A DNA stretch of 64,000 nucleotides, taken from positions 1,984,001 through 2,048,000 of the forward strand of contig NZ_JANADO010000001.1 in the NCBI RefSeq assembly GCF_024199845.1, in the 5' to 3' direction. The position numbers and the translations under genes are program-made. The stretch is from Bradyrhizobium sp. CCGB12. GTDB lineage: Bacteria; Pseudomonadota; Alphaproteobacteria; Rhizobiales; Xanthobacteraceae. The notes under the pieces are model-generated. The model was not told the origin of the DNA and did not search any database. It saw only the letters and a list, made by a program, of their open reading frames with translations. Positions 1-64,000 of this stretch are shown one piece after another; the first letter of the stretch is position 1, and each line of letters starts with the position of its first letter.

Positions 1-422
1 CGCAGCTCCGGCGGCTTGTTGCGGCTGGTGACGGGCGCCAGCGTCCCCAGATAAGCCCGGATCGCCAGCGTGTCGTCCTTCGTCATCCGCGTGAAATAGG
101 GATAGGGAAACGCCGGATAATAGTTCGAACCATCAGGCGCGACGCCATAGCGCAAGGCGCGTGTGAAGTCGGCGTCCGACCAGGCGCCGATTCCGGAGTC
201 ACGGTCCGGGGTCAGGTTCGGCGTATAGATCGCACCGAAGGACGTATCGATGCGCTTTCCGCCCGCGAACGGCTTTGCCGGATCGGCGGTGTGGCAGCCC
301 GCGCAGTCGCCGGACTCGACCAGCGCCTTGCCATGGGCGATCAACTCCGGCGACGGCTCTGCGGCAACGGCCGCGTTCGCAACCGCACTGCACAACGCGA
401 TCACCACCAGAATCGTCCGCAT
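1..422 (-). CDS. Cytochrome c family protein, partial (3' end beyond window)
   Basis: The visible 140 residues begin with a signal peptide (hydrophobic run 3-20, Ala-rich cleavage region near 20-21) and carry one c-type heme motif, CAGCH, at residues 40-44. The following segment (IYTPNLTPD, then PYPYFTRMTKDD) matches the cytochrome c subunits that accompany membrane-bound alcohol and aldehyde dehydrogenases, so a periplasmic electron-transfer role is likely. The start is an ATG at 422 preceded by a clear AGGAGAGG ribosome site. The gene runs off the left edge, so the methionine ligand and any further heme motifs cannot be seen. Family assignment is good; the partner dehydrogenase is unknown. 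Confidence 0.85.
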   Translation of the reverse strand, partial: MRTILVVIALCSAVANAAVAAEPSPELIAHGKALVESGDCAGCHTADPAKPFAGGKRIDTSFGAIYTPNLTPDRDSGIGAWSDADFTRALRYGVAPDGSNYYPAFPYPYFTRMTKDDTLAIRAYLGTLAPVTSRNKPPEL

Positions 423-706
423 CGAAGGCCTCTCCTGCGACCAATCGCCATCATGCCGCATCAGCGGGACGTCACGTCATTTCGCGACGGCGGGGGTATG
501 GTGACACAAATTGAAAATGCCCAGCGTGTTTCAGGCCACGAAATTGCGATTTTTACCCGGCGCTCCCTTTGGTCCAGAATTGTGATGCGGAGCGTTAAAT
601 ATCCGACATAGAGTGGCGGAGGTGGTCGGCGCGCCCTAGCTAAAAACAACGGGCAGGCAACGACTTAAGCGGCAAGACCTGAACAGGGCGTTGGAAAGAG
701 GACAGC

Positions 707-3700
707 ATGGGAATCAACCAGGGTCCGATCAGTCTCGATCAAAAATACACGCAAGGCACCGGACACGTCTTCACCACGGGCATCCAGGCTCTGGTCCGCC
801 TGCCCATGGCCCAGATCCGGCGCGACCGCGCCAACGGCCTCAACACCGCCGGCTTCATCTCCGGCTATCGCGGCTCGCCGCTTGGCGGCTATGACCAGCA
901 GCTCTTCGCCGCGCGAAAACATCTCGAACAATACAACATCAAGTTCCAACCCGGCGTGAACGAGGATCTGGCGGCGACCGCCGTCTGGGGCTCGCAGCAG
1001 CTCAATCTCTCGCCCGGCGCCAAATATGACGGCGTCGTCGGCATCTGGTACGGCAAGGGCCCCGGCGTCGACCGCTGCGGGGACGTGTTCCGCCACGGCA
1101 ATGCCGCGGGCTCGGCGAAGAACGGTGGCGTGCTCTGTCTTGCCGGCGACGACCACGGCGCAAAATCCTCGACTGTCCCGCATCAATCCGACCATGCCTT
1201 CATGTCGGCGCTGATGCCCTATCTCTATCCGTCCAGCATCCACGAGATGATCGAGATGGGTCTGCTCGGCATCGCGATGTCGCGCTACTCCGGCTGCTGG
1301 GTCGGCATGAAGGTGATCACGGAGACGGTGGAGACCACCGCCGAGATCGATCTCACCGACGAGATGAAGCCCTTCATCATCCCTGCCGATTTCGAGCTGC
1401 CGCCCGGCGGCCTCAATCTGCGCTGGCCCGACGACCGCTTCGAGCAGGACCGCCGCCTCCAGGACTACAAGGGCTTTGCCGCGATCGCCTTTGCGCGCGC
1501 CAACAAGGTCAACCGCGTCACCATGGATTCGCCGAACGCGCGCTTCGGCATCATGGCATCAGGCAAGAGCTATGAGGACGTCCGCCAGGCATTGCGCGAG
1601 CTCGGGATCACCGAGGAGGTCGCCGCCAAGATCGGCTTGCGCCTCTATAAGATCGGCATGCCCTGGCCGCTGGAGCCGGAGGGGGTACGGCAGTTCGCCG
1701 TCGGACTCGAAGAGATCTTCATCGTCGAGGAACGCCGCGAGATCGTCGAGAACCAGGTCAAGCAGGAGCTGTTCAACTGGCGCGACGACGTCCGCCCACG
1801 CATCGTCGGCAAGATGGATGAGCACGACAAGCGGTTCCTCACCTTCGCCGCCGAGCTCAGCGTCGCCTCGCTCGCGACCTCGCTGACCGAGCGGCTGCTT
1901 CGACTTAATCTCAACCCTGAAATTGCGGAGATGCTCCGCGTCAAGGCCGACTGGTTCAACGGCCGCCAGGCGACCCAGATGCAGGCGGTCGCACCTGTCT
2001 CCCGCACCCCGTATTTCTGCTCCGGCTGCCCCCACAACACTTCGACCAAGGTCCCCGAAGGAAGCCGCGCCATGGCTGGCATCGGCTGCCACTTCATGGC
2101 GCTGTGGATGGACCGCTCCACCGAGACGTTTACCCAAATGGGCGGCGAGGGCGTACCGTGGGTCGGCGTTGCGCCCTTCACCAATGAAGAGCATGTGTTC
2201 GCCAATCTCGGCGATGGCACCTACTTCCACTCCGGAAGCCTTGCGATCCGCCAGGCGATCGCCTCGGGCGCCAATGTCACCTACAAGATCCTCTACAACG
2301 ATGCGACCGCGATGACCGGCGGCCAGCATGTCGACGGCGAGTTGTCGCCGCAGCAGATCACCTTCCAGCTCCACGCCGAAGGTCTCCGCGAGATCTATCT
2401 GGTCTCCGAAAATCCCGACGCCTATCCGGCGAGCGAGATCGCCCCCGGCGTCAAGACCGCGCATCGCGACGAGCTCGATACGGTTCAGAAGACGCTGCGC
2501 AAGGTGAAGGGCGCATCCGCGATCGTCTTCGTGCAGACCTGCGCCGCCGAAAAGCGCCGCCGCCGCAAGCGCGGTACGATGGAGGATCCGGCCCGCCGCG
2601 TCATGATCAACCCGGCGGTCTGCGAAGGCTGCGGCGATTGCTCGGTGCAGTCGAATTGCATTTCGGTCGAGCCGCTCGAGACCGAGTTCGGCCGCAAGCG
2701 CGCCATCAACCAGTCCTCCTGCAACAAGGACTATTCCTGCCTGAAGGGCTTCTGCCCATCCTTTGTCACTGTCGATGGCGGCAAGCCGCGCCACCGCGCG
2801 CCGGCGGAGCTTGCTGATATTGGCGCACTGCCGGAACCGGCCTCGCGCCCGACACTCGACAAGCCCTACAATATTGCGGTCGGCGGTGTCGGTGGCACCG
2901 GCGTGCTTACCATCGGCGCACTGCTCGGCATGGCCGCTCATATCGAGGGCAAGGCCTCGATGATCCTCGATATGTCCGGCCTCGCGCAGAAGGGCGGCGC
3001 GGTGCTCAGCCATGTCCGCCTGTCGGATCATCCGGCCGAGGTGACCTGTTCGCGCATCGTCACCGGCACAGCCGATCTCGTGCTCGCCGCCGACGAGGTC
3101 GTCGCGGTCGCCAAGGACACGATCTCGCTCTGCGACTCCAGCCGCACCCGCGGCATCATCAACAGCCACGTCATTCCCACCGCCGATTTCATCCTCAACC
3201 GCGACTTCAACTTCCAGACCCGCAAGCTCAACGCGGTGCTGGAGACGGCGCTGCACAAGGACTCAGTGTTCTTCGACTTCACCAAGCCGGCCGAGCAGCT
3301 GCTCGGCGATGCCATCGCCACCAACATGATGATGATGGGCTACGCCTATCAGAAGGGCCTGTTCCCGCTGTCGGCAGAGTCGATCGAGCAGGCGATCGAG
3401 GTCAACGGCGTCTCGATCAAGATGAACAAGGAAGCCTTCCGCCTCGGCCGCCTCGCCGTCGCCGATCCCCAGCGTCTCGCCGACATGCTGAAGGGGACGG
3501 ATGAAGCTGTTGCGCCGAAGACCTTGGACGCAATGACGCTCGACGAGGTCATCGAGCATCGTGCCAAGCACCTGACGGCCTACCAGAACACTCGTCTCGC
3601 CAAGCGCTATCGCAAGCTGATCGATCAGGTCCGCGATGCCGCGGTGAAGGGCGGCTATGGCGAGGCGCTGCCGCGTGCGGTCGCGGTCAACTACGCCAAG

Positions 3701-4198
3701 CTGCTGGCCTACAAGGACGAATACGAAGTCGCGCGCCTCTACACCGACGCCGCCTTCGAGCAGCAGCTCCGCGACCAGTTCGAGGGCGACTTCAAGTTCA
3801 GTTTCAACCTCGCTCCGCCAATCCTGGCATCCGGCGTTGACGCGCTCGGCCGCCCGAAGAAGCGCGCCTTCGGCCCGTGGATGCTGAAGACCTTCCGCGT
3901 GCTCGCAAAATTCAAATTCCTGCGCGGCACGCCGTTCGATATCTTCGGTCGCAGCGCCGACCGCAAGCTCGAACGCGATTTGATTGCCGGCTACGAGAAG
4001 GACGTTTCGACCGTGCTCGGCCTGCTGTCGCCGGTGACGGCCGATACGGCCGTCGAACTGCTTTCGCTGCCCGACCGCATCCGCGGCTACGGCCCGGTCA
4101 AGGAGAAGGCAGTTGCCGACGCCAAGACCCGCTACGCCCAGCTCGCTGCGGACTTGGCGAACCCGCCGCCGGCACCGCGGCAGATCGCAGCGGAGTAG
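707..4198 (+). CDS. Indolepyruvate ferredoxin oxidoreductase, fused alpha/beta form
   Basis: This 1163-residue protein has the size of the fused IorA-IorB enzymes of aerobic proteobacteria. These oxidatively decarboxylate aryl pyruvates (from aromatic amino-acid transamination) to aryl-acyl-CoA using thiamine diphosphate and Fe-S clusters. The order fits: N-terminal pyrimidine-binding half, a TPP-type region near residues 440-600 (FCSGCPHNTS, GGEGVPW, LGDGTYFHSG), a ferredoxin-like cysteine segment near 634-690 (CEGCGDCSVQSNC, then CNKDYSCLKGFCPS), then the gamma-type domain starting near 725 with GGVGGTGVLT. The ATG at 707 follows GAAAGAGGACAGC. It is a single-gene unit with a palindromic repeat right after the stop. 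Confident family call; the exact 2-oxoacid preference is inferred. Confidence 0.93.
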   Translation: MGINQGPISLDQKYTQGTGHVFTTGIQALVRLPMAQIRRDRANGLNTAGFISGYRGSPLGGYDQQLFAARKHLEQYNIKFQPGVNEDLAATAVWGSQQLNLSPGAKYDGVVGIWYGKGPGVDRCGDVFRHGNAAGSAKNGGVLCLAGDDHGAKSSTVPHQSDHAFMSALMPYLYPSSIHEMIEMGLLGIAMSRYSGCWVGMKVITETVETTAEIDLTDEMKPFIIPADFELPPGGLNLRWPDDRFEQDRRLQDYKGFAAIAFARANKVNRVTMDSPNARFGIMASGKSYEDVRQALRELGITEEVAAKIGLRLYKIGMPWPLEPEGVRQFAVGLEEIFIVEERREIVENQVKQELFNWRDDVRPRIVGKMDEHDKRFLTFAAELSVASLATSLTERLLRLNLNPEIAEMLRVKADWFNGRQATQMQAVAPVSRTPYFCSGCPHNTSTKVPEGSRAMAGIGCHFMALWMDRSTETFTQMGGEGVPWVGVAPFTNEEHVFANLGDGTYFHSGSLAIRQAIASGANVTYKILYNDATAMTGGQHVDGELSPQQITFQLHAEGLREIYLVSENPDAYPASEIAPGVKTAHRDELDTVQKTLRKVKGASAIVFVQTCAAEKRRRRKRGTMEDPARRVMINPAVCEGCGDCSVQSNCISVEPLETEFGRKRAINQSSCNKDYSCLKGFCPSFVTVDGGKPRHRAPAELADIGALPEPASRPTLDKPYNIAVGGVGGTGVLTIGALLGMAAHIEGKASMILDMSGLAQKGGAVLSHVRLSDHPAEVTCSRIVTGTADLVLAADEVVAVAKDTISLCDSSRTRGIINSHVIPTADFILNRDFNFQTRKLNAVLETALHKDSVFFDFTKPAEQLLGDAIATNMMMMGYAYQKGLFPLSAESIEQAIEVNGVSIKMNKEAFRLGRLAVADPQRLADMLKGTDEAVAPKTLDAMTLDEVIEHRAKHLTAYQNTRLAKRYRKLIDQVRDAAVKGGYGEALPRAVAVNYAKLLAYKDEYEVARLYTDAAFEQQLRDQFEGDFKFSFNLAPPILASGVDALGRPKKRAFGPWMLKTFRVLAKFKFLRGTPFDIFGRSADRKLERDLIAGYEKDVSTVLGLLSPVTADTAVELLSLPDRIRGYGPVKEKAVADAKTRYAQLAADLANPPPAPRQIAAE

Positions 4199-4204
4199 CG
4201 GTCT

Positions 4205-4302
4205 CGTAGGGTGGGCAAAGGCGCAAAGCGCCGTGCCCACCATCTCGTCGAAATCATGCCGGAAGGCGTGGGCACACTTCACTTTGCCCACGCGACGGAT
4301 CG
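4205..4302. repeat. Intergenic palindromic repeat (gtagggtgggcaaag type)
   Basis: The segment opens with GTAGGGTGGGCAAAG, has GTGCCCACC soon after, and contains GTGGGCAC ... TTTGCCCACGC further on, so it can fold into nested hairpins. It lies between two convergent genes. Its arms resemble dispersed non-coding palindromes common in Bradyrhizobium; that resemblance is from memory. It may also act as a transcription stop for both neighbours. Confidence 0.6.
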
Positions 4303-4331
4303 CGTTCCGTATCGCGCGCGAGCGAGCGCGG

Positions 4332-5147
4332 TCAATCGTTCACCGACAGCACCATGACCGGATTGGGGATCGCCTCCGGGGCGATCTCCCGATCGAGCGG
4401 CAGCACGGCCGTCCCGATCGCGAAGAACTCGATCACATGGGTCTGCCAGCCATGGCTGCCTTCGTGGATATCGACCCCGACGACACCTTCGGCATGCGCG
4501 GCCTCGGCTTCGTACTGCATCCGGTCGATGGCGATCTCCCGCGCTTCGTACATGGCGGAGGTGTAGTTCTCGAGCTCGACGTTTTGGCCGACGCTCGATA
4601 GGCCCGCCAGCATGCCGCGATGCGCGACGTGATAGACGCAGCTTCCCATCACCATCTCGACCGGACGATATCCGGAATGCAGCAGCGACCAGAAATCCTG
4701 TCCCGACAGGTCGGAGGTGAAGGGACCGCCGTCATGCGCGCGGAATCCGGAATGGCCTTCGCCATGGACCACGCCGGTGCCGATGGCGATGAACTCGAGC
4801 AGTTGCTCGTCCCATTCCAGCCGCTTGATCGTCAGCTTCACGCCGACGATGCCGTCCGCCCCCATCGCGGTCGCTTCCGCCCGCATGCGGCTCATCGCCA
4901 GCTCGCGCGCGTGATACATCGCCTTGGAGAGAACATCGAGCTCCTGATTCTTGCTCCAGCTGCGGTACTGAATTCCGACGTGATACACGCAGCTGCCGAC
5001 GCATAGGCCGATCGGCTCGAAGCCGGCCTTGCGCACCAGTAGAAATTCGTTGACCGAAAAATCGGAGGTGAACACGCCAGTCGAATGCGCCGAGCTGCGC
5101 AAACCCTTCAGGCGCTCCCTGGCGTGCGCCGGCATCTCGTCGGTCAT
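4332..5147 (-). CDS. Tandem YbjQ-like (heavy-metal-binding domain) protein
   Basis: The 271-residue product contains two copies of a YbjQ/PF01906-type domain. The copies are seen from duplicated landmarks: GSCVYHV occurs in each half, each followed by an Ala/Met/Arg-rich helix (YHARELAMSRMRAEA and YEAREIAIDRMQYEA), a glycine-valine strand (GADGIVGVKL and HAEGVVGVDI) and a final FIAIGT or FFAIGT strand. The start chosen is the ATG at 5147, preceded by GAGGGAGCC and lying one base after the stop of the upstream gene. An upstream in-frame start would overlap that gene by about 80 bases. YbjQ proteins form ring oligomers of unknown function. It is the last gene of the TelA-like operon. Confidence 0.75.
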   Translation of the reverse strand: MTDEMPAHARERLKGLRSSAHSTGVFTSDFSVNEFLLVRKAGFEPIGLCVGSCVYHVGIQYRSWSKNQELDVLSKAMYHARELAMSRMRAEATAMGADGIVGVKLTIKRLEWDEQLLEFIAIGTGVVHGEGHSGFRAHDGGPFTSDLSGQDFWSLLHSGYRPVEMVMGSCVYHVAHRGMLAGLSSVGQNVELENYTSAMYEAREIAIDRMQYEAEAAHAEGVVGVDIHEGSHGWQTHVIEFFAIGTAVLPLDREIAPEAIPNPVMVLSVND

Positions 5148-5148
5148 G

Positions 5149-6072
5149 TCAAATGGCTCCCTCGGATTCATTGGACCGGTAAGATTGGTGATGTGGCCTG
5201 GTGCCGACCAGCGGCGTGCGGTCGTCATGCATGTCGACGACCATTCTCACCTGGTGCGGAATCGTGGCGCCGCGCCGGGCGTCGACCGTGGTCGCTACGA
5301 CGATGTGGCGGGCGAGGTATTGCTTCTGCTTGTTCTGGCCTTCGCGTTCGAACATCTCGCTGAAATTGAGATGCGCCAGCACGCCGTTGCCCTGGGCGCA
5401 CGCATTGGTCCGCAGCTCCTGATGAGCTCTCTGCCGAACGTGCTGCCAGAGCTCGCTTAGGCGCGTGGACTCGATGTTGCCCATCCATGTCAAGTCCGTG
5501 TTGTTGAGCCAGTCGTTCATCCATTCGTAATAGGCGCCGATCGCAATGCCTGTCGGCACCACGTCGGCCTCCAGCAATTTGACGAACTCCAGGGCAGGGA
5601 CGGTGGCGACGATCGGGTCATCGCTTTGCGGCAATCCCTCGACGCGGACCGCAGTGCCGGCCAGCGTGAAATCCATGCTGTTCGCGATGCCGAGCGGGAT
5701 CGTGCGCATCTTGACGTCGAGGACCGCGTTGGCGCCGGCGGTCCATGCTTCCTCCTTCAACCGGCGCAACGCCGTGTGCCAGCCTTCGGCGTGGCCCTCG
5801 GTCCACGACCAGCCGTAATGCAGCCAGCAGGTTGCCGAGATCGCCGCGATCGGCCGCAAGCCGTGGGATCGCGTAATCAGCAGCTCGGCCGGCGTCAGCG
5901 TGGCGGTCCAGGGCCGGCGCCCGCTGCGCGCGCCTTCCAGCCGCACCTTGATGGCCTTCGGTACGTCGCGCCTGCGCAGCGAGTCCTGGATGTCGGCAAC
6001 GCGTTCGTCATGGGCGGCGCGCCGTGCGATGGTTTCGGCATCCGGCTTTTTGAAGATGTCGAAAATGCCCAC
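5149..6072 (-). CDS. YbjQ-like domain protein, single diverged copy
   Basis: This 307-residue protein shows a diverged version of the fold seen twice in its downstream neighbour: LRPIAAISATCWLHYGWSW corresponds to the GSCVYHV segment, and AWTAGANAVLDVKMRTI to the glycine-strand segment. A second half (EFVKLLEADVVPTGIAIG onward) looks like another degenerate copy ending near HIVVATTV. It starts at a GTG one base after the upstream stop, with GGTGAG as ribosome site, and is followed after one base by the next gene's ATG. No signal peptide or membrane segment is visible, so it is probably cytoplasmic. Function is unknown. Confidence 0.65.
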   Translation of the reverse strand: MGIFDIFKKPDAETIARRAAHDERVADIQDSLRRRDVPKAIKVRLEGARSGRRPWTATLTPAELLITRSHGLRPIAAISATCWLHYGWSWTEGHAEGWHTALRRLKEEAWTAGANAVLDVKMRTIPLGIANSMDFTLAGTAVRVEGLPQSDDPIVATVPALEFVKLLEADVVPTGIAIGAYYEWMNDWLNNTDLTWMGNIESTRLSELWQHVRQRAHQELRTNACAQGNGVLAHLNFSEMFEREGQNKQKQYLARHIVVATTVDARRGATIPHQVRMVVDMHDDRTPLVGTRPHHQSYRSNESEGAI

Positions 6073-6073
6073 T

Positions 6074-6457
6074 TCAGCTCACCATGAAGTCGCTGAGCGA
6101 TCCGCTGAGCGCCCGCGCATAGTCGCTGGCCTTCTTGGTTTCCTCGGCGAGCCGCGCGAACCATTCGGCCGGATCGACGCTTTTGGTGTTGAGCACGACG
6201 CCATGGACCACCATGGCGATGCTGGCCTTCAGCCGGCCGCCGTCAATCTCCAGATTGTATCGTTTCTCGCCGAGCTCGACCGAGACGCCTTTGGTCTTCA
6301 CGCTACGGGAAAAGAGGCCGCGGCTTTCGTGGATCGTCACCAGCTCCGGCAGAGCTTCCTTGAGTCTGAGCGCGAAGGCGTGGAGATTGCTTTCGGCGTC
6401 CGACTTGAACCGGCGCAGCCACGCGGCGTGGATGTCGAAATTGATGTTCTCGGTCAC
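6074..6457 (-). CDS. Conserved hypothetical protein of TelA/YbjQ operon
   Basis: A 127-residue soluble protein that I do not recognise. It has an acidic amphipathic N-terminal half (AWLRRFKSDAESNLHAFALR) and a beta-rich centre, with no signal peptide, cysteines or membrane segment. Its GTG start overlaps the stop of the telA-like gene by four bases (GTGA), and its own stop lies one base before the next start, so its translation is coupled to both. Its job is presumably linked to the TelA and YbjQ proteins. Confidence 0.7.
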   Translation of the reverse strand: MTENINFDIHAAWLRRFKSDAESNLHAFALRLKEALPELVTIHESRGLFSRSVKTKGVSVELGEKRYNLEIDGGRLKASIAMVVHGVVLNTKSVDPAEWFARLAEETKKASDYARALSGSLSDFMVS

Positions 6458-7695
6458 CGCCGCACCGCCGCGGCGTTCACGCCCTGCATGCCCTGCACGA
6501 GGCGGTCGCGGATCGCGGTCAGCTTTGCCTCGCGTTCGCGGTCGCCGGAGGCGACTTCGCGCTCGATCTCGATGACCTCGTGCATGGTCTGGATCGCTTC
6601 GTCCGCGACCTGCGCCAGCACGTCGATGTTGCGCTGATCGCCGCCGAGGCTGCGCGCCGCGCTGGTCGCGGCGTCATGCGCGCCCTTCGAGGCCAGGATG
6701 GTGATCTGCCGCGCCGCTTCGTCCAGCTTCTCGGATTCGGAAGCGGCTTTGGCGATATCGACTTGCACCACCGCCTGGCTTGCCACCGCCATCAGGCGCG
6801 GAATCACCACCAGCATCCCGTTGGATATTTTCATGATCCGGGTCTCGGCGGCCTTTTTGTTCTGTCCGATGATCGGAATCAGCATCGCGGAGGCCACGAG
6901 ATTTTCGCGCATCTCGGCGATCTTGCCGCGGAAGTTCGCGACCGCCGAGCGAAACTCCATCACGTCCGCGGCGTCCGTGGGGTCGCCGGTCCCGACCGCA
7001 TGTTGCCGCAGCGCTTCCAGCTCGGACTGACCGCGGTCGAGCGCGAGCTGGCCGGCCGCGATTTCGATCTTCAGATCGTTGAGACTTTGCCGCACCGCCA
7101 GTGCCTGCTGGTCGAGCAGCTGGACCGCAACCGTCAGATCCGCCTTGGTCTTGCGCGCTTTGGCCTGTTCGGCATCCATCAGGTCAAGGAACTTCTTGCG
7201 GTTCTCCAAAAATCCGCCGAATGCGGTGCGGGCATCGGCCACGACGCCGATCAGTCTGCCGATCAGCCCTTTGCGGCCGACTGGCTGGTCGCCTCTCGCT
7301 TCGGCCTGCAGGTCCTGAATTCGCAGGATGTTGACGCCGTCGATGACGCTTGCTGCAATTCGTCCGACCTCGCCGGCATCCTCGAGCCGGACGCCGGTCA
7401 ACAATTGCCGCGATGTCTGGGCAATCGCCGCCAGCGCGCCGTCACCATGCGCCAGCAACGTCGTGGTGTTGCGGAAATCCACCTTCGCGGCCGAAGTCTG
7501 GGCGGCCGTCAAATCCGCCGCGCTGAGATTGGCAATCTCGACCAGGCGCTCCGGTGCCGGTTCGGGCATCAGCCTAGGGTCGGCCGTCGCCAAGGACTGC
7601 AGGGCCGGCGCGACCGTGGGCACGTGTCCCGCTGGAGAATTAAGATTGTCAAAGATGGAGAGGTCGAGAGGGGCGGCCGGCTTGTTGTCGGGCAT
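6454..7695 (-). CDS. telA: TelA-like toxic anion resistance protein
   Basis: The 413-residue product is helical throughout and carries the TelA/KlaA signature in its middle: GEMREN-like KIAEMRENLVASAMLIPIIGQ, then a MKISNGMLVVIPRL segment that corresponds to the TelA motif ending in I-P-x-W/R. An internal VVADARTAFGGFLENRKKF region matches the conserved N-terminal part. Members confer tellurite, colicin or cell-envelope stress tolerance, but the biochemical role is not settled. The ATG at 7695 follows GGAG at good spacing; a GTG at 7719 is the alternative. It is the first gene of a four-gene operon. The coding strand has no signal peptide, so it is cytoplasmic or membrane-peripheral. Confidence 0.78.
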   Translation of the reverse strand: MPDNKPAAPLDLSIFDNLNSPAGHVPTVAPALQSLATADPRLMPEPAPERLVEIANLSAADLTAAQTSAAKVDFRNTTTLLAHGDGALAAIAQTSRQLLTGVRLEDAGEVGRIAASVIDGVNILRIQDLQAEARGDQPVGRKGLIGRLIGVVADARTAFGGFLENRKKFLDLMDAEQAKARKTKADLTVAVQLLDQQALAVRQSLNDLKIEIAAGQLALDRGQSELEALRQHAVGTGDPTDAADVMEFRSAVANFRGKIAEMRENLVASAMLIPIIGQNKKAAETRIMKISNGMLVVIPRLMAVASQAVVQVDIAKAASESEKLDEAARQITILASKGAHDAATSAARSLGGDQRNIDVLAQVADEAIQTMHEVIEIEREVASGDREREAKLTAIRDRLVQGMQGVNAAAVRR

Positions 7696-8190
7696 TCTCA
7701 GCTCCACCGATCGCTCCACGTCTCCGGGGCGCCCGGATGAACGGAGCAGCTTCTGTCCTGCAACATAAACGTGTAGCGGGCGGGCGCATAGCTTTCGAAT
7801 ATTACGATTCCGTCACGAAGCCGCGGCGGCAAATTTGTGGGCTGGGGAAACATAACCCACCCTAAGATTTTCTCTTTGAAATCAGCCACCGTCCTACTGT
7901 GCATGGGGTTGTTTCGTAAAAAAAGAAAAGAACTTGTGCCGTCGGGCAAAACACCGTTAGGGTGCTGTCTGCCGCTCCCGTCATTGCGAGCGGAGCGAAG
8001 CAATCCAGAAATGTGTCTGCGGAAAGACTCCTGGATTGCTTCGCTCCGCTCGCAATGACGGGAGAGCGATGAACCCCACTTGCGCCAACCCGCTGCCCTC
8101 TCGCCCGACGGAATATTTCCGCGCTTGCCAATCAGGCCACCGCGGTTCAGAAAAACGGAGCAAGAAGAAACGCGAGCGGAGACCTCTGTT
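7696..8190. promoter_or_regulatory. Divergent intergenic region of 495 bases
   Basis: This stretch separates the minus-strand TelA operon from the plus-strand thiolase operon and must hold promoters for both. I cannot identify convincing -35/-10 boxes. It contains an AT-rich run near 7860-7935 and one perfect long inverted repeat (7975-8064, listed separately). Short frames here that read HCERSEAIQ are translations of that repeat, not genes. Confidence 0.5.
7975..8064. repeat. Perfect 34-bp inverted repeat, cattgcgagcg family
   Basis: Bases 7975-8008 and 8031-8064 are exact reverse complements (34 bp each) around a 22-base centre. The arms begin CTCCCGTCATTGCGAGCG and end GAAGCAATCCAG. A second, imperfect copy is at 33845-33935. 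The arms match a dispersed non-coding repeat frequent in Bradyrhizobium and related genomes. No transposase is present, so it would be a non-autonomous or REP-like element. Confidence 0.85.
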
Positions 8191-9348
8191 TTGACCATCA
8201 AGGGCAAGGCCTACATTGCCGGGATCTACGAGCACCCGACCCGGCATGCGCCGGACAAATCCACCGCCCAGCTCCACGCCGAGGTCGCCAAGGGCGCGAT
8301 CGACGATGCCGGGATCAGCAAGGACGATGTCGACGGCTATTTTTGCGCGGGCGATGCGCCCGGCGGCGCCTGGCCGATGGTCGATTATCTCGGCCTGAAC
8401 ACCAAGAAGCTCCGACACGTCGATTCCACCGAGACCGGCGGCTGTTCCTACATCATCCATCTCGGCCACGCGGCAGAGGCGATCGCAGCGGGCAAGTGCT
8501 CAATCGCGCTGATCACGCTGGCCGGCAAGCCGCGCACCGGGGTGATGCCGCCGCGTGCGGCCGGCGCCGAGGTCGATTTCGAGTCCGCTTACGGTGCGAC
8601 CACGCACAATGCCTACGGCATGTGTGCCATGCGCCACATGCACGACTATGGCACCACCTCGGAGCAACTCGCGTGGATCAAAGTCGCAGCCTCGCATCAT
8701 GCGCAGTACAATCCGCATGCGATGCTCAAGGACGTCGTCACCGTCGAGGACGTCTTGAACTCGCCGATGATCTCCGATCCCTTGCATCGCATGGATTGCT
8801 GCGTCGTCTCCGACGGTGGCGGCGCACTGATCGTGACGACGCCCGAGATCGCCAAGAGCCTGAAGAAGCCGTTGGTCAAGCTGATCGGCCATGGCGAAGC
8901 GATGAAGGGTCCGCGCGGCGGCAAGGATCTCGATCTCACATACTCCGCCGGCGTCTGGTCCGGCCCGCGCGCGTTCGAGGAGGCCGGCATTACGCCGAAG
9001 GACATCAAATACGCCTCGATCTATGACAGCTTCACCATCACCGTGCTGATGCAGCTCGAAGACCTCGGCTTCTGCAAGAAGGGCGAGGGCGGCAAGTTCG
9101 TCGCCGACGGCAATCTGATCTCCGGCGTCGGCAAATTGCCGTTCAACACCGATGGCGGTGGTCTGTGCAGCAACCATCCGGTCAACCGCGGCGGCATGAC
9201 CAAGATCATCGAGGCCGTCAGGCAGTTGCGCGGCGAGGCGCATCCGAAGGTGCAGGTCAAGAATTGTGATCTCGCCATCGCCCACGGCACCGGTGGACTG
9301 CTGGGTGTTCGCCACGCCGCCTCGACGGCCATTCTGGAGCGCGTGTGA
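8191..9348 (+). CDS. Thiolase-family acetyl-CoA acetyltransferase (SCP2-like)
   Basis: A 385-residue thiolase-fold protein of the SCP-x/lipid-transfer type: the N-terminal KGKAYIAGIYEHPTR, the central SDGGGALIV strand and the C-terminal NPVNRGG-like CSNHPVNRGG and LAIAHGTGGLLGVRH segments are typical. Such proteins cleave, or in some cases condense, beta-ketoacyl-CoA and work with a DUF35 partner, which is the next gene. I place the start at a TTG (8191) because homologues begin with (M)TIKGKAYIAGI and GGAGA sits eight bases upstream; the longer frame would run back into the palindromic repeat region. The stop overlaps the next start in TGATG, so the two are translationally coupled. Confidence 0.85.
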   Translation: MTIKGKAYIAGIYEHPTRHAPDKSTAQLHAEVAKGAIDDAGISKDDVDGYFCAGDAPGGAWPMVDYLGLNTKKLRHVDSTETGGCSYIIHLGHAAEAIAAGKCSIALITLAGKPRTGVMPPRAAGAEVDFESAYGATTHNAYGMCAMRHMHDYGTTSEQLAWIKVAASHHAQYNPHAMLKDVVTVEDVLNSPMISDPLHRMDCCVVSDGGGALIVTTPEIAKSLKKPLVKLIGHGEAMKGPRGGKDLDLTYSAGVWSGPRAFEEAGITPKDIKYASIYDSFTITVLMQLEDLGFCKKGEGGKFVADGNLISGVGKLPFNTDGGGLCSNHPVNRGGMTKIIEAVRQLRGEAHPKVQVKNCDLAIAHGTGGLLGVRHAASTAILERV

Positions 9349-9737
9349 TGAGCGAAGCGAAAAGGTATCTGGCACCAGTGACGAACCCCGAGACCGCAGC
9401 GTTCTGGGACGCGGCCAAGCAGGGCAAGTTCATGATCAAGCGCTGCACGGCGTGCGGCGAGGCGCACTACTTCCCGCGCTCGATCTGCCCGTTCTGCTAC
9501 TCCGACAAGACGGTGTGGGAGGAGGCGTCGGGCGAAGGCACGATCTACACCTACAGCCTGATGCGTAAGTCGCCGACCGGTCCTTACGCGATCGGCTATG
9601 TCACGCTGAAGGAGGGGCCGTCGGTGCAGACCAATTTCGTCGATTGCGATCTCGAGAAGCTCAAGATTGGCCAGAAGGTGAAGGTGGTGTTCAAGCCGAC
9701 CGACGGCGCACCGCTGCCGTTCTTCACGCCGGCCTGA
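9348..9737 (+). CDS. Zn-ribbon/OB-fold DUF35 thiolase partner
   Basis: The 129-residue protein has a rubredoxin-like zinc ribbon with C33-x2-C36 and C47-x2-C50 (RCTACGEAHYFPRSICPFC), followed by an OB-fold (GEGTIYTYSLM ... GQKVKVVF). Proteins of this DUF35 family bind SCP2-type thiolases and some aldolases and form the active complex for CoA-linked side-chain degradation. The ATG at 9348 shares its A with the thiolase stop. Function is inferred from this pairing. Confidence 0.88.
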   Translation: MSEAKRYLAPVTNPETAAFWDAAKQGKFMIKRCTACGEAHYFPRSICPFCYSDKTVWEEASGEGTIYTYSLMRKSPTGPYAIGYVTLKEGPSVQTNFVDCDLEKLKIGQKVKVVFKPTDGAPLPFFTPA

Positions 9738-9755
9738 CGCGAAGCCAGATGTAAC

Positions 9756-9903
9756 CCTCTCCCCTTGTGGGAGAGGGTGGCAGCCGAAGGCTGCCGGGTG
9801 AGGGGTTTCTCTCCACACGGAAAGTGTCACTGCGGGGCCAACCCCTCACCCGAGTGAGTTTGTTGCAAGAGCGGTGCCGCCCTCTCCCACAAGGGGAGAG
9901 GGC
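9756..9903. repeat. Palindromic repeat (ccctctccccttgtgggagaggg type)
   Basis: CCCTCTCCCCTTGTGGGAGA at the left pairs with TCTCCCACAAGGGGAGAGGG at the right, with nested GGCAGCC/GGCTGCC and CCCCTCACCC/GGGTGAGGGG arms. It sits inside the thiolase-to-SDR gene set. A related element with CGCCCCGCTTGCGGGGAG arms is at 10841-10983. Confidence 0.75.
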
Positions 9904-9959
9904 ACATTAACGAGCATCGCCGCTTGCGGATTAGAAACTCGGGGAGGAAGACAAATAAC

Positions 9960-10820
9960 ATGTCCGCCAGATACGAAGAGCTCAAAGGCCTGAAGAACAT
10001 CGGCCAGAAATATTCCTACAGCGATCGCGAAGTCATGCTCTACGCCTACGGCATCGGCCTCGGCGCCGATCCCATGGACGAGAACGAGCTGGCCTTCGTC
10101 AACGAGGGCACGTTCACGCCACGGCCGCTGAAGGTGGTGCCAACCTTCGCCTCCGTCGCCGCGTGGGGCTCGGGGCCGGGCGAGATGAATCTCAACCGCG
10201 TCATGGTCGTTGACGGCGAGCGAGACATCACCTTCCATCAGCCGTTGCCGGTGGCCGCCAACATCACCGCCGATTCCTCCGTGCTCGAGGTCTACGACAA
10301 GGGCAAAGACAAGGGCGTCGTCATCGCGCATCAGACCGTGCTGAAGAACGAGAAGGGCGAGAAGCTGGCAACGCTGGTCGCCTCGCGCTTCGCCCGCGGC
10401 GACGGCGGCTTCGGCGGTCCGAACCTGACCCAGCCCGATCCGCACAAGATTCCCTCGCGTTCGCCCGACAGGACCATCGACATCGTCACGCGCCCCGACC
10501 AGGCGCTGGTCTATCGCCTCTGTGGCGACCGCAACCCGCTGCACTCCGATCCCGAATTCGCCAAGAAGGCCGGCTTCCCGCGTCCGATCCTGCACGGCAT
10601 GTGCACCTACGGCATCACCTGCCGCGGCGTGCTCCAGACCTATGCCGACTACGACGCCAGCGCGTTCCGCCAGCACGTCGCGCGGTTCTCCTCGCCGGTC
10701 TATCCCGGCGAGACCGTGACCATGGATCTCTGGAAGGACGGCAACGTGATCTCGTTCGAAGCCAAGGTGAAGTCGCGCGGCGTCACTGTGATCAAGAACG
10801 GCAAGACGGTGCTGGGTTAG
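9960..10820 (+). CDS. MaoC-family enoyl-CoA hydratase (hydratase 2 type)
   Basis: A 286-residue double-hotdog protein. The C-terminal half carries the hydratase-2 motif (GDRNPLHSDPEFAKKAGF then PILHGMCTYG), with the catalytic Asp and His inside GDRNPLH. This matches the hydratase domain of peroxisomal multifunctional enzyme 2, so it should hydrate trans-2-enoyl-CoA to the (3R)-hydroxy product. The chosen ATG at 9960 follows GGGGAGGAAG at good spacing. It fits between the upstream thiolase and the downstream SDR as the second step of a beta-oxidation-like cycle. Confidence 0.88.
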   Translation: MSARYEELKGLKNIGQKYSYSDREVMLYAYGIGLGADPMDENELAFVNEGTFTPRPLKVVPTFASVAAWGSGPGEMNLNRVMVVDGERDITFHQPLPVAANITADSSVLEVYDKGKDKGVVIAHQTVLKNEKGEKLATLVASRFARGDGGFGGPNLTQPDPHKIPSRSPDRTIDIVTRPDQALVYRLCGDRNPLHSDPEFAKKAGFPRPILHGMCTYGITCRGVLQTYADYDASAFRQHVARFSSPVYPGETVTMDLWKDGNVISFEAKVKSRGVTVIKNGKTVLG

Positions 10821-10840
10821 GCGGGCACGGGCCGTGGTCT

Positions 10841-10983
10841 CCCTCGCCCCGCTTGCGGGGAGAGGGTGGGGTGAGGGGGAGTCTCCCCGGGGACGGTGAG
10901 AGTTGAGTGCGCGGAGGCTCCCCCTCACCCTGAAATCAAGCTGCGCTTGATTTCAGGCCTCTCCCCGCACGCGGGGAGAGGCG
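10841..10983. repeat. Palindromic repeat (cgccccgcttgcggggag type)
   Basis: Left arm CCCTCGCCCCGCTTGCGGGG and GGGGTGAGGGGGAG face right arm CTCCCCCTCACCC and CTCTCCCCGCACGCGGGGAG. A small inner hairpin GAAATCAAGC/GCTTGATTTC is also visible at 10931-10956. It lies between the MaoC and SDR genes and is related in layout to 9756-9903. Confidence 0.75.
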
Positions 10984-11011
10984 AAAGAAAAACAAACAGG
11001 GAGAAGCCACC

Positions 11012-11890
11012 ATGGGACTACTCGACGGCAAGGTTGCGCTGATCACCGGCGCGGGTGGGGGCCTCGGTGAGGCCTACGCAAAACTGTTCGCGCGGGAAGG
11101 AGCTTCCGTTGTCGTCAACGACCTCGGCGGTCCCCGCGACGGCTCCGGCGCCGACAAGTCCATGGCGCAACAAGTCGTGGATGCGATCAAGGCCGCGGGC
11201 GGCAAGGCGGTTGCCAACGGCGCCGACATCTCCACGATGGAGGGCGGCCAATCGGTGTTCGACGATGCCATCAAGCATTTCGGCCGGGCCGACATCCTCG
11301 TCAACAATGCCGGCATTTTGCGAGACCAGACCTTCGCAAAAGCCTCCGAGTCCGACTGGGACAAGGTGATCAAGGTGCATTTGAAGGGCACCTTTTGTTG
11401 CACCATGCCGGTATTTCGCTGGATGCGGGAAAACGGCGGCGGCGTCATCGTCAACACCTCCTCGACATCAGGGCTGATCGGCAATTTCGGCCAGACCAAT
11501 TACGGCGCGGCCAAGGGCGGCATCTGGGGCCTCTCCAACGTGCTGGCCATTGAGGGCCGGAAGTACAACATCCGGATCTGGACGCTGGCCCCGGGCGCGC
11601 TGACCCGCATGACCGCAGACCTGCCCCGCTATAAGGAGAACCCCGGCGCGGCGCTGGAGCCGGACGGCATCGCGCCGGCCGTGCTATACATGGTCAGCGA
11701 TTTGTCGGGCGACCAGACCGGCAAGGTGCTGGGCGTGTCCGGGCCCCGCGGCGTGCGCGAGATGCGGATGATGGAAATGGAAGGCTGGAAACCGCCGCAT
11801 ACGGGCTGGAACGCCCAGGACATCGTCGATCACGCCAAGGAGATCTTCTTCTCCGAGGAGCAGATCAAGATGGGCGCGCGGCGGTTTTGA
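11012..11890 (+). CDS. SDR dehydrogenase, MFE2-like 3-hydroxyacyl-CoA dehydrogenase
   Basis: The 292-residue protein has the classical short-chain dehydrogenase layout: TGAGGGLGE (residues 10-18) for NAD(P), NNAG near 97-100, and the catalytic NTSSTSGLIGNFGQTNYGAAKG segment with S-x-Y-x3-K. The opening DGKVALITGAGGGLGEAYA and the NDLGGPRDGSG insert are typical of the dehydrogenase domain of peroxisomal multifunctional enzyme 2, which oxidises (3R)-hydroxyacyl-CoA. It follows a MaoC hydratase and a thiolase, which supports that role. ATG at 11012 has GGGAGAAG upstream. Confidence 0.88.
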   Translation: MGLLDGKVALITGAGGGLGEAYAKLFAREGASVVVNDLGGPRDGSGADKSMAQQVVDAIKAAGGKAVANGADISTMEGGQSVFDDAIKHFGRADILVNNAGILRDQTFAKASESDWDKVIKVHLKGTFCCTMPVFRWMRENGGGVIVNTSSTSGLIGNFGQTNYGAAKGGIWGLSNVLAIEGRKYNIRIWTLAPGALTRMTADLPRYKENPGAALEPDGIAPAVLYMVSDLSGDQTGKVLGVSGPRGVREMRMMEMEGWKPPHTGWNAQDIVDHAKEIFFSEEQIKMGARRF

Positions 11891-11896
11891 TTCACT

Positions 11897-11998
11897 GTCG
11901 TTCCGGGGCACGCGAAGCGTGAACCCGGAATCTCGAGATTCCTAGGTGCGCAATTGCGCACCAGGGTTCGGCTCTGCGAGCTGCCCCGGAATGACGAA
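11897..11998. repeat. Palindromic repeat (cattccgggg...gaacccgg type)
   Basis: GTCGTTCCGGGGCACGCGAA at the left and GCTGCCCCGGAATGACGAAC at the right are near-complementary, with inner arms TGAACCCGG/CAGGGTTCG and GGTGCGCAATTGCGCACC. A second member is at 30048-30127. It lies only ten bases before the start of the DapA-family gene. Confidence 0.75.
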
Positions 11999-12007
11999 CA
12001 AAGGGAT

Positions 12008-12970
12008 ATGGGACTTATGAAACTCACCGCCGACGCCAAGGGCACCTTCGCAATCGCGCCGACGCCGTTCCACGATGACGGTCGGATCGACGAGCGCTCG
12101 ATCGACCGCCTGACCGATTTCTACGAGGAGGTCGGCTGCGACGGCGTCACAGTGCTCGGTATCCTCGGTGAGGCACCCAAGCTCGATGCCGCCGAGGCCG
12201 AGCAGGTGGCGGTGCGCTACGTCAAGCGCGCCAAGAAGATGCAAGTGATCGTCGGCGTCTCCGCGCCGGGCTTTGCTACCATGCGCTCGCTGGCGAAGGC
12301 CTCGATGGACGCGGGCGCCGCCGGCGTGATGATCGCGCCGCCGCCGTCGCTTCGCACCGACGATCAAATCGTCGGCTATTTCAAGCAGGCGGCCGAGGCG
12401 ATCGGCCCCGATGTGCCCTGGGTGCTGCAGGACTATCCGCTGACGCTCTCGGTGGTGTTCACCCCCGCCGTGATCCGCAAGATCGTCATGGACAATGCGA
12501 ATTGCGTGATGCTCAAGCACGAGGACTGGCCGGGCCTCGAGAAGATCACGACCCTGCGCGGCTTCCAGAAAGACGGCTCACTCCGCCCGCTCTCGATCCT
12601 CTGCGGCAATGGCGGCACGTTCCTGGACTTCGAGATGGAGCGCGGTGCCGACGGTGCCATGACCGGCTACGCCTTCCCGGAGCTTCTGATCGACGTCGTG
12701 AACCTGTCCAAGGCCGGCAAGCGCGATGCCGCGCATGATCTGTTCGACGCGCATCTGCCGCTGATCCGCTACGAGCAGCAGCCCGGCGTCGGCCTGACCG
12801 TGCGCAAATACGTGCTGCAGAAGCGCGGCATCATCGCCTCCAGCGCTCAGCGCAAGCCCGGCGCGATCATCACGCCGGCTGCGAAGGCGGAGGTCGATTA
12901 TCTGCTGTCGCGCGTCGCCCGTTTCGACAAGCGCGCCAACCTTGGCCCGCAATCCAGCGCCGCAGGTTAA
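12008..12970 (+). CDS. Dihydrodipicolinate synthase family aldolase/dehydratase
   Basis: A 320-residue TIM-barrel protein of the DapA/NanA superfamily. It begins with FAIAPTPFHDDGRID, has GILGEAPKLDAAE in place of the usual GTTGE motif, the barrel tyrosine Y143 (VLQDYPLT) and the Schiff-base lysine K170 (VMLKHEDWPG). These enzymes use pyruvate or keto-acid Schiff bases for aldol or dehydratase chemistry. The A-P after GE and the genomic setting argue against true lysine biosynthesis. The substrate is not predictable. The start could also be ATG 12017; both are just downstream of a palindromic repeat. Confidence 0.85.
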   Translation: MGLMKLTADAKGTFAIAPTPFHDDGRIDERSIDRLTDFYEEVGCDGVTVLGILGEAPKLDAAEAEQVAVRYVKRAKKMQVIVGVSAPGFATMRSLAKASMDAGAAGVMIAPPPSLRTDDQIVGYFKQAAEAIGPDVPWVLQDYPLTLSVVFTPAVIRKIVMDNANCVMLKHEDWPGLEKITTLRGFQKDGSLRPLSILCGNGGTFLDFEMERGADGAMTGYAFPELLIDVVNLSKAGKRDAAHDLFDAHLPLIRYEQQPGVGLTVRKYVLQKRGIIASSAQRKPGAIITPAAKAEVDYLLSRVARFDKRANLGPQSSAAG

Positions 12971-12974
12971 TTGA

Positions 12975-13769
12975 ATGGCCGAGACATCAGCATCACGCCC
13001 GGCGTCGACGATCCTCCTGCTGCGCGATGGCGCACAGGAAGTCGAAGTCTTCATGATGGTTCGCCATCATCAGATCGAGTTCAACTCGGGCGCGCTGGTG
13101 TTTCCCGGCGGCAGCGTCGATGCCGGCGACAAGGAGATCGTCGCCCGCGCCGACCTTTATTCGGGCGGCGAGGCCTTGAGCGAGGCCGACCGCGGTTTTC
13201 GGATAGCCGCCATCCGCGAAACCTTCGAGGAGAGCGGCATCCTGCTGGCGCGGTCGAAGGAGACGGGCGCGCCTGTTGATGCCAAGCGCGCCGGCGAGAT
13301 CGCCGAAGCGCATCGCGTTGCGCTGAACGAGCACAAGATCAGCTTCCTCAGCATTCTCGCCGACAACGGCCTCCAGCTCGCGCTTGATACGCTGGTCCCT
13401 TACGCGCACTGGATCACGCCCGAGGGCATGCCGAAGCGGTTCGACACCTGGTTCTTCCTCGCCGCTGCACCGCCCGATCAGCTCGGCGCCCACGATGGCC
13501 GAGAGTCCACCGATTCGATTTGGGTCTCGCCGCACGAGGCGGTGGAGGGCGGGGAGAGCGGCCGCTTCAAGCTGCCGTTCCCGACCACGCGCAATCTGAT
13601 CCGCCTTGCAAGGCAAGGCAGCGTGAGCGCGGCGCTGGAGCATGCCCGCGGCCTGTCCATCGTCACGGTGATGCCTGTGATGACCAAGACCGAAACCGGC
13701 CGCCAGCTCCGCATTCCCCGCGAGGCCGGCTACGATGGCGAGGTGTTCGAGGTCGGCGCGGTCGGCTAG
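12975..13769 (+). CDS. Nudix hydrolase, NUDT19-like
   Basis: A 264-residue Nudix protein. The fold begins with TILLLRDGAQEVEVFMMVRH, then GALVFPGGSVDAGD, and the Nudix helix is RIAAIRETFEESGILL near residues 76-91, giving the R-E-x2-E-E-x-G core. The long insert between the glycine loop and the helix is characteristic of NUDT19/RP2-type acyl-CoA diphosphatases. Hydrolysis of CoA or CoA esters would fit the neighbouring acyl-CoA genes; this is inference. It starts four bases after the DapA-family stop. Confidence 0.85.
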   Translation: MAETSASRPASTILLLRDGAQEVEVFMMVRHHQIEFNSGALVFPGGSVDAGDKEIVARADLYSGGEALSEADRGFRIAAIRETFEESGILLARSKETGAPVDAKRAGEIAEAHRVALNEHKISFLSILADNGLQLALDTLVPYAHWITPEGMPKRFDTWFFLAAAPPDQLGAHDGRESTDSIWVSPHEAVEGGESGRFKLPFPTTRNLIRLARQGSVSAALEHARGLSIVTVMPVMTKTETGRQLRIPREAGYDGEVFEVGAVG

Positions 13770-13849
13770 GACACTTCGATATCTAACGAAGTATTGGCGG
13801 TCGCGTCCGCGCTAGGTTCCGTCCATCGCGAATGGACGGGGCACGACGC

Positions 13850-14764
13850 ATGGACCACCGGCAGGACACCAGCATCGCCGTCGAGCTGGCGCTGCTGCTC
13901 GCGCTCGCGACGCTGTGGGGCGGCTCCTACACCTTCATCAAGCTCGGCGTCGCCACCATTCCGCCGATGACGCTGATCGCGGCGCGCACCACGATCGCAG
14001 GCCTCTTGCTGCTGGCCGTCATGTGGGCGCGGGGCATCAGAATTCCGACGGACGCCGTGACCTGGCAGCGCTTCGCCTTCCAGGCCGTGCTCAACAGCGT
14101 GATCCCCTGGACGCTGATCGCCTGGGGCGAACGCCATGTCGATGCCGCGCTCGCCACAATCCTCAACTCGGCCGGACCGATCTTCACCTTCCTGCTCACG
14201 GCAATCGTCACCCGCCACGAGGCGACGACGCCGCGAAAGCTGCTCGGCGTGATCGCCGGCATGGCCGGCATCCTGCTGATCGTCGGCGTCGACGCCCTCC
14301 ATGACATCGGCAGTGGTCTCGTCGCGGAGGCGGCGATCGTGGCCGCGACGATCTGCTATGCCTGCGCCGCGATCTTCGGCCGCAGCTTCAAGGGCCTCGA
14401 TCCAATGGCACCGGCCGCCGGCTCGCTGCTGGCGGGCGCGGCGGTCCTGATCCCGGCCTCGTTCGTGTTCGAGCAACCCTGGACGCTGTCGCCCTCGCTG
14501 GCTTCCGTACTAGCGCTGCTGGCGCTCGCCCTGTTCTCGACTGCGGCAGCGTTCGCGATCTATTTCCGCCTGATCCAGACCCTGGGGTCGGTCGGGACCA
14601 CCGCGCAGGCTTACTTGCGCGTCCCGATCGGGGTTGCCATCAGCGTCGCCTTCCTCGGCGAGACCTTGAGCCGGACCGCCTGGCTCGGGCTGGCCTGCGT
14701 CGTCCTCGGCGTTGCCGCCATGACGATCCCGGCCCGGCGGCCAGCCAGCGTCAAAAGCTCATAG
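13850..14764 (+). CDS. EamA/DMT-family transporter
   Basis: A roughly 304-residue inner-membrane protein with about ten hydrophobic segments in two EamA halves (ATLWGGSYTFIKLGV opening; second half after GMAGILLIVGVDAL). The C-terminal LGLACVVLGVAAM strand and a short basic tail are typical. Family members export amino acids or other small metabolites; the substrate is unknown. The ATG at 13850 has GGACGGGG upstream; ATG 13832 in the same frame is the alternative. Confidence 0.88.
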   Translation: MDHRQDTSIAVELALLLALATLWGGSYTFIKLGVATIPPMTLIAARTTIAGLLLLAVMWARGIRIPTDAVTWQRFAFQAVLNSVIPWTLIAWGERHVDAALATILNSAGPIFTFLLTAIVTRHEATTPRKLLGVIAGMAGILLIVGVDALHDIGSGLVAEAAIVAATICYACAAIFGRSFKGLDPMAPAAGSLLAGAAVLIPASFVFEQPWTLSPSLASVLALLALALFSTAAAFAIYFRLIQTLGSVGTTAQAYLRVPIGVAISVAFLGETLSRTAWLGLACVVLGVAAMTIPARRPASVKSS

Positions 14765-14887
14765 TCCAAGATGGAAGCAGGGCGGCAGGCTCCGATATTA
14801 ACGATATTCGGCGGTCCGAGGCATGTTCCCCCGGGGGCGCAATACGTCGTATATTGGGCTTCCAGCAGCCCGGTCCCCCAAACACCA

Positions 14888-17575
14888 ATGTCCGCCGAAT
14901 CGACGCCGACCCCTGAGAAAAAGCGAATATTCTCGCTCTCCATCGGCCAGCTCACCTTCGGCAGCTTCCTGCTTGTGCTGGCGGTGATCATCGTCACCTC
15001 GACCGCGAGCGTGATCGCGATCCGGCATATCGACACCACCTTCGCCGAGCTGCAGCGGCTCCAGAGCGTCGGGGACCTCGCCGAGGACATCGACCGCCGC
15101 ATGAACGAGCTGCGGCTTGCCGCGCGCGACTTCGTCACCGATCCCGGCGCCGGCACCCAGTTCCAGCAGGTCGGCGAGGCGGCCTCGACGCTGAGCGACA
15201 TCCTGAAGAAGACCCGCATCGAGCTCGCGCCTGAGCAGCAGGACATGATCGACGGGGTCACCGAGCGGCTTGCGACCTATCGCAGCGGCCTGGAGCGGAT
15301 CTCGACCCTGATCGACCGCCGCGCCCAGCTGCTTGCCGGCCTGCCGCCGCTGCGCGATCGGTTCGATGCGGCCGTCGCCGGCACCGCGGACCGCGAGCTG
15401 GCCTCCCGCCTGTCCGAGGCGCAGAGCCGGATCGCGCTCGGGCTACTCGCGCGCAACCCCTCCGCGGCCGAGCAGGCCGCCGAGGGAATGCGGGCGATGG
15501 ACATCGCCGATGGCAAGCTGAGGGCGGCCGTCAACGATTACGCCGAGGCCATCATGGCGGTCGCCGTCCGCGAGCGGCAGATCGCCGACATCGACCGCGA
15601 GGTGCTGGGCACCGAGGGCCGGCTGATCGGCCGGGTCACCGAATTGCTGCGCGAAGTCAGCGACCGGCGCGGCCACGTGCTGTCGCGCGATTTTGCCCGC
15701 ACGCTGACCGAAGCGCGGTGGCAGAGCATCGCGCTCGGGACGGTCGGCGTGCTGATCGGCATCGCCGCCGCGCTGTTCGTGGTGCGCAGGACGGTCCGTC
15801 CGCTGGCCCAGATCGCACGCTCCATTCGCGCCCTTGCGGCGGGCCATAAAGACGCGTCGATCCCGTCCGCCGATCTCGACAACGAGATCGGCGACATCGC
15901 ACGGGCGGCCGAGGTGTTCCGCCGCGCGCTCGAGGAGGCCGACACGGCGCGCGAGGCGGCGGTGCGGGCGCTCACCGAGCAGCGCCTCGCCGAGGAGAGC
16001 TACCGAAAACTGTTCGAGGGATCGGTCGACGGCATCTACGTCACGACGCCGGCCGGCGACCTCCTCAACGCCAATCCGGCATTGGCGCGGATGATGGGCT
16101 ATGACAGCCCGCAGCATCTGATCGACAGCATCAACGATATCGCCCATACCATCTACGTCCATGCTGAGGCGCGCGTCGAATATCAGCGGCTGATGGCGCG
16201 CGACGGTATGGTGCGCGAGTTCGAGTACCAGGTGCGCCAGCGCAGCGGCGACATCCTGTGGCTCTCGGACAGCGCCACGGGGGTGCGGGACGAGCAGGGC
16301 AACATCGTTCGCTACGAGGGCACACTGCGCGACATCACCGACCAGAAGCGGGCGGAAGACGCCATCGCCGAAGGCCGGCGCCTGCTCCAGCAGGTCATCG
16401 ACACCGTGCCCGCGGTGATCAACGTCAAGGACCGCGACCTGCGCTACGTGCTGATGAACCGCTACATGGCCGGCATTTTCGGCATCGAGCCGGTCGACGC
16501 GCTAGGCCGCACCACGGCCGACCTGATGTCGCGCTACGGCGCGGCCAAGTCCGACGAGAGCGACAAGAGGGTGCTCAAGCTCCGCAAGGGCCTCGGCTTC
16601 TACGAGGAGGAGTACAAGGACGCCTCCGGCAACATGCGGCAATGGCTCGTCAACAAGCTGCCGCTGCTCGATGCCGAAGGCGAGATCGAGCGCATCGTCA
16701 CCGTGGCGCTCGACATCGGCGAGCGCAAGCGCGGCGAGCAGGAGATGCGCAAGGCCAAGGAATCCGCCGAGACGGCCCTGCGCAATCTGCGCGAGACCCA
16801 GGCCTCGCTGATCGAGGCGGAGAAGCTCGCCGCGCTCGGACGCCTGGTCGCCGGCGTCGCGCACGAGGTTAACAACCCGGTCGGCATCAGCCTCACGGTC
16901 GCATCCGCCCTGGAGCGCAAGACCGCGATGTTCACGTCCGAGGTCGAGCGCGGCGAGCTGCGTCGTTCCACGCTGAACGATTTCCTCAACACCAGCCGCG
17001 ACGCGTCCTCGCAGCTCGTGTCCAACCTCAATCGGGCCGCCGAGCTGATTCAGTCGTTCAAGCAGGTCGCAGCCGACCGCAACTATTCGGACCAGCGCAG
17101 CTTCGACCTCGGCGACCTCACCGAGCAGGTGGTGATGAGTCTGCGGCCAGGCTTGCGCAAGCACAATCTGACGCTCAACGTCGAGTGTCAGCCGGATCTG
17201 ACCATGAACAGCTACCCCGGACCGTACGGACAGGTGCTGACCAACCTGTTTCTCAATTCGGTGGCGCACGCATTTCCGGACGGACGGCCGGGGACCATCG
17301 ACATCCAGGTGCGCGAGTCCGGCAAGGACAATGTCGAGATCATCTTCTCCGACAATGGCTGCGGCATGTCGCTCGACGTCCGTCGTCGCGCCTTCGATCC
17401 GTTCTTCACGACGCGGCGCGACCAGGGCGGCACAGGCCTCGGCCTGCACATCGTCTACAGCATCGTCACCAACCGGCTTGGCGGCCGGCTTGACCTCGAT
17501 TCCGAGCCGGGCGGCGGCACGCGCATCCAGATGATCCTGCCGCGTGTAGCGCCGCTGGAGCAGGCGGCGGAGTAA
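14888..17575 (+). CDS. Membrane sensor histidine kinase with HAMP and two PAS domains
   Basis: The 895-residue kinase has TM1 near 22-44, a helical periplasmic sensor region (four-helix-bundle-like, about 45-280), TM2 near 282-302, HAMP, a coiled linker, PAS 1 from about 371 and PAS 2 from about 497. The HisKA segment contains AHEVNNP with the phospho-acceptor H659, and the ATPase domain shows TNLFLNS, DNGCGM and FDPFFTT...GTGLGL. The ATG at 14888 is chosen because it directly precedes the cytoplasmic tail; an upstream ATG (14771) adds 39 unrelated residues. No response regulator gene is adjacent, so it is an orphan kinase. Confidence 0.9.
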   Translation: MSAESTPTPEKKRIFSLSIGQLTFGSFLLVLAVIIVTSTASVIAIRHIDTTFAELQRLQSVGDLAEDIDRRMNELRLAARDFVTDPGAGTQFQQVGEAASTLSDILKKTRIELAPEQQDMIDGVTERLATYRSGLERISTLIDRRAQLLAGLPPLRDRFDAAVAGTADRELASRLSEAQSRIALGLLARNPSAAEQAAEGMRAMDIADGKLRAAVNDYAEAIMAVAVRERQIADIDREVLGTEGRLIGRVTELLREVSDRRGHVLSRDFARTLTEARWQSIALGTVGVLIGIAAALFVVRRTVRPLAQIARSIRALAAGHKDASIPSADLDNEIGDIARAAEVFRRALEEADTAREAAVRALTEQRLAEESYRKLFEGSVDGIYVTTPAGDLLNANPALARMMGYDSPQHLIDSINDIAHTIYVHAEARVEYQRLMARDGMVREFEYQVRQRSGDILWLSDSATGVRDEQGNIVRYEGTLRDITDQKRAEDAIAEGRRLLQQVIDTVPAVINVKDRDLRYVLMNRYMAGIFGIEPVDALGRTTADLMSRYGAAKSDESDKRVLKLRKGLGFYEEEYKDASGNMRQWLVNKLPLLDAEGEIERIVTVALDIGERKRGEQEMRKAKESAETALRNLRETQASLIEAEKLAALGRLVAGVAHEVNNPVGISLTVASALERKTAMFTSEVERGELRRSTLNDFLNTSRDASSQLVSNLNRAAELIQSFKQVAADRNYSDQRSFDLGDLTEQVVMSLRPGLRKHNLTLNVECQPDLTMNSYPGPYGQVLTNLFLNSVAHAFPDGRPGTIDIQVRESGKDNVEIIFSDNGCGMSLDVRRRAFDPFFTTRRDQGGTGLGLHIVYSIVTNRLGGRLDLDSEPGGGTRIQMILPRVAPLEQAAE

Positions 17576-17926
17576 TCAGTCAACGTCGGCGAGCCTGTGC
17601 AGCGTCGCGCCGAAGATCAGGCTGGCCTTGCCGACCAGCGCCGTCCCCGTCATTTCCCCGCGCGTCTCCGTGAAGGTGCCGGTGACGCCGATGCCGACCG
17701 GGGCGGGACCGCCGAACAGCGGATTGTCGTTGCCCCGCGGCGAGGTATGGCGCTGGACCAGCACTTCGCCCTTGAAGCTGTTGTCCTTCACCGTGTAGCT
17801 GCCGGTGTAATAAAGGTAGGCATCGCCGCCAAGAACCTGGCCGTCGCGAAAAAGAATCACGCCGCTGCCCTTGCCGACTCGACCATCGAGCAGGCTCACG
17901 TGAATTGAATAGAGGCCGTTCTTCAT
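17576..17926 (-). CDS. GrlR-like small regulatory-family protein
   Basis: The 116-residue product begins MKNGLYSIHVSLLDGRVG and continues with a VILFRDGQVLGGDAYLYYTGSY strand pattern. This resembles the GrlR beta-barrel family (first known as negative regulators of type III secretion in enterobacteria), whose members in rhizobia have no defined role. It abuts the histidine kinase stop tail-to-tail with no spacer. ATG 17926 is selected because homologues start MK-G-Y; an upstream GTG at 17950 is possible. Family resemblance is moderate. Confidence 0.65.
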   Translation of the reverse strand: MKNGLYSIHVSLLDGRVGKGSGVILFRDGQVLGGDAYLYYTGSYTVKDNSFKGEVLVQRHTSPRGNDNPLFGGPAPVGIGVTGTFTETRGEMTGTALVGKASLIFGATLHRLADVD

Positions 17927-18197
17927 TACGCCCCGTGGGCCGACCACCATTCGCCCAATGGTGCAGCCGGTAAAGCTTTTATGCCAAAGCGCGTCCGCCG
18001 GCGCAACGCGGCAGTTTGCCGATTGCCAAGTCCCGCGGACAGCAATCGTCCCACCTTGTCTGTGACGCTGTCATGACGATCTCGTCCCCCCGGTCAGTTC
18101 GCCAAAACCCATTTGAAGGCTTGGTTCGACGACTTTGCGAAGAGACAAGGGACCTTGTCCGGCTGGAGCGCCGATGCCTGATGCCGCTCGCACCGCG

Positions 18198-18581
18198 TCA
18201 GGTGTATTTCTTGTCGCGCTCGAGCAGCTCGATGGAGATGCCTTCGGGACCCCTGATGAAGCAAATGCGGACGCCGGGCCGGATCGTCGTGGGCTCGCGC
18301 GTGAAGGTGACGCCCTTGGCCTTGATCTCGGCGGCGACGGCGTCGATGTCCTTCACCGTCAGGCCGAAATGGTCGAGGCCCTGATGCGGATGCGGGGGCG
18401 GCGGGCTGACAGGGCTTTCGCCCTCGAGCGGCGCGATGAAGATCCTGGCACCGCCAAGGTTCACGTCGATCCGTCCGGGCGCCCGCACGACCTCTCCACC
18501 CAGGATGTCCCGCAGCCAGGCCGCCGTGGCCTCCGGATCGGGGCTGCGCAGATGGACGTGATCCCAAGTGACGACTGGCAT
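18198..18581 (-). CDS. VOC (glyoxalase/bleomycin resistance) family protein
   Basis: A 127-residue vicinal-oxygen-chelate protein with two beta-alpha-beta-beta-beta modules: VTWDHVHLRSPDPEATAAWL opens the first, and LDHFGLTVKDIDAVAAEI the second. Likely metal ligands are H8 (WDHVHL region), the His of GLDHFGL and the Glu of SIELLER. Reaction unknown; lyases, isomerases and dioxygenases share this fold. The ATG at 18581 has GGGAGAG six bases upstream. Confidence 0.85.
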   Translation of the reverse strand: MPVVTWDHVHLRSPDPEATAAWLRDILGGEVVRAPGRIDVNLGGARIFIAPLEGESPVSPPPPHPHQGLDHFGLTVKDIDAVAAEIKAKGVTFTREPTTIRPGVRICFIRGPEGISIELLERDKKYT

Positions 18582-18762
18582 TGCATTCTCTCCCAACGCG
18601 GTCTTTCGATATGGCAGCGCATGTTAGCGGCATGGGCCGGTGATCGCCACCGTCCTTGCCGATTCGCCACTGCGCGGGAACCTTAGTTCGTGTTCCGGAT
18701 TAAGGTAAACAGCGGCGCAACCCATCATCGGACGGGCGTTGCCCGCTATCAGTGATGCAACC

Positions 18763-19335
18763 ATGAACGCTAGGCGTGGCCGGATCGGGTTGGGACGTTT
18801 CGCCGGAAGCGGCGAGCGACTGGCGCGGGCCGTGACCATTGCGAGCGTCTCATTTGGCCGAAGCCTGTTGTGGCTGTTGGCGGCCATCATCGTCGGCTGC
18901 GGCGTCTGGATGCTGCTGCCTCTCTCCAAAGGCAACAGCGCCGAGCAGGTGAAGTCGGAGCTGGCAGCGGTCGAGACGGCTCCTTCGGGCGATCCGGCGG
19001 GGGCAGCCTCGCTAGCTTCTGAAGCTCAAGTGCCGGCAATGGCAGACCTCGGTCGTCTCAGGATCTCATCGCAGACCTGGCGCCGCGGCGGCCTCGGCTC
19101 TAAGGCGCTGGTGACGTTCACGCTGCGAAACGACAATGACTATGCCGTAAAGGATATCGAGATCGTCTGCGCGTTCGCGCGGCGCGACGGCAGTCATCTC
19201 ACCGACCGCAGCCGTGTGCTGGCGGACCCCGTCAGCATGAAGAGCCGCAAGACCTATGCGCGCATCCCCGTCGGCGTCGTCAATGTGAATGCCGATCAGG
19301 CCAAGTGCACGCTGGTTGCAGCACGCCGCGCATAA
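18763..19335 (+). CDS. Membrane-anchored hypothetical protein
   Basis: The 190-residue protein has a basic N-terminus, one membrane segment near 30-52 (LLWLLAAIIVGCGVWMLL), an Ala/Ser/Glu-rich linker and a C-terminal beta-rich domain (RISSQTWRRGGLGSKALVTFTLRN ... DIEIVCAFARRDG). The latter resembles FxLYD-like immunoglobulin-type domains that sit outside the membrane. I do not know a function. ATG 18763 is used; an upstream TTG at 18739 is possible. Confidence 0.7.
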   Translation: MNARRGRIGLGRFAGSGERLARAVTIASVSFGRSLLWLLAAIIVGCGVWMLLPLSKGNSAEQVKSELAAVETAPSGDPAGAASLASEAQVPAMADLGRLRISSQTWRRGGLGSKALVTFTLRNDNDYAVKDIEIVCAFARRDGSHLTDRSRVLADPVSMKSRKTYARIPVGVVNVNADQAKCTLVAARRA

Positions 19336-19496
19336 AGGCCCGCATTCTCCGGTAGCAGAAAAGTTACTGTACGCGGGTCTTGGCCAAAAAACCTGGCGTT
19401 GCCATTTGAACCGAACGGCTGGGCCAGGAACCAATTAGATGACCGCCTGTTAAGGCGAAGAGCCCACGCGGGGATGCGGGGGGTGGAGTGCGGCCA

Positions 19497-20051
19497 ATGC
19501 CCATCTTTCGGTATTTCATCTTTGTCGGTGGAGCTTTGCTCGCACTGTTGTTCGCGGCGAATTTCTTGCTGCCGACCGAGCCCGTGGCGCAAGCTGTTGC
19601 GACCGCAAGCAACGACCAGCCACTGATCCGGATCCGATCCGATCGCCATCTGCCTGAGCGTGTGGTGCTCGATACCAACCAGCCGACGATTGCCACGCCC
19701 GCCGTCAAGACGGCCGCTGTTGCGGCTCCCCAGCCGCCTGTGGCGGACAACGCGTCGGCCGCTCTCGCCGACATGTCGGCCAAGGCGCGGGTGCGCGAGA
19801 CGTTCGCCCAGTTCACGCCGGCCTCGAAGGCCGATACCGCCGCGGCCAGGAAGGCCGATGCCAAGGGTCAGGCCCAGCAGGCTCAGGCGCCCGTGGCGTC
19901 TCCAGCCCAGGCTCAGCTTCCGCAGGCGCCGGCTCAGCCCAAGCGCAAGGTCGCCAGAGCGCACCCGGCGCCGCAGTGGGGGCAGCAGTGGGGCCGGCCT
20001 ATGATGGTCGCGCAGCAGCCCCACTTCGGTCTCTTCAACACGACCTGGTGA
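19497..20051 (+). CDS. Proline/alanine-rich exported hypothetical protein
   Basis: The 184-residue product has a hydrophobic anchor or signal at residues 5-22 (FRYFIFVGGALLALLFAANF), then a low-complexity Ala/Pro/Gln tail with KAKARRA-like basic stretches and a Trp/Gln-rich end (QWGQQWGRP). GGGGGGTGGAG precedes the ATG at 19497. No family recognised. Similar short exported proteins are frequent in Bradyrhizobium. Confidence 0.7.
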   Translation: MPIFRYFIFVGGALLALLFAANFLLPTEPVAQAVATASNDQPLIRIRSDRHLPERVVLDTNQPTIATPAVKTAAVAAPQPPVADNASAALADMSAKARVRETFAQFTPASKADTAAARKADAKGQAQQAQAPVASPAQAQLPQAPAQPKRKVARAHPAPQWGQQWGRPMMVAQQPHFGLFNTTW

Positions 20052-20199
20052 GGTACCTTCGACCTGCATCGATGTGACGGGTGGGGCTTTTTATTGGCCA
20101 GCCTCTCTGCTAATTCGAACCGATCCGAACGTCACCCGATGTGCTGACCTGCCAGCAGCGGTCCGGTGCGTCTCGGTTGTGGCCCAATGCTGGGCCAGG

Positions 20200-20276
20200 G
20201 CGCTCGTAGCTCAGCTGGATAGAGCATCGGATTTCGATTCCGAGGGTCGGAGGTTCGAATCCTTCCGAGCGCGCCA
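20200..20276 (+). tRNA. tRNA-Arg (anticodon TCG)
   Basis: The 77-base sequence folds as a tRNA: acceptor GCGCTCG pairs with CGAGCGC, D arm GCTC-AGCTGGATA-GAGC, anticodon stem TCGGA/TCCGA with loop TTTCGAT giving anticodon TCG (reads CGA), T arm with the TTCGAAT loop, and an encoded CCA at 20274-20276. No duplicated 3' tRNA segment was seen in the window, so there is no sign of an integrated element at this site. Confidence 0.96.
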
Positions 20277-20556
20277 GTAAAATCAATGACTTAGGCTGCG
20301 CCTTCCGAAAGGTTGCTTCCCGGATTTTTGGTTCTGGGACGTGACTGCGAAGCAAGCCGGACCTGGCCTCCCGATCGCGTCTGCTCTCGAGATGCGAGCG
20401 AGGTGAGATCGGCCGCAATCTGTTCCAATGCGGCTGCCGCACCGGCCCGGCTAGGCCGAGAAACGCAGCCACGAAGTCATTTCGATCACCATATGAAATG
20501 ACGCTGAAACAAAGCCCTCCGATAGTCGACGGTGTTCACGTCCCATGGAGGGTAAA

Positions 20557-20715
20557 ATGCGCAAGCTGGTTTTCGGCGCGGCTCTGCTGGCGGTCGCATT
20601 CGTGGGGTGTTCAGCGTTCATCTCGGCCTCCCTTTCTGCAGCTCGGGATGCGAAGGCCGCAACATTCTCTGAACGGTTTGCACCGGCGCTCAAGTCGGCC
20701 CCTACCAGCGGCTAA
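20557..20715 (+). CDS. Small exported peptide or lipoprotein (52 aa)
   Basis: ATG 20557 follows GGAGG at ideal spacing and opens a 52-residue frame: basic start, hydrophobic core (LVFGAALLAVAFVGCSAF) and a short polar tail. The cysteine at position 18, preceded by F-V-G, could serve as a lipobox (V-G-C), making it a possible lipoprotein. No homologue is recalled. Support comes from the ribosome site and signal-like N-terminus. Confidence 0.5.
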   Translation: MRKLVFGAALLAVAFVGCSAFISASLSAARDAKAATFSERFAPALKSAPTSG

Positions 20716-20854
20716 TGCATTAGGGCGGGTGTCCGTCGGGGTCCGGCGGCATCATGGCGGCATTCCGTGGTGCCACCTGAAGCGCAAAACTTGGTACGCT
20801 TCGCTTGACCTCGTGCGAGCAAACGCTTCGCTCCAGTTTTCTTCGGGGGCACCA

Positions 20855-21265
20855 ATGAAACGATCTGACTTGCTGTTATCGTTTGTACTGGTCGCGGGCC
20901 TCTGCGCGCCGGCGACCCTTCTACACGGGCGAGAGGCGCCCACGCTCAAGCTGACACCCCTTCAAAAGGAGCCGCTGACCGGTCAGCCCGACAAGGAAGT
21001 GGTGTCAGTCATGGTCGAGTGGCCTCCCGGGTCTGCTACAGGAGTTCACACGCATCCTGGCGATGAATACACAACCGTTCTTGAAGGCGAAGTGGTCGGT
21101 CGCAAAGAGGGCGCTGAACCCAAAACCTACACCGCCGGCCAATCCTACCACAACGAGCCGGGCGTCGTTCACGAGGCCTACAACAAGGCAAGCGCGCCTG
21201 CGAAGACCTTCAACGTGTTCGTCGTCGAAAAGGGCAAACCGCTCACGCAGCCGGTCAAGAAATAG
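20855..21265 (+). CDS. Secreted cupin-domain protein
   Basis: The 136-residue protein has a signal peptide (LLLSFVLVAGLCAPATLL, residues 6-23) and a single cupin barrel. Cupin motif 1 is visible as GVHTHPGDEYTTVLEGEV and motif 2 as the NEPGVVHEAYN segment, giving the metal-ligand set H-H-E...H. Single-domain periplasmic cupins are annotated with varied, mostly untested roles. The ATG at 20855 follows GGGGGCACCA. It lies between a small exported peptide gene and a convergent AraC-type regulator. Confidence 0.82.
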   Translation: MKRSDLLLSFVLVAGLCAPATLLHGREAPTLKLTPLQKEPLTGQPDKEVVSVMVEWPPGSATGVHTHPGDEYTTVLEGEVVGRKEGAEPKTYTAGQSYHNEPGVVHEAYNKASAPAKTFNVFVVEKGKPLTQPVKK

Positions 21266-21372
21266 GGTTCCGATCGACGGTTCCAGCTCCTCACGGCGAC
21301 GCGGAGACCCTTAAGCCCATATGCGTTCCGAAGCGGTGCCGCTGCCGGCAACCGTCGCAAGAGCTTGCGGTA

Positions 21373-22338
21373 TCAGCCCGCCGGAAAACTGGTTCGTCGG
21401 CCCCGTGCGAGCGTGTCGGACGGCGCTTCGTGGAACGTGGCGCGGTAGGCCGCGGCGAACTCGCCGAGATGCCGAAAGCCCTGGGCGCGCGCGCATGTGG
21501 CGACGGTGGCGCCGCCGCCCTTGAGCAGGCGGGCGCGGGTCGCCCACAGCCTTTTGAGGCGAATGTACTGATGCAGGCTCATGCCGCGCACCTTGCTGAC
21601 GGCGCCGCCGAGCGTCCGGGTCGAGACGCCAAACTCACCAGCAAGATCGGCCGTATAGATCGGAGCGGTCGGATGGGCTGCGACGTAATCGTCAATCCGT
21701 TGCACGAGCTTGATCGACCGCTGGCTCCCGACCGAGGCGCTCCGATCTGAGAGTGGATCGATCCGAAACAAATCGTCGAGTGCGAGCAGCAGGCCTTCCT
21801 GGAGATGGGCTGCGACCTCGGTGGTTTCGAACAGGTGCGGCTGCACCGATGCCGTCCGCAAAATGTCGAGCAGGAGTTGCCGTGCGTGGAGCAGGGCGGG
21901 CCGGTTCGCGACATAAGCCCGCAAGTCGTCGGCGTGATCGAACCAGCCCCGGTCTCTCAGGTTGGGCGAGAACATGAGCATCGCATAGTGATTGGTCTTG
22001 GGTTCGACGAAATGGCACTCATCGTTGCCGCGGAGCGCAACGAAAAAGCGGGCGTCGAGATCGACACCTTTGAAGTTGGCCTTGAGGTCGTCGGTCATCG
22101 ACAGGATCACCATCCCGCCCGGCATCCGATAGGCGGTATCGAGGATGCGCGCGAACGACCGCATCACGACGATGAGGCATGCCGGCAGGGAGACGACGGC
22201 GCGGGCCGCCTTGAAGTTCGCAACATCGAGCGGAATGCTTCTCGCGTCCTCCATCGACTCAATCGGCCGAAACGCATCGACGTCGGCAAAGCCGATCAGT
22301 TGGAGCACGGAGGACGGGGTGAGGTCGTCGAAAAACAT
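21373..22338 (-). CDS. AraC-family transcriptional regulator
   Basis: The 321-residue protein ends with two helix-turn-helix motifs of the AraC DNA-binding domain (DLAGEFGVSTRTLGGAVSKVRG; ARAQGFRHLGEFAAAYRATFH), reading LHQYIRLKRL between them. The N-terminal 200 residues are an effector or dimerisation domain with an internal DDLKANFKGVDLDARFFVAL segment, similar to regulators of oxygenase or osmolyte genes. ATG 22338 (MFFDDLTPSS) is preferred over the upstream TTG. Its target is not evident. Confidence 0.87.
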   Translation of the reverse strand: MFFDDLTPSSVLQLIGFADVDAFRPIESMEDARSIPLDVANFKAARAVVSLPACLIVVMRSFARILDTAYRMPGGMVILSMTDDLKANFKGVDLDARFFVALRGNDECHFVEPKTNHYAMLMFSPNLRDRGWFDHADDLRAYVANRPALLHARQLLLDILRTASVQPHLFETTEVAAHLQEGLLLALDDLFRIDPLSDRSASVGSQRSIKLVQRIDDYVAAHPTAPIYTADLAGEFGVSTRTLGGAVSKVRGMSLHQYIRLKRLWATRARLLKGGGATVATCARAQGFRHLGEFAAAYRATFHEAPSDTLARGRRTSFPAG

Positions 22339-22484
22339 GGGTGTTGGCCGGCTGCTGAAATGTGACAATCAAATGAAAATCGGTATATCGCCATCAATGG
22401 CGAAACATCCCGCGTCAGTAAACCGGATTTCGTGCCGTAGTATTGCGGACATCATGCTACGAGGCACGGCAGATCAATGTGCCG

Positions 22485-22655
22485 TCAACGTTCCCGGCTC
22501 ATCGGTTGGCCGGAGGCGGGATCGATGAAATGGAGGCGCGTGCAGGCGGGACAGGCGACGGACGCAAAGCTCCGGCCCTCCTGTCGCTCCTTCTCCAAAT
22601 GCGTCTGCACATTCATGCCCGTCTGAGGGCATCGGAAAACGATCAAATCCGCCAT
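22485..22655 (-). CDS. Small zinc-ribbon-like protein (56 aa)
   Basis: The frame reads MADLIVFRCPQTG near the start and VACPACTRLHFID near the end, so two Cys-containing knuckles (C9-P and C37-x2-C40) are spaced as in short zinc-ribbon proteins. Homologous 55-60 residue proteins with CPxTG...CPAC are common in rhizobia, from memory. Function unknown. It is too short for most gene callers. Ribosome-site support is weak (CGGGG). Confidence 0.55.
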   Translation of the reverse strand: MADLIVFRCPQTGMNVQTHLEKERQEGRSFASVACPACTRLHFIDPASGQPMSRER

Positions 22656-22763
22656 CCCCGTACAATAACGGAGTGAAGGATTTCATCTTTGATCCAGATC
22701 AGTTTTGGAGTTGCTCCAGCCCGGCCGCACAGGCGGTCAGGGCGATCCAAGGTCTTGCAAAAG

Positions 22764-22788
22764 CGAAGGGGCCCCGAGGGCCCCTTCG
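22764..22788 (-). terminator. Rho-independent terminator after 22792-23061
   Basis: An 11-bp perfect stem (CGAAGGGGCCC / GGGCCCCTTCG) with a three-base loop, followed on the minus strand by CTTTTGC, lies immediately downstream of the stop codon of the minus-strand gene. Confidence 0.75.
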
Positions 22789-22791
22789 ACA

Positions 22792-23061
22792 TTACCAGCG
22801 GCGGTAGCCGTAGCGATAGCGTGGGCCGTAGTAGCGCGGCCCGTAATACCGGGGGCCGTAGTACGGCCGCGGTGCGTAATACCCATAATAGTTCGGGCGC
22901 CACCAGCAGCGTCCCCAGGCGTCGCAGACCATGCGGACCTGCTCGACGTCGGAGACCTGCGGTGTTGCAGGCGCGGGCGCGATGGGCATGGCGAACGCCG
23001 CCGGCGATGCCGCGATGGCACCGAACAAGGACGCGGCGACGAGGCCGAACTTGAGATTCAT
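22792..23061 (-). CDS. Small secreted Tyr/Arg/Pro-rich protein
   Basis: The 89-residue protein has a clear signal peptide (MNLKFGLVAASLFGAIAASP, cleavage after AAFA), a short linker, a CDAWGRCWWRPN segment and a C-terminal low-complexity tail of YYGPRYYGPRY-type repeats. Such tails suggest an envelope or extracellular structural role. The ATG at 23061 follows AGGAAG. A strong terminator follows the stop. No defined function. Confidence 0.75.
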   Translation of the reverse strand: MNLKFGLVAASLFGAIAASPAAFAMPIAPAPATPQVSDVEQVRMVCDAWGRCWWRPNYYGYYAPRPYYGPRYYGPRYYGPRYRYGYRRW

Positions 23062-23270
23062 AATGTCTTCCTCTGCTGACGCGGCGCAGAGTATCGATGA
23101 TGTTCTGATCAAATTGTGGCGGAGCCGAAATGTAATGCTGATGAACAAATCTTCAGCGAGCCCGCCGCAGGGCGTGACCTTGACGACGCCAGACGATCCC
23201 GGGTTCGAGCGTTTGACCAATGCTGCTCTTGCGCTCGCAGCTGCCAGCACGCCATCGCCGCCGTCGTTGA

Positions 23271-23465
23271 TCGCGTACCGCCGTTAGCGCTGGCGAGACC
23301 TCGGCCTTGACCATGGTGGCCTTGCCGCGCGCGATGGGCATGATCCACGCCGATTATTCCGGCGTCGTGCGCAAGGCGCTGCAGCGGGAGGTCGGCAAGG
23401 ACCTCGTTAAGCTGCCGGTCTACGAGATCGAGAAGCAATTGCTGCTGTCGGGCGCCGCGAGTTAG
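23271..23465 (+). pseudogene. C-terminal fragment of a host-attachment-like protein
   Basis: The frame from 23271 (after an in-frame stop) to the TAG at 23463 reads a plausible protein end: ALTMVALPRAMGMIHADYSG, then VVRKALQREVGKDLVKLPVY and EIEKQLLL. This matches, from memory, the last 50 residues of the host attachment (baeRF-like) family, whose members are about 140-150 residues. The preceding 100 residues are missing, and the upstream region in all frames shows nothing matching. It is therefore read as a truncated remnant. An ATG at 23313 could allow a 50-residue product. Confidence 0.5.
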
Positions 23466-23494
23466 GGACGCGCCCGCACAGGGTGCGCGGCGTC

Positions 23495-23758
23495 TTAGTA
23501 GCAGGGGTGCCGGCGACCGTCCTGGCCGATATAGGCAGCCGCGCCGCGGTAGCAGTGGTTGGTCGACGGGCCGTCGTAATAGGCGAAGGTGCCGGGGGTG
23601 ATGCCGGGTCCGTAATTGTGCAGATAGCTGATCGGATAGGGCAGCGGGTTGGCGTAGGAGCGGTGGTACCGGTGGTGTCCGCGCGCCTCCGCGAGGCCAG
23701 GGGCTAGGATTGCAGCCGTCAGGGCCGCAACCGCGGCTACAAGCGTCAACTTGCTCAT
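23495..23758 (-). CDS. Small secreted protein, GxxYY-rich
   Basis: The 87-residue protein starts MSKLTLVAAVAALTAAILAP, a signal peptide, and continues with a His/Tyr-rich segment (ARGHHRYHRSYANPLPYPIS) and two cysteines (NHCYRG, RHPCY) near the end that could form a disulfide. GGAGAATCGAG precedes the ATG at 23758. Many Bradyrhizobium genomes carry families of such small exported proteins of unknown role. Confidence 0.75.
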   Translation of the reverse strand: MSKLTLVAAVAALTAAILAPGLAEARGHHRYHRSYANPLPYPISYLHNYGPGITPGTFAYYDGPSTNHCYRGAAAYIGQDGRRHPCY

Positions 23759-24060
23759 CTCGATTCTCCGGAACCCCACTCGAATAGGTCACGCCATTTA
23801 TAGCAATTTCGGGCGGTCAGGCATCGTCTGGAGGCTCGAAATCACGGCCATTCCCGCAGATTTCCGGGTAGGTGTGACGGAATTGCCGGATATGCGGTCG
23901 AAAGCTGCCCATTTTTGGCCTTTTCGGGATGCTTAACGAATTCCCCACACAAGTATGACCAAAGACTATTCGGTTAAGAATCCTGTCGCGGGCCCCAAGG
24001 GATCATTTTAGGGTCCTTCGAGGCCGGTCCATTCCTGAAGGCTTTCGCCGCTACGTCGCC
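23759..24060. promoter_or_regulatory. Divergent intergenic region, 302 bases
   Basis: Between the divergent genes at 23495-23758 and 24061-24507. No gene or confident promoter boxes are seen. The stretch is relatively AT-rich around 23930-23980. Confidence 0.4.
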
Positions 24061-24507
24061 ATGCGCATCACGCTTCTGAGCCTGCTGTTGCTTTGCCTCG
24101 CCGCCGCCACGCCGGCGCGCGCCGAACTGCGTATCACCCGCGACCACGGCGGCTATGTCGAGGAGTACAAGACCAAGTACAAGCGCGTGCGCGAGAAGGG
24201 CGAGCGCGTCATCATCGACGGCATCTGCAATTCAGCCTGCACGCTCGTGCTCGGCATGGTGCCGATGAACAAGATCTGCGTGACGCCGCGCGCCAGCCTC
24301 GGCTTCCACCAGGCCTACTACGACAAGGCCTTCACCTTCGGCATCAAGGTCACCAGCACCGAGGGCACCTCCGACCTCATGTCCTATTATCCTGACAAGG
24401 TGAAGGACTGGATCCGCCGCAATGGCGGGCTCACCACCGACATGAAGAAGATCAAGAACGGGGTCGAGCTCTGGAAGATCATCGACCCCTGTCCGGAAGA
24501 ATGGTGA
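24061..24507 (+). CDS. Periplasmic ClpP-like (COG3904-type) protein
   Basis: The 148-residue protein has a signal peptide (LLSLLLLCLAAATPARA) and a compact domain with the sequence IDGICNSACTLVLGMVPMNK followed by RASLGFHQAYYDKA. The GxCxSACT turn with a downstream His is the hallmark of periplasmic proteins related to ClpP/crotonase folds; the Ser and His could form part of a catalytic set. Peptidase activity is unproven. ATG 24061. Confidence 0.7.
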   Translation: MRITLLSLLLLCLAAATPARAELRITRDHGGYVEEYKTKYKRVREKGERVIIDGICNSACTLVLGMVPMNKICVTPRASLGFHQAYYDKAFTFGIKVTSTEGTSDLMSYYPDKVKDWIRRNGGLTTDMKKIKNGVELWKIIDPCPEEW

Positions 24508-24606
24508 GCGGCTGAGCTGCGGCTCCAGCTGCCCGTCGCAGCGCACCATTGCTCGTCCGGAAATTCGTATTGCCGCATAGGGCCCCATGGGGCAAGGAGG
24601 GCGGCA

Positions 24607-25479
24607 ATGAACCACAATCAAGAAGCCCTGACCGCCCGCGCTGCGCCGATCCTGTTCGTCCTGCTCTGGAGCACCGGGTTCATCGGCACGAAATACGTCG
24701 TCAACAACGCCGATCCCTTGACCTATCTCGCCATTCGCATGGCGATCGTGGTCGGCCTGATGGCGATCATCGCTGGCGTCACGCGCCCGAAATGGCCTGA
24801 TTCCACCGGCATTGCCCATAGCGCGGTCGCCGGAATCCTGGTCCACGGTTTCTATCTCGGCGGTACCGCGATCGCGATCGCGCATTCGATTCCGGCCGGC
24901 CTGTCCGCGCTGATTCCGGGCCTGCAGCCGATCCTGACCTCGACCATTGCCAACCGCTGGCTCGGCGAGAAGGTGACGCCGCTGCAATGGGCCGGCCTCG
25001 TACTCGGCCTCGGCGGCGTCGTGCTGATCCTGCACAACCGCCCGATGACCGGCGAAGCCGGGCTCGGCTGGCTCGCCTCGGTGGTGTCGCTGATCAGCAT
25101 CACGCTCGGCACGCTCTATCAGCGCCGCTACTGCAACCACATCGACTGGCGCGCCGGCAATCTCGTGCAATACGTATCCGTTACCATTTTCTTTGCGATC
25201 GGCGCCTTCCTGTTCGAAGACCGCGTGGTGCACTGGACGCGCGAATTCGTGCTCGCGCTCGCCTGGCTCGCCGTGGCGCTCTCGATCGGATCGATCGGGC
25301 TATTGTACTGGCTGATCCGCCACGCCGCGGCAACCTCGGTCGCGAGCCTGTTCTACCTGGTGCCGGCGGTCACGGCACTGATGGCCTATCTGCTGTTCGG
25401 AGAAAAGCTGGACGCAATTGCCATTGCCGGCATGGCGATGTGCGCGGCGGCGGTCTTCGTAGTCAATCGGCGCTCGTAG
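24607..25479 (+). CDS. EamA/DMT-family transporter
   Basis: A 290-residue polytopic inner-membrane protein with two EamA repeats; the openings are ILFVLLWSTGFIGTKYVVNN and, in the second half, GWLASVVSLISITLGTLYQR. PGLQPILTSTIANRWLGEK is a family-typical loop. The ATG at 24607 has AAGGAGGGC upstream. Substrate unknown; a second member of this family in the window is at 13850. Confidence 0.9.
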   Translation: MNHNQEALTARAAPILFVLLWSTGFIGTKYVVNNADPLTYLAIRMAIVVGLMAIIAGVTRPKWPDSTGIAHSAVAGILVHGFYLGGTAIAIAHSIPAGLSALIPGLQPILTSTIANRWLGEKVTPLQWAGLVLGLGGVVLILHNRPMTGEAGLGWLASVVSLISITLGTLYQRRYCNHIDWRAGNLVQYVSVTIFFAIGAFLFEDRVVHWTREFVLALAWLAVALSIGSIGLLYWLIRHAAATSVASLFYLVPAVTALMAYLLFGEKLDAIAIAGMAMCAAAVFVVNRRS

Positions 25480-25571
25480 CGGTTTCCAGCGAGCACAGCC
25501 GTGACGTGTGTTGGCCGTTCCGTGTTAGGATGGAGTATTCGAGCCCATTTCTTTTCAGCGCGGTGATATCC

Positions 25572-26312
25572 ATGAAGAAGGCGAGGCGTGCACTGCTCCA
25601 CCGGTCGATGAAGCCGGTGCGGATTGCCTGCATCAATTACGCAGAGGAGATGATGAGCGAGCGGATGATGGGAAGGCTCACCGCCGCGCTCCAGAAATGC
25701 TACGATGAGCATTTCCTCCCTGTCTGGGGCTACCCCATCGATCTCGACGTCACCCGCAAGCCGAAACCTACCGATTGGCAATTGGTTTATTTCGACGACG
25801 CCACCCACGAGAACTTCCTCGGGCGACACGAACTGACACATCGGGGACAGCCGATCTCGAAGATATTCCTGAAGACGCTGGGTGAGGATGATCCGGTCAG
25901 CCTCGCCGCATCGCACGAGCTGTTCGAGATGGTGCTCGATCCCATGGCCAATCTGTGGGCCGAAAAGACCCGGCACACCCAATATGCCTATGAGGTTTGC
26001 GACGCCGTGGAGGAGGAGGCATTCCTCGTCAACGGCTTTCCGATGTCGAACTTCGTCTATCCGTCCTGGTTCGAGCCGTTCGAACATCCCCGCGGCACCA
26101 AGTTCGATCACATGGGTTCGCTGAAGGCGCCGTTCTCGATGACCGAGGGCGGCTACGTGATCAAGAAGGTCAACGGCCGGCGGGTGATCAAGCAGTTCGG
26201 CTCACCGGAAAAGCGGAAGCGCTTCCACGCCGAGGACCGGCGCGGCCATCGCAGCGAATTCCGCGACCCCAAGGGCAAGCATTATCCGGGCCGGCGCGCA
26301 GCCAAGCGGTGA
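25572..26312 (+). CDS. Conserved hypothetical protein with HELFEM motif
   Basis: A 246-residue protein of unknown family. The centre contains SLAASHELFEMVLDPMANLW, in which H-E-x2-E-M resembles a zincin-type metal site, followed by a Y-A-Y-E-V-C-D-A segment. The C-terminus is strongly basic (SPEKRKRFHAEDRRGHRSE). No signal peptide. ATG 25572 is preferred; ATG 25530 and ATG 25608 are in frame. Proteins with the SHELFEM/DP motif are known to me only as uncharacterised; peptidase function is speculative. Confidence 0.65.
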   Translation: MKKARRALLHRSMKPVRIACINYAEEMMSERMMGRLTAALQKCYDEHFLPVWGYPIDLDVTRKPKPTDWQLVYFDDATHENFLGRHELTHRGQPISKIFLKTLGEDDPVSLAASHELFEMVLDPMANLWAEKTRHTQYAYEVCDAVEEEAFLVNGFPMSNFVYPSWFEPFEHPRGTKFDHMGSLKAPFSMTEGGYVIKKVNGRRVIKQFGSPEKRKRFHAEDRRGHRSEFRDPKGKHYPGRRAAKR

Positions 26313-26327
26313 GGGTAGGGCGGCACG

Positions 26328-26355
26328 GTCTCCGGGCGCGCCTGCACCCGGAGAC
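26328..26355. terminator. Hairpin terminator between convergent genes
   Basis: GTCTCCGGG pairs with CCCGGAGAC around a ten-base loop (9-bp stem). It lies just past the plus-strand stop at 26312 and downstream of the convergent minus-strand gene. No U-run is obvious on either strand. Confidence 0.5.
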
Positions 26356-26372
26356 AGCTCCGAGCGTTGCGA

Positions 26373-26690
26373 TCAGCGCTTGGCCTTTTTGGCCTTCTTC
26401 TTCGACTTGGTGGCCTTCTTGGCGGCCTTCTTCGCAGACGTCTTCGTGGCCTTTTTCGCGGCCTTCTTGGACGACTTCTTTGCAGCCTTCTTCGTGGACT
26501 TCTTCGCAGCCTTCTTGGCTTTCTTCTTGGCCGCCTTCTTCGGCGCAACCTTCTTCGCGACCTTCTTGGCGGCCTTCTTCACCTGCTTGACGGCGATGAC
26601 TGCGGCGTCCTTGGTCGCTTCAACGGCGCTGGTGATCGTGTCCATCGCCTGCTCGGTGATCGGCTTCTCGTCGTCCATATCGTCCCCCAT
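26373..26690 (-). CDS. Histone H1-like Lys/Ala-rich protein
   Basis: The 105-residue protein has a 35-residue acidic-to-neutral N-terminus (MGDDMDDEKPITEQAMDTIT) followed by about 70 residues made almost only of Lys, Ala, Ser and Thr in KKAAKK-type heptads. This resembles the C-terminal tails of eukaryotic H1 and bacterial Hc1/AlgP-type DNA-binding proteins, so nucleoid binding is likely. The gene lies just past the photolyase stop on the same strand. The start ATG at 26690 is preceded by GGGGGACGAT. Confidence 0.8.
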   Translation of the reverse strand: MGDDMDDEKPITEQAMDTITSAVEATKDAAVIAVKQVKKAAKKVAKKVAPKKAAKKKAKKAAKKSTKKAAKKSSKKAAKKATKTSAKKAAKKATKSKKKAKKAKR

Positions 26691-26744
26691 TGTTTGAACG
26701 GAGCGATGACGATAGCGGGTTTCGAAATTGTGTCAAAGCAACGC

Positions 26745-28208
26745 TCAACCTTTGCGGATCTTCGCGTAAGCGGCGAGCGCGCGCTCGCGCGCCCTGGCAT
26801 GATCGATGATCGGTCGCGGATAGGTCTTGCCGGGCAAGATGCCGGCGCTCGCAAGCTCGATCGGCGTCGCCTGCCACGGCTGGTGGATCAGCTTCGCCGG
26901 CAGGTCCTTCAGCTCGGGCACCCAGCGCCGAACGTAGGTTCCATCCGGATCGAACTTCTCGCCCTGGAGCTGCGGATTGAACACGCGAAAGTACGGCGCG
27001 GCGTCGGCGCCGCAGCCGGCAACCCACTGCCAGTTGGCTGGATTGCTGCCGGCGTCCGCATCGACCAGCGTGTCCCAGAACCAGCGCTCGCCGTCGCGCC
27101 AGTCGATCAGGAGGTGCTTGACCAGGAAGGAGGCCACCACCATCCGCACCCGGTTGTGCATCACGCCGGTGTGCCAGAGCTCGCGCAGGCCGGCATCGAC
27201 GATGGGGTAGCCGGTGCGGCCGCGCTGCCAGGCGGCGAGTGCCTTTTTGTCGGGCGCCCAGGGGAAGCCATCGAAGTTCGCTTGCAGGTTTTCGGTGGCG
27301 AGGTCGGGGTGATCGTGGAGGAGATGACGGCAGAATTCGCGCCAGCCGAGCTCGCTCAGGAATTTTTCGACCCCACGCCCGAGTGCCGGATCTTCCGCCG
27401 CGGCGAACCGCGCGGCGTGCCAGACCTGGCGAGGGCTGAGCTCGCCGAACCTCAAATGCGGCGACAGCCGTGAGGTGCCCTCCCGGTCCGGGCGGTCGCG
27501 GTCGCCGACATAACCGCACGCGGCGTGCTTGAGGAAATGGCGCAGGCGCGCGCGGGCTGCGGCCTCGCCCGGCGTCCAGCTCTCCCGCAGGCCGCCCGCC
27601 CAATCGGGCTTGGTCGGCTCGAGCTTCCAGGTCTCCAGCGCATCGGTCGCAACCTTCGCAGCCGGACGTAGCCCCTTCGGTGCGGGCAGGGGCTTCGGTG
27701 GATCGCCGAGCGCCTGCACGCGTCGCCAGAACGGCGTGAACACGCGCAGGCCCCGGCCTTCCTTGTTGCGGATCGCCGAGGGCGGGACGAGCAGATCGCC
27801 GGGAAAGTTTTGCGAATCCGTTCCGAGCTTTGCCAGCGCCGCTTCGAGCTGTCGCTCAACTGCCTGATGCTGTGCCTGCGCGATCCCGTTCCAATAGACG
27901 GCACGAGCGCCACTCTCCCGCGCCACCTCGGGGATCACCCTGGCCGCCGGTCCCCTGCGCAGGACCAGCGATCCACCGCGCGCGGCGATCTCGGCTCCGA
28001 GCGCCCGCAGCGACTGCGCCAGCCACCAGCGTGCCGCGCCACCCGGTGTCCGCCCCGCCGCGTCGTCCAGCACATAGAGGCAGAGGACCGGCGCGCCGGA
28101 CCTGGCGGCGGCGTGGAGGGCGGGGTGGTCGGACAGGCGGAGATCATCGCGGAACCAGACGATGATGGGCGGCGCGGTTGGTGTGGTCAGAGGGGCCTCG
28201 TTTACCAA
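26745..28208 (-). CDS. phrB: Deoxyribodipyrimidine photolyase, class I
   Basis: The 487-residue flavoprotein repairs UV-induced cyclobutane pyrimidine dimers using blue light. It has the N-terminal antenna domain ([17 protein letters not shown], residues 15-31) and the FAD domain with [50 protein letters not shown] and YFRVFNP, all diagnostic for class I photolyases. The usual start is unclear: the frame can begin at TTG 28208, and no ATG precedes the antenna domain. It is followed by the H1-like gene on the same strand. Confidence 0.93.
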
Positions 28209-28304
28209 TTGGAAAGCAAGCCGCGGGCGGCGATGCGAACGGTCGTTAATGCGGCGCTAAGCCGATTGCACGAATATGCAGGAATTACGGGGGTCATTCC
28301 ATTC

Positions 28305-30035
28305 ATGTCCAATCTTCCAACGGCGAAATTCCTGCCGCAATTCAAGCTCGGCACCAAGGCGGTCCTGTGTGCCGTGCTGCTGATCGCGATGAATACGGCG
28401 CTCGTGGTCGGCGCCGGCTACTGGTCGCTGACATCAGCCTTCAATGATCGCGCATTGCGCGACATCGATGTCAATTTGCGCACGCTGGCGCTGGCCTTTG
28501 CCGAGACCGTTCCAGACATCAAGATCACGATGAGGGATGGCGCGGTTGTGCGCGCCGAGATCCCCAAGATGCCCGAATTGAAGGATCACGCCATCGTCGA
28601 TCGCGCGGTGTCCTATGTCGGCGGCAATGCGACCCTGTTCGTATTCGACGATGCAAGCGGACAGTTCGTGCGACGCTCGACCAACGTGAAGAAGGAGAAT
28701 GGCGACCGCGCCGTCGGCACCCAGCTTGCCGCCGATCATCCGGGGCAGGCGCCGCTGCGTCGCGGCGAGGCTTATAAGGGGCCTGCCACGCTGTTCGGCA
28801 AGTCGTTCATGACCGCTTATTTTCCCATCGTGGACGCGGCCGGCAAGGTCGCCGGCATTCTCTATGTCGGCATCCCGATGACCCAGTTCGAGAGCATGCT
28901 GTCCCACGCGATCGAGAGCATGGCCGCCGCTGCCGGGCTCGCCGCGCTTCTGGTTCTGGTCGTGACCCTGCTGGTTGTCCGCCGCATCACCCGGCCGCTC
29001 ACTTCGGTCACGCGCTCGCTCACGGCGCTTGCCAACGGCCAGAGTGACGTCGCGATCGAGTGCGAGGACCGCGCCGACGAGATCGGCGAGATCGCCCGAA
29101 CGGTCGCGGTGTTCAAGAGCAATTCGCAGGAGCGGGCGCGCCTGCGCAGCGAACAGGCGGCGACAACGACTGCTGCGGCCGAGCAGCGCAAGGCGGAGCT
29201 GCGCGGCTTCGTCGAGGAGTTTCGCGGCAGCGTCGGCGGCATCCTCGACAAGGTGCTGACATCGTCAGGCGAGTTCGAGCGCGCGGCGCGGCAACTCACC
29301 GACGTCGCACGTTCCACCGCCGATCTGTCGGCCCAGTCGGCCGGGGCCTCCGAAAATGCCTCCGAGCACGTGCGTTCGGCGGCGTCGGCCTCGGACGAGC
29401 TGTCTCAATCCATCGCCGAGATCGCCCGCCGGGTACAGGAATCGAACCAGATTTCAGCCGAGGCGGTGCGGCAGGCCGAGGCGACCGACCAGCGCATCGC
29501 GCAGCTGTCCGAGGCGGGCGCGCGCATCGGCGACGTTGTCAAGCTGATCACCTCGATCGCCGAGCAGACCAACCTCCTCGCGCTGAATGCCACCATCGAG
29601 GCCGCGCGCGCCGGCGATGCCGGTCGCGGCTTCGCGGTGGTGGCCCAGGAGGTCAAGACGCTCGCCGGCCAGACCGCCAAGGCGACCGATGAGATCTCGA
29701 ACCAGATCGAGAGCATGCAGCTCGCGACCGAAGAATCGGTCGCCGCCATCAAGGCGATCAGCCAGACCATCGAGCGCATCAGCGGCATCGCGGGCTCGAT
29801 CTCGGCTGCGGTCGAGCAGCAGAAGAGCGCGACCCACAACATCGTGGCCAGCGTTCGCGCCGCGGTGTCGGGCACGGCCGATGTTGCCGTCAACGTCCGT
29901 CACGCCGCCAAGGGCGCCAGCGAGACGGGCGAGACCTCAAGCCGGATGTTTGCCTCCGCCCAGGTGCTGTCGGGAGAGAGCCTGCACCTCAAAGCCGAGG
30001 TCGACGGCTTCCTCGACCGCGTCCGCGCGGCGTAG
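28305..30035 (+). CDS. Methyl-accepting chemotaxis protein, Cache sensor
   Basis: The 576-residue chemoreceptor has TM1 near 20-42, a periplasmic Cache-type domain ([17 protein letters not shown] through [17 protein letters not shown]), TM2 near 210-232, HAMP, a coiled-coil signalling region and the conserved hairpin tip ([20 protein letters not shown], from about 418). It should signal to CheA/CheW. The ATG at 28305 begins [16 protein letters not shown]; no CheR-binding pentapeptide at the C-terminus. A palindromic repeat follows. Confidence 0.92.
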
Positions 30036-30047
30036 TGTGAGCTGACG

Positions 30048-30127
30048 TCGTCATTCCGGGGCGGTGCGTAAGCACCGAACCCGGATTCTCGAGATCCCGG
30101 GTTCGCGCTTCGCGCGCCCCGGGATGA
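30048..30127. repeat. Palindromic repeat (cattccgggg...gaacccgg type)
   Basis: GTCGTCATTCCGGGGCGGTG at the left faces GCGCCCCGGGATGAC at the right, with inner CGAACCCGGATT/GATCCCGGGTTCG arms. Related to the element at 11897-11998. It lies between convergent genes and may stop transcription of both. Confidence 0.75.
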
Positions 30128-30154
30128 CTTTCTGTGGTTGCTATTCGCAAAAAG

Positions 30155-30814
<660 letters not shown>

Positions 30815-31207
30815 GGTTCTACCTCATCGCGTTGAATTTACGAGGGAATTCATCTCTGGCCGTCAGCCTCAGTATAGGCGCTTGGCGAGGTCAAGTGAAC
30901 GGCGACTGAACCGGCTCAAGTAAAATGTGAATTCCTTCCTTGAAGGGCCGATTTCCTAGCAACTTTTTGTTACAGCGGCACCTGCGGCGAAACATCTCCA
31001 CCCGGGGTCACACGGTCTCGCTCGCCCCGATAAAGCCTTTTATGACTTCCATCACGCCGGCCCGTCGCATCCTAGAACCGAAACGGTGCTGACAGCGACC
31101 AATTGGCAACCATCTAGAAAAGTCACGATCCCCGTATCGAATCGTTAACCACCCCTTTACGTCGGCATGAAAATGCTGGCCGATCAGAAGAAATCTGGAA
31201 GTGAACT
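30815..31207. promoter_or_regulatory. Divergent intergenic region, 393 bases
   Basis: Lies between the peroxiredoxin gene (minus) and the gene at 31208 (plus). I see no gene, and no operator or promoter I can name with confidence. The AT-rich patch at 31110-31180 with CGAATCGTTAACC is a possible promoter area. Confidence 0.4.
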
Positions 31208-31780
31208 ATGTCTGCCGCTGCGCCTAAGCCTACCGAGTCGCCGTCCCTCGAACCGTCCTGCCGCGATACCGCGGCCCATGCGCTGAGCATCGTGCGCGAC
31301 GGCGTAATCACGGGCGAAGGCCCGACCACCAAGGGAAGGGTGCATTTCTCCCGTTCGCTCGATGCCGATGACACCGCCTGGTGCTCGCGCATCCTCACCG
31401 CCACTGCCGTCAACGATCAGCCGGTCAGCCGCGCCGAGGCCGAAGTGCTGTTCGAGATCAACGAGGCCGCGACCGAACGCAGCGACAATGGCCGGTTCGA
31501 CGACCTGCTGGCCAAGGCGGTCGCCCATTATGCCGCGAGCGCTTCGGGCCTGAAGGTGCCGCCGCGCAGCGTCGCGCTGTCGGCCGACACCGAGATCGAG
31601 AGCTGGGCGCCGTCCTATGCCTCCAAGGTCAATAGCGAGATGCTGGAGTGGATCGCCGGCCAGATGCGCGGCAAGCGCCAGAACAACCGCCGCCTGATGG
31701 CGATGGTGGCGACCTTCCTCGGCGCCACCGCACTGCCTCTGGCGGGCCAATTGCCGAACGTGTTCGACATCGGCATGTAA
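31208..31780 (+). CDS. Conserved hypothetical protein
   Basis: A 190-residue protein without signal peptide. It has a VHFSRSLDADDTAWCSRILT segment, an acidic helix-rich middle (AEVLFEINEAATERSDNGRF) and a short hydrophobic C-terminal stretch (MAMVATFLGATALPLAG). I recognise it only as a rhizobial hypothetical. A rho-independent terminator follows at 31828-31855. Confidence 0.75.
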   Translation: MSAAAPKPTESPSLEPSCRDTAAHALSIVRDGVITGEGPTTKGRVHFSRSLDADDTAWCSRILTATAVNDQPVSRAEAEVLFEINEAATERSDNGRFDDLLAKAVAHYAASASGLKVPPRSVALSADTEIESWAPSYASKVNSEMLEWIAGQMRGKRQNNRRLMAMVATFLGATALPLAGQLPNVFDIGM

Positions 31781-31827
31781 GATTTGCGCATGTGAATCTC
31801 CGCGCCTCAATCGAGGACGCGATGAAG

Positions 31828-31855
31828 CGGCGGGGTCATTTCCCCGCCGTTTTTT
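31828..31855 (+). terminator. Rho-independent terminator overlapping opposite-strand stop codon
   Basis: CGGCGGGG pairs with CCCCGCCG over a six-base loop (TCATTT) and is followed by TTTTTTG: a textbook terminator for the gene ending at 31780. The loop supplies the TGA stop (31836-31838) of the minus-strand phosphodiesterase gene. Confidence 0.85.
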
Positions 31856-33689
31856 GTTTGCCGGCGTCAGGCTCGAGCCCGAGCGTGCGGCCGGGGAAGC
31901 CGGCGGCATCGAAATAGCGCTGGCTGCCGACGCGCTGGAAGTTCAGCACGGTCATCAGGCCGCCCTCGGCGGGCTTGGACTTCACCGTGCCAGCATAGGC
32001 CTTCGGCACGATACCGTTGGGCATGGCCTCCGACATCACGCGGCCGACCAGGCCGCCATTCTGCGAGCTGCGCAGGCCCATGAGCTGGGCGGCGGTCATG
32101 CCGACGTCGGCGTTGCTGACCGGAATCTCGTCGACAAAGCCGGCTTTGAAGTCCGGCCCGATGGCGGCCATGAAGTTCATGGTGTCGCCGCGGCTGAAGC
32201 TGCCATGCATGCCCTGGCCCTGGCGCAGCACGGTATCGGCCACCTGCACCGAGCAGTTGGTCGGCGCTTCGCCGCAATCGCTGGCATAGGAGCGGAAATT
32301 GACGACGATCGACGGCGTCGGCGTCGCCGCCTTGCCGCGCAGATTGATGCTCGACAGGGGGAGGGTACCAGGGAAGCGGCCGAGCGAGTCCTCGACGAAC
32401 AGGCCGGAGACGTAGTCCTGCTCGAGCAGCGCCTTGATGGTCTTCGCCGCCAGCTTCTTGTCCTTGTTCGGCAGATAGATCAGGTCGGAGCCGCCGTTGG
32501 TGGCGACGACGAGATCGGGCTTGGTCGGATCCTTGCCGAGCACGCCGTTGCCGGCCTTGGGATGCTTGTTACCGTCGACTTTCGCGTTCTTGTCGTTGGG
32601 GTCGAACAGCGGCATGTCGAGAGCTTTGGCAAGGTCGATTGCGAGGAAGCCCATCGGCAGGAAATCCTTGGGCGTGTCGTCATAGCTGACCTTGGCCGAG
32701 GGGCTGGTCTTGCTCTCCTTGGAGATGGTCGAGAAGCCGTGGTCGGCCTGGACCATGATGTTGGTGTTGGCGGCAAGCCCGAGCTCGTCCAGCGCCTTGC
32801 GGATCTGGGCGAGATTGTCGTCGGCGTTCTTGATGCCGGCCATCGAGGTCGGGCCGTTGATGCCGGGCTTGATCTGGTTGAGGCTGTCGCCGGTATTGTG
32901 CTGGCTGCCGTCAGGGTCGCGCGACCAGAACACCAGCACGAACGGCTTGTTGCGGGCCTTGAACATCGGCAGCACCACCTTGGTGGCGACGTCGGCGAAA
33001 TAGGCCTGCTGCGCGACGTTGGCCACGGTCGTGCCGGGCGTCTTGGCATCGCCGGCCTTGGAATTGTCGCCGCGCGGCGGCGTGGCGAGGGGCAAGCCGG
33101 CTTTCGTCAAAGCGTCCTTTATCTCGTCCGACAGCGCCACGCCGTTCTTGCCGCCGGTGGAGTCGTCGAACACGACCGAGTGCAGGCCGGCTTTCTCGGG
33201 CTTGTCGGTGTGGTCGAACTGGTAGGTCGGGCCGACCTTGCCGATCGCCGCGGTGCTCAGGCCCTTGTCGCGGGCCATCTTCAGAATCGTCTCTTCGTTG
33301 AGATAGTCGCCCTTGAAATGCTCGTCGATGTCGCCGAGCACGGCGTCGTTCTCGATGAAGGGGACCACGGTGTCGCCTGCGGGCACCGAGGTGTAGTTGG
33401 TCCAGATCGTGTTGGAGAACACGCCGGTGTCGCCGAGATAATGGCCGGTCGACATCGCCGAGCCGTTGGCCATGGTGAAGGTCGGGAAGAGCGAATGCGG
33501 GTTCTTGAAGTTGACGCCCTTGTCGCGAACCTCGGCCATCGCCGGCGCCGTCTCCGGCGTGACCTTCAGCGCGCGAAGACCGTCTGGAATGAACAGGATC
33601 AGGTTGCGGGGCGTGTTGTTCTGGGCGGAGGCAAGTCCGGTGGACAACACTGTCAGTCCGGCGGACAGCAACACCAGTGAATGGCGCAT
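31836..33689 (-). CDS. Secreted alkaline phosphatase-like / NPP-family protein
   Basis: The 617-residue protein has a signal peptide (LVLLSAGLTVLSTGLASA) and a type I phosphodiesterase/nucleotide pyrophosphatase fold. The metal-site pattern is visible as LFIPDGLRA near 34-42 (Asp ligand), then PHSLFPTFTMANGSAMSTGH with the nucleophile Thr after F-P, plus FWSRDPDGSQHNTGD and the late MVQADHGFS segment. It should cleave phosphodiester or phosphate ester bonds in the periplasm. The ATG at 33689 follows GGGAGAG. Substrate not predictable. Confidence 0.88.
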   Translation of the reverse strand: MRHSLVLLSAGLTVLSTGLASAQNNTPRNLILFIPDGLRALKVTPETAPAMAEVRDKGVNFKNPHSLFPTFTMANGSAMSTGHYLGDTGVFSNTIWTNYTSVPAGDTVVPFIENDAVLGDIDEHFKGDYLNEETILKMARDKGLSTAAIGKVGPTYQFDHTDKPEKAGLHSVVFDDSTGGKNGVALSDEIKDALTKAGLPLATPPRGDNSKAGDAKTPGTTVANVAQQAYFADVATKVVLPMFKARNKPFVLVFWSRDPDGSQHNTGDSLNQIKPGINGPTSMAGIKNADDNLAQIRKALDELGLAANTNIMVQADHGFSTISKESKTSPSAKVSYDDTPKDFLPMGFLAIDLAKALDMPLFDPNDKNAKVDGNKHPKAGNGVLGKDPTKPDLVVATNGGSDLIYLPNKDKKLAAKTIKALLEQDYVSGLFVEDSLGRFPGTLPLSSINLRGKAATPTPSIVVNFRSYASDCGEAPTNCSVQVADTVLRQGQGMHGSFSRGDTMNFMAAIGPDFKAGFVDEIPVSNADVGMTAAQLMGLRSSQNGGLVGRVMSEAMPNGIVPKAYAGTVKSKPAEGGLMTVLNFQRVGSQRYFDAAGFPGRTLGLEPDAGKQKTAGK

Positions 33690-34156
33690 CAAATCTCTCC
33701 CTGCGGTGAGGCGAATGGCCGCGGCGGCGGCCCCCGGCTTCGTTTAGTTTCGCTGGATGACAGTTTTGTTACAAGGGCGGAGAGGTATGCACTGCACAGC
33801 GTCCGGGGCACGAGATTGTCGTTTCAGCGCACAACTGCATCCTCCTCGTCATTGCGAGCGCAGCGAAGCAATCCAGAATCCCACCGCGGAGGTAGTCTGG
33901 ATTGCTTCGTCGCAAGGGCTCCTCGCAATGACGGAGCAAGTGGCCCCGACATGCTTCTGTAGCTGGCATTTCTATTGCAGAAACGCCTCCGTATCCTCGC
34001 GGCTTGTTCGCCCTAGCCTTGCTTCAATGCCTCACGATGGAAGAGGGCGCAGCGAAGACCGGGAGCCGGCCGGCTCCCGCTCGTCCCGTACGCAAGGGAT
34101 TGTGGCCGGAACGGTCAATCCGGCGCGGTCGGCACCAGCGTCGCCTGCGTGAGCGC
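33690..34156. promoter_or_regulatory. Intergenic region, 467 bases
   Basis: Between the phosphodiesterase gene and the short LuxR gene (both minus strand). It contains the imperfect palindromic element at 33845-33935 and a plus-strand frame at 34004-34153 with no ribosome site, rejected as a gene. Promoter for the phosphodiesterase should lie near 33700-33780. Confidence 0.4.
33845..33935. repeat. Imperfect palindromic repeat, cattgcgagcg family
   Basis: The left arm CTCGTCATTGCGAGCGCAGC ... GCAATCCAGA pairs with a right arm split in two: CTGGATTGCTTCG (33897-33909) and CCTCGCAATGACGGAG (33920-33935). An extra TCGCAAGGGCT between them makes it a cruciform-like variant of the perfect copy at 7975-8064. 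Confidence 0.8.
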
Positions 34157-34432
34157 CTACGCCGGCGCTGTCGTCTTCGCATAGCCGCGACCATTGGCGA
34201 GGTCGCGCCGGAGCGATGGCGGCGCCGCGTGCAGGGCGAAGATGATCGCGATCTGAGTCCGGTTCTGGAGACGGTACTTGCGCATGATGTTGCCGATGTG
34301 CGCCCGCACCGTGTTCTCGGAGATCTTGAGCTCGTAGGCGATGTTCTTGTTCTGCATCCCCCGGGCGATCAGCATCATGAGCTCGCGCTCGCGCGGTGTC
34401 GGTGCAATCGAGTCCTTTGGATCCCGACTCAT
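34157..34432 (-). CDS. Short LuxR-type DNA-binding regulator without receiver
   Basis: The 91-residue protein is essentially a LuxR/GerE helix-turn-helix: TPRERELMMLIARGMQNKNI then AYELKISENTVRAHIGNIMR with the recognition helix SENTVRAHI. It has no N-terminal receiver or autoinducer domain, so phosphorylation cannot control it directly; it may act as a stand-alone regulator or dimerise with others. Strong ribosome site GGAGGAGCC before ATG 34432. It lies upstream of, and on the same strand as, no other gene before 34485 ends, so it is probably the last gene after the MacAB-like set. Confidence 0.85.
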   Translation of the reverse strand: MSRDPKDSIAPTPRERELMMLIARGMQNKNIAYELKISENTVRAHIGNIMRKYRLQNRTQIAIIFALHAAPPSLRRDLANGRGYAKTTAPA

Positions 34433-34484
34433 GGCTGGCTCCTCCCTGATCTTGGGTTGGATGTGGTCACTCCCAGCATGTGTT

Positions 34485-35708
34485 TCACTCCGTCTTGAGT
34501 GCCTCGATCGGGCTGAGCTTGGATGCCTTGTGGGCGGGATAGAAACCGAAGATGAGGCCGGTCACGATCGAGAAGACGAGGGCAAGGCCGATCGCCTGAC
34601 CGTCGATCGAGGTGATCCACCCGGCCATGCGGGCGACCGTCATCGAGAGCGTGACGCCGGCGGCGACGCCGATGGCGCCGCCGAGCAGACAGAGAACGAG
34701 TGCCTCGCAGAGAAACTGAAGACGGATATCGCGCATCCGCCCGCCAAGCGCGCGGCGGATTCCGATCTCCCGCGTGCGCTCGGTGACCGAGACGATCATG
34801 ACGTTCATGATGCTGATGCCGCCGACGAGCAGCGAGACCGAGGCTATGGCGACGAGCAGCAGCGCGACGGTGCGGATCGCTCCCTGCTGCGCCTCCATGG
34901 CGGCGGCGGGATCCTGGACCTTGAAGTCGTCCTCCTGGCCGGAGGGAACACGGTGGCGCTGCCGCAGCAGGTTCTCGATCTCCGATCGCGCGCCCGCCAT
35001 CTGGCCGTCCGCAGCGACCTTGGCGATGATGTAGGCGACCGAGTCCCGGTTGATGTTGCTTGCGCTGCCGAGGAAGCGCAGCTTGGCCGTGGTGAGCGGC
35101 ACGAAAGCGACGTCGTCCTGCGCCGGTCCCTTGCGATCGAGGACGCCGACCACTTCGAGTGGCACCTTCATGATCCTGATCTGCGCGCCGATCGGATCGT
35201 CGCCGGGCGCGAACAGCTCGCGGGCCACCGTGCTTCCGAGCATCACGACCTTGCCGGCGCCGGCCTCCTCGGTCGCGGAAAAATAGCGCCCGCTCGCAAG
35301 CTGCCAGTCGCGTACCATGAAATGTCCTGTTGTCGTGCCGTTGATGGTCGTATTCCAGTTCTTGCCCTCGTGGATCACCTGCGCCGTTCCGGCGATCGAG
35401 CCGGCCGCAGCCTGGATCTCCGGAATTTGCTCGAGGATCGCCTGCACGTCGCTCTCGGTCATCGTCAGCTTGCTGCCGTCCTTGAGCCGCACGCCGCCCT
35501 GGTAGACCGCGCCGGGCGTGATCATCAGCACGTTGGCGCCGATCGAGCGGATCTGCTCCTGGAGGCGAAGCTGCGCGCCGGATCCGATCGCGAACACAGT
35601 CACGATCGAGGCAACGCCGATCACGATGCCGAGCATGGTAAGGAAGCTGCGCAGCGGATTGAGGCGCAAGGCATGCAGAGCGATCTGAAAGCCCTGAAGC
35701 ATCGTCAT
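34485..35708 (-). CDS. MacB/FtsX-like ABC transporter permease
   Basis: The 407-residue permease has an N-terminal membrane segment (LRSFLTMLGIVIGVASIVTV, about 19-38), a large periplasmic MacB-like domain (about 40-275) and three C-terminal transmembrane segments (VALLLVAIASVSLLVGGISIM; LCEALVLCLLGGAIGVAAG; IGLALVFSIVTGLIFGFYP). The GGISIMNVMIVSVTERTREIGIRRALGGR segment is the conserved cytoplasmic loop of this family. It should form a mechanotransmission-type exporter with the next two genes: start overlaps the ATPase stop in ATGA. Confidence 0.9.
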   Translation of the reverse strand: MTMLQGFQIALHALRLNPLRSFLTMLGIVIGVASIVTVFAIGSGAQLRLQEQIRSIGANVLMITPGAVYQGGVRLKDGSKLTMTESDVQAILEQIPEIQAAAGSIAGTAQVIHEGKNWNTTINGTTTGHFMVRDWQLASGRYFSATEEAGAGKVVMLGSTVARELFAPGDDPIGAQIRIMKVPLEVVGVLDRKGPAQDDVAFVPLTTAKLRFLGSASNINRDSVAYIIAKVAADGQMAGARSEIENLLRQRHRVPSGQEDDFKVQDPAAAMEAQQGAIRTVALLLVAIASVSLLVGGISIMNVMIVSVTERTREIGIRRALGGRMRDIRLQFLCEALVLCLLGGAIGVAAGVTLSMTVARMAGWITSIDGQAIGLALVFSIVTGLIFGFYPAHKASKLSPIEALKTE

Positions 35709-36430
35709 GACGCAGCGCTCCGTTTCGGCAGGACCGGGACCAGGGTCTCGTCGCTGACGAGCTCGCCATCATGCAGGCGGATCGTGCGCCGGCACCGTGT
35801 CGCGATGCCGGGATCATGGGTGATCATCACCACGGTCTGGCCCGTCCGGTTGAGTGCGGCGAACAGCGCCAGGATCTCGGCGCCGGTTCGGCTGTCGAGT
35901 GCGCCGGTCGGCTCGTCGGCGAGCACGATCAGCGGAGAGGCGATCAATGCGCGCGCAATCGCAACGCGCTGCTGCTCGCCGCCCGAGAGCTGCCGCGGGA
36001 AGTGATGGGCCCGGTGCAGCATGCCGACGGCCTCCAAACTCTGCTCGGCGCGCGCCAGACGTTCCCTGCGACCGATGCCGCAATAGACCAGGGGCAGCGC
36101 GACGTTCTCGATCGCATCGTGGCGGGCGAGCAGATTGTAGGACTGGAACACGAAGCCGATGCTGCGGGCGCGCAAGGCTGATCGGCGATCTTCCGAGAGA
36201 TCGGCGACGTTAGTCCCTTCGAGATGGATTGCGCCCTCGCTCGGCAGGTCGAGCAGGCCGATCATGTTCATCAGCGTCGACTTGCCGGAGCCGGACGGTC
36301 CCATCACGGCGACGATCTCGCCTTGCGCGATGTCGAAGCTGACATTGCGCACGGCGGCCACGGCTACGCCGTCGGTGCGATAGATCCTGCTGACTGATTG
36401 GAGGCTGATAAGGGGCGGAGAGGCGGTCAT
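35705..36430 (-). CDS. MacB-type ABC transporter ATP-binding protein
   Basis: The 241-residue ATPase has Walker A GPSGSGKST (near 44-52), Q-loop FQSYNLL, signature LSGGEQQRVAIARAL, Walker B LIVLADEPTGALD and H-loop THD. This is the LolD/MacB-type nucleotide-binding domain. The ATG at 36430 overlaps the stop of the HlyD-like gene (ATGA), and its own stop overlaps the permease start. The nucleotide-binding and permease parts are separate genes here, unlike E. coli MacB where they are fused. Confidence 0.93.
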   Translation of the reverse strand: MTASPPLISLQSVSRIYRTDGVAVAAVRNVSFDIAQGEIVAVMGPSGSGKSTLMNMIGLLDLPSEGAIHLEGTNVADLSEDRRSALRARSIGFVFQSYNLLARHDAIENVALPLVYCGIGRRERLARAEQSLEAVGMLHRAHHFPRQLSGGEQQRVAIARALIASPLIVLADEPTGALDSRTGAEILALFAALNRTGQTVVMITHDPGIATRCRRTIRLHDGELVSDETLVPVLPKRSAAS

Positions 36431-37854
36431 GACCCGAACCTGATCCCGAGAAATTCCATGCCTGCCGGACGGATGGCCTGGCCGACGGCGACCTGGCTGC
36501 CCTCGACCAGATCTCCGCTCCTGAGCGCGACCTGTTCGGTGCCGGCCGCGCCGACCGTCACGGCAACACGCTGGAGCGCGCCGCTTGTCGTGCGCACCCA
36601 CACGCTGCTGCGTGCAGCGGTGTCCGGACGCGTGCCGGCAGGCTGGAAGCGCAGCGCCGCGAGCGGCACCTTCAGCACGTCGTCCTGCCGCTCGATCACG
36701 ATCTTCACCAGGGCCGTCATGCCCGGCAGCAGCGCGCCGTCGAGATTGGAGGTGGCGAGAACGACGGTGTAGGTGACGACGTGCTGCTGAGTCTGCGGCG
36801 CCTTGCGCACCTGCCGCACCACCGCCTCGAAGCGGCGGTCCGGATAGGCGTCGACGGTGAAATGGGCGCGCTGGCCGGGGGCGATGCGCCCGATATCGGC
36901 TTCGTCGACCTGCGCATGAATCTCCATGTCCTCCAAGCGGTGCGCGACCACGAAGGTGGTGCGCGATTCAAGTCCGACCGCGAGCGTCTGGCCCTCGTTC
37001 ACGAACCTGCCGACGACGACGCCGTCGATCGGCGAACGGATCACGGTGCGGTCGAGATCGGCCTGCGCTGCGGCGAGAACGGCCGCTTTCTCCGGCACCG
37101 CCATGCGTACCTGTTGCAGTTCCGCCTCGATCCGGCGGACGTCGGCCTGCGCGCCATCGACCGAGTAGGAGTTGAGGGACATCAGCACCTCGGCTTCGCG
37201 TTCCTGGGCGAGACGCGCCGTGAACTCCGTCTGCGCGTCGTCGACCGTCGTCGTCGCCACCACGTTTTGCGACTGGAGCGCCAGCTTGCGCTGGAGGGTC
37301 TTCTGCGCCGAGGACTTGACCGCCTGCGCGCTCTCGAGCTTGGCGGCGAGCACATCGCGGCTGCCCCTGGCGTTTTGCAGATCGATCCTGGCGCGATCGA
37401 GCTTGGCCCGCGCGACGTCGACCAGCGAGTTAGCGACGGCAAGCGAAGCCCTGGCTTCGTCGACCTTGGCCGCAAAGCTGCGCGGATCGATCAAAGCGAG
37501 CGGCTGATCCTTAGCGACGGTGTCGTTGAAGTCGACATAGACCCTGGCGAGCTGCCCGGATAACTGAGAGCCCACCTCGATCGTCTTGACCGGCTGGAGG
37601 GCGCCGGTGACGGTGACGGTCTGCTCGATGCTGCCGCGCTGGATCGAGGCATAGCGGAACATCGGCGCATCCGCCCCGAAGGTAGCGGCCTCGCGCCCCA
37701 CCGGCACGAGCAGCCGCCTGGTCGAGTCAAAGGCGCGGGCGGCCCTGCCTGCCGCGCTCTCCGCTGCGCCGGTGATGACGGCCGGCCCCGCGGCGTAGAC
37801 CGCAGCGAGACCGCATGACGTTCCGAGCAAGGCAATAAATGGCACAAATCGCAT
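36427..37854 (-). CDS. MacA/HlyD-like periplasmic adaptor protein
   Basis: The 475-residue adaptor has an N-terminal signal/anchor (VPFIALLGTSCGLAAVYAAG), a lipoyl/barrel half (IEVGSQLSGQLARVYVDFND ... DQPLALIDPR), a long coiled-coil hairpin (about 125-240, rich in AKLDRARIDLQNARG-type heptads), then the second lipoyl half (IRSPIDGVVVGRFVNEGQTL) and beta-barrel/membrane-proximal domains. It links the ABC permease to an outer-membrane channel. First gene of the exporter operon; the outer-membrane factor is not in the window. Confidence 0.9.
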   Translation of the reverse strand: MRFVPFIALLGTSCGLAAVYAAGPAVITGAAESAAGRAARAFDSTRRLLVPVGREAATFGADAPMFRYASIQRGSIEQTVTVTGALQPVKTIEVGSQLSGQLARVYVDFNDTVAKDQPLALIDPRSFAAKVDEARASLAVANSLVDVARAKLDRARIDLQNARGSRDVLAAKLESAQAVKSSAQKTLQRKLALQSQNVVATTTVDDAQTEFTARLAQEREAEVLMSLNSYSVDGAQADVRRIEAELQQVRMAVPEKAAVLAAAQADLDRTVIRSPIDGVVVGRFVNEGQTLAVGLESRTTFVVAHRLEDMEIHAQVDEADIGRIAPGQRAHFTVDAYPDRRFEAVVRQVRKAPQTQQHVVTYTVVLATSNLDGALLPGMTALVKIVIERQDDVLKVPLAALRFQPAGTRPDTAARSSVWVRTTSGALQRVAVTVGAAGTEQVALRSGDLVEGSQVAVGQAIRPAGMEFLGIRFGS

Positions 37855-38456
37855 ATCAAAAACCCCGCCTCTTGAAAAATGGCTTCGCTGGCGGCACGGA
37901 CAAAGATCGCGCTATGTTGTAAATCTTCCAAAGTAATATCGATTGTCATTATGTCGCCGTTGCCGGGGCGACGGTCGGGTGCGCCTGACGATCCAGAAGT
38001 AAAGTCGGTGGGTGCGACGCTTTCGTGATTTGAAGGGAACGCATACCGAGCGTATCGATATGATGCGCGCGGTATCGAACTCGACAAGCTGGCTGAACGT
38101 TCCGTCTGGTCTGGCCGAAGCGGCATCAGCTGGCGTTCGTATCGGCGCATGGGCGGCAATGCCATGACGCGATTGGCGAGACCACGGCGACGGCACCGAT
38201 CGACCGCATTCTCGATTTCGCCGCGCCATGGTTCCTCCGCCGGCGAGCCCGAAGTCGCCCAATCACCGCAATCACGAAGCCGGATGTGTGAACGCCTTCA
38301 CTCGTCTCCGGCGTGTGTTGGCCGTAAGACGTTGACCGGCGGACCGACGTTGTTCGTTCGATTCCGCGAATTCATCCAAGCACCTTGATCTCGTTTGCAA
38401 GAAGAATGGATTGCTCGTTGCTTGTTCATCGAGCCCAAGCCGGGGAGTCCGTTGCC
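37855..38456. promoter_or_regulatory. Divergent intergenic region, 602 bases
   Basis: Separates the minus-strand exporter operon from the plus-strand FixJ-type regulator. No gene is supported: frames here lack ribosome sites or family resemblance. It should hold both promoters. AT-rich spots are at 37905-37950 (TTCCAAAGTAATATCGATTG) and 38355-38410. Confidence 0.45.
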
Positions 38457-39116
38457 ATGAGGCCAGGTCAAGCCACAGTTTACGTCGTTGACGACGAAGT
38501 GCAGATTCGAACCGCGATAGGAAGTCTCTGCGAGGAGACCGGGCATCAGGTGAAGCTGTTCGCGTCGACCGAGGAGTTCCTCGCGGAGAGTATTTCAGGC
38601 GGACCTTCGTGCCTCGTGCTCGACGTCCGTTTCCCCGGCACGTCGCCGACCGGCCTCGAGCTGCAGCGCCGGCTGGCCGAGACGGGCGTCGCCATTCCGA
38701 TCGTTTTCATCAGCGGCCATTCCGACGTCCGTGTCTCGGTCGAAGCCATGAAGCGCGGCGCGGTCGAGTTTCTGCCGAAACCGTTTCGCGAGCAGGAGAT
38801 CCTCGACGCGATCAGACATGGCATCGAGCGTGACCGCAGACGAATGGAGCGCGAAGACGCCGTGCGCGACGCTCGGCAGCGCGTCGAGACGCTGACGGCG
38901 AGGGAGCGCGAGATCATGCTGCTGATGGCCGAGGGGCTCGTCGCCAAGCAGATCGCGGCGAAGCTCGGCGTGAGCGAGGTGACCGTGAAGGTGCATCGCG
39001 CCAGGATGATGCGAAAGCTGGAGCTGCGATCGCCGATCGAAGTGGTGCGACTGATCGACAGCATGGAGCGCGAAGCGGAGACGTCGCGCCCCGGCGTCCG
39101 ACAATCGCTCATCTAG
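38457..39116 (+). CDS. FixJ/LuxR-type response regulator
   Basis: The 219-residue protein has a receiver domain with acidic pocket D12-D13 (VYVVDDE), phospho-acceptor D56 (CLVLDVRFPG), T/S at SGHSD and the conserved K near 105 (FLPKPF), then a GerE-type helix-turn-helix (LTAREREIMLLMAEGLVAKQ; SEVTVKVHRARMMRKL). ATG 38457 follows GGGGAG. No cognate kinase gene is adjacent. It stands directly upstream of the curlin-repeat genes and divergent to the MacAB-like operon, which suggests control of either. Confidence 0.9.
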   Translation: MRPGQATVYVVDDEVQIRTAIGSLCEETGHQVKLFASTEEFLAESISGGPSCLVLDVRFPGTSPTGLELQRRLAETGVAIPIVFISGHSDVRVSVEAMKRGAVEFLPKPFREQEILDAIRHGIERDRRRMEREDAVRDARQRVETLTAREREIMLLMAEGLVAKQIAAKLGVSEVTVKVHRARMMRKLELRSPIEVVRLIDSMEREAETSRPGVRQSLI

Positions 39117-39282
39117 CTCGTCGTGTGGCGAGACACCGCGCAACGTCTAGTCCGTACCGACTAGCATGAACTACAGTCTGTCGCATGGAGCACGATCGGT
39201 TCAAAGTCATCCCTGCGATGTCGGCCTCCTTCGAGACGACATCCGAACCAAGTCGGACAACTTCGCCAGAAAGGGATACTCC

Positions 39283-39684
39283 ATGCGTAAATTTATTTTT
39301 GCTTCCGTTGCCGTGCTCGCTTTGTCCTCCGCGGCGCAGGCCGCCAACACGTCGACGACCGTGCAGGTCGGCCTCGTGAACGGTTCGAGCGTTTCGCAGA
39401 ACGGCCTCACCAACTCCACCTCGTCGACCAGCCAGCTCGGCCTCGTGAACACTGCGACCACGATGCAGGGAACAAGTGCGGCCTCGCTCAACAACGGCAG
39501 CACGGTGAACCAGGTCGGCGTGCAGAACACGGCGAACACCGGCCAGGTGGCGTTCGGCAACAACACCAGCGCAATCACCCAGAACTCGTTCGGGCCTGCC
39601 GCGCTCCAGAACAACTCCGCCGGCGTCGGCCAGCTCAGCGTGTTCGGCACCAACGGCAGCACCGTCTCGCAGACGGCGCACTGA
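39283..39684 (+). CDS. Curlin-repeat exported protein 1
   Basis: The 133-residue product has a signal peptide (MRKFIFASVAVLALSSAAQA) and a mature part of about eight imperfect 11-12 residue units of the form N-x5-Q-x-G, e.g. NTSTTVQVGLV, NGSSVSQNGL and NTANTGQVAFG. Asn, Gln, Ser, Thr and Gly dominate; charged residues are almost absent. This matches the repeat logic of CsgA/CsgB curlins, whose strand-turn-strand units stack into amyloid fibres. AAGGGA precedes the ATG. It is the first of five consecutive genes of this kind. Confidence 0.75.
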   Translation: MRKFIFASVAVLALSSAAQAANTSTTVQVGLVNGSSVSQNGLTNSTSSTSQLGLVNTATTMQGTSAASLNNGSTVNQVGVQNTANTGQVAFGNNTSAITQNSFGPAALQNNSAGVGQLSVFGTNGSTVSQTAH

Positions 39685-39803
39685 AGCACGGACCGTTTGC
39701 CCGGACGCACTCAGGTCGGTGCGTTCGGGCCATTCCCGACAAGAGCGCAATCGGGCCGGTCGAGCAGTCGCGATCGCCCGCCTATTCCCGCGGAGGAAAT
39801 CAC

Positions 39804-40196
39804 ATGCGGATCACCTATCTCGTTGCGACGGTCGTGGCGCTCGGCGCGCTGACCTCCGTCGATGCAAGGGCCGCCAACTCGGCCAGCGTGCTGCAATTCG
39901 GCACGATCAACAGCTCCTTCATCTCGCAGAGCGGGTCCACCAGCAACAGCGCCACCACGATGCAGTTCGGCGCGACCAACCAGGCGACGACGTTGCAGAC
40001 GGGATCGCTGCTCACTGTCAACACCTCGGTGATCGGGCAGGGCGGTACCACCGCGACCGCGTCCAACACCGCGGTGGCCGGCCAGGTCGGCGGCTCCAAT
40101 TCGAGCCTGATCGGCCAGATCGGCGCCAACAATGTGGCCGGTGTCGGACAGCTCGGGATCCTGAACGGATCGACGATTCTGCAGCAGGCTCCGTGA
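39804..40196 (+). CDS. Curlin-repeat exported protein 2
   Basis: The 130-residue protein has a signal peptide (LVATVVALGALTSVDARA) and the same N-x5-Q-x-G units as its neighbour: NSASVLQFGTI, NSATTMQFGAT, NSSLIGQIGA, NNVAGVGQLGIL, ending NGSTILQQAP. The C-terminal NGSTxxQ is shared with protein 1 (NGSTVSQ) and protein 3 (NGSTIVQ). GCGGAGGAAATCAC gives a strong ribosome site. Amyloid or fibre assembly is inferred from the repeat pattern. Confidence 0.75.
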   Translation: MRITYLVATVVALGALTSVDARAANSASVLQFGTINSSFISQSGSTSNSATTMQFGATNQATTLQTGSLLTVNTSVIGQGGTTATASNTAVAGQVGGSNSSLIGQIGANNVAGVGQLGILNGSTILQQAP

Positions 40197-40222
40197 GCAA
40201 GTCTGAAGTTGCGAGGCATGTC

Positions 40223-40633
40223 ATGAAACATCCTTTGGGAAGTGCATTTGCCGCAATGCTCGCCCTGTGCTCGGCCGGTGCAGGCTCGGCCGGTGCCCAG
40301 ACGGCCGACATCAAGACCATCGTGTCGGTCGGTGGACCGCCCGTCGTGTTGAACCAGAATAGTCAGCTCAACATGGCGGGCGTGTTCATGATCGGTGGCA
40401 GCACCAGCGCGACCGTGGTCCAGAACGGCACCAACAACGCCACCGGCGTCCTGCAATTCGGCGGGACCAATTCGACATCGATCGGTCAGGCCGGGACGAA
40501 CAATTTCGCGTTCGTCGGTCAGGCCGGCCAGTCGGCGACCAGCCTCGTCGCGCAGCTCGGCTCCATGAATACGGGTGTGGTCAAGCAGTTCGGTGCGGTC
40601 AACGGCTCGACCATCGTCCAGACCAGCCCGTGA
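40223..40633 (+). CDS. Curlin-repeat exported protein 3
   Basis: The 136-residue product has a signal peptide (FAAMLALCSAGAGSAGA, residues 9-25). A short N-terminal module (PVVLNQNSQLNMAGVFMIGG) is followed by units such as NATGVLQFGG, NSTSIGQAGT and MNTGVVKQFGAV, ending NGSTIVQTSP. The module and the MNTGVVKQFG unit are closely matched by protein 4 (SRINIARVIQIGG, MNTGAVRQFG), so the two are recent paralogues. ATG 40223, 26 bases after the previous stop. Confidence 0.72.
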   Translation: MKHPLGSAFAAMLALCSAGAGSAGAQTADIKTIVSVGGPPVVLNQNSQLNMAGVFMIGGSTSATVVQNGTNNATGVLQFGGTNSTSIGQAGTNNFAFVGQAGQSATSLVAQLGSMNTGVVKQFGAVNGSTIVQTSP

Positions 40634-40678
40634 CGGGCGAGCGATCTCGTCGGCGTCGACAACGAACGGGGAAGCGCG

Positions 40679-41140
40679 ATGCGATGCGGCAGACAGGTGT
40701 TGTGGCGGAGCTTCGCGCTGGCCGTGTTGATTGGCGCCGTCGGCGCGGCGACGCAGGCGTCGGCCGGATCCGTCCAGCGCAGCGTGACCAACCGGAACGT
40801 CAGCATCGAGACGGTCGTGCAATTCGGCGACAACGTTCAGCCTGTTACGATCGAGGAGAACAGCCGCATCAACATCGCGCGGGTGATCCAGATCGGCGGG
40901 ACCGGGACGGTGGACGCGACCATCATCCAGAACGGCACGCGCAACTATGCCAACGTGACCCAGGTCGGCGGCCCCACCAATGCGGCGATCGGTCAGTCCG
41001 GCGTGAGCAACATCGCCGAGATCACCCAGATCGGCAATTCCACCAACGCGCTCCTGCTCCAGATCGGAGACATGAACACGGGAGCGGTGAGGCAGTTCGG
41101 GCGTTTCAACTGGCTGGTGATCTTCCAGTTCGGCCGATGA
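40679..41140 (+). CDS. Curlin-repeat exported protein 4
   Basis: The 153-residue protein has a signal peptide (SFALAVLIGAVGAATQASA) and a charged N-terminal module (TIEENSRINIARVIQIGG), then units NGTRNYANVTQVGG, NAAIGQSGVS, NIAEITQIG, NALLLQIGD, MNTGAVRQFG and a hydrophobic end (WLVIFQFGR). It has more Ile/Arg than the others, so it could act as nucleator or cap in a CsgB-like role; that is inference. GGGGAAGCGCG precedes the ATG. Confidence 0.72.
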   Translation: MRCGRQVLWRSFALAVLIGAVGAATQASAGSVQRSVTNRNVSIETVVQFGDNVQPVTIEENSRINIARVIQIGGTGTVDATIIQNGTRNYANVTQVGGPTNAAIGQSGVSNIAEITQIGNSTNALLLQIGDMNTGAVRQFGRFNWLVIFQFGR

Positions 41141-41152
41141 TGGAGGTGTGAC

Positions 41153-41434
41153 ATGAAGTTGCTTCTGCTGGCATCCGGAATAGGGATCATGAGCGTGGTT
41201 GCGGCAGCGCCGGCCGGGGCCGGCGACGGTCACACCACGGTGGTTCAGGACGAGAACGGCACGTCCGTGATCACGCAGAGCGGCGATCCCGCGCAGGCCG
41301 AAGTCAGAATTGAGAAAGAGCCGGGACGCACGACGGTCTACCGCCGCAGCGGCGGAAACACCGCGATCGTGTCGCAAGGCACCGGCAATCCGCAGGACAT
41401 GCTCGACTGGCTGCGCAAGCAGCAAGGCCGCTGA
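41153..41434 (+). CDS. Short curlin-associated exported protein 5
   Basis: The 93-residue protein begins with a signal peptide (LLLLASGIGIMSVVAAAPAGA), has one or two NGTSVITQSG-like units and then a charged tail (EVRIEKEPGRTTVYRRSGGN, DWLRKQQGR). It is much more charged than proteins 1-4 and may be an accessory or anchoring factor. It starts 12 bases after protein 4 and ends before a bidirectional terminator. Confidence 0.65.
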   Translation: MKLLLLASGIGIMSVVAAAPAGAGDGHTTVVQDENGTSVITQSGDPAQAEVRIEKEPGRTTVYRRSGGNTAIVSQGTGNPQDMLDWLRKQQGR

Positions 41435-41441
41435 CGCACGA

Positions 41442-41473
41442 AGGCCCACCGTCCGTTGCGGGACCGTGGGCCT
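41442..41473. terminator. Bidirectional hairpin terminator
   Basis: AGGCCCACCGTCC (41442-41454) and GGACCGTGGGCCT (41461-41473) pair with one mismatch. It separates the curlin-repeat operon end (41434) from the convergent minus-strand gene end (41488). U-runs are weak, so efficiency is uncertain. Confidence 0.6.
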
Positions 41474-41487
41474 CGTGTCGTGCGGCC

Positions 41488-41769
41488 TTACCAGCGATAG
41501 ATGCCGGTCAGCGTGCCGTTGTTGTTGCCTTCAGGGCCGACATCGCCCTGCGACGAACTCGGGGTCGGATGGTTGCTGCCGTTGAGCGCGCCATAGGACC
41601 CGGCGACATCAGGATAATACGCGCGAGGCTGAACCGGTTCGTAGGCGGGCGCGGTGCGGTCCCAACCCACGCGCGGGCCGTTCCAATCGTAACCCTGTGC
41701 CGAGGCGGCCGCAGTGCCCGCGACGAGCGATGCCGTGATCAGGCAGAGGAGTTTTGACTTGTTCTGCAT
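41488..41769 (-). CDS. Small secreted hypothetical protein
   Basis: The 93-residue product has a signal peptide (LLCLITASLVAGTAAASA, residues 7-24) and an Asn/Gly/Pro/Ser-rich mature part ending GNNNGTLTGIYRW. ATG 41769 follows AGGAGC. No family recognised; it is convergent with the curlin-repeat operon. Confidence 0.7.
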   Translation of the reverse strand: MQNKSKLLCLITASLVAGTAAASAQGYDWNGPRVGWDRTAPAYEPVQPRAYYPDVAGSYGALNGSNHPTPSSSQGDVGPEGNNNGTLTGIYRW

Positions 41770-42054
41770 TGGAGATGCTCCTTGCTTGTGTCGGGGGCCA
41801 ACGGTTGCAATGCGGGAGCGTTCCGGACGGGTTGGCCGGCCCGCGATCAACTCCGATCAACTGGATATGAATCGCGTGCTGTGGAACGAAACGGCTGAAT
41901 GCGACGGGAATCCCGGGCGTTCTGCCGCACCATGTTCCCCGTTAATCGCGTGTCTTAACCAATAATTAATTATACGTTTGCGGGCGGGCGAGAGCCCGGC
42001 CTAGCGTGCGGTGGGGAGCCGCTATCTGCGAAGCCAAACGAGTTGGTGCGTATC

Positions 42055-42513
42055 ATGATGTCCAGATCACATGGCAGATCATTTGGGGCGCTATTCGCCT
42101 CCCTCGGCGCAGCCGCGCTGCTCCTTAGCCCCAGCGACAGTTTTGCCAGACCCGGCGGCGGCGCGCCGCATGGAATGGCCGCCGCGCCTCCAGGTGCAAT
42201 GGCGCGTGCGCCGATCGGGCCGGGGGCCCGGTTCCACCGTCGCAACAATGCCTTTGTCTACTGGCCCGGTGGCGGCGGGTTCTTCTACGACGGCGCGACG
42301 TACAGCCAGCCCTTTGGCGAGGCGGCGCAGCCGCTCTCCAACGATGTGCGCTACACCTACACCTATGACGTTCCCTGGGACTGGGCGCATCGCTTCCCGC
42401 CGAACGTCGTGCCGTCCGACCGGCCTTATGTGCCGAGCTGCCCGACGGAGCAGGTTACGGTGCCCGGCCGCGGCGGCATCGAGCACACCGTCAACATCAT
42501 GCGCTGCTACTGA
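42055..42513 (+). CDS. Secreted hypothetical protein with C-terminal CxxxxVTVPGRGG motif
   Basis: A 152-residue exported protein: signal segment FGALFASLGAAALLLSPSDSFA, an Ala/Pro/Gly-rich linker, then FVYWPGGGGFFYDGATYSQP and a conserved end YVPSCPTEQVTVPGRGGIEH TVNIMRCY with two cysteines that may form a disulfide. I recognise the YVPSC...EQVTVPG end from rhizobial hypotheticals. Starts MMSRSHG (ATG 42055); the neighbour at 42515 abuts tail-to-tail. Confidence 0.68.
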   Translation: MMSRSHGRSFGALFASLGAAALLLSPSDSFARPGGGAPHGMAAAPPGAMARAPIGPGARFHRRNNAFVYWPGGGGFFYDGATYSQPFGEAAQPLSNDVRYTYTYDVPWDWAHRFPPNVVPSDRPYVPSCPTEQVTVPGRGGIEHTVNIMRCY

Positions 42514-42514
42514 G

Positions 42515-43357
42515 CTAGCCCAGCTCGAAGCTGGTCACGCCGAAGACGCGGTCGATACGCAGCGGCGGGATCGGCCCCGTGTACATCCGCGCCGTCTCGA
42601 ACACCGGCTTGAGCCCGAGCCCGCCCGCGAGCGCGATGGCCTCGCGATTGACGGCGGGGACATCGAGGAAGATCTCGCCGCCGTCTGCGCTCGCCAGCAA
42701 CGCCTGCATGATCGCTTCCGCGGCCGCGCGATTGTCGGCGACGAGCGGGCCGATCTTGTGGCCGGTCCGGCACGGCCGGATCACGCCCCATGCGGCGAGC
42801 TTGCCGTCGCGCAGCAACGCGCGACCGATATGTCCTGACGTGTTGATCCAGGCGCGCAGGAAGGCGCTGCGCGCGGCAGGGAAGACGGTGGCGTCATCGG
42901 CTTCAACAATTGCAAACGGGATCTTGTCGAGGGCGACGATTTCGGCGGGCGATTTCGGTGGTGCGGCCACGATGCCGCCATAGCGGATATTGGCGTAGGC
43001 GAGCTGGAAGCCGGATCTTTTGTAATTATCCTGCTGCGCGACGACGCCATCGAGCCCGATCACCCGCGCGCCCGCATGCGCGATCGCCGCGTTCCAGATG
43101 CGCAGGCCATGGCCTCTGCCGCGAAAACCTGCGCGTACGATGTAGAAGCCGAGGAAGGCGAAGCGGTCGTCGTAATTGACGCAGGAGACGGTCGCGACCG
43201 GCTCGCCGTCGATCTCGCCGACGAAGAAGCCTTGCCCATCGGGGATCGCGAAGCAGGCGGCATCGGCAAGGCCCGGATTCCAGCCCTCGGCCGCGGCCCA
43301 GTCGATGGCGACGGCAATCTCCTCGGGGCGTAAATTGCGGATCTGCAAATCGCTCAT
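42515..43357 (-). CDS. GNAT-family N-acetyltransferase, two-domain
   Basis: The 280-residue protein contains a GNAT domain in the N-terminal half: acyl-CoA motif A FYIVRAGFRGRGHGLRIWNA (about 70-90) and later LDGVVAQQDNYKRSGF. The C-terminal half repeats a GNAT-like fold without an obvious CoA motif (PF18014-like). Acceptor unknown. ATG 43357; upstream is the divergent SDR gene. Confidence 0.85.
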   Translation of the reverse strand: MSDLQIRNLRPEEIAVAIDWAAAEGWNPGLADAACFAIPDGQGFFVGEIDGEPVATVSCVNYDDRFAFLGFYIVRAGFRGRGHGLRIWNAAIAHAGARVIGLDGVVAQQDNYKRSGFQLAYANIRYGGIVAAPPKSPAEIVALDKIPFAIVEADDATVFPAARSAFLRAWINTSGHIGRALLRDGKLAAWGVIRPCRTGHKIGPLVADNRAAAEAIMQALLASADGGEIFLDVPAVNREAIALAGGLGLKPVFETARMYTGPIPPLRIDRVFGVTSFELG

Positions 43358-43464
43358 GACGGATGCTCTCGGCGGTGGACCTGGCGGCGGGTCCGGCGGT
43401 AGAAGGCCTCATGATAGGCCGGGCCTGCGGCTCGCCTCAACGGTATCACAGAGGATGATCGGTC

Positions 43465-44166
43465 ATGGCGGAGAAGGTTGCACTCGTCACCGCGGGCGGC
43501 AGCGGCATGGGCGCGGGGGCCGCGCGGCGGCTGGCAGCGGACGGGTTTGGCGTCGCGATCCTGTCGTCCTCCGGCAAGGGCGAGGCCCTGGCTGCCGAAC
43601 TCGGCGGCTTCGGCGTCACCGGCTCGAACAAGTCCAATGACGACCTGAAGCGCCTCGTCGACGGCGCACTGGCCAGATGGGGGCGGATCGACGTGCTCGT
43701 CAACAGCGCCGGCCACGGCCCGCGCGCGCCGATCACGGAGATCACCGACGAGCAGTGGCATGCCGGTCTCGATACGTATCTGCTCAACGTGATCCGTCCC
43801 ACCCGGCTGGTGACGCCGGTGATGCAGGCGCAGAAGAGCGGCGCCATCATCAACATCTCGACCGCCTGGGCGTTCGAGCCCAGCGCGATGTTTCCGACGT
43901 CGGCGGTGTTCCGGGCAGGGCTCGCCGCCTTCACGAAGATCTTCACCGATATATACGCCGCCGACAATGTCCGCATGAACAACGTGCTGCCGGGCTGGAT
44001 CGACAGCCTGCCGCAGCTGGATGCGCGCCGCGACAGCGTGCCGATGAAGCGCTACGGCAAGGTCGAGGAGGTTGCGGCGACGGTCTCGTTCCTCGCGTCC
44101 GACGGCGCGGCTTACATTACCGGCCAGAACATCCGCGTCGACGGCGGGCTGACGCGCTCGGTTTGA
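43465..44166 (+). CDS. SDR-family oxidoreductase
   Basis: The 233-residue short-chain dehydrogenase has TAGGSGMGAGAARRLA for cofactor binding (residues 9-24), NSAG near 79-82 and NISTAWAFEPSAMFPTSAVF, where the catalytic Tyr expected after S-x12 is replaced: the position reads PTSAVFRAG with no Y-x3-K. That makes it a probable inactive or divergent SDR. C-terminal GQNIRVDGGLTRS is intact. ATG follows AGAGGATGATCGGTC. Confidence 0.8.
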   Translation: MAEKVALVTAGGSGMGAGAARRLAADGFGVAILSSSGKGEALAAELGGFGVTGSNKSNDDLKRLVDGALARWGRIDVLVNSAGHGPRAPITEITDEQWHAGLDTYLLNVIRPTRLVTPVMQAQKSGAIINISTAWAFEPSAMFPTSAVFRAGLAAFTKIFTDIYAADNVRMNNVLPGWIDSLPQLDARRDSVPMKRYGKVEEVAATVSFLASDGAAYITGQNIRVDGGLTRSV

Positions 44167-44175
44167 AGCCGCGTC

Positions 44176-45336
44176 CTAGGAAGCGACGAGCCGCGCCAGC
44201 TTTGGCAGGATCTTGTAGCGCGCCATCTCATGCGGATACTCGCCGCGGTTGGCGAGCAGGACGATGCCGAGCCGCTGCGCCGGCACGAGGCCGAGATAGC
44301 CGGAGGCGTTGTTGAGGCCGCCCGGCTTGTCGACGACGGTGACGCCGGAAAGATGCACGCTCTCCCAGGCCATGCCCTGTCCGAACTTCTCGTCGACACG
44401 GAAGACCTCGCGCTGCGTCATCCGTAGGGCTTCGCGCAGATGCGGATCGATCGCCCGTCCGTCGACCGCGGCCGCAACGAAAGTCGCGAGGTCTCGCGCC
44501 GAAGAAAACATCTGGCCGGTGCCGGGAAAGTCAAAATAGCTCTGCTGGTTGCCGATCGGGCCGATCGCCGTGCCTTGATCCGAATAACCCTGGACCGCGC
44601 GCCGCATCCAGGCTTCGTCCATGACGGCGCGGTTGTCTTCGCCGCGCTCGGGGATGAAGGTGGCATTCATGGCCAGCGGGCGGAGAATGCGGTGCTGGAT
44701 CAGCTCGCGGATCGGCGTGCCGTAGCGGCGCTCGAGCACGAGCTGAAGCAGCACGTAGCCGGCATGGGTGTAGATTCGCTGCCGGCCGGGTGCGACGCCG
44801 GCGGCCGGCGCGAAGGCGTTCAGCATGGCGATGAACTGGTCGCGCTTGAACTGCTCGTCCGGCCAGGGCGGATGGTCGGTCGGCAGCAGCAGCCCCGAGG
44901 TGTGCGTGACCAGCTCGCCGACGGTGACGCGGCGGATGTACTCGCCGTTCAGCTCGGGCAGGTATTTCGGCAGGCGATCGTCAAGCCGCAGCTCGCCGCG
45001 CAGCGTGCCGAGTGCCACGAGGGTTGCCTCGAACGGCTTTCGCAGGGAGGCAAGATTGAACAGCGTGTCCGACGTCACCGGCCGTTTGGCGGCATCATCG
45101 GCGAAACCGTAGTTGAAGAACTCGACGTGGCCGCCGGCATAGAGCGCGGCGGCAAGGCCGCCCGCATGTTCCGGCGTCGCGGTCGGCGCGAGCTCGTTGG
45201 CAACGATGTCGCGCATCTGCGCGATCATGTCGGAATCCGCCGCGGCGCGGCGCGGCCAGGCAAGGGCGAGCGGAACGAGCGCTGCCCGGGCGAGCGCCCG
45301 CCGGGTGAGGTGCGATGAGGTAACAACAGACGGCAC
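44176..45336 (-). CDS. Class C beta-lactamase-like serine hydrolase
   Basis: The 386-residue exported protein (Tat-like twin-Arg TRRALARAALVPLALAWPRR) has the SxxK nucleophile motif S97-L-R-K100 and the HTSG segment at 145-148. The usual Y-x-N motif is Y189-T-H191. These proteins are peptidases, esterases or penicillin-binding-like enzymes. It starts at GTG 45336; the next in-frame ATG would remove the signal. Real beta-lactamase activity is unlikely to be inferred from this. Confidence 0.83.
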   Translation of the reverse strand: MPSVVTSSHLTRRALARAALVPLALAWPRRAAADSDMIAQMRDIVANELAPTATPEHAGGLAAALYAGGHVEFFNYGFADDAAKRPVTSDTLFNLASLRKPFEATLVALGTLRGELRLDDRLPKYLPELNGEYIRRVTVGELVTHTSGLLLPTDHPPWPDEQFKRDQFIAMLNAFAPAAGVAPGRQRIYTHAGYVLLQLVLERRYGTPIRELIQHRILRPLAMNATFIPERGEDNRAVMDEAWMRRAVQGYSDQGTAIGPIGNQQSYFDFPGTGQMFSSARDLATFVAAAVDGRAIDPHLREALRMTQREVFRVDEKFGQGMAWESVHLSGVTVVDKPGGLNNASGYLGLVPAQRLGIVLLANRGEYPHEMARYKILPKLARLVAS

Positions 45337-45450
45337 GGCTCTGACGCATGATGTGATTCACGCCCTTCTTAGCGTGAAGGGGCGGACGTCCCAATTCACG
45401 ATTGCGCGTTGTGGGTCCCGCCTTGCGGATCGCTGTTCGTAGTTTCGTAG

Positions 45451-47166
45451 CCCGGATTGCGCTTCGAGACTGGGCAAGATTCTAACATCGAGTGAAGGTA
45501 GGATTCGGCATGACGAATCGTACCTTCAAAACCGGCGTCAGGCGGGATCAGCCGAGCCTTCTGCCGGCGCGGGTGGAAGATTATGTGGCCGGCGACAATC
45601 CGGTTCGGGTGATCGAGGCTTTTGTTGCAGCGCTTGACCTCGGGAAGCTTGGCTTCCGCCATGCCGGATCGAGCGGCGGGGCTGGACAGCCACCTTATGA
45701 CCCGGCCGACCTGCTGAAGCTTTATCTTTATGGCTACCTGAACCGGATCCGGTCGTCGCGCAACCTGGAGCGCGAAGCCCGGCGCAATCTGGAACTGATC
45801 TGGCTGATGAAGCGCCTGGTGCCGGGCTATCGCACCATCGCCAAGTTCCGCCAGGAGAACTGGAAGACGCTCAAGGCGGTGAACCGGGAGTTTGTGCTGA
45901 TGCTGCGCGAACTCGGTCTGATTGGCGGAGAGGTTGTGGCGATCGACGGTGCGTTTTTTGATGGCAACGCCAGCAAGGCGAGCATCAAAACGCAGCGCAA
46001 GCTCGCCAAGCGGCTGGCGGAGATCGAGCAGGATATTGAAGCCTATGGTGCCACGCTCGAGGCCAACGACAGCGCCGAGGTGGAACGTCCACCCGCGGGG
46101 CGGGATGGCGGAGGCGATGGCAGTCGCGGCGGAGACCTCGCACAAGAGGTGGCGGCGTTGATGGCCAAGCGCGCCAGCTTGCAGGCCGATCTGGCACGAC
46201 TGGAGGAGAGCGGGCAGACGCAGCTGTCGCGAACCGATCCGGATGCCCGCCTGTTGTCGAAGAACGGCCAGGTGGTGGCAGGCTATAACGTTCAGATCGG
46301 CGTCGACGACAAGCACGCTCTGATCGCGGCGAGCGAGGTCGTCAACGACGGCAACGATAGCGGCCAGCTTTACGACATGGCCAAGGCCGCAAAGGACGAG
46401 CTTGGCGTCGAGACGCTGACGGTTCTCGCCGATACCGGCTACTACAACGGCCATACGCTCAAGGACTGCGAGGAGAACGGCATTGCCGCCTACGTTCCGC
46501 TGGCCAAGCGAACCACGCGGCTCGAAGCGCAGGATCGCATCAGCCATGAGGCGTTCGCCTACGACGCCGAAGCGGATGTCTATCGCTGTCCCGCCGGCAA
46601 GCAGCTGCGTCCCACGGACGGTCGCAAGACCAACGGCAACCGGATCGAGATCAGGTATGTCAGCCGCAAGTCAGATTGCGACGCCTGCCCGCTGCGCGCG
46701 CGCTGTGTCACCGTCAAGATCCCGACGCGCACCGTCCAGCGCTGGGAGCATGAAGCGGTGCTGGATCGGCATCGCGCGCGGATGCAGGGCGCCGAGGCCC
46801 AGATGCGCCGCCGCGCCGAACTCGCCGAACACCCCTTCGGCACCATCAAATGCCGGGCCGGCTACCGCCACTTCCTCGTCCGCGGCTTCGACAAAGTCTG
46901 TGGCGAATGGAGCCTGATGGCGCTTTGCTACAATTTCTCCCGAGTCCTCAGCATTCTCGGCCTCGACGCCTTCATGGCCTATCTGGCAAGCCGGCTTCCG
47001 CATTTGGCACTCTTGCTGCTCAACGCCATCACCGACATCACCGACATCATCACCCGGATACGGCCCGCTCCAGCGCCAATCCGAGCCCAAATCCGTCCAA
47101 TTTTCCGATATGCCGCGTAAGCCGCGCCCAAACAAATACTTGCCCAGCCTCGAAGCGTAATCCGGG
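45451..47166. mobile_element. IS1182-family insertion sequence
   Basis: Element of about 1.7 kb with one transposase gene. Near-terminal inverted repeats run from 45451 inward (CCCGGATTGCGCTTCGAGAC then TGGGCAAG) and from 47166 inward (reverse complement CCCGGATTACGCTTCGAGGC then TGGGCAAG): 28 bp with two mismatches. No clear target duplication. The outer part of these repeats also matches the chromosomal palindrome remnant at 47187-47223, so the exact ends are uncertain. Confidence 0.75.
45510..47120 (+). CDS. IS1182-family transposase
   Basis: The 536-residue DDE transposase is complete. N-terminal DUF772-like region (RQDQPSLLPARVEDYV-like start, YDPADLLKLYLYGYLNRIRSSR), catalytic Asp in VVAIDGAFFDGN (about 148), second Asp in LADTGYYNG (about 311) and Glu in AEHPFGTIKCRAG (about 440), plus a cysteine-rich DCDACPLRARC knuckle. 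This arrangement is IS1182/IS4-superfamily. ATG 45510 follows AGGTAGGA; GTG 45492 is possible. No frameshift or stop, so it may be active. Confidence 0.93.
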   Translation: MTNRTFKTGVRRDQPSLLPARVEDYVAGDNPVRVIEAFVAALDLGKLGFRHAGSSGGAGQPPYDPADLLKLYLYGYLNRIRSSRNLEREARRNLELIWLMKRLVPGYRTIAKFRQENWKTLKAVNREFVLMLRELGLIGGEVVAIDGAFFDGNASKASIKTQRKLAKRLAEIEQDIEAYGATLEANDSAEVERPPAGRDGGGDGSRGGDLAQEVAALMAKRASLQADLARLEESGQTQLSRTDPDARLLSKNGQVVAGYNVQIGVDDKHALIAASEVVNDGNDSGQLYDMAKAAKDELGVETLTVLADTGYYNGHTLKDCEENGIAAYVPLAKRTTRLEAQDRISHEAFAYDAEADVYRCPAGKQLRPTDGRKTNGNRIEIRYVSRKSDCDACPLRARCVTVKIPTRTVQRWEHEAVLDRHRARMQGAEAQMRRRAELAEHPFGTIKCRAGYRHFLVRGFDKVCGEWSLMALCYNFSRVLSILGLDAFMAYLASRLPHLALLLLNAITDITDIITRIRPAPAPIRAQIRPIFRYAA

Positions 47167-47225
47167 GTTTCTGCCGAGAGCACGAAAGGTCCCGGATTGC
47201 GCTTCGCTTCATCCGGGCTACGCGC
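47153..47225. repeat. Palindromic repeat (gtagcccggat type)
   Basis: CCCGGATTGCGCTTCGCTTC followed by ATCCGGGCTACG at 47192-47222 forms a hairpin; further left CGTAATCCGGGG extends it. The same GTAGCCCGGATTGCGCTTCG string lies at 45447-45466 on the other side of the IS, so the IS probably sits in or next to a copy of this family. Confidence 0.6.
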
Positions 47226-47237
47226 CACAAATTAAAC

Positions 47238-47304
47238 TTAGCTAATGAGCTAACAATCATTGACGTGCGATGCCGGTGGTCCTATAGTTAGCTTCATGGC
47301 TAAC
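47238..47304 (+). promoter_or_regulatory. Promoter and paired operator dyads of ArsR gene
   Basis: Two copies of one dyad flank the promoter: TTAGC-TAATGA-GCTAA at 47238-47253 and GTTAGC-TTCATG-GCTAAC at 47287-47304. Between them are TTGACG (47260-47265) and TATAGT (47283-47288), 17 bases apart, a near-consensus sigma-70 promoter. The second dyad covers the start codon. This is what an autorepressing ArsR protein would use. Confidence 0.8.
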
Positions 47305-47685
47305 CAATTATCCCGGCTCGACCAGGTCTTCTCCGCGCTCGCCGATCCCACGCGGCGGGCGATCGTGATGCGGCTTTGCGCGGGCGAGGCGTCGGTCGGC
47401 GAGCTCGCCGATCCTTTCGACATGGCGCTGCCGAGCTTCATGAAACACATCAACGTGCTGGAGACGAGCGGGCTCGTGCTGTCGGAGAAATCGGGCCGCG
47501 TGCGCACCTGCCGCCTCAGCCCGGATGCGCTGCTCGGTGCCGAAGACTGGTTCCAGCAGCAGCGCGCGATCTGGGAGGCGCGGCTCGACCGGTTCGAAGC
47601 CTATGTGATGAAGCTCAAGAAAGAGAAGGAGAGGGCGGCCGCCAGGCGGTCGTCCCGCACAACCAAACGGAAAGGTGCTGAGTGA
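47296..47685 (+). CDS. ArsR-family transcriptional regulator
   Basis: The 129-residue winged-helix regulator starts MANQLSRLDQVFSALADPTR and carries the ArsR helix-turn-helix (GEASVGELADPFDMALPSFM KHINVLE) and wing LSEKSGRVRTCRLS. No metal-binding cysteine motif is visible, as in ArsR proteins paired with SRPBCC enzymes. No Shine-Dalgarno lies before ATG 47296, and the -10 box is only about seven bases upstream, so the mRNA is probably leaderless. Its stop shares a base with the next start (TGATG). Confidence 0.9.
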   Translation: MANQLSRLDQVFSALADPTRRAIVMRLCAGEASVGELADPFDMALPSFMKHINVLETSGLVLSEKSGRVRTCRLSPDALLGAEDWFQQQRAIWEARLDRFEAYVMKLKKEKERAAARRSSRTTKRKGAE

Positions 47686-48176
47686 TGACGAATTCTGCCA
47701 ATGCCGCCTTGTCGCAATGGTCGCTCGACCGCGAGATCGTGATGTCGCGGGTGATCGACGCGCCGCGCGATCTCGTGTTCGAGGCCTGGTCCGACCCGAA
47801 ACACCTGCCGCAATGGTTCGGGCCGAAGGGGTTCAAGGTCGAGACCTTCGAGATCGACGTGCGCGTCGGCGGCGTCTGGCGCTTCAACATGATCGGCCCC
47901 GATGGCACGGTCTATCCGAACCGCATGCGCTTCCGCCGCATCGAGCGGCCCTCGCTGATGGAGATGGATCACGGCGTCGACCAGGACGAGGATCCCGGCA
48001 TGTTCCGCTTCACCGTTACCTTTGCCGAGCAGAGCAACGGCAAGACCGTTCTGATGATGCGGCAGCTGGCCTCGAGCACCGAGCAGCGCGACGGCATGAT
48101 CGGCTTTGGCGCCGTCGAATACGGCTACCAGACGCTGGACAAGCTCGCGGCCTATGTGGGCGGGATGAAGAAATAA
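47685..48176 (+). CDS. SRPBCC/AHSA1-domain protein
   Basis: A 163-residue START-like protein: VIDAPRDLVFEAWSDPKHLP QWFGPKGF and later FTVTFAEQSNGKTVLMMRQ are the classic AHSA1/CalC-type strands that bind hydrophobic ligands. Pairs of ArsR and SRPBCC proteins translated together are common; their ligand is usually unknown. GTG 47682 and ATG 47685 are both possible; the second overlaps the ArsR stop. Confidence 0.88.
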   Translation: MTNSANAALSQWSLDREIVMSRVIDAPRDLVFEAWSDPKHLPQWFGPKGFKVETFEIDVRVGGVWRFNMIGPDGTVYPNRMRFRRIERPSLMEMDHGVDQDEDPGMFRFTVTFAEQSNGKTVLMMRQLASSTEQRDGMIGFGAVEYGYQTLDKLAAYVGGMKK

Positions 48177-48260
48177 GCTTTCCGCATTATTTCGGGGGCC
48201 TCCAAGAGGCGCCCCGGAATATGCTTGGAAACGAGTGGGGGAGAGCAGTCGCCTTCGCGT

Positions 48261-48339
48261 TTATGATAGCGCGCAGCGCAATTATGACAGCGCCATAACG
48301 TAGATTTTTGTCGCGCCGTGCTACCAAATTATGACAGAA
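48261..48339. repeat. Three TTATGAyAG direct repeats upstream of 48382
   Basis: TTATGATAGCG (48261), TTATGACAGCG (48282) and TTATGACAGAA (48329) lie on the plus strand, the first two exactly 21 bases apart. They sit 40-120 bases before the start of the membrane-protein gene and could be regulator sites. No protein is assigned to them. Confidence 0.5.
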
Positions 48340-48381
48340 TTGCTACCGCTAAATGTCACATCGATTACGGCGGAGTGATTC

Positions 48382-49224
48382 ATGTTGCAGTGGCAGGCAC
48401 GGTCAAATCCCCTCGCGTGGTGGTGGGGGTCCCTGACGCTGGTCAGCGCTGCCAACATCCTCGTCTGGTTCATGCTGTACCGCGAGTTCTACCCGACGGT
48501 TGCGGGTAGCGTCGGCGGCGGCTCGGATATCGGCCTGATGTTCCTGCTCTGCGCCGCCTATGTGTTCGGCTGCGCCTTCCGCTCGGTGCTGCCGCGCGCC
48601 GACGTGCAGCGCATCTGTCTGTTCGATACCTGGCTGTCGAGCGTTTTCGTCGGCCGCACCGTCGCAACCGTGGCCGAAGTCTGCTTCGCCGCGCAATGGG
48701 CGATCATCCTGCATCAGCTAGGTCACATGACGGGTGCGGAGACCGCGGTGAACATCGCGCTCGTGATCGTGCCGATCATCATCATCGCGGAGTGCTTCTC
48801 CTGGTACGCGGTGGTGACCACCAACTTCCTCTTCAATGCGATCGAGAACTCGCTGTGGGCGGTGACCTTCTTCCTCGCCGGCATCGCGTTGTGCCGGCTG
48901 ATGCCGGAATTCCAGGGCGTGGTGCGCTGGGCGCTGATCGCCGGAATCGTGGGCATCGCCTGTTTCCTCGCCTTCCTCGTCACCGTCGACGTGCCGATGT
49001 ATCTCAGCCGCTGGCGGGCGGGGCACGCCGAGGGCGGCAAGTTCTTGGGCTTCCTCGAAGGCCTGCATGACGTCTCGACGCGCTGGGTCGTGACCCACGA
49101 CATCACGCACTGGAAGGGCGAGCTGACCTGGATGTTCTTGTATTTCAGCGCCGCGGTGTGGTCGAGCCTCGCGCTCTGCGCGCTCTACGCCATGGAAGGC
49201 TATCTCACGCGCTATCTCGCCTGA
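48382..49224 (+). CDS. Polytopic membrane protein, unknown
   Basis: The 280-residue protein has about seven or eight hydrophobic segments (e.g. LAWWWGSLTLVSAANILVWF, AVNIALVIVPIIIIAECFSW, WALIAGIVGIACFLAFLVTV and MFLYFSAAVWSSLALCALYA). Conserved-looking charged residues include HDITHWKGELTW near the C-terminal end. No family recognised. GGCGGAGTGATTC before ATG 48382 is a good ribosome site. Confidence 0.75.
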   Translation: MLQWQARSNPLAWWWGSLTLVSAANILVWFMLYREFYPTVAGSVGGGSDIGLMFLLCAAYVFGCAFRSVLPRADVQRICLFDTWLSSVFVGRTVATVAEVCFAAQWAIILHQLGHMTGAETAVNIALVIVPIIIIAECFSWYAVVTTNFLFNAIENSLWAVTFFLAGIALCRLMPEFQGVVRWALIAGIVGIACFLAFLVTVDVPMYLSRWRAGHAEGGKFLGFLEGLHDVSTRWVVTHDITHWKGELTWMFLYFSAAVWSSLALCALYAMEGYLTRYLA

Positions 49225-49229
49225 AGGCT

Positions 49230-49259
49230 AGAGCCCCGTTCCGATCGGAACGGGGCTCT
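49230..49259. terminator. Perfect 30-bp palindromic terminator
   Basis: AGAGCCCCGTTCCGA followed directly by its reverse complement TCGGAACGGGGCTCT forms a perfect 15-bp stem. It lies between convergent genes and should stop transcription in both directions. Confidence 0.75.
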
Positions 49260-49319
49260 GGATTCTTATTTGACGCGTTTTCTTGACGCGAACCGGTATC
49301 CACTTCGCTTGAAAGCGCT

Positions 49320-50531
49320 CTACTTGCCGACCAGGCTGCACTTGCTGCGGTCGAGCGGACGAAAGGCCTGGTCGGGCGGGATCGTCGCGACCAGCTTGAC
49401 GAAGTCCCACGGTCCCTTGGATTCCTCGGGCGTCTTGACCTGCACCAGATAGAGATCGTGTACCATGCGCTGGTCCTCGCGGATGCGACCGTTGGGCGTA
49501 TAGGCATCCGATACCGGCGTCGCCTTCATCTTGGCCATGACGGCCGCGCTGTCGTCCGAGTCGGTGTCCTTCACGGCTTGCAGATAGTGACGCACGGCGG
49601 AATAGACGCCGGCCTGGATTTGCGAGGGCATCGCCTTGCGGCGGGCATAGAAGGCATCGGAGAATTTCCGCGCTGCAGGCGAGACGTCCTCGAAGAACGA
49701 GGTGACGATGAGGTCGCCGCGCGTCGCCTTGAGCCCGACCGCCTCGATATCGACATTCTGGAACGACATCGGCACGATCTTCATGCCCTGATCGGCGAGC
49801 CCGAATTCCTCCGCCTGCTTGATTGCGGTCGCGTTGTCGCCGGCGACGTTGATGGCCAGGATCTTGGCGCCCGACGACTGCGCCTGAAGCAGGAACGAGC
49901 TGTAATCGGGCGTGCCGAGCTGCGCCTTGACGCTGCCGGCGACCTTGCCGCCAAGCTCGGTGATGCGAGCGCGCGCGGTCGCCTCGATCGAATGGCCGAA
50001 GGCGTAGTCGCCGGTGATGAAGAACCACGGATCCTTGCTTGTCTGCATGATGCCGGAGACCACCGCAGTCGCTGTGGAGTAGGCGTCCTGGGTCCATTGT
50101 ACGCTGCTCGGTGCGCACGCTTCATCAGTGAGCTGGTTTGCGCCGGCGCCGGAGACGAGGAAGATCTTGCCATTGCCGCGCACCAGCTCCTGCACCGCCA
50201 GCGCGGCGCCGGAGCTGCCGCCGTCTGCGATCGCCTGCACACCGTCGCTGAACCATTTGCGGGCGAGCGAGGCCGCGAGGTCCGGCTTGTTCTGGTGATC
50301 GGCCTGCAAAATCTCGATCGGCTTACCGTTGATCTTGCCGCCGAACTCCTCCGCCGCCATCCGCGCTGCCTCGAATGAGCCCGGGCCCATGGCGGTTGCA
50401 AAAATGCCGTTCATGTCGGTGAGGACGCCGATGCGGATCGCATCGCCCTTGATCTCGGCGCGCACAGCGGAGCCTGCGAGTGCCAGCGTGATCAGAAGGA
50501 TGGCGGTGGATGTCTTAGGGATCGAGGCCAT
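49320..50531 (-). CDS. ABC transporter substrate-binding protein (branched-chain/aromatic type)
   Basis: The 403-residue periplasmic protein has a signal peptide (AILLITLALAGSAVRA) and a type I (LivJ-like) fold: IRIGVLTDMNGIFATAMGPG, GKPIEILQADHQNKPDLA, and DPWFFITGDYAFGHSIEATAR. In Bradyrhizobium such proteins often serve aromatic-compound uptake. The permeases are not in the window. It ends the minus-strand aromatic operon. ATG 50531 follows AGGAAACG. Confidence 0.88.
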   Translation of the reverse strand: MASIPKTSTAILLITLALAGSAVRAEIKGDAIRIGVLTDMNGIFATAMGPGSFEAARMAAEEFGGKINGKPIEILQADHQNKPDLAASLARKWFSDGVQAIADGGSSGAALAVQELVRGNGKIFLVSGAGANQLTDEACAPSSVQWTQDAYSTATAVVSGIMQTSKDPWFFITGDYAFGHSIEATARARITELGGKVAGSVKAQLGTPDYSSFLLQAQSSGAKILAINVAGDNATAIKQAEEFGLADQGMKIVPMSFQNVDIEAVGLKATRGDLIVTSFFEDVSPAARKFSDAFYARRKAMPSQIQAGVYSAVRHYLQAVKDTDSDDSAAVMAKMKATPVSDAYTPNGRIREDQRMVHDLYLVQVKTPEESKGPWDFVKLVATIPPDQAFRPLDRSKCSLVGK

Positions 50532-50571
50532 GGCGTTTCCTGGTTTATCGTTGATTGATTTGTGCTCGCGG

Positions 50572-51423
50572 TCAGGCCGCTTCGGCGATGACCTTGTTGC
50601 GCAAAGTTCCAATGCGGGAGATCTCGACCTCGACGGTGTCGCCGGGGCGCATCCACAGCGGCGGCGTTCGCTTGGCGCCGACGCCGCCCGGCGTGCCCGT
50701 GACGATGACGTCGCCCGGGACGAGCGGGCAGATCGTCGAGATGTAGGCGATCAGATCGGGAATGGCGGTGATCAGGAGATCGGTAGTGGTATCCTGTACG
50801 ACGGCGCCGTTGAGACGTGTCTGCAAGGTGAGCTTTGACGGATCGGGTATTTCGTCCACGGTCACCAGCCATGGGCCGAAGCTGCCGCTTTCCGCAAAGG
50901 TTTTGCCGGAGAGGAACTGGCTGGTGTGGCGCTGCCAGTCGCGGATGCTGCCTTCGTTGTAGCAGGAGTAGCCCGCGATGTGGTCGAGCGCGCGGCCGGC
51001 CCGAATGTGGCGGCCTTCCTTGCCAATGACGAGCGCGAGCTCGCCCTCATAGTCGAAATCGTCGCTGACCCCAGGCTTCACGATGGGTTGGAGATGGCCG
51101 ACCTGACTGCACGGGAAGCGCACGAACAGGGCCGGCTTCTCGGTGACTGTGCGGCCGGTCTCGGCGACATGATCGCGGTAGTTCAGGCCGACGCAGATGA
51201 TCTTGCCGGGATCGGGGATGACGGGTGCAAAAATGATCTTGTCGAGCGGATGATCCGGCGCTGCGGACGCGATGAGCTTTGCCGCCTCGGCAACGCGATC
51301 CGTTTCGAGCAACTGCCGCAGCGTGGTGCAGACTCCCATGCGCGTGCCGAGATCGACGACGCCGTTGTCCTTGACGGCCCCGAAGGATGCGCGGCCGTTG
51401 GCGATGAAAGAGAGCAGCTTCAT
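50572..51423 (-). CDS. Fumarylacetoacetate hydrolase (FAH) family protein
   Basis: The 283-residue enzyme has the C-terminal FAH fold with metal ligands in the DFDYEGELALVIG segment (D-x-E-x-E) and GDVIVTGTPGGVGAKRTPP. Family members hydrate or cleave ring-opened intermediates of catechol meta-cleavage, and the adjacent hydroxylase and dioxygenase support that. ATG 51423 begins MKLLSFIANGRASFG after AAGGATATCTCC. Confidence 0.9.
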   Translation of the reverse strand: MKLLSFIANGRASFGAVKDNGVVDLGTRMGVCTTLRQLLETDRVAEAAKLIASAAPDHPLDKIIFAPVIPDPGKIICVGLNYRDHVAETGRTVTEKPALFVRFPCSQVGHLQPIVKPGVSDDFDYEGELALVIGKEGRHIRAGRALDHIAGYSCYNEGSIRDWQRHTSQFLSGKTFAESGSFGPWLVTVDEIPDPSKLTLQTRLNGAVVQDTTTDLLITAIPDLIAYISTICPLVPGDVIVTGTPGGVGAKRTPPLWMRPGDTVEVEISRIGTLRNKVIAEAA

Positions 51424-51448
51424 GGAGATATCCTTAGAGATTGTTCGG

Positions 51449-52957
51449 TCAGGCCGCGGACGGCACGTGGGTTGGAGGCGTGATGGCGGCAACGAGCCGA
51501 TCAAGCTCTGCGTCGTCGCGGGCGGTGCCGAGGACATAACGGTCGGGGCGAACCAGCGCGGCGGTGATGCCGTGCTCGTGGAGCCAGTCGCCGATGCCTT
51601 CGGCGTCCTCGCTGGTCAGGATCTCGATCTCCGCCTCTGAGTGAGCCGGACGCGACGAGAGCATCTCCGTGTTCTCGACCAGCAGCACATGGCTGTAGCC
51701 GATCCGGTCGTCACTGCGGCGGCCGTCCTTCAGCTCGAATTGCGGTGCGAGATGTCCGGCGAGGGGCAGATCGCCCAGCGCGAGCCCAGGGCCGAGCAGG
51801 GGCTTTTTCACCTCCAGCTTCACCGGCGCGTTCTCGCGGGCTTCGCCGGCGGCAAGGCCAGCTTCGATCGCCTTGGTGTTGATCACGCCGCCGAGGCGAA
51901 TGGCGAGCTCGATGAATTCGCGCACATGCGGCAGCCGCTCGCTCTGATAGGTGTCGAGCAGATCGGGCGCAGCCCCGTCGCGGATGATGGCGCCGAGCTT
52001 CCAGGCAAGATTGGCGGCATCGCGGATGCCGGCGCACATGCCCTGGCCGAGGAAGGGCGGGGTTTGGTGCGCGGAGTCGCCCGCCAGCAGCAGCCGACCG
52101 TTCCGCCATTGCTGCGCGATCACGGAATGAAAAGTGTAGACCGCCGCGCGCTCGATCTCGGCATCCTCGGGCGTGATCCATCGCGACAGCAGCTCCCAGA
52201 CCTTTGCCGGCTGAGCGACAGCTTGCGAATCTTCGTGGGGGAGTACCGTGATCTCCCAGCGGCGGCGCGTGCCGGTGCCGCGGACATAGGTCGCCGGCCG
52301 GCGTGGATCGCAATGTTGAAGGCTGTAATCGCCGAGGTCGTCGCGGTCGCGCTTGAGCATCACGTCGATCACTAGCCAGCGCTCGTGGAAGCCGAGATCG
52401 TCCATGCCGGAGCCGATGAAGCGGCGAACGAGGGACCGCGCGCCATCGCAGCCGATCACGTAACCGGCGCGAACTTCAGTCAGCTTCCCGTTCGAGAGGT
52501 CCTCGTAGCGCACACGGACCCCGGCCTCGTCCTGATCGAGCGCGAACACATCGCAGCGGTTGCGCAAGGTGACGTGCGGCCAACGCGCTAGGCCGCCGAT
52601 TAGCACATCCTCCAGGTCGGGCTGGTGGAAGCGGTAGCTGAGATTCCAGCCCATCGGCGTAACCGTCTGCGGGCGCGACCAGTCCAGCAGCATGCGGCCA
52701 TTGGCGTCGAGAAAGAGCATCCCGGGGCTGAGGATGCTTTGCGGCAGGATCGCGTCGGCAAGGCCGATGGTCTGAAACACGCGCATGCACTCGTCGTCGA
52801 AATGCACCGCGCGCGGCAGATGATAGGTCCGCGCCTCGCGCTCCAGCACCAGGGTCCGCACACCGCAAAGGCCGAGCAGGTTGGCCAGCGTGGCGCCGAC
52901 CGGGCCGCGGCCGACGATCACGACGTCAAACTCTTCGGGGACGAATTTACCTTGCAT
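51449..52957 (-). CDS. FAD-dependent aromatic hydroxylase (MhpA/PheA-type)
   Basis: The 502-residue flavin monooxygenase has the GxGxxG motif VVIVGRGPVGATLANLLG, the acidic strand end ERE, DG motif GYVIGCDGARS and GD motif RLLLAGDSAHQTPPFLGQGM. Along with the C-terminal FAD/thioredoxin-like half it matches MhpA-type 3-(3-hydroxyphenyl)propionate hydroxylases and relatives. It should add the second hydroxyl that the ring-cleaving dioxygenase needs. ATG 52957 is used; upstream M at 52981 is possible. Confidence 0.9.
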   Translation of the reverse strand: MQGKFVPEEFDVVIVGRGPVGATLANLLGLCGVRTLVLEREARTYHLPRAVHFDDECMRVFQTIGLADAILPQSILSPGMLFLDANGRMLLDWSRPQTVTPMGWNLSYRFHQPDLEDVLIGGLARWPHVTLRNRCDVFALDQDEAGVRVRYEDLSNGKLTEVRAGYVIGCDGARSLVRRFIGSGMDDLGFHERWLVIDVMLKRDRDDLGDYSLQHCDPRRPATYVRGTGTRRRWEITVLPHEDSQAVAQPAKVWELLSRWITPEDAEIERAAVYTFHSVIAQQWRNGRLLLAGDSAHQTPPFLGQGMCAGIRDAANLAWKLGAIIRDGAAPDLLDTYQSERLPHVREFIELAIRLGGVINTKAIEAGLAAGEARENAPVKLEVKKPLLGPGLALGDLPLAGHLAPQFELKDGRRSDDRIGYSHVLLVENTEMLSSRPAHSEAEIEILTSEDAEGIGDWLHEHGITAALVRPDRYVLGTARDDAELDRLVAAITPPTHVPSAA

Positions 52958-53030
52958 GGGGATATCTCTTCCCCAAGCCACGCCGCCGCTTCAACGCCGC
53001 CGCGCCAAGTGTCCGCCCTGCGGACGGCCC

Positions 53031-53822
53031 CTACACCTCAACCGGAATGACCGCGGCCGTCTCCTGAAGCTGGCCCACGAACTGCGCCACCGCCTCATCA
53101 ATCCCGAGCGCTGACCGGATCCAGATGATCGAGATGCAGCCGAACACGGCGCCATTCCGCACGATCGGCACCGCAATCGACGCCGTCTTGGGATTGTATT
53201 CGCCCTCGCTGCGGATGGCGTAACCCCGCGCAGCAGTCTCTTCGATCATGCGATCGAGATAACCTTCAGCAAGGAACGGTCGGTCGTCGGCCTCGTCGAT
53301 GCGGCGGAGATGACTGACGATGAGGTCGCGCTCGCGCGCGGGGCAGGCGGCGAGATAGGCCCGGCCCGCGGAGGTCCGCAGCATCGGCAGGCGCTTGCCG
53401 ATCATGCCGCGATCGATCGAGAGCGGGCTGCGAGAGTGAGTGGTCTCCTGAACCACCATCGCGGCGTTCTCGTAAGTGGAGAGATCGACCGGCCAGACCA
53501 GGGTCTTGCTCAATTCGGCGAGAAAAGGCGCCGCCGCCTGACAGATCACCACGCTGGGGTCGTAGCCATCGCCGAGGCTCAGCGCGAGCCGGGTCACGCG
53601 AAAGCGGTCGTCACTGGCGCTGCGGGCGACGTAGCCGAGTTCCTCCAGCGTTTCGAGCAGGCGGTAGACGGTCGGGCGGGGCAGGTCGAGCGCGCGGGCG
53701 ACGTCGCCGGCGCGGATGCCGCCGGAGCGGTTGACCTCATGCAGCACGTCCAGCCCGCGCTTGATGGCGCGCACGCCCTCCGACTGCCGGGGCTGTCCGT
53801 TCCGCGTCCGCTCCTTGGACAC
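53031..53822 (-). CDS. IclR-family transcriptional regulator
   Basis: The 263-residue regulator has an N-terminal winged HTH (AGDVARALDLPRPTVYRLLE TLEELGYV) and a C-terminal effector domain with GRAYLAACPARERDLIVS and AVPIVRNGAVFGCISI. GGGAGGAAAT precedes the GTG start at 53822. It lies between divergent aromatic genes and presumably controls both. Confidence 0.92.
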   Translation of the reverse strand: MSKERTRNGQPRQSEGVRAIKRGLDVLHEVNRSGGIRAGDVARALDLPRPTVYRLLETLEELGYVARSASDDRFRVTRLALSLGDGYDPSVVICQAAAPFLAELSKTLVWPVDLSTYENAAMVVQETTHSRSPLSIDRGMIGKRLPMLRTSAGRAYLAACPARERDLIVSHLRRIDEADDRPFLAEGYLDRMIEETAARGYAIRSEGEYNPKTASIAVPIVRNGAVFGCISIIWIRSALGIDEAVAQFVGQLQETAAVIPVEV

Positions 53823-53968
53823 TTCGTATTTCCTCCCTTGCGACCGACAGCCTCGCGATTATCGTCGTTGTGAACGCGAAGCGATTGCGCGACGCCACCG
53901 TAGGATCGCGCGCGGCCGGTATCAAGTTCGCCGCAGTGCGGCGCTGCGATGCCTTTGGGAGGACGTTG

Positions 53969-54985
53969 ATGGAAATCACCGCGCTCGGCTATATCGGAAT
54001 CAACTCATCCCAGATCGACCAGTGGAGCCAGATGGCGACCGGGCTGCTCGGGATGGAGCAGGTCGATCGCGGCGGCAAGATGCGCGCCTTCCGCATGGAC
54101 GATCGCAAGCAGCGCCTGATCGTCGACGGCAGCAGCGATGCCGGGCTCGCGGTGATGGGGTGGGAAGTTCCGGCGATCGCCGAACTGGACCAATTGGCCG
54201 GACGCCTGGAAAGCCATGGCGTCAAGGCGGTCCGTGGATCACGCGCGCTCGCTGACGAGCGGCATGTTGCCGAGCTGATCGCGTTCACTGACCCCGCCGG
54301 CAATCGGCTGGAGGCTTTTTGCAAGCCGGAGCTTGCGAGCGAGCCTTTCAGGCCGGGCCGCCCGATCTCGGGTTTCCGCACCGGCGCGATGGGCATGGGA
54401 CATGTCGTGCTCAATGTTGAGGACGTCGAGCCGCTGCTGCCGTTCTATCGCGACGTGCTCGGCTTCCACGTCTCCGATTTCGGACTGAAGCCTTACGGGC
54501 TTTATTTCTTTCACGTCAACGGCCGCCACCACTCCTTTGCCATGGTCGGCTCTGGGCGCAAGGCGCTGCATCATTTCATGGTCGAGCTCGGCAGCCTCGA
54601 CGATGTCGGGCAGGGCTATGATCTCGCGCAGATGGATGAGGGGCGCATCGCCTACACGCTGGGCAGGCACACCAACGACCACATGACCTCGTTCTATGTA
54701 AATACGCCCTCCGGCTTCTTCATCGAATATGGCTGGGGCGGGCGCGTCATCGATCCCGAGACCTGGCAGCCGCACGAGACCTTTGATGGGCCCTCGCTGT
54801 GGGGCCACGAACGGCTCCATATGCCGGAAGAGCAGCGCAAGCGCATGCGCGACATGCGGCTCGATGCGGCCGCCCGCGGCGTCCGCGTCGCCGATCCGCG
54901 TGTGCCGCCGCTCAATTGCGCGTGGCTGGACTCCGTGGTCGCGCGCGAACGACCGCGGCCACGCCGCAACGATCCAATACCCTAG
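53969..54985 (+). CDS. Extradiol (VOC) ring-cleavage dioxygenase, BphC-like
   Basis: The 338-residue enzyme has two VOC domains. The C-terminal one carries the Fe(II) triad, read as H145 (MGHVVLNV), H201 or H202 (ALHHFMVEL) and E253 (FFIEYGWGG). It should open a catechol-type ring adjacent to the hydroxyls (meta cleavage). GGGAGGA lies before ATG 53969. Substrate class is inferred from the neighbouring flavin hydroxylase. Confidence 0.92.
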   Translation: MEITALGYIGINSSQIDQWSQMATGLLGMEQVDRGGKMRAFRMDDRKQRLIVDGSSDAGLAVMGWEVPAIAELDQLAGRLESHGVKAVRGSRALADERHVAELIAFTDPAGNRLEAFCKPELASEPFRPGRPISGFRTGAMGMGHVVLNVEDVEPLLPFYRDVLGFHVSDFGLKPYGLYFFHVNGRHHSFAMVGSGRKALHHFMVELGSLDDVGQGYDLAQMDEGRIAYTLGRHTNDHMTSFYVNTPSGFFIEYGWGGRVIDPETWQPHETFDGPSLWGHERLHMPEEQRKRMRDMRLDAAARGVRVADPRVPPLNCAWLDSVVARERPRPRRNDPIP

Positions 54986-54996
54986 GGAAGGACGAC

Positions 54997-55959
54997 ATGC
55001 TCAAGACCCTTTTGCGGGCAAGCCTCGTGCTGCTCGCGTTCACGGCGGCAGCCTCGGCCGAACCGATCAAGGTGACGCTGCTCGGTACCGGCGTGCCGAC
55101 GCCGCGGCCGACCAGCTTCAGCGCGTCGACGCTGGTGGAGGCGGGGAGCGAGAAATTGCTGTTCGATCTCGGGCGTGGCTCGACGATGCAACTCTACAAG
55201 CTGAAGATCCCGCTCGGCGCGATCACCGCGAATTTCATCACGCATCTGCATTCCGACCACATCGTGGGCCTTCCCGACATGTGGCTGACCGGCTGGCTCG
55301 CCACGCCATGGGCCTCGCGCAAGGGCCCGATGAAGCTCTATGGCCCCAAGGGCACCGTGGCGATGACGGAAAACCTGACCAAGGCATTCGCCGCCGACAT
55401 CCGCATTCGCATCGACGACGAGCACCTCGACCCAAAGGCCATCGAATTCAACGCTAGGGATATCGAGGCCGGAATTGTGTACGACAACAACGGTGTGAAG
55501 GTCACCGCCATCGAAGTCAATCACGGCGAGAAGATCAAGCCGTCGTTCGGTTACGTCGTCGAGTATGGTGGCCACAAGGTCGTGCTGTCGGGCGACACCA
55601 AGTACGATGAGCGCATCGCGAAAGCGGCCGAGGACGCCGACCTGCTGATCCACGAGGTCGCGGTCATCGAGCCGGAGCTGCTGATCAAGAATCCCGTCTA
55701 CAAGGACATCCAGGCGCACCACACCTCGCCGGAGGAGGCCGGCCGCATCTTTGCCTCGGCCAAGCCCAAGCTCGCCGTCTATTCCCATATCGTGTTCGGC
55801 ACCGCAAAGCCGGCGCCCGACATTCCCGAGGAGCCGCTTATCCTGCGCACCCGCTCGGCCTACAAGGGGCCGTTGCTCGTCGGACGTGACATGATGTCGT
55901 TCAAGATCGGCGACACAGTCGAAGCGTTTGGGCCGGATGGCGCGAAACTCGATCCGTAA
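54997..55959 (+). CDS. Exported metallo-beta-lactamase-fold hydrolase
   Basis: The 320-residue protein has a signal peptide (LLRASLVLLAFTAAASA) and the MBL core: VTLLGTGVPTPRPTSFSAST then FITHLHSDHIVGLPDMWLTG with HxHxDH ligands, and VLSGDTKYDERIAKA. This resembles RNase-Z-like/arylsulfatase-like hydrolases. It follows the dioxygenase by 11 bases. Substrate unknown. Confidence 0.88.
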   Translation: MLKTLLRASLVLLAFTAAASAEPIKVTLLGTGVPTPRPTSFSASTLVEAGSEKLLFDLGRGSTMQLYKLKIPLGAITANFITHLHSDHIVGLPDMWLTGWLATPWASRKGPMKLYGPKGTVAMTENLTKAFAADIRIRIDDEHLDPKAIEFNARDIEAGIVYDNNGVKVTAIEVNHGEKIKPSFGYVVEYGGHKVVLSGDTKYDERIAKAAEDADLLIHEVAVIEPELLIKNPVYKDIQAHHTSPEEAGRIFASAKPKLAVYSHIVFGTAKPAPDIPEEPLILRTRSAYKGPLLVGRDMMSFKIGDTVEAFGPDGAKLDP

Positions 55960-55971
55960 CGCGAACGACGA

Positions 55972-56634
55972 TCAGGCCTCGCCAAGATCGACCTCGGTCA
56001 AGATTCCCTGGCGCAGCGCCAGCCGCACCAGCTCGATGTCGGAGCCGACGCCGAGCTTGTCCTTGATCAGCGAGTGCAGGTTCGCCACCGTCTTCGGGCT
56101 GACATGCAGCGTCTCGGCGATCTCTTCCGTCGTGTTCTCGGCGAGCAGCAGCCGCAGCACCTCGAATTCGCGCGGCGTCAGCACGTCGGCGGCCGAGCTC
56201 TCGCCGCTGATGCGGCTGAGCGCAAGCTCGTGGTCGATGTCGGGGCTGATGGCGATCTTGCCGGCCAGCACGTCCTTCACCGCCCGCACCAGCGTTTCGG
56301 GCGGACTGGTCTTGGTGACGTAACCTCTCGCACCGGCGCGGATCGCCTGCACGGCAAAGCCTGCATTCTCGTGCATGGTGAAGACCAGGATCCGCGCGGC
56401 CTTGTCCCATTGCCGGATGCGTCTGACCGCCTCGATGCCGCCGATGCCGGGCATGCTGAGGTCCATGATGACGAGGTCCGGCGCCTCGGATTTGTACAGA
56501 CGATAGGCCTCCGCGCCGTCGGCCGCCTCGGCGACGACGCGCAAGCCCGGCTGCTTCTGGAGCACGGAGCGATAGCCCTCGCGGACGACGGAATGATCGT
56601 CGACCAGCAAGATGGTCGCGTCGGCCGCGCTCAT
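55972..56634 (-). CDS. NarL/FixJ-type response regulator
   Basis: The 220-residue regulator: receiver with D12-D13 and phospho-acceptor D58 (LVIMDLSMPG), K at ARGYVTKTSPP, and LuxR HTH (LTPREFEVLRLLLAENTTEE IAETLHVSPKTVANLHSLIK). Its ATG overlaps the kinase stop by four bases (ATGA), so the two are cotranslated. Confidence 0.93.
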   Translation of the reverse strand: MSAADATILLVDDHSVVREGYRSVLQKQPGLRVVAEAADGAEAYRLYKSEAPDLVIMDLSMPGIGGIEAVRRIRQWDKAARILVFTMHENAGFAVQAIRAGARGYVTKTSPPETLVRAVKDVLAGKIAISPDIDHELALSRISGESSAADVLTPREFEVLRLLLAENTTEEIAETLHVSPKTVANLHSLIKDKLGVGSDIELVRLALRQGILTEVDLGEA

Positions 56635-58013
56635 GCCGCGTGCTCCAGCGCCTGCCGATCGGCGGCCGTGAGCGGAATGAACACGCGGAGCGCCGAGCCG
56701 TTGGGACGGGTCTCGAAGCTCAGCCGGCCGCGAAGCGCGGCGACGCGCTCGCGCATGCCAAGCAGGCCCATGCCGGATTTGCCTGCCGCGTCGCTCGGCC
56801 GGCCGTCGTCCTCGATCGCAAGCGCGATCTCACTTTCGGCCATCGTCAGATACAGCCTGACCTTCGTCGCACCCGCGTGCTTGGCGGCGTTGGTGAGCGC
56901 CTCCTGCACGATGCGATAGAGGTTGGCGCTGACGGAGGCGGGTACGTTCTCGAAGGCGCCCTCGAACCGGATATCGAAACGGGTCTGGCCGCGGCTGCGG
57001 CCGTTCCATCCCGAGACCAGGCCTTCGAGGCTCGCAACGAGGCCGAGCTCGTCGACGTCGGGCGGCCGCAACCGGAACAGCGCGCCGCGCAGCGTCTCCA
57101 TCATGCTGGTCGCGGTCCGGGAAATGCCGTCGCATTCTCCCAGCAATTCGGGGCAGTCCTGCGCCGCAGTCTGGCGGGCGGAGGCGGCGAGCGCGCGGAT
57201 TGCGGCGAGCGACTGGCCGAACTCGTCATGCAGCTCGCGCGCGAGATGGCGGCGCTCCTCGTCCTGGAGCGCGATCAATTTCCGCGTCAGCTCGCTGCGC
57301 TCGGCGAGCGCGATGTCGAGGCTTTCGGCGAGGTGGTTGAAGACGTCGCGGATGGCCGACAGCTCGGCGAGGTCGAACGGCGGCAGCCGCGTCGAGAGGT
57401 CGCCAGCGGCGATGCGCTCGAGGCCGGCGCGCACGAGCTGCGTCGGACGCAGCGCGCGCGCCAGCGCGGCGTAGACCAGGGCGCACAACAACGGCAGCGC
57501 GATCGCAAGCGCGATCATCAGGCGGCCGGCCTCGTGCCATGCCTCCGCCGTCTGCACGGCCGGATCGACCGAGACCACGACGTCGCCGAGCTTCGTACCG
57601 CGCACGATCACGGGCCGTGCTGCCTTGCGCCCGGGGTCGAACAGGCTGCGAAAGAACGCTGCAAAGAGCTGCGGCGGCGGGCTTGCCGGCGGCGGCGCGC
57701 CGCTACAAAAGCGCTGGAGGATGTCGCCGCTCGCGCCACGGAACGCCAGACACAGGCCGGGCGTCATCACATAGGCCGACACGGGATCGAGGTTCGGAAA
57801 GTCCGAGCGCGGGCTGGCCGCCCACGGCACCTTGCCTTGTTGCAGCTCCAGCGACTTCGCCACGATGGCGGCGATACCGTCGATGCGCGCATACGCGGCG
57901 CGGTCGGCCGTAACAAGGAAATAGGCGGAGATCACCGCGAAGCAGGCGGCCGATATTGCGGCCACGAGCAGCGTCAGACGGACCTTGAGATCGAACCTCG
58001 GGCGATTCCACAT
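56631..58013 (-). CDS. HisKA_3-type sensor histidine kinase with HAMP
   Basis: The 460-residue kinase has TM1 near 12-34, a periplasmic sensor (about 35-160), TM2 near 165-187, HAMP and a HisKA_3 domain with LARELHDEFGQSLAAIRAL (phospho-His in ELHDE), then the ATPase part (NLYRIVQEALTNAAKHA; DDGRPSD; GLLGMRERVAALRG). This is the NarX-like class that signals to NarL-type regulators. First gene of the operon. Confidence 0.92.
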   Translation of the reverse strand: MWNRPRFDLKVRLTLLVAAISAACFAVISAYFLVTADRAAYARIDGIAAIVAKSLELQQGKVPWAASPRSDFPNLDPVSAYVMTPGLCLAFRGASGDILQRFCSGAPPPASPPPQLFAAFFRSLFDPGRKAARPVIVRGTKLGDVVVSVDPAVQTAEAWHEAGRLMIALAIALPLLCALVYAALARALRPTQLVRAGLERIAAGDLSTRLPPFDLAELSAIRDVFNHLAESLDIALAERSELTRKLIALQDEERRHLARELHDEFGQSLAAIRALAASARQTAAQDCPELLGECDGISRTATSMMETLRGALFRLRPPDVDELGLVASLEGLVSGWNGRSRGQTRFDIRFEGAFENVPASVSANLYRIVQEALTNAAKHAGATKVRLYLTMAESEIALAIEDDGRPSDAAGKSGMGLLGMRERVAALRGRLSFETRPNGSALRVFIPLTAADRQALEHAA

Positions 58014-58207
58014 CGGCGGGCACCTGGTGCGAACGGGTTTGTTGCTCCCGCATTAAAGGGCAGAACGCCAGCGGCGGGAAGCGTTCCCGCCTTACCGCAA
58101 TGCAACGTCGTGAAATTTTCCCGGCATTCGTCGGGAAGGTCACGGTTGCCTGGCCTCAGGCCGTCCGTCCAGATGTGTCAGACCGTCCATCCCACGAGGT
58201 CCATTTC

Positions 58208-59092
58208 ATGCGCCGCTCCCGGTTGGCTCTCTCTGTTTTTCTCCTCTCTATCCTGGTTTATTCGCCGGCCAACGCCGAGGCCGCCATTGGCGTTGCCATG
58301 GACGATTTCAGCTATACCGATACGTCGGCCGAGCCGGCCAACCAGACCGCGGCCCACGAGCGGCGGCTGTCGGCGTTCATGGCCGCGCTCAGACGGGACA
58401 TCGGGGCGGACCAGCGCTTCCGGCTGGTGCCCTCTGCCCAGGACGGTGCAACGTTCAAGGTGATCGGCGGCATCCAGAAGACGAGCACGCTGGTGCAATG
58501 GGCCAAGGTCGCCGTGATCGACGTCGGCGCCAAGAAGCTGGTGATGGACAAGCTCTACAGCTTCCGCGGCGACAATGATGAATCATGGGAGCGCGCCGAG
58601 ATTTTTGTCTCCCGCGAGGTCATGGCTGCGCTCGGCACGCCCGCGCCGGTCGGGCTTGCCGTGTTCGACTTCGAGCTCGAGGACATGACGGCCGCTTCAG
58701 CGGGCGCTTCGGCCGCGTCAGATGCGTCGTACCTGGCCGAGGTCACCGGCGGCGTGCGCGAGATGCTCGGCCAATCCGGCCGCTATCGCATCGTGGATGT
58801 CGGCGGAGAGGCGGCGAAAGCGGGGGCCTTACGGGATTGCGGCGGCTGCGAGGCGGCGATCGCACAAAAGCTCGGTGCGGATCAGTCGCTGATCGGCGTG
58901 GTGCGGCGGGTCAGCCGCACCGAGTATACGCTCGGTTTCCAGGTGCGCGATGCCAGCACCGGTGCGGTGCTGGCGCGCGGAGACAGCGGCCTGCGCCTCG
59001 GCGCGGACTATTCGTGGAAACGAGGCGCGGTGCGACTGGTCAGGGACCGGCTGATCGAGAGCCAGCAGGCCACCGACGCTCTCAAAAGGTAA
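58208..59092 (+). CDS. Exported DUF3280-like protein
   Basis: The 294-residue product has a signal peptide (LALSVFLLSILVYSPANA) and two similar halves: AAIGVAMDDFSYTDTSAEPA ... RRLSAFMAALRRDIGADQRF, and AVFDFELEDMTAAS ... AEVTGGVREMLGQSGRYRIV. Both begin with a D-F strand and go on to a VDIGG-like strand, as in DUF2380/DUF3280 secreted proteins. Divergent from the two-component pair. Its end overlaps the convergent dehydrogenase gene by 11 bases. Confidence 0.75.
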   Translation: MRRSRLALSVFLLSILVYSPANAEAAIGVAMDDFSYTDTSAEPANQTAAHERRLSAFMAALRRDIGADQRFRLVPSAQDGATFKVIGGIQKTSTLVQWAKVAVIDVGAKKLVMDKLYSFRGDNDESWERAEIFVSREVMAALGTPAPVGLAVFDFELEDMTAASAGASAASDASYLAEVTGGVREMLGQSGRYRIVDVGGEAAKAGALRDCGGCEAAIAQKLGADQSLIGVVRRVSRTEYTLGFQVRDASTGAVLARGDSGLRLGADYSWKRGAVRLVRDRLIESQQATDALKR

Positions 59093-60113
59093 GCTGCACC
59101 TTCATCGACTGCGAGCGGTCGCTGGCGAGCTCGAAGGCGGAGACCGCGTTCTCGAACGGCATGGTGGCTGTGATCAGCGGCTTGACGTCGATCAGGCCTT
59201 CGCCCATCAGCCGCACCGCGAGCTCGAACTCGGGATCGAAGCGGAAGGTGCCGCGGAGCTGCAATTCCTTTGCGACGATCGAGTTGATCGGCAGCGTCAT
59301 CTCACCGCCGAGGCCGAGCTGCACGAGTGTGGCGCCGGGCCGCAAGACGTCGAGCGCGGTGCGGAGTGCCGCCTGGTTTCCGGAGGCTTCGAACAGCGTG
59401 TCGAACACGCCCTTGCCGACGCGCCAGGGATCGAGCGCGGTGGCATTGGCCGCGACATTGATGGCGTGACTGGCGCCGAGCTTTTTGGCGACCGCGAGCG
59501 GCGCCTCGGCGACATCGGTCACCACGATCTCAGATGCACCGCCGAAACGCGAGACCAAAATCATCAGCGCGCCGATCGGGCCGCAGCCGGTGATCAGCAC
59601 GCGCTTGCCGAGGAGGGGGCCGGCCTGCTTGCCGGCATGCAGGCAGACTGCCAGCGGCTCGGCGACCGCGGCTTCCGCCAGCGACAGCTTGTCCGCGATC
59701 GGCACGGCCTGCGTCGTATCGACCGTGATGAATTCGCGAAAACCGCCTTGAACATGGGGAAAGCGCATTGCGCTGCCGAGGAAGCGCATGTCGAGGCACT
59801 GGTTGCGCATGCCTTCCTGGCAATGCAGGCATTGGCCGCACGGCTTGCTCGGATTGACGGCCACGCGAGTGCCGGGTTTGACGCTGGTGACGCCGTCACC
59901 GACATCGGCGACCACGCCGGCGATCTCATGCCCCAGCGCCATCGGCTGCTGGATGCGAACGACGCCGAAGCCGCCGTGATGGTAATAGTGCAGGTCCGAG
60001 CCGCAGATGCCGCCATTGGCGATCTTGACGCGGACTTCGCCCGGACCAGGCGCCGGGTCGGGATAATTGTCGATCCGCAGGTCCTTCGGGGCGTGAATGA
60101 CGACGGCGCGCAT
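59082..60113 (-). CDS. Zinc-dependent L-idonate 5-dehydrogenase-like MDR
   Basis: The 343-residue medium-chain dehydrogenase has catalytic zinc ligands in GGICGSDLHYYHHGG and GHEIAG, structural-zinc cysteines in KPCGQCLHCQEGMRNQC, and the Rossmann motif ITGCGPIGALMI. It oxidises a sugar acid or polyol to a keto product using NAD(P). Its position with an SDR and a dehydratase gene supports sugar-acid use. ATG 60113 follows GAGGAGCAG. Confidence 0.88.
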   Translation of the reverse strand: MRAVVIHAPKDLRIDNYPDPAPGPGEVRVKIANGGICGSDLHYYHHGGFGVVRIQQPMALGHEIAGVVADVGDGVTSVKPGTRVAVNPSKPCGQCLHCQEGMRNQCLDMRFLGSAMRFPHVQGGFREFITVDTTQAVPIADKLSLAEAAVAEPLAVCLHAGKQAGPLLGKRVLITGCGPIGALMILVSRFGGASEIVVTDVAEAPLAVAKKLGASHAINVAANATALDPWRVGKGVFDTLFEASGNQAALRTALDVLRPGATLVQLGLGGEMTLPINSIVAKELQLRGTFRFDPEFELAVRLMGEGLIDVKPLITATMPFENAVSAFELASDRSQSMKVQLTF

Positions 60114-60138
60114 GGTCTGCTCCTCAGAGTTTCGCGGG

Positions 60139-60906
60139 TCACATCGCGGCGATCATGCCGCCGTCGACATAGATGATCTGGCCATTGACGTAGGTGGAGG
60201 CGTCCGAGGCCAGGAAGATCGCGGCACCCACCAGCTCGTCCGGCTTGCCCCAGCGCTTCGACGGGATGCGTCCCATCAGCCAGTTGTTGAAATCGGTGTT
60301 GTTGACCAGCGCCTCGTTCATGTCGGTCAGCATGTAGCCGGGGCCGATCGCATTGGCCTGGATGCCGTGCTGGGCCCATTCCACCGCCATCGAGCGGGTC
60401 AGATTCTTGATGCCACCCTTGGCGGCGGTGTAAGGCGCGATGGTGGGGCGGGCGAGCTCGCTGCCGAGCGAGCCGATATTGATGATCTTGCCATGCTTGC
60501 GCGGGATCATGCGCTTGGCCGCCTCTCGGCCGATGACGAAGGCGCTGGTGAGGTTGGTCTCGATTACCTTGCGCCATTCGTCGGTGCTGAATTCCACCAG
60601 CGGCTTGCGGTGCTGGATGCCGGCATTGTTGACGACGATGTCGACGGCAATGCCCTTTTTGTCGAAGTCGTTGAAGGCCGCGACGATCGCGGGCTCGTCG
60701 GTGACGTTGAAGGCGGCACCTTCGGCCTGGTGCCCGGCAGCGCGGAACTCGGCGACGGCCTGCTCGACGCGCTTGGGGTCGACGCCGTTGACGATGATCC
60801 TGGCGCCGGCCTTGGCCATGCCCTCGGCGATGGCGCGACCGAGGCCGCGGGAGGAGCCGGTCACGAGCGCGGTGCGGCCGGAAAGGTCGAAAAGGGCGGT
60901 GCTCAT
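60139..60906 (-). CDS. SDR family, gluconate 5-dehydrogenase-like
   Basis: The 255-residue SDR has TGSSRGLGRAIAEGMAKAG (cofactor) and NNAGIQ, and the catalytic NIGSLGSELARPTIAPYTAAKG with Ser, Tyr and Lys. Closest in character to gluconate 5-dehydrogenases (Ga5DH/IdnO). It is 26 bases downstream of the dehydratase operon gene in the same direction. ATG 60906 has GAGGATATTTTGAG upstream. Confidence 0.88.
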   Translation of the reverse strand: MSTALFDLSGRTALVTGSSRGLGRAIAEGMAKAGARIIVNGVDPKRVEQAVAEFRAAGHQAEGAAFNVTDEPAIVAAFNDFDKKGIAVDIVVNNAGIQHRKPLVEFSTDEWRKVIETNLTSAFVIGREAAKRMIPRKHGKIINIGSLGSELARPTIAPYTAAKGGIKNLTRSMAVEWAQHGIQANAIGPGYMLTDMNEALVNNTDFNNWLMGRIPSKRWGKPDELVGAAIFLASDASTYVNGQIIYVDGGMIAAM

Positions 60907-60918
60907 CTCAAAATATCC

Positions 60919-62118
60919 TCAAACGTTGGAGCGGCGCACGGTGAGATCGGATCGGTCGAATACATCAGGCAGAAGGTCGACGCCAAGGCCGGGGCCTTCC
61001 ATCGGGTAGACAAAACCGTCCTTGATCACTGGCATCGTGGTGACGAGCTCATTGTACCAGCCTTTGTAGAAGGCGCGCACCGATTCCTGGATCAGCGTGT
61101 TGGGCTGGCTGAACGACATGTGGATGGCGGCGATGAAGCCGATCGGGCCGATGCAATCATGCGGCGCAAAGGGGCGGTGATAGGTTTCGGCCATCGCCGC
61201 GATCTTGCGGCCCTCGGTGAGGCCGCCGGTCCAGCACAGATCCGCCATCACCACGTGCATGGCGTCGCGGTCGAGCATGTCCTTGTAGGGGAAGCGCGAG
61301 CCGAGCGTCTCGCTGGCGCAGACCCAGACGTCGGTCGAGCGCGCGTATTCGGCCAGCGCCTGCGGCGAGTTCATCCGGATCGGGTCTTCGTACCAGGTCG
61401 GCTTGTACGGCTCGAGCGCGCGCGCGATCTGCTTGGCGGTCGGCAGGTTCCAGAGCGAGTGGAGCTCGACCATGATCTCCATCTTGTCGCCGACCGCCTT
61501 GCGGATCTTCTCGAACGGCTCGATCGCCTGCTTCATCTGGGCGGCGGTGATATAGAGGCCCTTGTTCTCCTGCGCCGCCGGATCGAACGGCCAGATCTTC
61601 ATCGCGGAGATGCCGCTTTCCAGGAGGTTTTCTGCGAGCGCGTCGGCCCGATGCATGAAGCCGTCGAGATCTTCATAGGGGCCTTTCGAGGCGCCGAGAT
61701 TCCAGTTGGCGACCGGGCTGATATTGGTCGAGCGGACATATTGGGTGCCGGCGCAGGTGTTGTAGATGCGCTGCTTGTCGCGGCAGAGGCCGCCGAGCAT
61801 CTGGTGCACCGGCTGCCCGCAGACCTTGCCGAACAGGTCCCACAGCGCGATGTCGATCGCGGAAGCCGCGCGATATTCGACGCCGGTGGATGACTGCGCC
61901 ATCGGCAGGTTCAGCATGTCGCGGTGAATGGCTTCGATGTGCAGGGGATTGCGCCCGAGCAGCCGACCGGCAAAGGTGTCGTGGATTTGCGCCTCGACCG
62001 CGCCCGCGCCATAGAAGGTTTCGCCGAGACCAATCACGCCGCTATCGGTGTGGATGCGCACCCAGATGACGTTGGAGAACTCCTCGGTGCGCAGGGTCTC
62101 GATCGACGTGATCTTCAC
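60919..62118 (-). CDS. Enolase-superfamily sugar-acid dehydratase
   Basis: The 399-residue protein is of the mandelate racemase/galactonate dehydratase type: GETFYGAGAVEAQIHD cap, catalytic-helix MKIWPFDPAAQENK, metal ligands in MVELHSLWN, WYEDPIR and ASETLGSRF, and the His of APHDCIGP. It should dehydrate a sugar acid, passing the keto product to the two dehydrogenases. It starts at GTG 62118 with GGGAGGA upstream. Confidence 0.88.
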   Translation of the reverse strand: MKITSIETLRTEEFSNVIWVRIHTDSGVIGLGETFYGAGAVEAQIHDTFAGRLLGRNPLHIEAIHRDMLNLPMAQSSTGVEYRAASAIDIALWDLFGKVCGQPVHQMLGGLCRDKQRIYNTCAGTQYVRSTNISPVANWNLGASKGPYEDLDGFMHRADALAENLLESGISAMKIWPFDPAAQENKGLYITAAQMKQAIEPFEKIRKAVGDKMEIMVELHSLWNLPTAKQIARALEPYKPTWYEDPIRMNSPQALAEYARSTDVWVCASETLGSRFPYKDMLDRDAMHVVMADLCWTGGLTEGRKIAAMAETYHRPFAPHDCIGPIGFIAAIHMSFSQPNTLIQESVRAFYKGWYNELVTTMPVIKDGFVYPMEGPGLGVDLLPDVFDRSDLTVRRSNV

Positions 62119-62213
62119 GGCAACAATCCTCCCGTCGGGCCCATAGCGCCCGCTTTGTTTGTCGTTTCTGCGCCCGCCATTGCCGGCGGGACTGGCGGCA
62201 GTCTTACGCCTGC

Positions 62214-62229
62214 TTGTAATATATCACAA
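62214..62229. promoter_or_regulatory. Probable GntR operator palindrome
   Basis: TTGTAATATATCACAA at 62214-62229 is a near-perfect 16-bp palindrome (TTGT...ACAA with AT-rich centre), in the 179-base gap between the divergent dehydratase and GntR genes. This is the form expected of FadR-type GntR operators. Binding is inferred. Confidence 0.65.
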
Positions 62230-62297
62230 CATGTTTTAAGGATACCACAAACAAGGCGCCGCCTCGCAAACGAAAGCGCGGCGGATGGGAGGACGAC

Positions 62298-63059
62298 ATG
62301 GCACGGCGCAAACGCGCGCTCGAGGTGGTGAGAAGCGACGGCGAGGGCAGGCCCGCCAGGCGCAACCGCCTCAACTTCTTCGAGCTGGCCTATCAGCGGA
62401 TCGAGGAGCTCCTCGTCCATTGCGAGCTCAAGCCCGGCCAGTTCATGACCATGCTGGAGTTGCAGCAGATCACCGGCTTCGGCCGCACGCCGGTGCATCA
62501 TGCCGTCAATCGTCTCTCCGCCGATACGCTCATCATCATCCGTCCGCGCCACGGCTTGCACATCGCGCCGATCGATCTGGCGCGCGAGCGCATGCTGCTG
62601 GGCCTGCGCCGCGACATGGAGCGCTTCGTGATCCGCCTCGCGGCCGATCGTGCCAGCCTGTCGCACCGTAACCAGGCGCTTCACATCGAGCGGCTGCTGC
62701 GCGAGCGCCGCGCCAGCCTGACCCTCGACCAATTCAACAGCATTGACCGCCGTATCGACGCGCTGGTGTTGGAGGCGGCGGGTGAGCCGTTTCTGGTGCA
62801 CACGCTGCGGCCGCTGCACACGCTGTACCGCCGCATCGGATACATCCATCACCGCTTCATGCCGGGGCAGGCCGATTTGTCAGGCACGATCGATCATCAT
62901 CTTGCCATCCTCGCAGCGGTCGCCAACCGCCGCGTCGATGAGGCCGTGAAGGCGAGCGATGCCCTGATCGACTACATGGGCGAGATGTTCTCGGGGATGG
63001 AGGCGGGGATCGACCCGCGCCTGCTCGATTGCAGTATCGAGCCGCTGCTCGGCGCGTAG
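62298..63059 (+). CDS. GntR-family (FadR-type) transcriptional regulator
   Basis: The 253-residue protein has a wHTH (FELAYQRIEELLVHCELKPG, then LQQITGFGRTPVHHAVNRLS) and a helical FCD-like effector domain with Arg/His-rich centre (DMERFVIRLAADRA; HRFMPGQADLSGTIDHHLAI). ATG 62298 follows GGGAGGACGAC. It presumably represses the divergent sugar-acid genes and the adjacent MFS transporter. Confidence 0.9.
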   Translation: MARRKRALEVVRSDGEGRPARRNRLNFFELAYQRIEELLVHCELKPGQFMTMLELQQITGFGRTPVHHAVNRLSADTLIIIRPRHGLHIAPIDLARERMLLGLRRDMERFVIRLAADRASLSHRNQALHIERLLRERRASLTLDQFNSIDRRIDALVLEAAGEPFLVHTLRPLHTLYRRIGYIHHRFMPGQADLSGTIDHHLAILAAVANRRVDEAVKASDALIDYMGEMFSGMEAGIDPRLLDCSIEPLLGA

Positions 63060-63083
63060 AGAGTTTTGAAGAGAGGACCACAC

Positions 63084-64000
63084 ATGTCGACGATGGCGAT
63101 GCCACAACCGACCGCGAGCGAAGCCGCGGTCCGCTACCTCATCACGAACTACAGTCCCAAGGGCAACAAGGTCGGCTGGCTGATGATGGCCTCGATCCTG
63201 GTCGAAGCCTGGGATCTCTATTCGATCGCCTTCGTTCTGATCTTCATCAAGGAGCAGTACAATCCGGATCCGCTGATGCTGGGCCTGGCCGCGGCCGGCA
63301 CGCAGGGCGGCGCCCTGATCGGCGCGCTGCTCGGCGGCTGGCTGTCCGACAAGATCGGCCGCCGCGTCATGTTCCTGGCCACGATGGTGCTGTTCATCGT
63401 GCTGGCGCTGGCGCAGGCGTTCGTGCCTGATATCACCTGGCTCATCGTGATCCGCTTCCTGCTCGGCATTCCGCTCGGCTCTGATATCTCGACCGGCTAC
63501 ACCTACATCATGGAATCCATGGCCAGGGGTGAGCGCGAGGTCATGGGCAACCGCTGGCAGTTCATGTTCGCGGTCGGCGAGGTCCTCACCATCGGCGTCA
63601 TCGTGATCTTCCTCCTGATCGACATGAATCACGAAATGCTGTGGCGCGTGACGCTCGGCCTCGGCGCGCTGCCGGCGCTGATCATCCTGATCATGCGGCA
63701 CGACGTGCCGGAGACGGCGGTGTGGCTGGTGCAGAAGGGCCGCTACCGCGAGGCCAAGCAGGTCGCACGCGAGATGTTCAACGACAATCTCGACATGCTG
63801 CCGGACCGGGACGTCGAAGTGCCGAAGGTCTCGACCCGCGCGTTCCTCGCCGATCTCAAGAAGGATCCGATCCGCTGGCGTGCGACGATCTACGGCTGGA
63901 TCGCCTGCTTCGTGCAAGCCAGCGAATTCTCGACCTTCGCGTTCTATCTGCCGGTACTCTTTGTCATGGTCGGCGTGTCGAGCGTGCTCGGCATCAATCT
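63084..64000 (+). CDS. MFS transporter, sugar-acid type, partial (3' end beyond window)
   Basis: The visible 305 residues start MSTMAMPQPTASEAAVRYLI and show several transmembrane segments with the MFS loop LGGWLSDKIGRRVMFLA after TM2 and RFLLGIPLGSDISTGYTYIM in TM4-5. The GVIVIFLLIDMNHE stretch is TM6. Likely imports the sugar acid used by the adjacent cluster. ATG 63084 follows AGAGGACCA. The gene is cut by the window edge, with about a third missing if length is typical. Confidence 0.9.
   Translation, partial: MSTMAMPQPTASEAAVRYLITNYSPKGNKVGWLMMASILVEAWDLYSIAFVLIFIKEQYNPDPLMLGLAAAGTQGGALIGALLGGWLSDKIGRRVMFLATMVLFIVLALAQAFVPDITWLIVIRFLLGIPLGSDISTGYTYIMESMARGEREVMGNRWQFMFAVGEVLTIGVIVIFLLIDMNHEMLWRVTLGLGALPALIILIMRHDVPETAVWLVQKGRYREAKQVAREMFNDNLDMLPDRDVEVPKVSTRAFLADLKKDPIRWRATIYGWIACFVQASEFSTFAFYLPVLFVMVGVSSVLGIN

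Follow-up and report, generated by a model that had tools for sequence, protein, structure and literature searches.

A Curlin Locus without CsgG, Linked to a MacAB-Type Exporter, in Bradyrhizobium

Introduction

How could curlins leave a cell whose genome has no CsgG? The known exit for curli subunits is an entropy-driven pore, and in enteric curli loci csgD holds the place taken by a FixJ-type regulator in the locus described here, from the soil bacterium Bradyrhizobium sp. CCGB12 (9.43 Mb in two contigs, completeness rating 100%). The window, which is the whole stretch of 64,000 nucleotides that was analyzed, contains an array of five small genes beside the genes for a MacAB-type exporter (Table 1).

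Curlins without CsgG are already known. Dueholm et al. (2012) reported that curlin subunits were all that could be detected in many Alphaproteobacteria and that the missing Csg components must have substitutes (PMC3521004, in part), and a 2023 survey counted 1033 of 43279 curlin genomes without CsgG (PMC10192328, in part). CsgH inhibits CsgA fibrillation in vitro (PMC4838910, in part). Export of Sec-translocated STII by MacAB-TolC and secretion of Aap/CexE by the MacB-related Aat system have been described (PMC7943197, in part). The link to an exporter is new as far as we found: among the titles and abstract openings searched, with few subscription papers, none ties curlins to a MacAB-type exporter or to an autotransporter fusion, and the term "ABC transporter" occurs 0 times in the main text of PMC3521004.

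Results and Discussion

Organization of the locus

A first-pass annotation of the window had described five plus-strand genes with signal peptides. Five open reading frames do occupy positions 39283–41434, and, as judged by eye, each product has a signal-like N-terminus, with a basic and hydrophobic stretch followed by an A-x-A-like site. Together with the regulator gene and the exporter genes, which are divergent from the curlin genes, they make up a nine-gene unit. The exporter comprises the permease/FtsX and ATPase components of a MacAB-type system, as two genes, and a MacA-type adaptor. The best NCBIfam model for the ATPase is MacB, under its cut-off; the adaptor exceeds the cut-off for RND_mfp and falls under that for MacA (2.8e-41). 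Median dN/dS values of 0.055, 0.131, and 0.108 place all three exporter genes under purifying selection. Elsewhere in the genome, PF02321 (TolC family) matches 11 times, over about six open frames; the window contains no such match.

The regulator matches the FixJ model at 1.9e-51, under its cut-off, and PADLOC matches it to two CARF-named models through the DNA-binding part only. The most conserved stretch of the gap between the regulator gene and gene 1, across 34 aligned sequences, is a candidate promoter or regulator site; a scan for consensus promoters and terminators found none.

Two genes for small proteins with signal-like starts and no Pfam match adjoin the unit; they are retained at most of the empty sites described below, and we therefore assign them to the flank. 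A 542-aa frame 4 kb downstream of the array is, by motif, presumably transposase-like. Between the phosphatase-like gene and the permease gene, the sequence reads as a peptide that we take to be typical of dispersed repeats; it is probably a repeat element rather than a gene.

Table 1. Features of the nine-gene unit and its surroundings in the window
Feature	Position	Strand	Length	Matches and remarks
Candidate repeat element	33757–34152			gap between phosphatase-like gene and permease
MacB-type permease	34485–35708	-	407 aa	PF12704 1e-47 (MacB periplasmic core); PF02687 7.9e-19 (FtsX)
ABC ATPase, MacB/LolD type	35705–36436	-	243 aa	PF00005 6.2e-34
MacA/HlyD-type periplasmic adaptor	36427–37854	-	475 aa	PF16576 4.5e-17; PF13437 2.3e-11
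FixJ-type response regulator	38457–39116	+		PF00072 9.4e-22 (receiver); PF00196 9.7e-19 (LuxR-type HTH)
Conserved block, candidate promoter/regulator site	39162–39184	+		upstream of gene 1; 34 aligned sequences
Protein 1, divergent curlin	39283–39684	+	133 aa
Protein 2, curlin	39804–40196	+	130 aa	PF07012 1.9e-11; 8c50 1.4e-19
Protein 3, curlin	40223–40633	+	136 aa	PF07012 3.3e-11; 8c50 2.3e-22
Protein 4, curlin	40679–41140	+	153 aa	PF07012 5.8e-11; 8c50 1.8e-26
Protein 5, charged, separate family	41153–41434	+	93 aa	no family over cut-off
Small protein, flank	41488–41769	-		signal-like start; no Pfam match
Small protein, flank	42061–42513	+		signal-like start; no Pfam match
Presumed transposase-like frame	45492–47120	+	542 aa	by motif

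Proteins 1–4

We are highly confident that proteins 1–4 are curlins. The four have 8, 9, 5, and 5 N-x5-Q pairs, where 20,000 residue shuffles per mature sequence give 1.49, 0.98, 1.02, and 1.18 as expected numbers; fractions of 0, 0, 0.0006, and 0.002 of the shuffles reach the observed counts, in agreement with their earlier description as chains of N-x5-Q-x-G units; Q-x10-Q spacing is in excess too, weakly so in protein 1 (0.043). The proposed check against the curlin-repeat model (PF07012) succeeded in part, with proteins 2, 3, and 4 over the gathering score and proteins 1 and 5 below it. For protein 1, models and family scans used 24 of the 58 relatives found, query included, and five of these 24 match PF07012 (best 9.7e-5). 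The AlphaFold model of protein 1 has the stacked strand-arc-strand solenoid fold of curlin subunits that the first-pass annotation had proposed to look for by structure prediction, and its best structural alignment is to the E. coli CsgA fibril. One aberrant row was dropped before modelling from each of the protein 1 and protein 5 alignments (P0181 and P0125), and P0057 was left out.

Proteins 3 and 4 have an N-terminal module in common and are 38% identical over 146 columns, a kinship noted in the first-pass annotation; an alignment of relatives shows the aromatic C-terminus of protein 4 to be conserved. Median dN/dS of the curlins is 0.22–0.36, in a set where the protein 4 row of one locus (L061) is really protein 3. 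Every curlin match over the cut-off in this genome falls in the locus. Three weak matches near 1.44 Mb (E 2.4–3.0) were taken as noise; the one frame of the three that was inspected is, we assume from its motif, flagellin-like.

Absence of Csg biogenesis genes

The lack of csgG, csgE, and csgF, first noted for the immediate neighborhood, extends over the cut-offs to the whole genome: there are 0 matches to CsgG at E up to 0.001 and 0 each to CsgE and CsgF at E up to 10. None over the cut-off was found for CsgH (PF21112), the best match (E 0.019) being a frame with two stops. The same CsgG model (PF03783), run as a control, matches 4 of 14 genomes, E. coli and Caulobacter among them; because it matches Caulobacter, HfaB, which we take to be the CsgG-like partner of HfaA, should show in this search.

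The locus thus resembles E. coli and Salmonella curli (csgBAC-csgDEFG) in its small curlins with putative Sec signals, N-x5-Q-x-G repeats, and adjoining LuxR-type regulator, but has four curlins instead of two, a regulator of FixJ type, a MacAB-type exporter, and protein 5, and no CsgG, CsgE, CsgF, or CsgH gene over the cut-off. With the alphaproteobacterial csgH loci it shares curlins without known secretion genes, and differs from them, as far as they are described in the available part of PMC3521004, in having no CsgH and in having a linked exporter.

Protein 5

The description of protein 5 as a charged relative of the curlins was not borne out. Its profile comparison with protein 4 gave a probability of 3.7%, in the signal region only, and its N-x5-Q content is not in excess (1 versus 0.27 expected; fraction 0.25); without significant profile, family-scan, or shuffle support, the assignment was rejected. 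From the original reading of a functional-amyloid locus without csgG/E/F, curlins 1–4 and the absence of Csg genes remain, and the kinship of protein 5 is removed. Four of 27 family members match PF07012 weakly (best E 0.2), the family scan comprising the query plus 26 of 120 among the matches listed (174 found), and a relative encoded in sister loci (see below) scores 18.5 bits with PF07012 versus a cut-off of 20.7; for these reasons a very distant curlin origin, judged from sequence, may be retained.

Protein 5 was also considered as a CsgH, with no match. Comparison with solved structures found no relative (best E 0.4), the PADLOC scan returned nothing for it, and its AF2 model is poor (pLDDT 48.9). 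In 19 fetched CsgG-bearing loci, tblastn at 1e-5 gave no match. Among the five proteins it has the lowest median dN (0.068); its median dN/dS is 0.105. The sister-locus relative has 146 aa and is joined to it by a common motif, ITQSGDP, and a profile probability of 97.7%. Protein 5 forms a small family of its own and is a candidate periplasmic helper.

Conservation and co-occurrence in the genus

Loci of 19–20 kb were collected around curlin matches, 40 in all, from 39 different genomes of the genus (G066 twice). Of the 40, 32 show the order permease-ATPase-adaptor/regulator-proteins 1 to 5; among these, L061 is without protein 4, L056 has a strongly diverged protein 4, and L063 has a broken permease. 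The remaining loci comprise five with CsgG, two of the sister type (L071 and L084), and one remnant (L076). One additional locus (L134) is of the window type as well. The permease is intact in 32 of 33 window-type loci of the genus sample.

Searching GTDB genomes with a profile of protein 5 yielded 46 loci, partly from the same genomes as the genus sample: 44 from Bradyrhizobium, one from a "Bradyrhizobiaceae bacterium," and one from "Frankia sp. RB7." Named homologues of proteins 1 and 5 are likewise labelled Bradyrhizobium. Intact copies of the regulator, protein 1, and protein 5 occur in 45 loci each, of proteins 2, 3, and 4 and the permease in 44 each, and of the ATPase and adaptor in 43 each; CsgG is absent from all 46 stretches. 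One locus (L177) is interrupted by a contig end and another (L178) is a remnant. In L167 the ATPase and adaptor are partly missing and in L171 the adaptor and protein 4 are shortened, in both cases beside otherwise intact curlins.

Among 195 genomes of the genus, PF07012 was found in 63 and CsgG in 10. The adaptor was scored over the eight best candidates of each genome, at E up to 1e-100, and was found in 51. Every one of the 51 adaptor genomes has curlins and none has CsgG; of the 132 genomes without curlins, none has the adaptor. The adaptor is lacking from 12 of the 63 curlin-positive genomes: eight of these have CsgG, three are of the sister type (G059, G071, and G117), and one has a remnant (G144). 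The Fisher value of this association (9e-36) takes no account of shared ancestry; because the genomes are related, it overstates the association and is not to be read as a true probability. Two of the 10 CsgG-positive genomes have a CsgG-family gene without a PF07012 match (L044 in G015 and L046 in G048).

Gain and loss as a block

The phosphatase-like gene flanking the unit is present in 166 of the 195 genomes. In 20 hand-picked phosphatase loci from curlin-negative genomes there is no exporter gene and no gene for proteins 1–5, and the regulator match is at most partial (31%). The right-hand neighbor (s420) and further neighbors lie within about 4 kb of the phosphatase gene at 17 of these empty sites; s420 was not found in the other three (L109, L113, and L114). 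The same empty site is seen in four additional loci (G017, G071, G117, and G059). G017 carries the nine genes at 9.57 Mb, without the usual flanking genes, and the phosphatase gene at 2.04 Mb of that contig. Its adaptor, permease, and regulator are 76%, 85%, and 74% identical to those of the window, versus 92% for the phosphatase; a diverged unit at another site beside so similar a phosphatase fits acquisition as one unit. The remnant L076 retains protein 5 and the end of protein 4, with the end of the permease directly adjoining the latter, and L178 retains part of protein 5 only. The unit is absent as a block at the empty sites, and in two loci its genes have decayed together.

Sister loci and genomes outside the genus

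A sister CsgG-less type was found at six loci (L071, L084, and L196–L199) in five genomes. Like the window type, these loci (for example, L071:7818–10803 and L084:6290–9354) lie in CsgG-less genomes and contain small curlins and a relative of protein 5; where the window type has a MacAB-type exporter, they have a curlin-autotransporter fusion of 474–494 aa, in which the barrel comes after the curlin repeats. The PF03797 barrel is present in all six fusions (1.8e-38 to 1.5e-43), and PF07012 is over the cut-off in three and just below it in three. No MacAB exporter was seen near the sister-type curlins. L084, L196, and L199 have extra copies of small genes, and two genomes (G047 and G066) have both the sister and the window type. 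Protein 3 of the window aligns with the fusion passenger (36% over 107 columns), which would make proteins 3 and 4 candidate surface nucleators.

Curlins occur in 31 of 296 genomes of the family, including 22 from other genera. Curlin loci from 17 of these 22 (19 loci) contain neither adaptor nor permease, and CsgG is in the locus in 13 genomes. Six outside genomes were checked in full: CsgG was present in three (G400, G288, and G411) and gave no match in the three of genus g23; in total, CsgG is present in 16 of 19 checked outside-genus curlin genomes (G368, G420, and G460 were left out). The g23 loci (L117, L118, L132, and L133) contain curlins without any CsgG match in three genomes. No MacAB exporter or protein 5 match was obtained by tblastn in any of the four, and inspection of listed frames by eye, in three of them, revealed no MacAB-type exporter.

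Proposed mechanism and alternatives

We propose, with a probability of roughly 0.45, that this is a CsgG-independent curli-like system with the exporter as the main curlin outlet. Proteins 1–4 would cross the inner membrane by Sec; the MacA/MacB-type exporter, with a TolC-family duct encoded elsewhere, would take the unfolded subunits from the periplasm and export them in an ATP-driven step replacing CsgG-CsgE; and the subunits would polymerize extracellularly into β-solenoid (amyloid) fibres, with protein 4 or 3 as the likeliest candidate for nucleator. Protein 5 may act in the periplasm on the solubility or hand-over of subunits, as a non-homologous counterpart of CsgC/CsgH or CsgE, and the FixJ-type regulator would switch the unit on.

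Linkage and precedent both suggest the curlins as cargo. MacB pumps export Sec-translocated periplasmic proteins, hence the proposal of this pump as a CsgG replacement, and a Sec-exported, unfolded curlin of 107–124 residues would fit the MacAB-TolC/Aat route. The unit shares a MacB-type permease and ATPase and a MacA-type adaptor with those systems (PMC5985334 and PMC7943197, both in part), whose described substrates are periplasmic, Sec-translocated proteins, the linked candidates here being the curlins; it differs in splitting ATPase and permease over two genes and in encoding neither an outer-membrane duct nor an AatD-like protein.

Some functional tie between curlins and exporter is probable. 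Several observations weigh against the exporter as outlet. The best evidence against a strict dependence of the curlins on it is the broken exporter beside mostly intact curlins in L063, L167, and L171; moreover, the CsgG-less curlins of the sister type and of g23 have no MacAB exporter nearby, no TolC gene is present in the locus, and exporter and curlins are divergently transcribed. Adjacent genes can also vanish jointly without a joint function, and the genomes are related.

These lesions and exporter-free curlins would suit an exporter that belongs to the same programme and carries some other cargo (a small molecule, lipid, or biofilm peptide), with the curlins leaving via a pore encoded elsewhere; MacB relatives are described as carrying many substrates or none (PMC5985334, in part). 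We regard this as rather unlikely, as genes for the synthesis of another cargo are absent from the unit, which apart from exporter and regulator encodes just curlins and protein 5, and curlins accompany the adaptor in all 51 genomes. A role in periplasmic quality control or stress relief, in which the exporter clears misfolded or surplus curlin or its damage, would account for the linkage, the separate promoters, and the tolerated lesions, but would leave the main outlet of a CsgG-less genome unexplained; we consider it improbable. Equally doubtful is linkage without function, the neighbors being inherited and deleted together by position: adjacency alone yields joint loss, and L076 resembles a single deletion from the permease into protein 4, but 32 of 40 loci share one gene order, G017 has the same nine genes, diverged, at another site, and no intact adaptor occurs without curlins among the 195 genomes. 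That proteins 1–4 are instead a non-amyloid β-solenoid of the surface or periplasm, forming no curli-like fibres, seems to us a poor prospect.

If the exporter is indeed the curlin outlet, amyloids would have, besides CsgG, an active way out that is powered by ATP, and protein 5 would count as a new factor in amyloid handling. Tentatively, Bradyrhizobium may have solved CsgG-less curli secretion twice, with a MacAB-type pump and protein 5 in one case and with a curlin-autotransporter fusion in the other. The locus names a testable candidate for the missing Csg replacement, in a plant-symbiotic genus amenable to laboratory culture.
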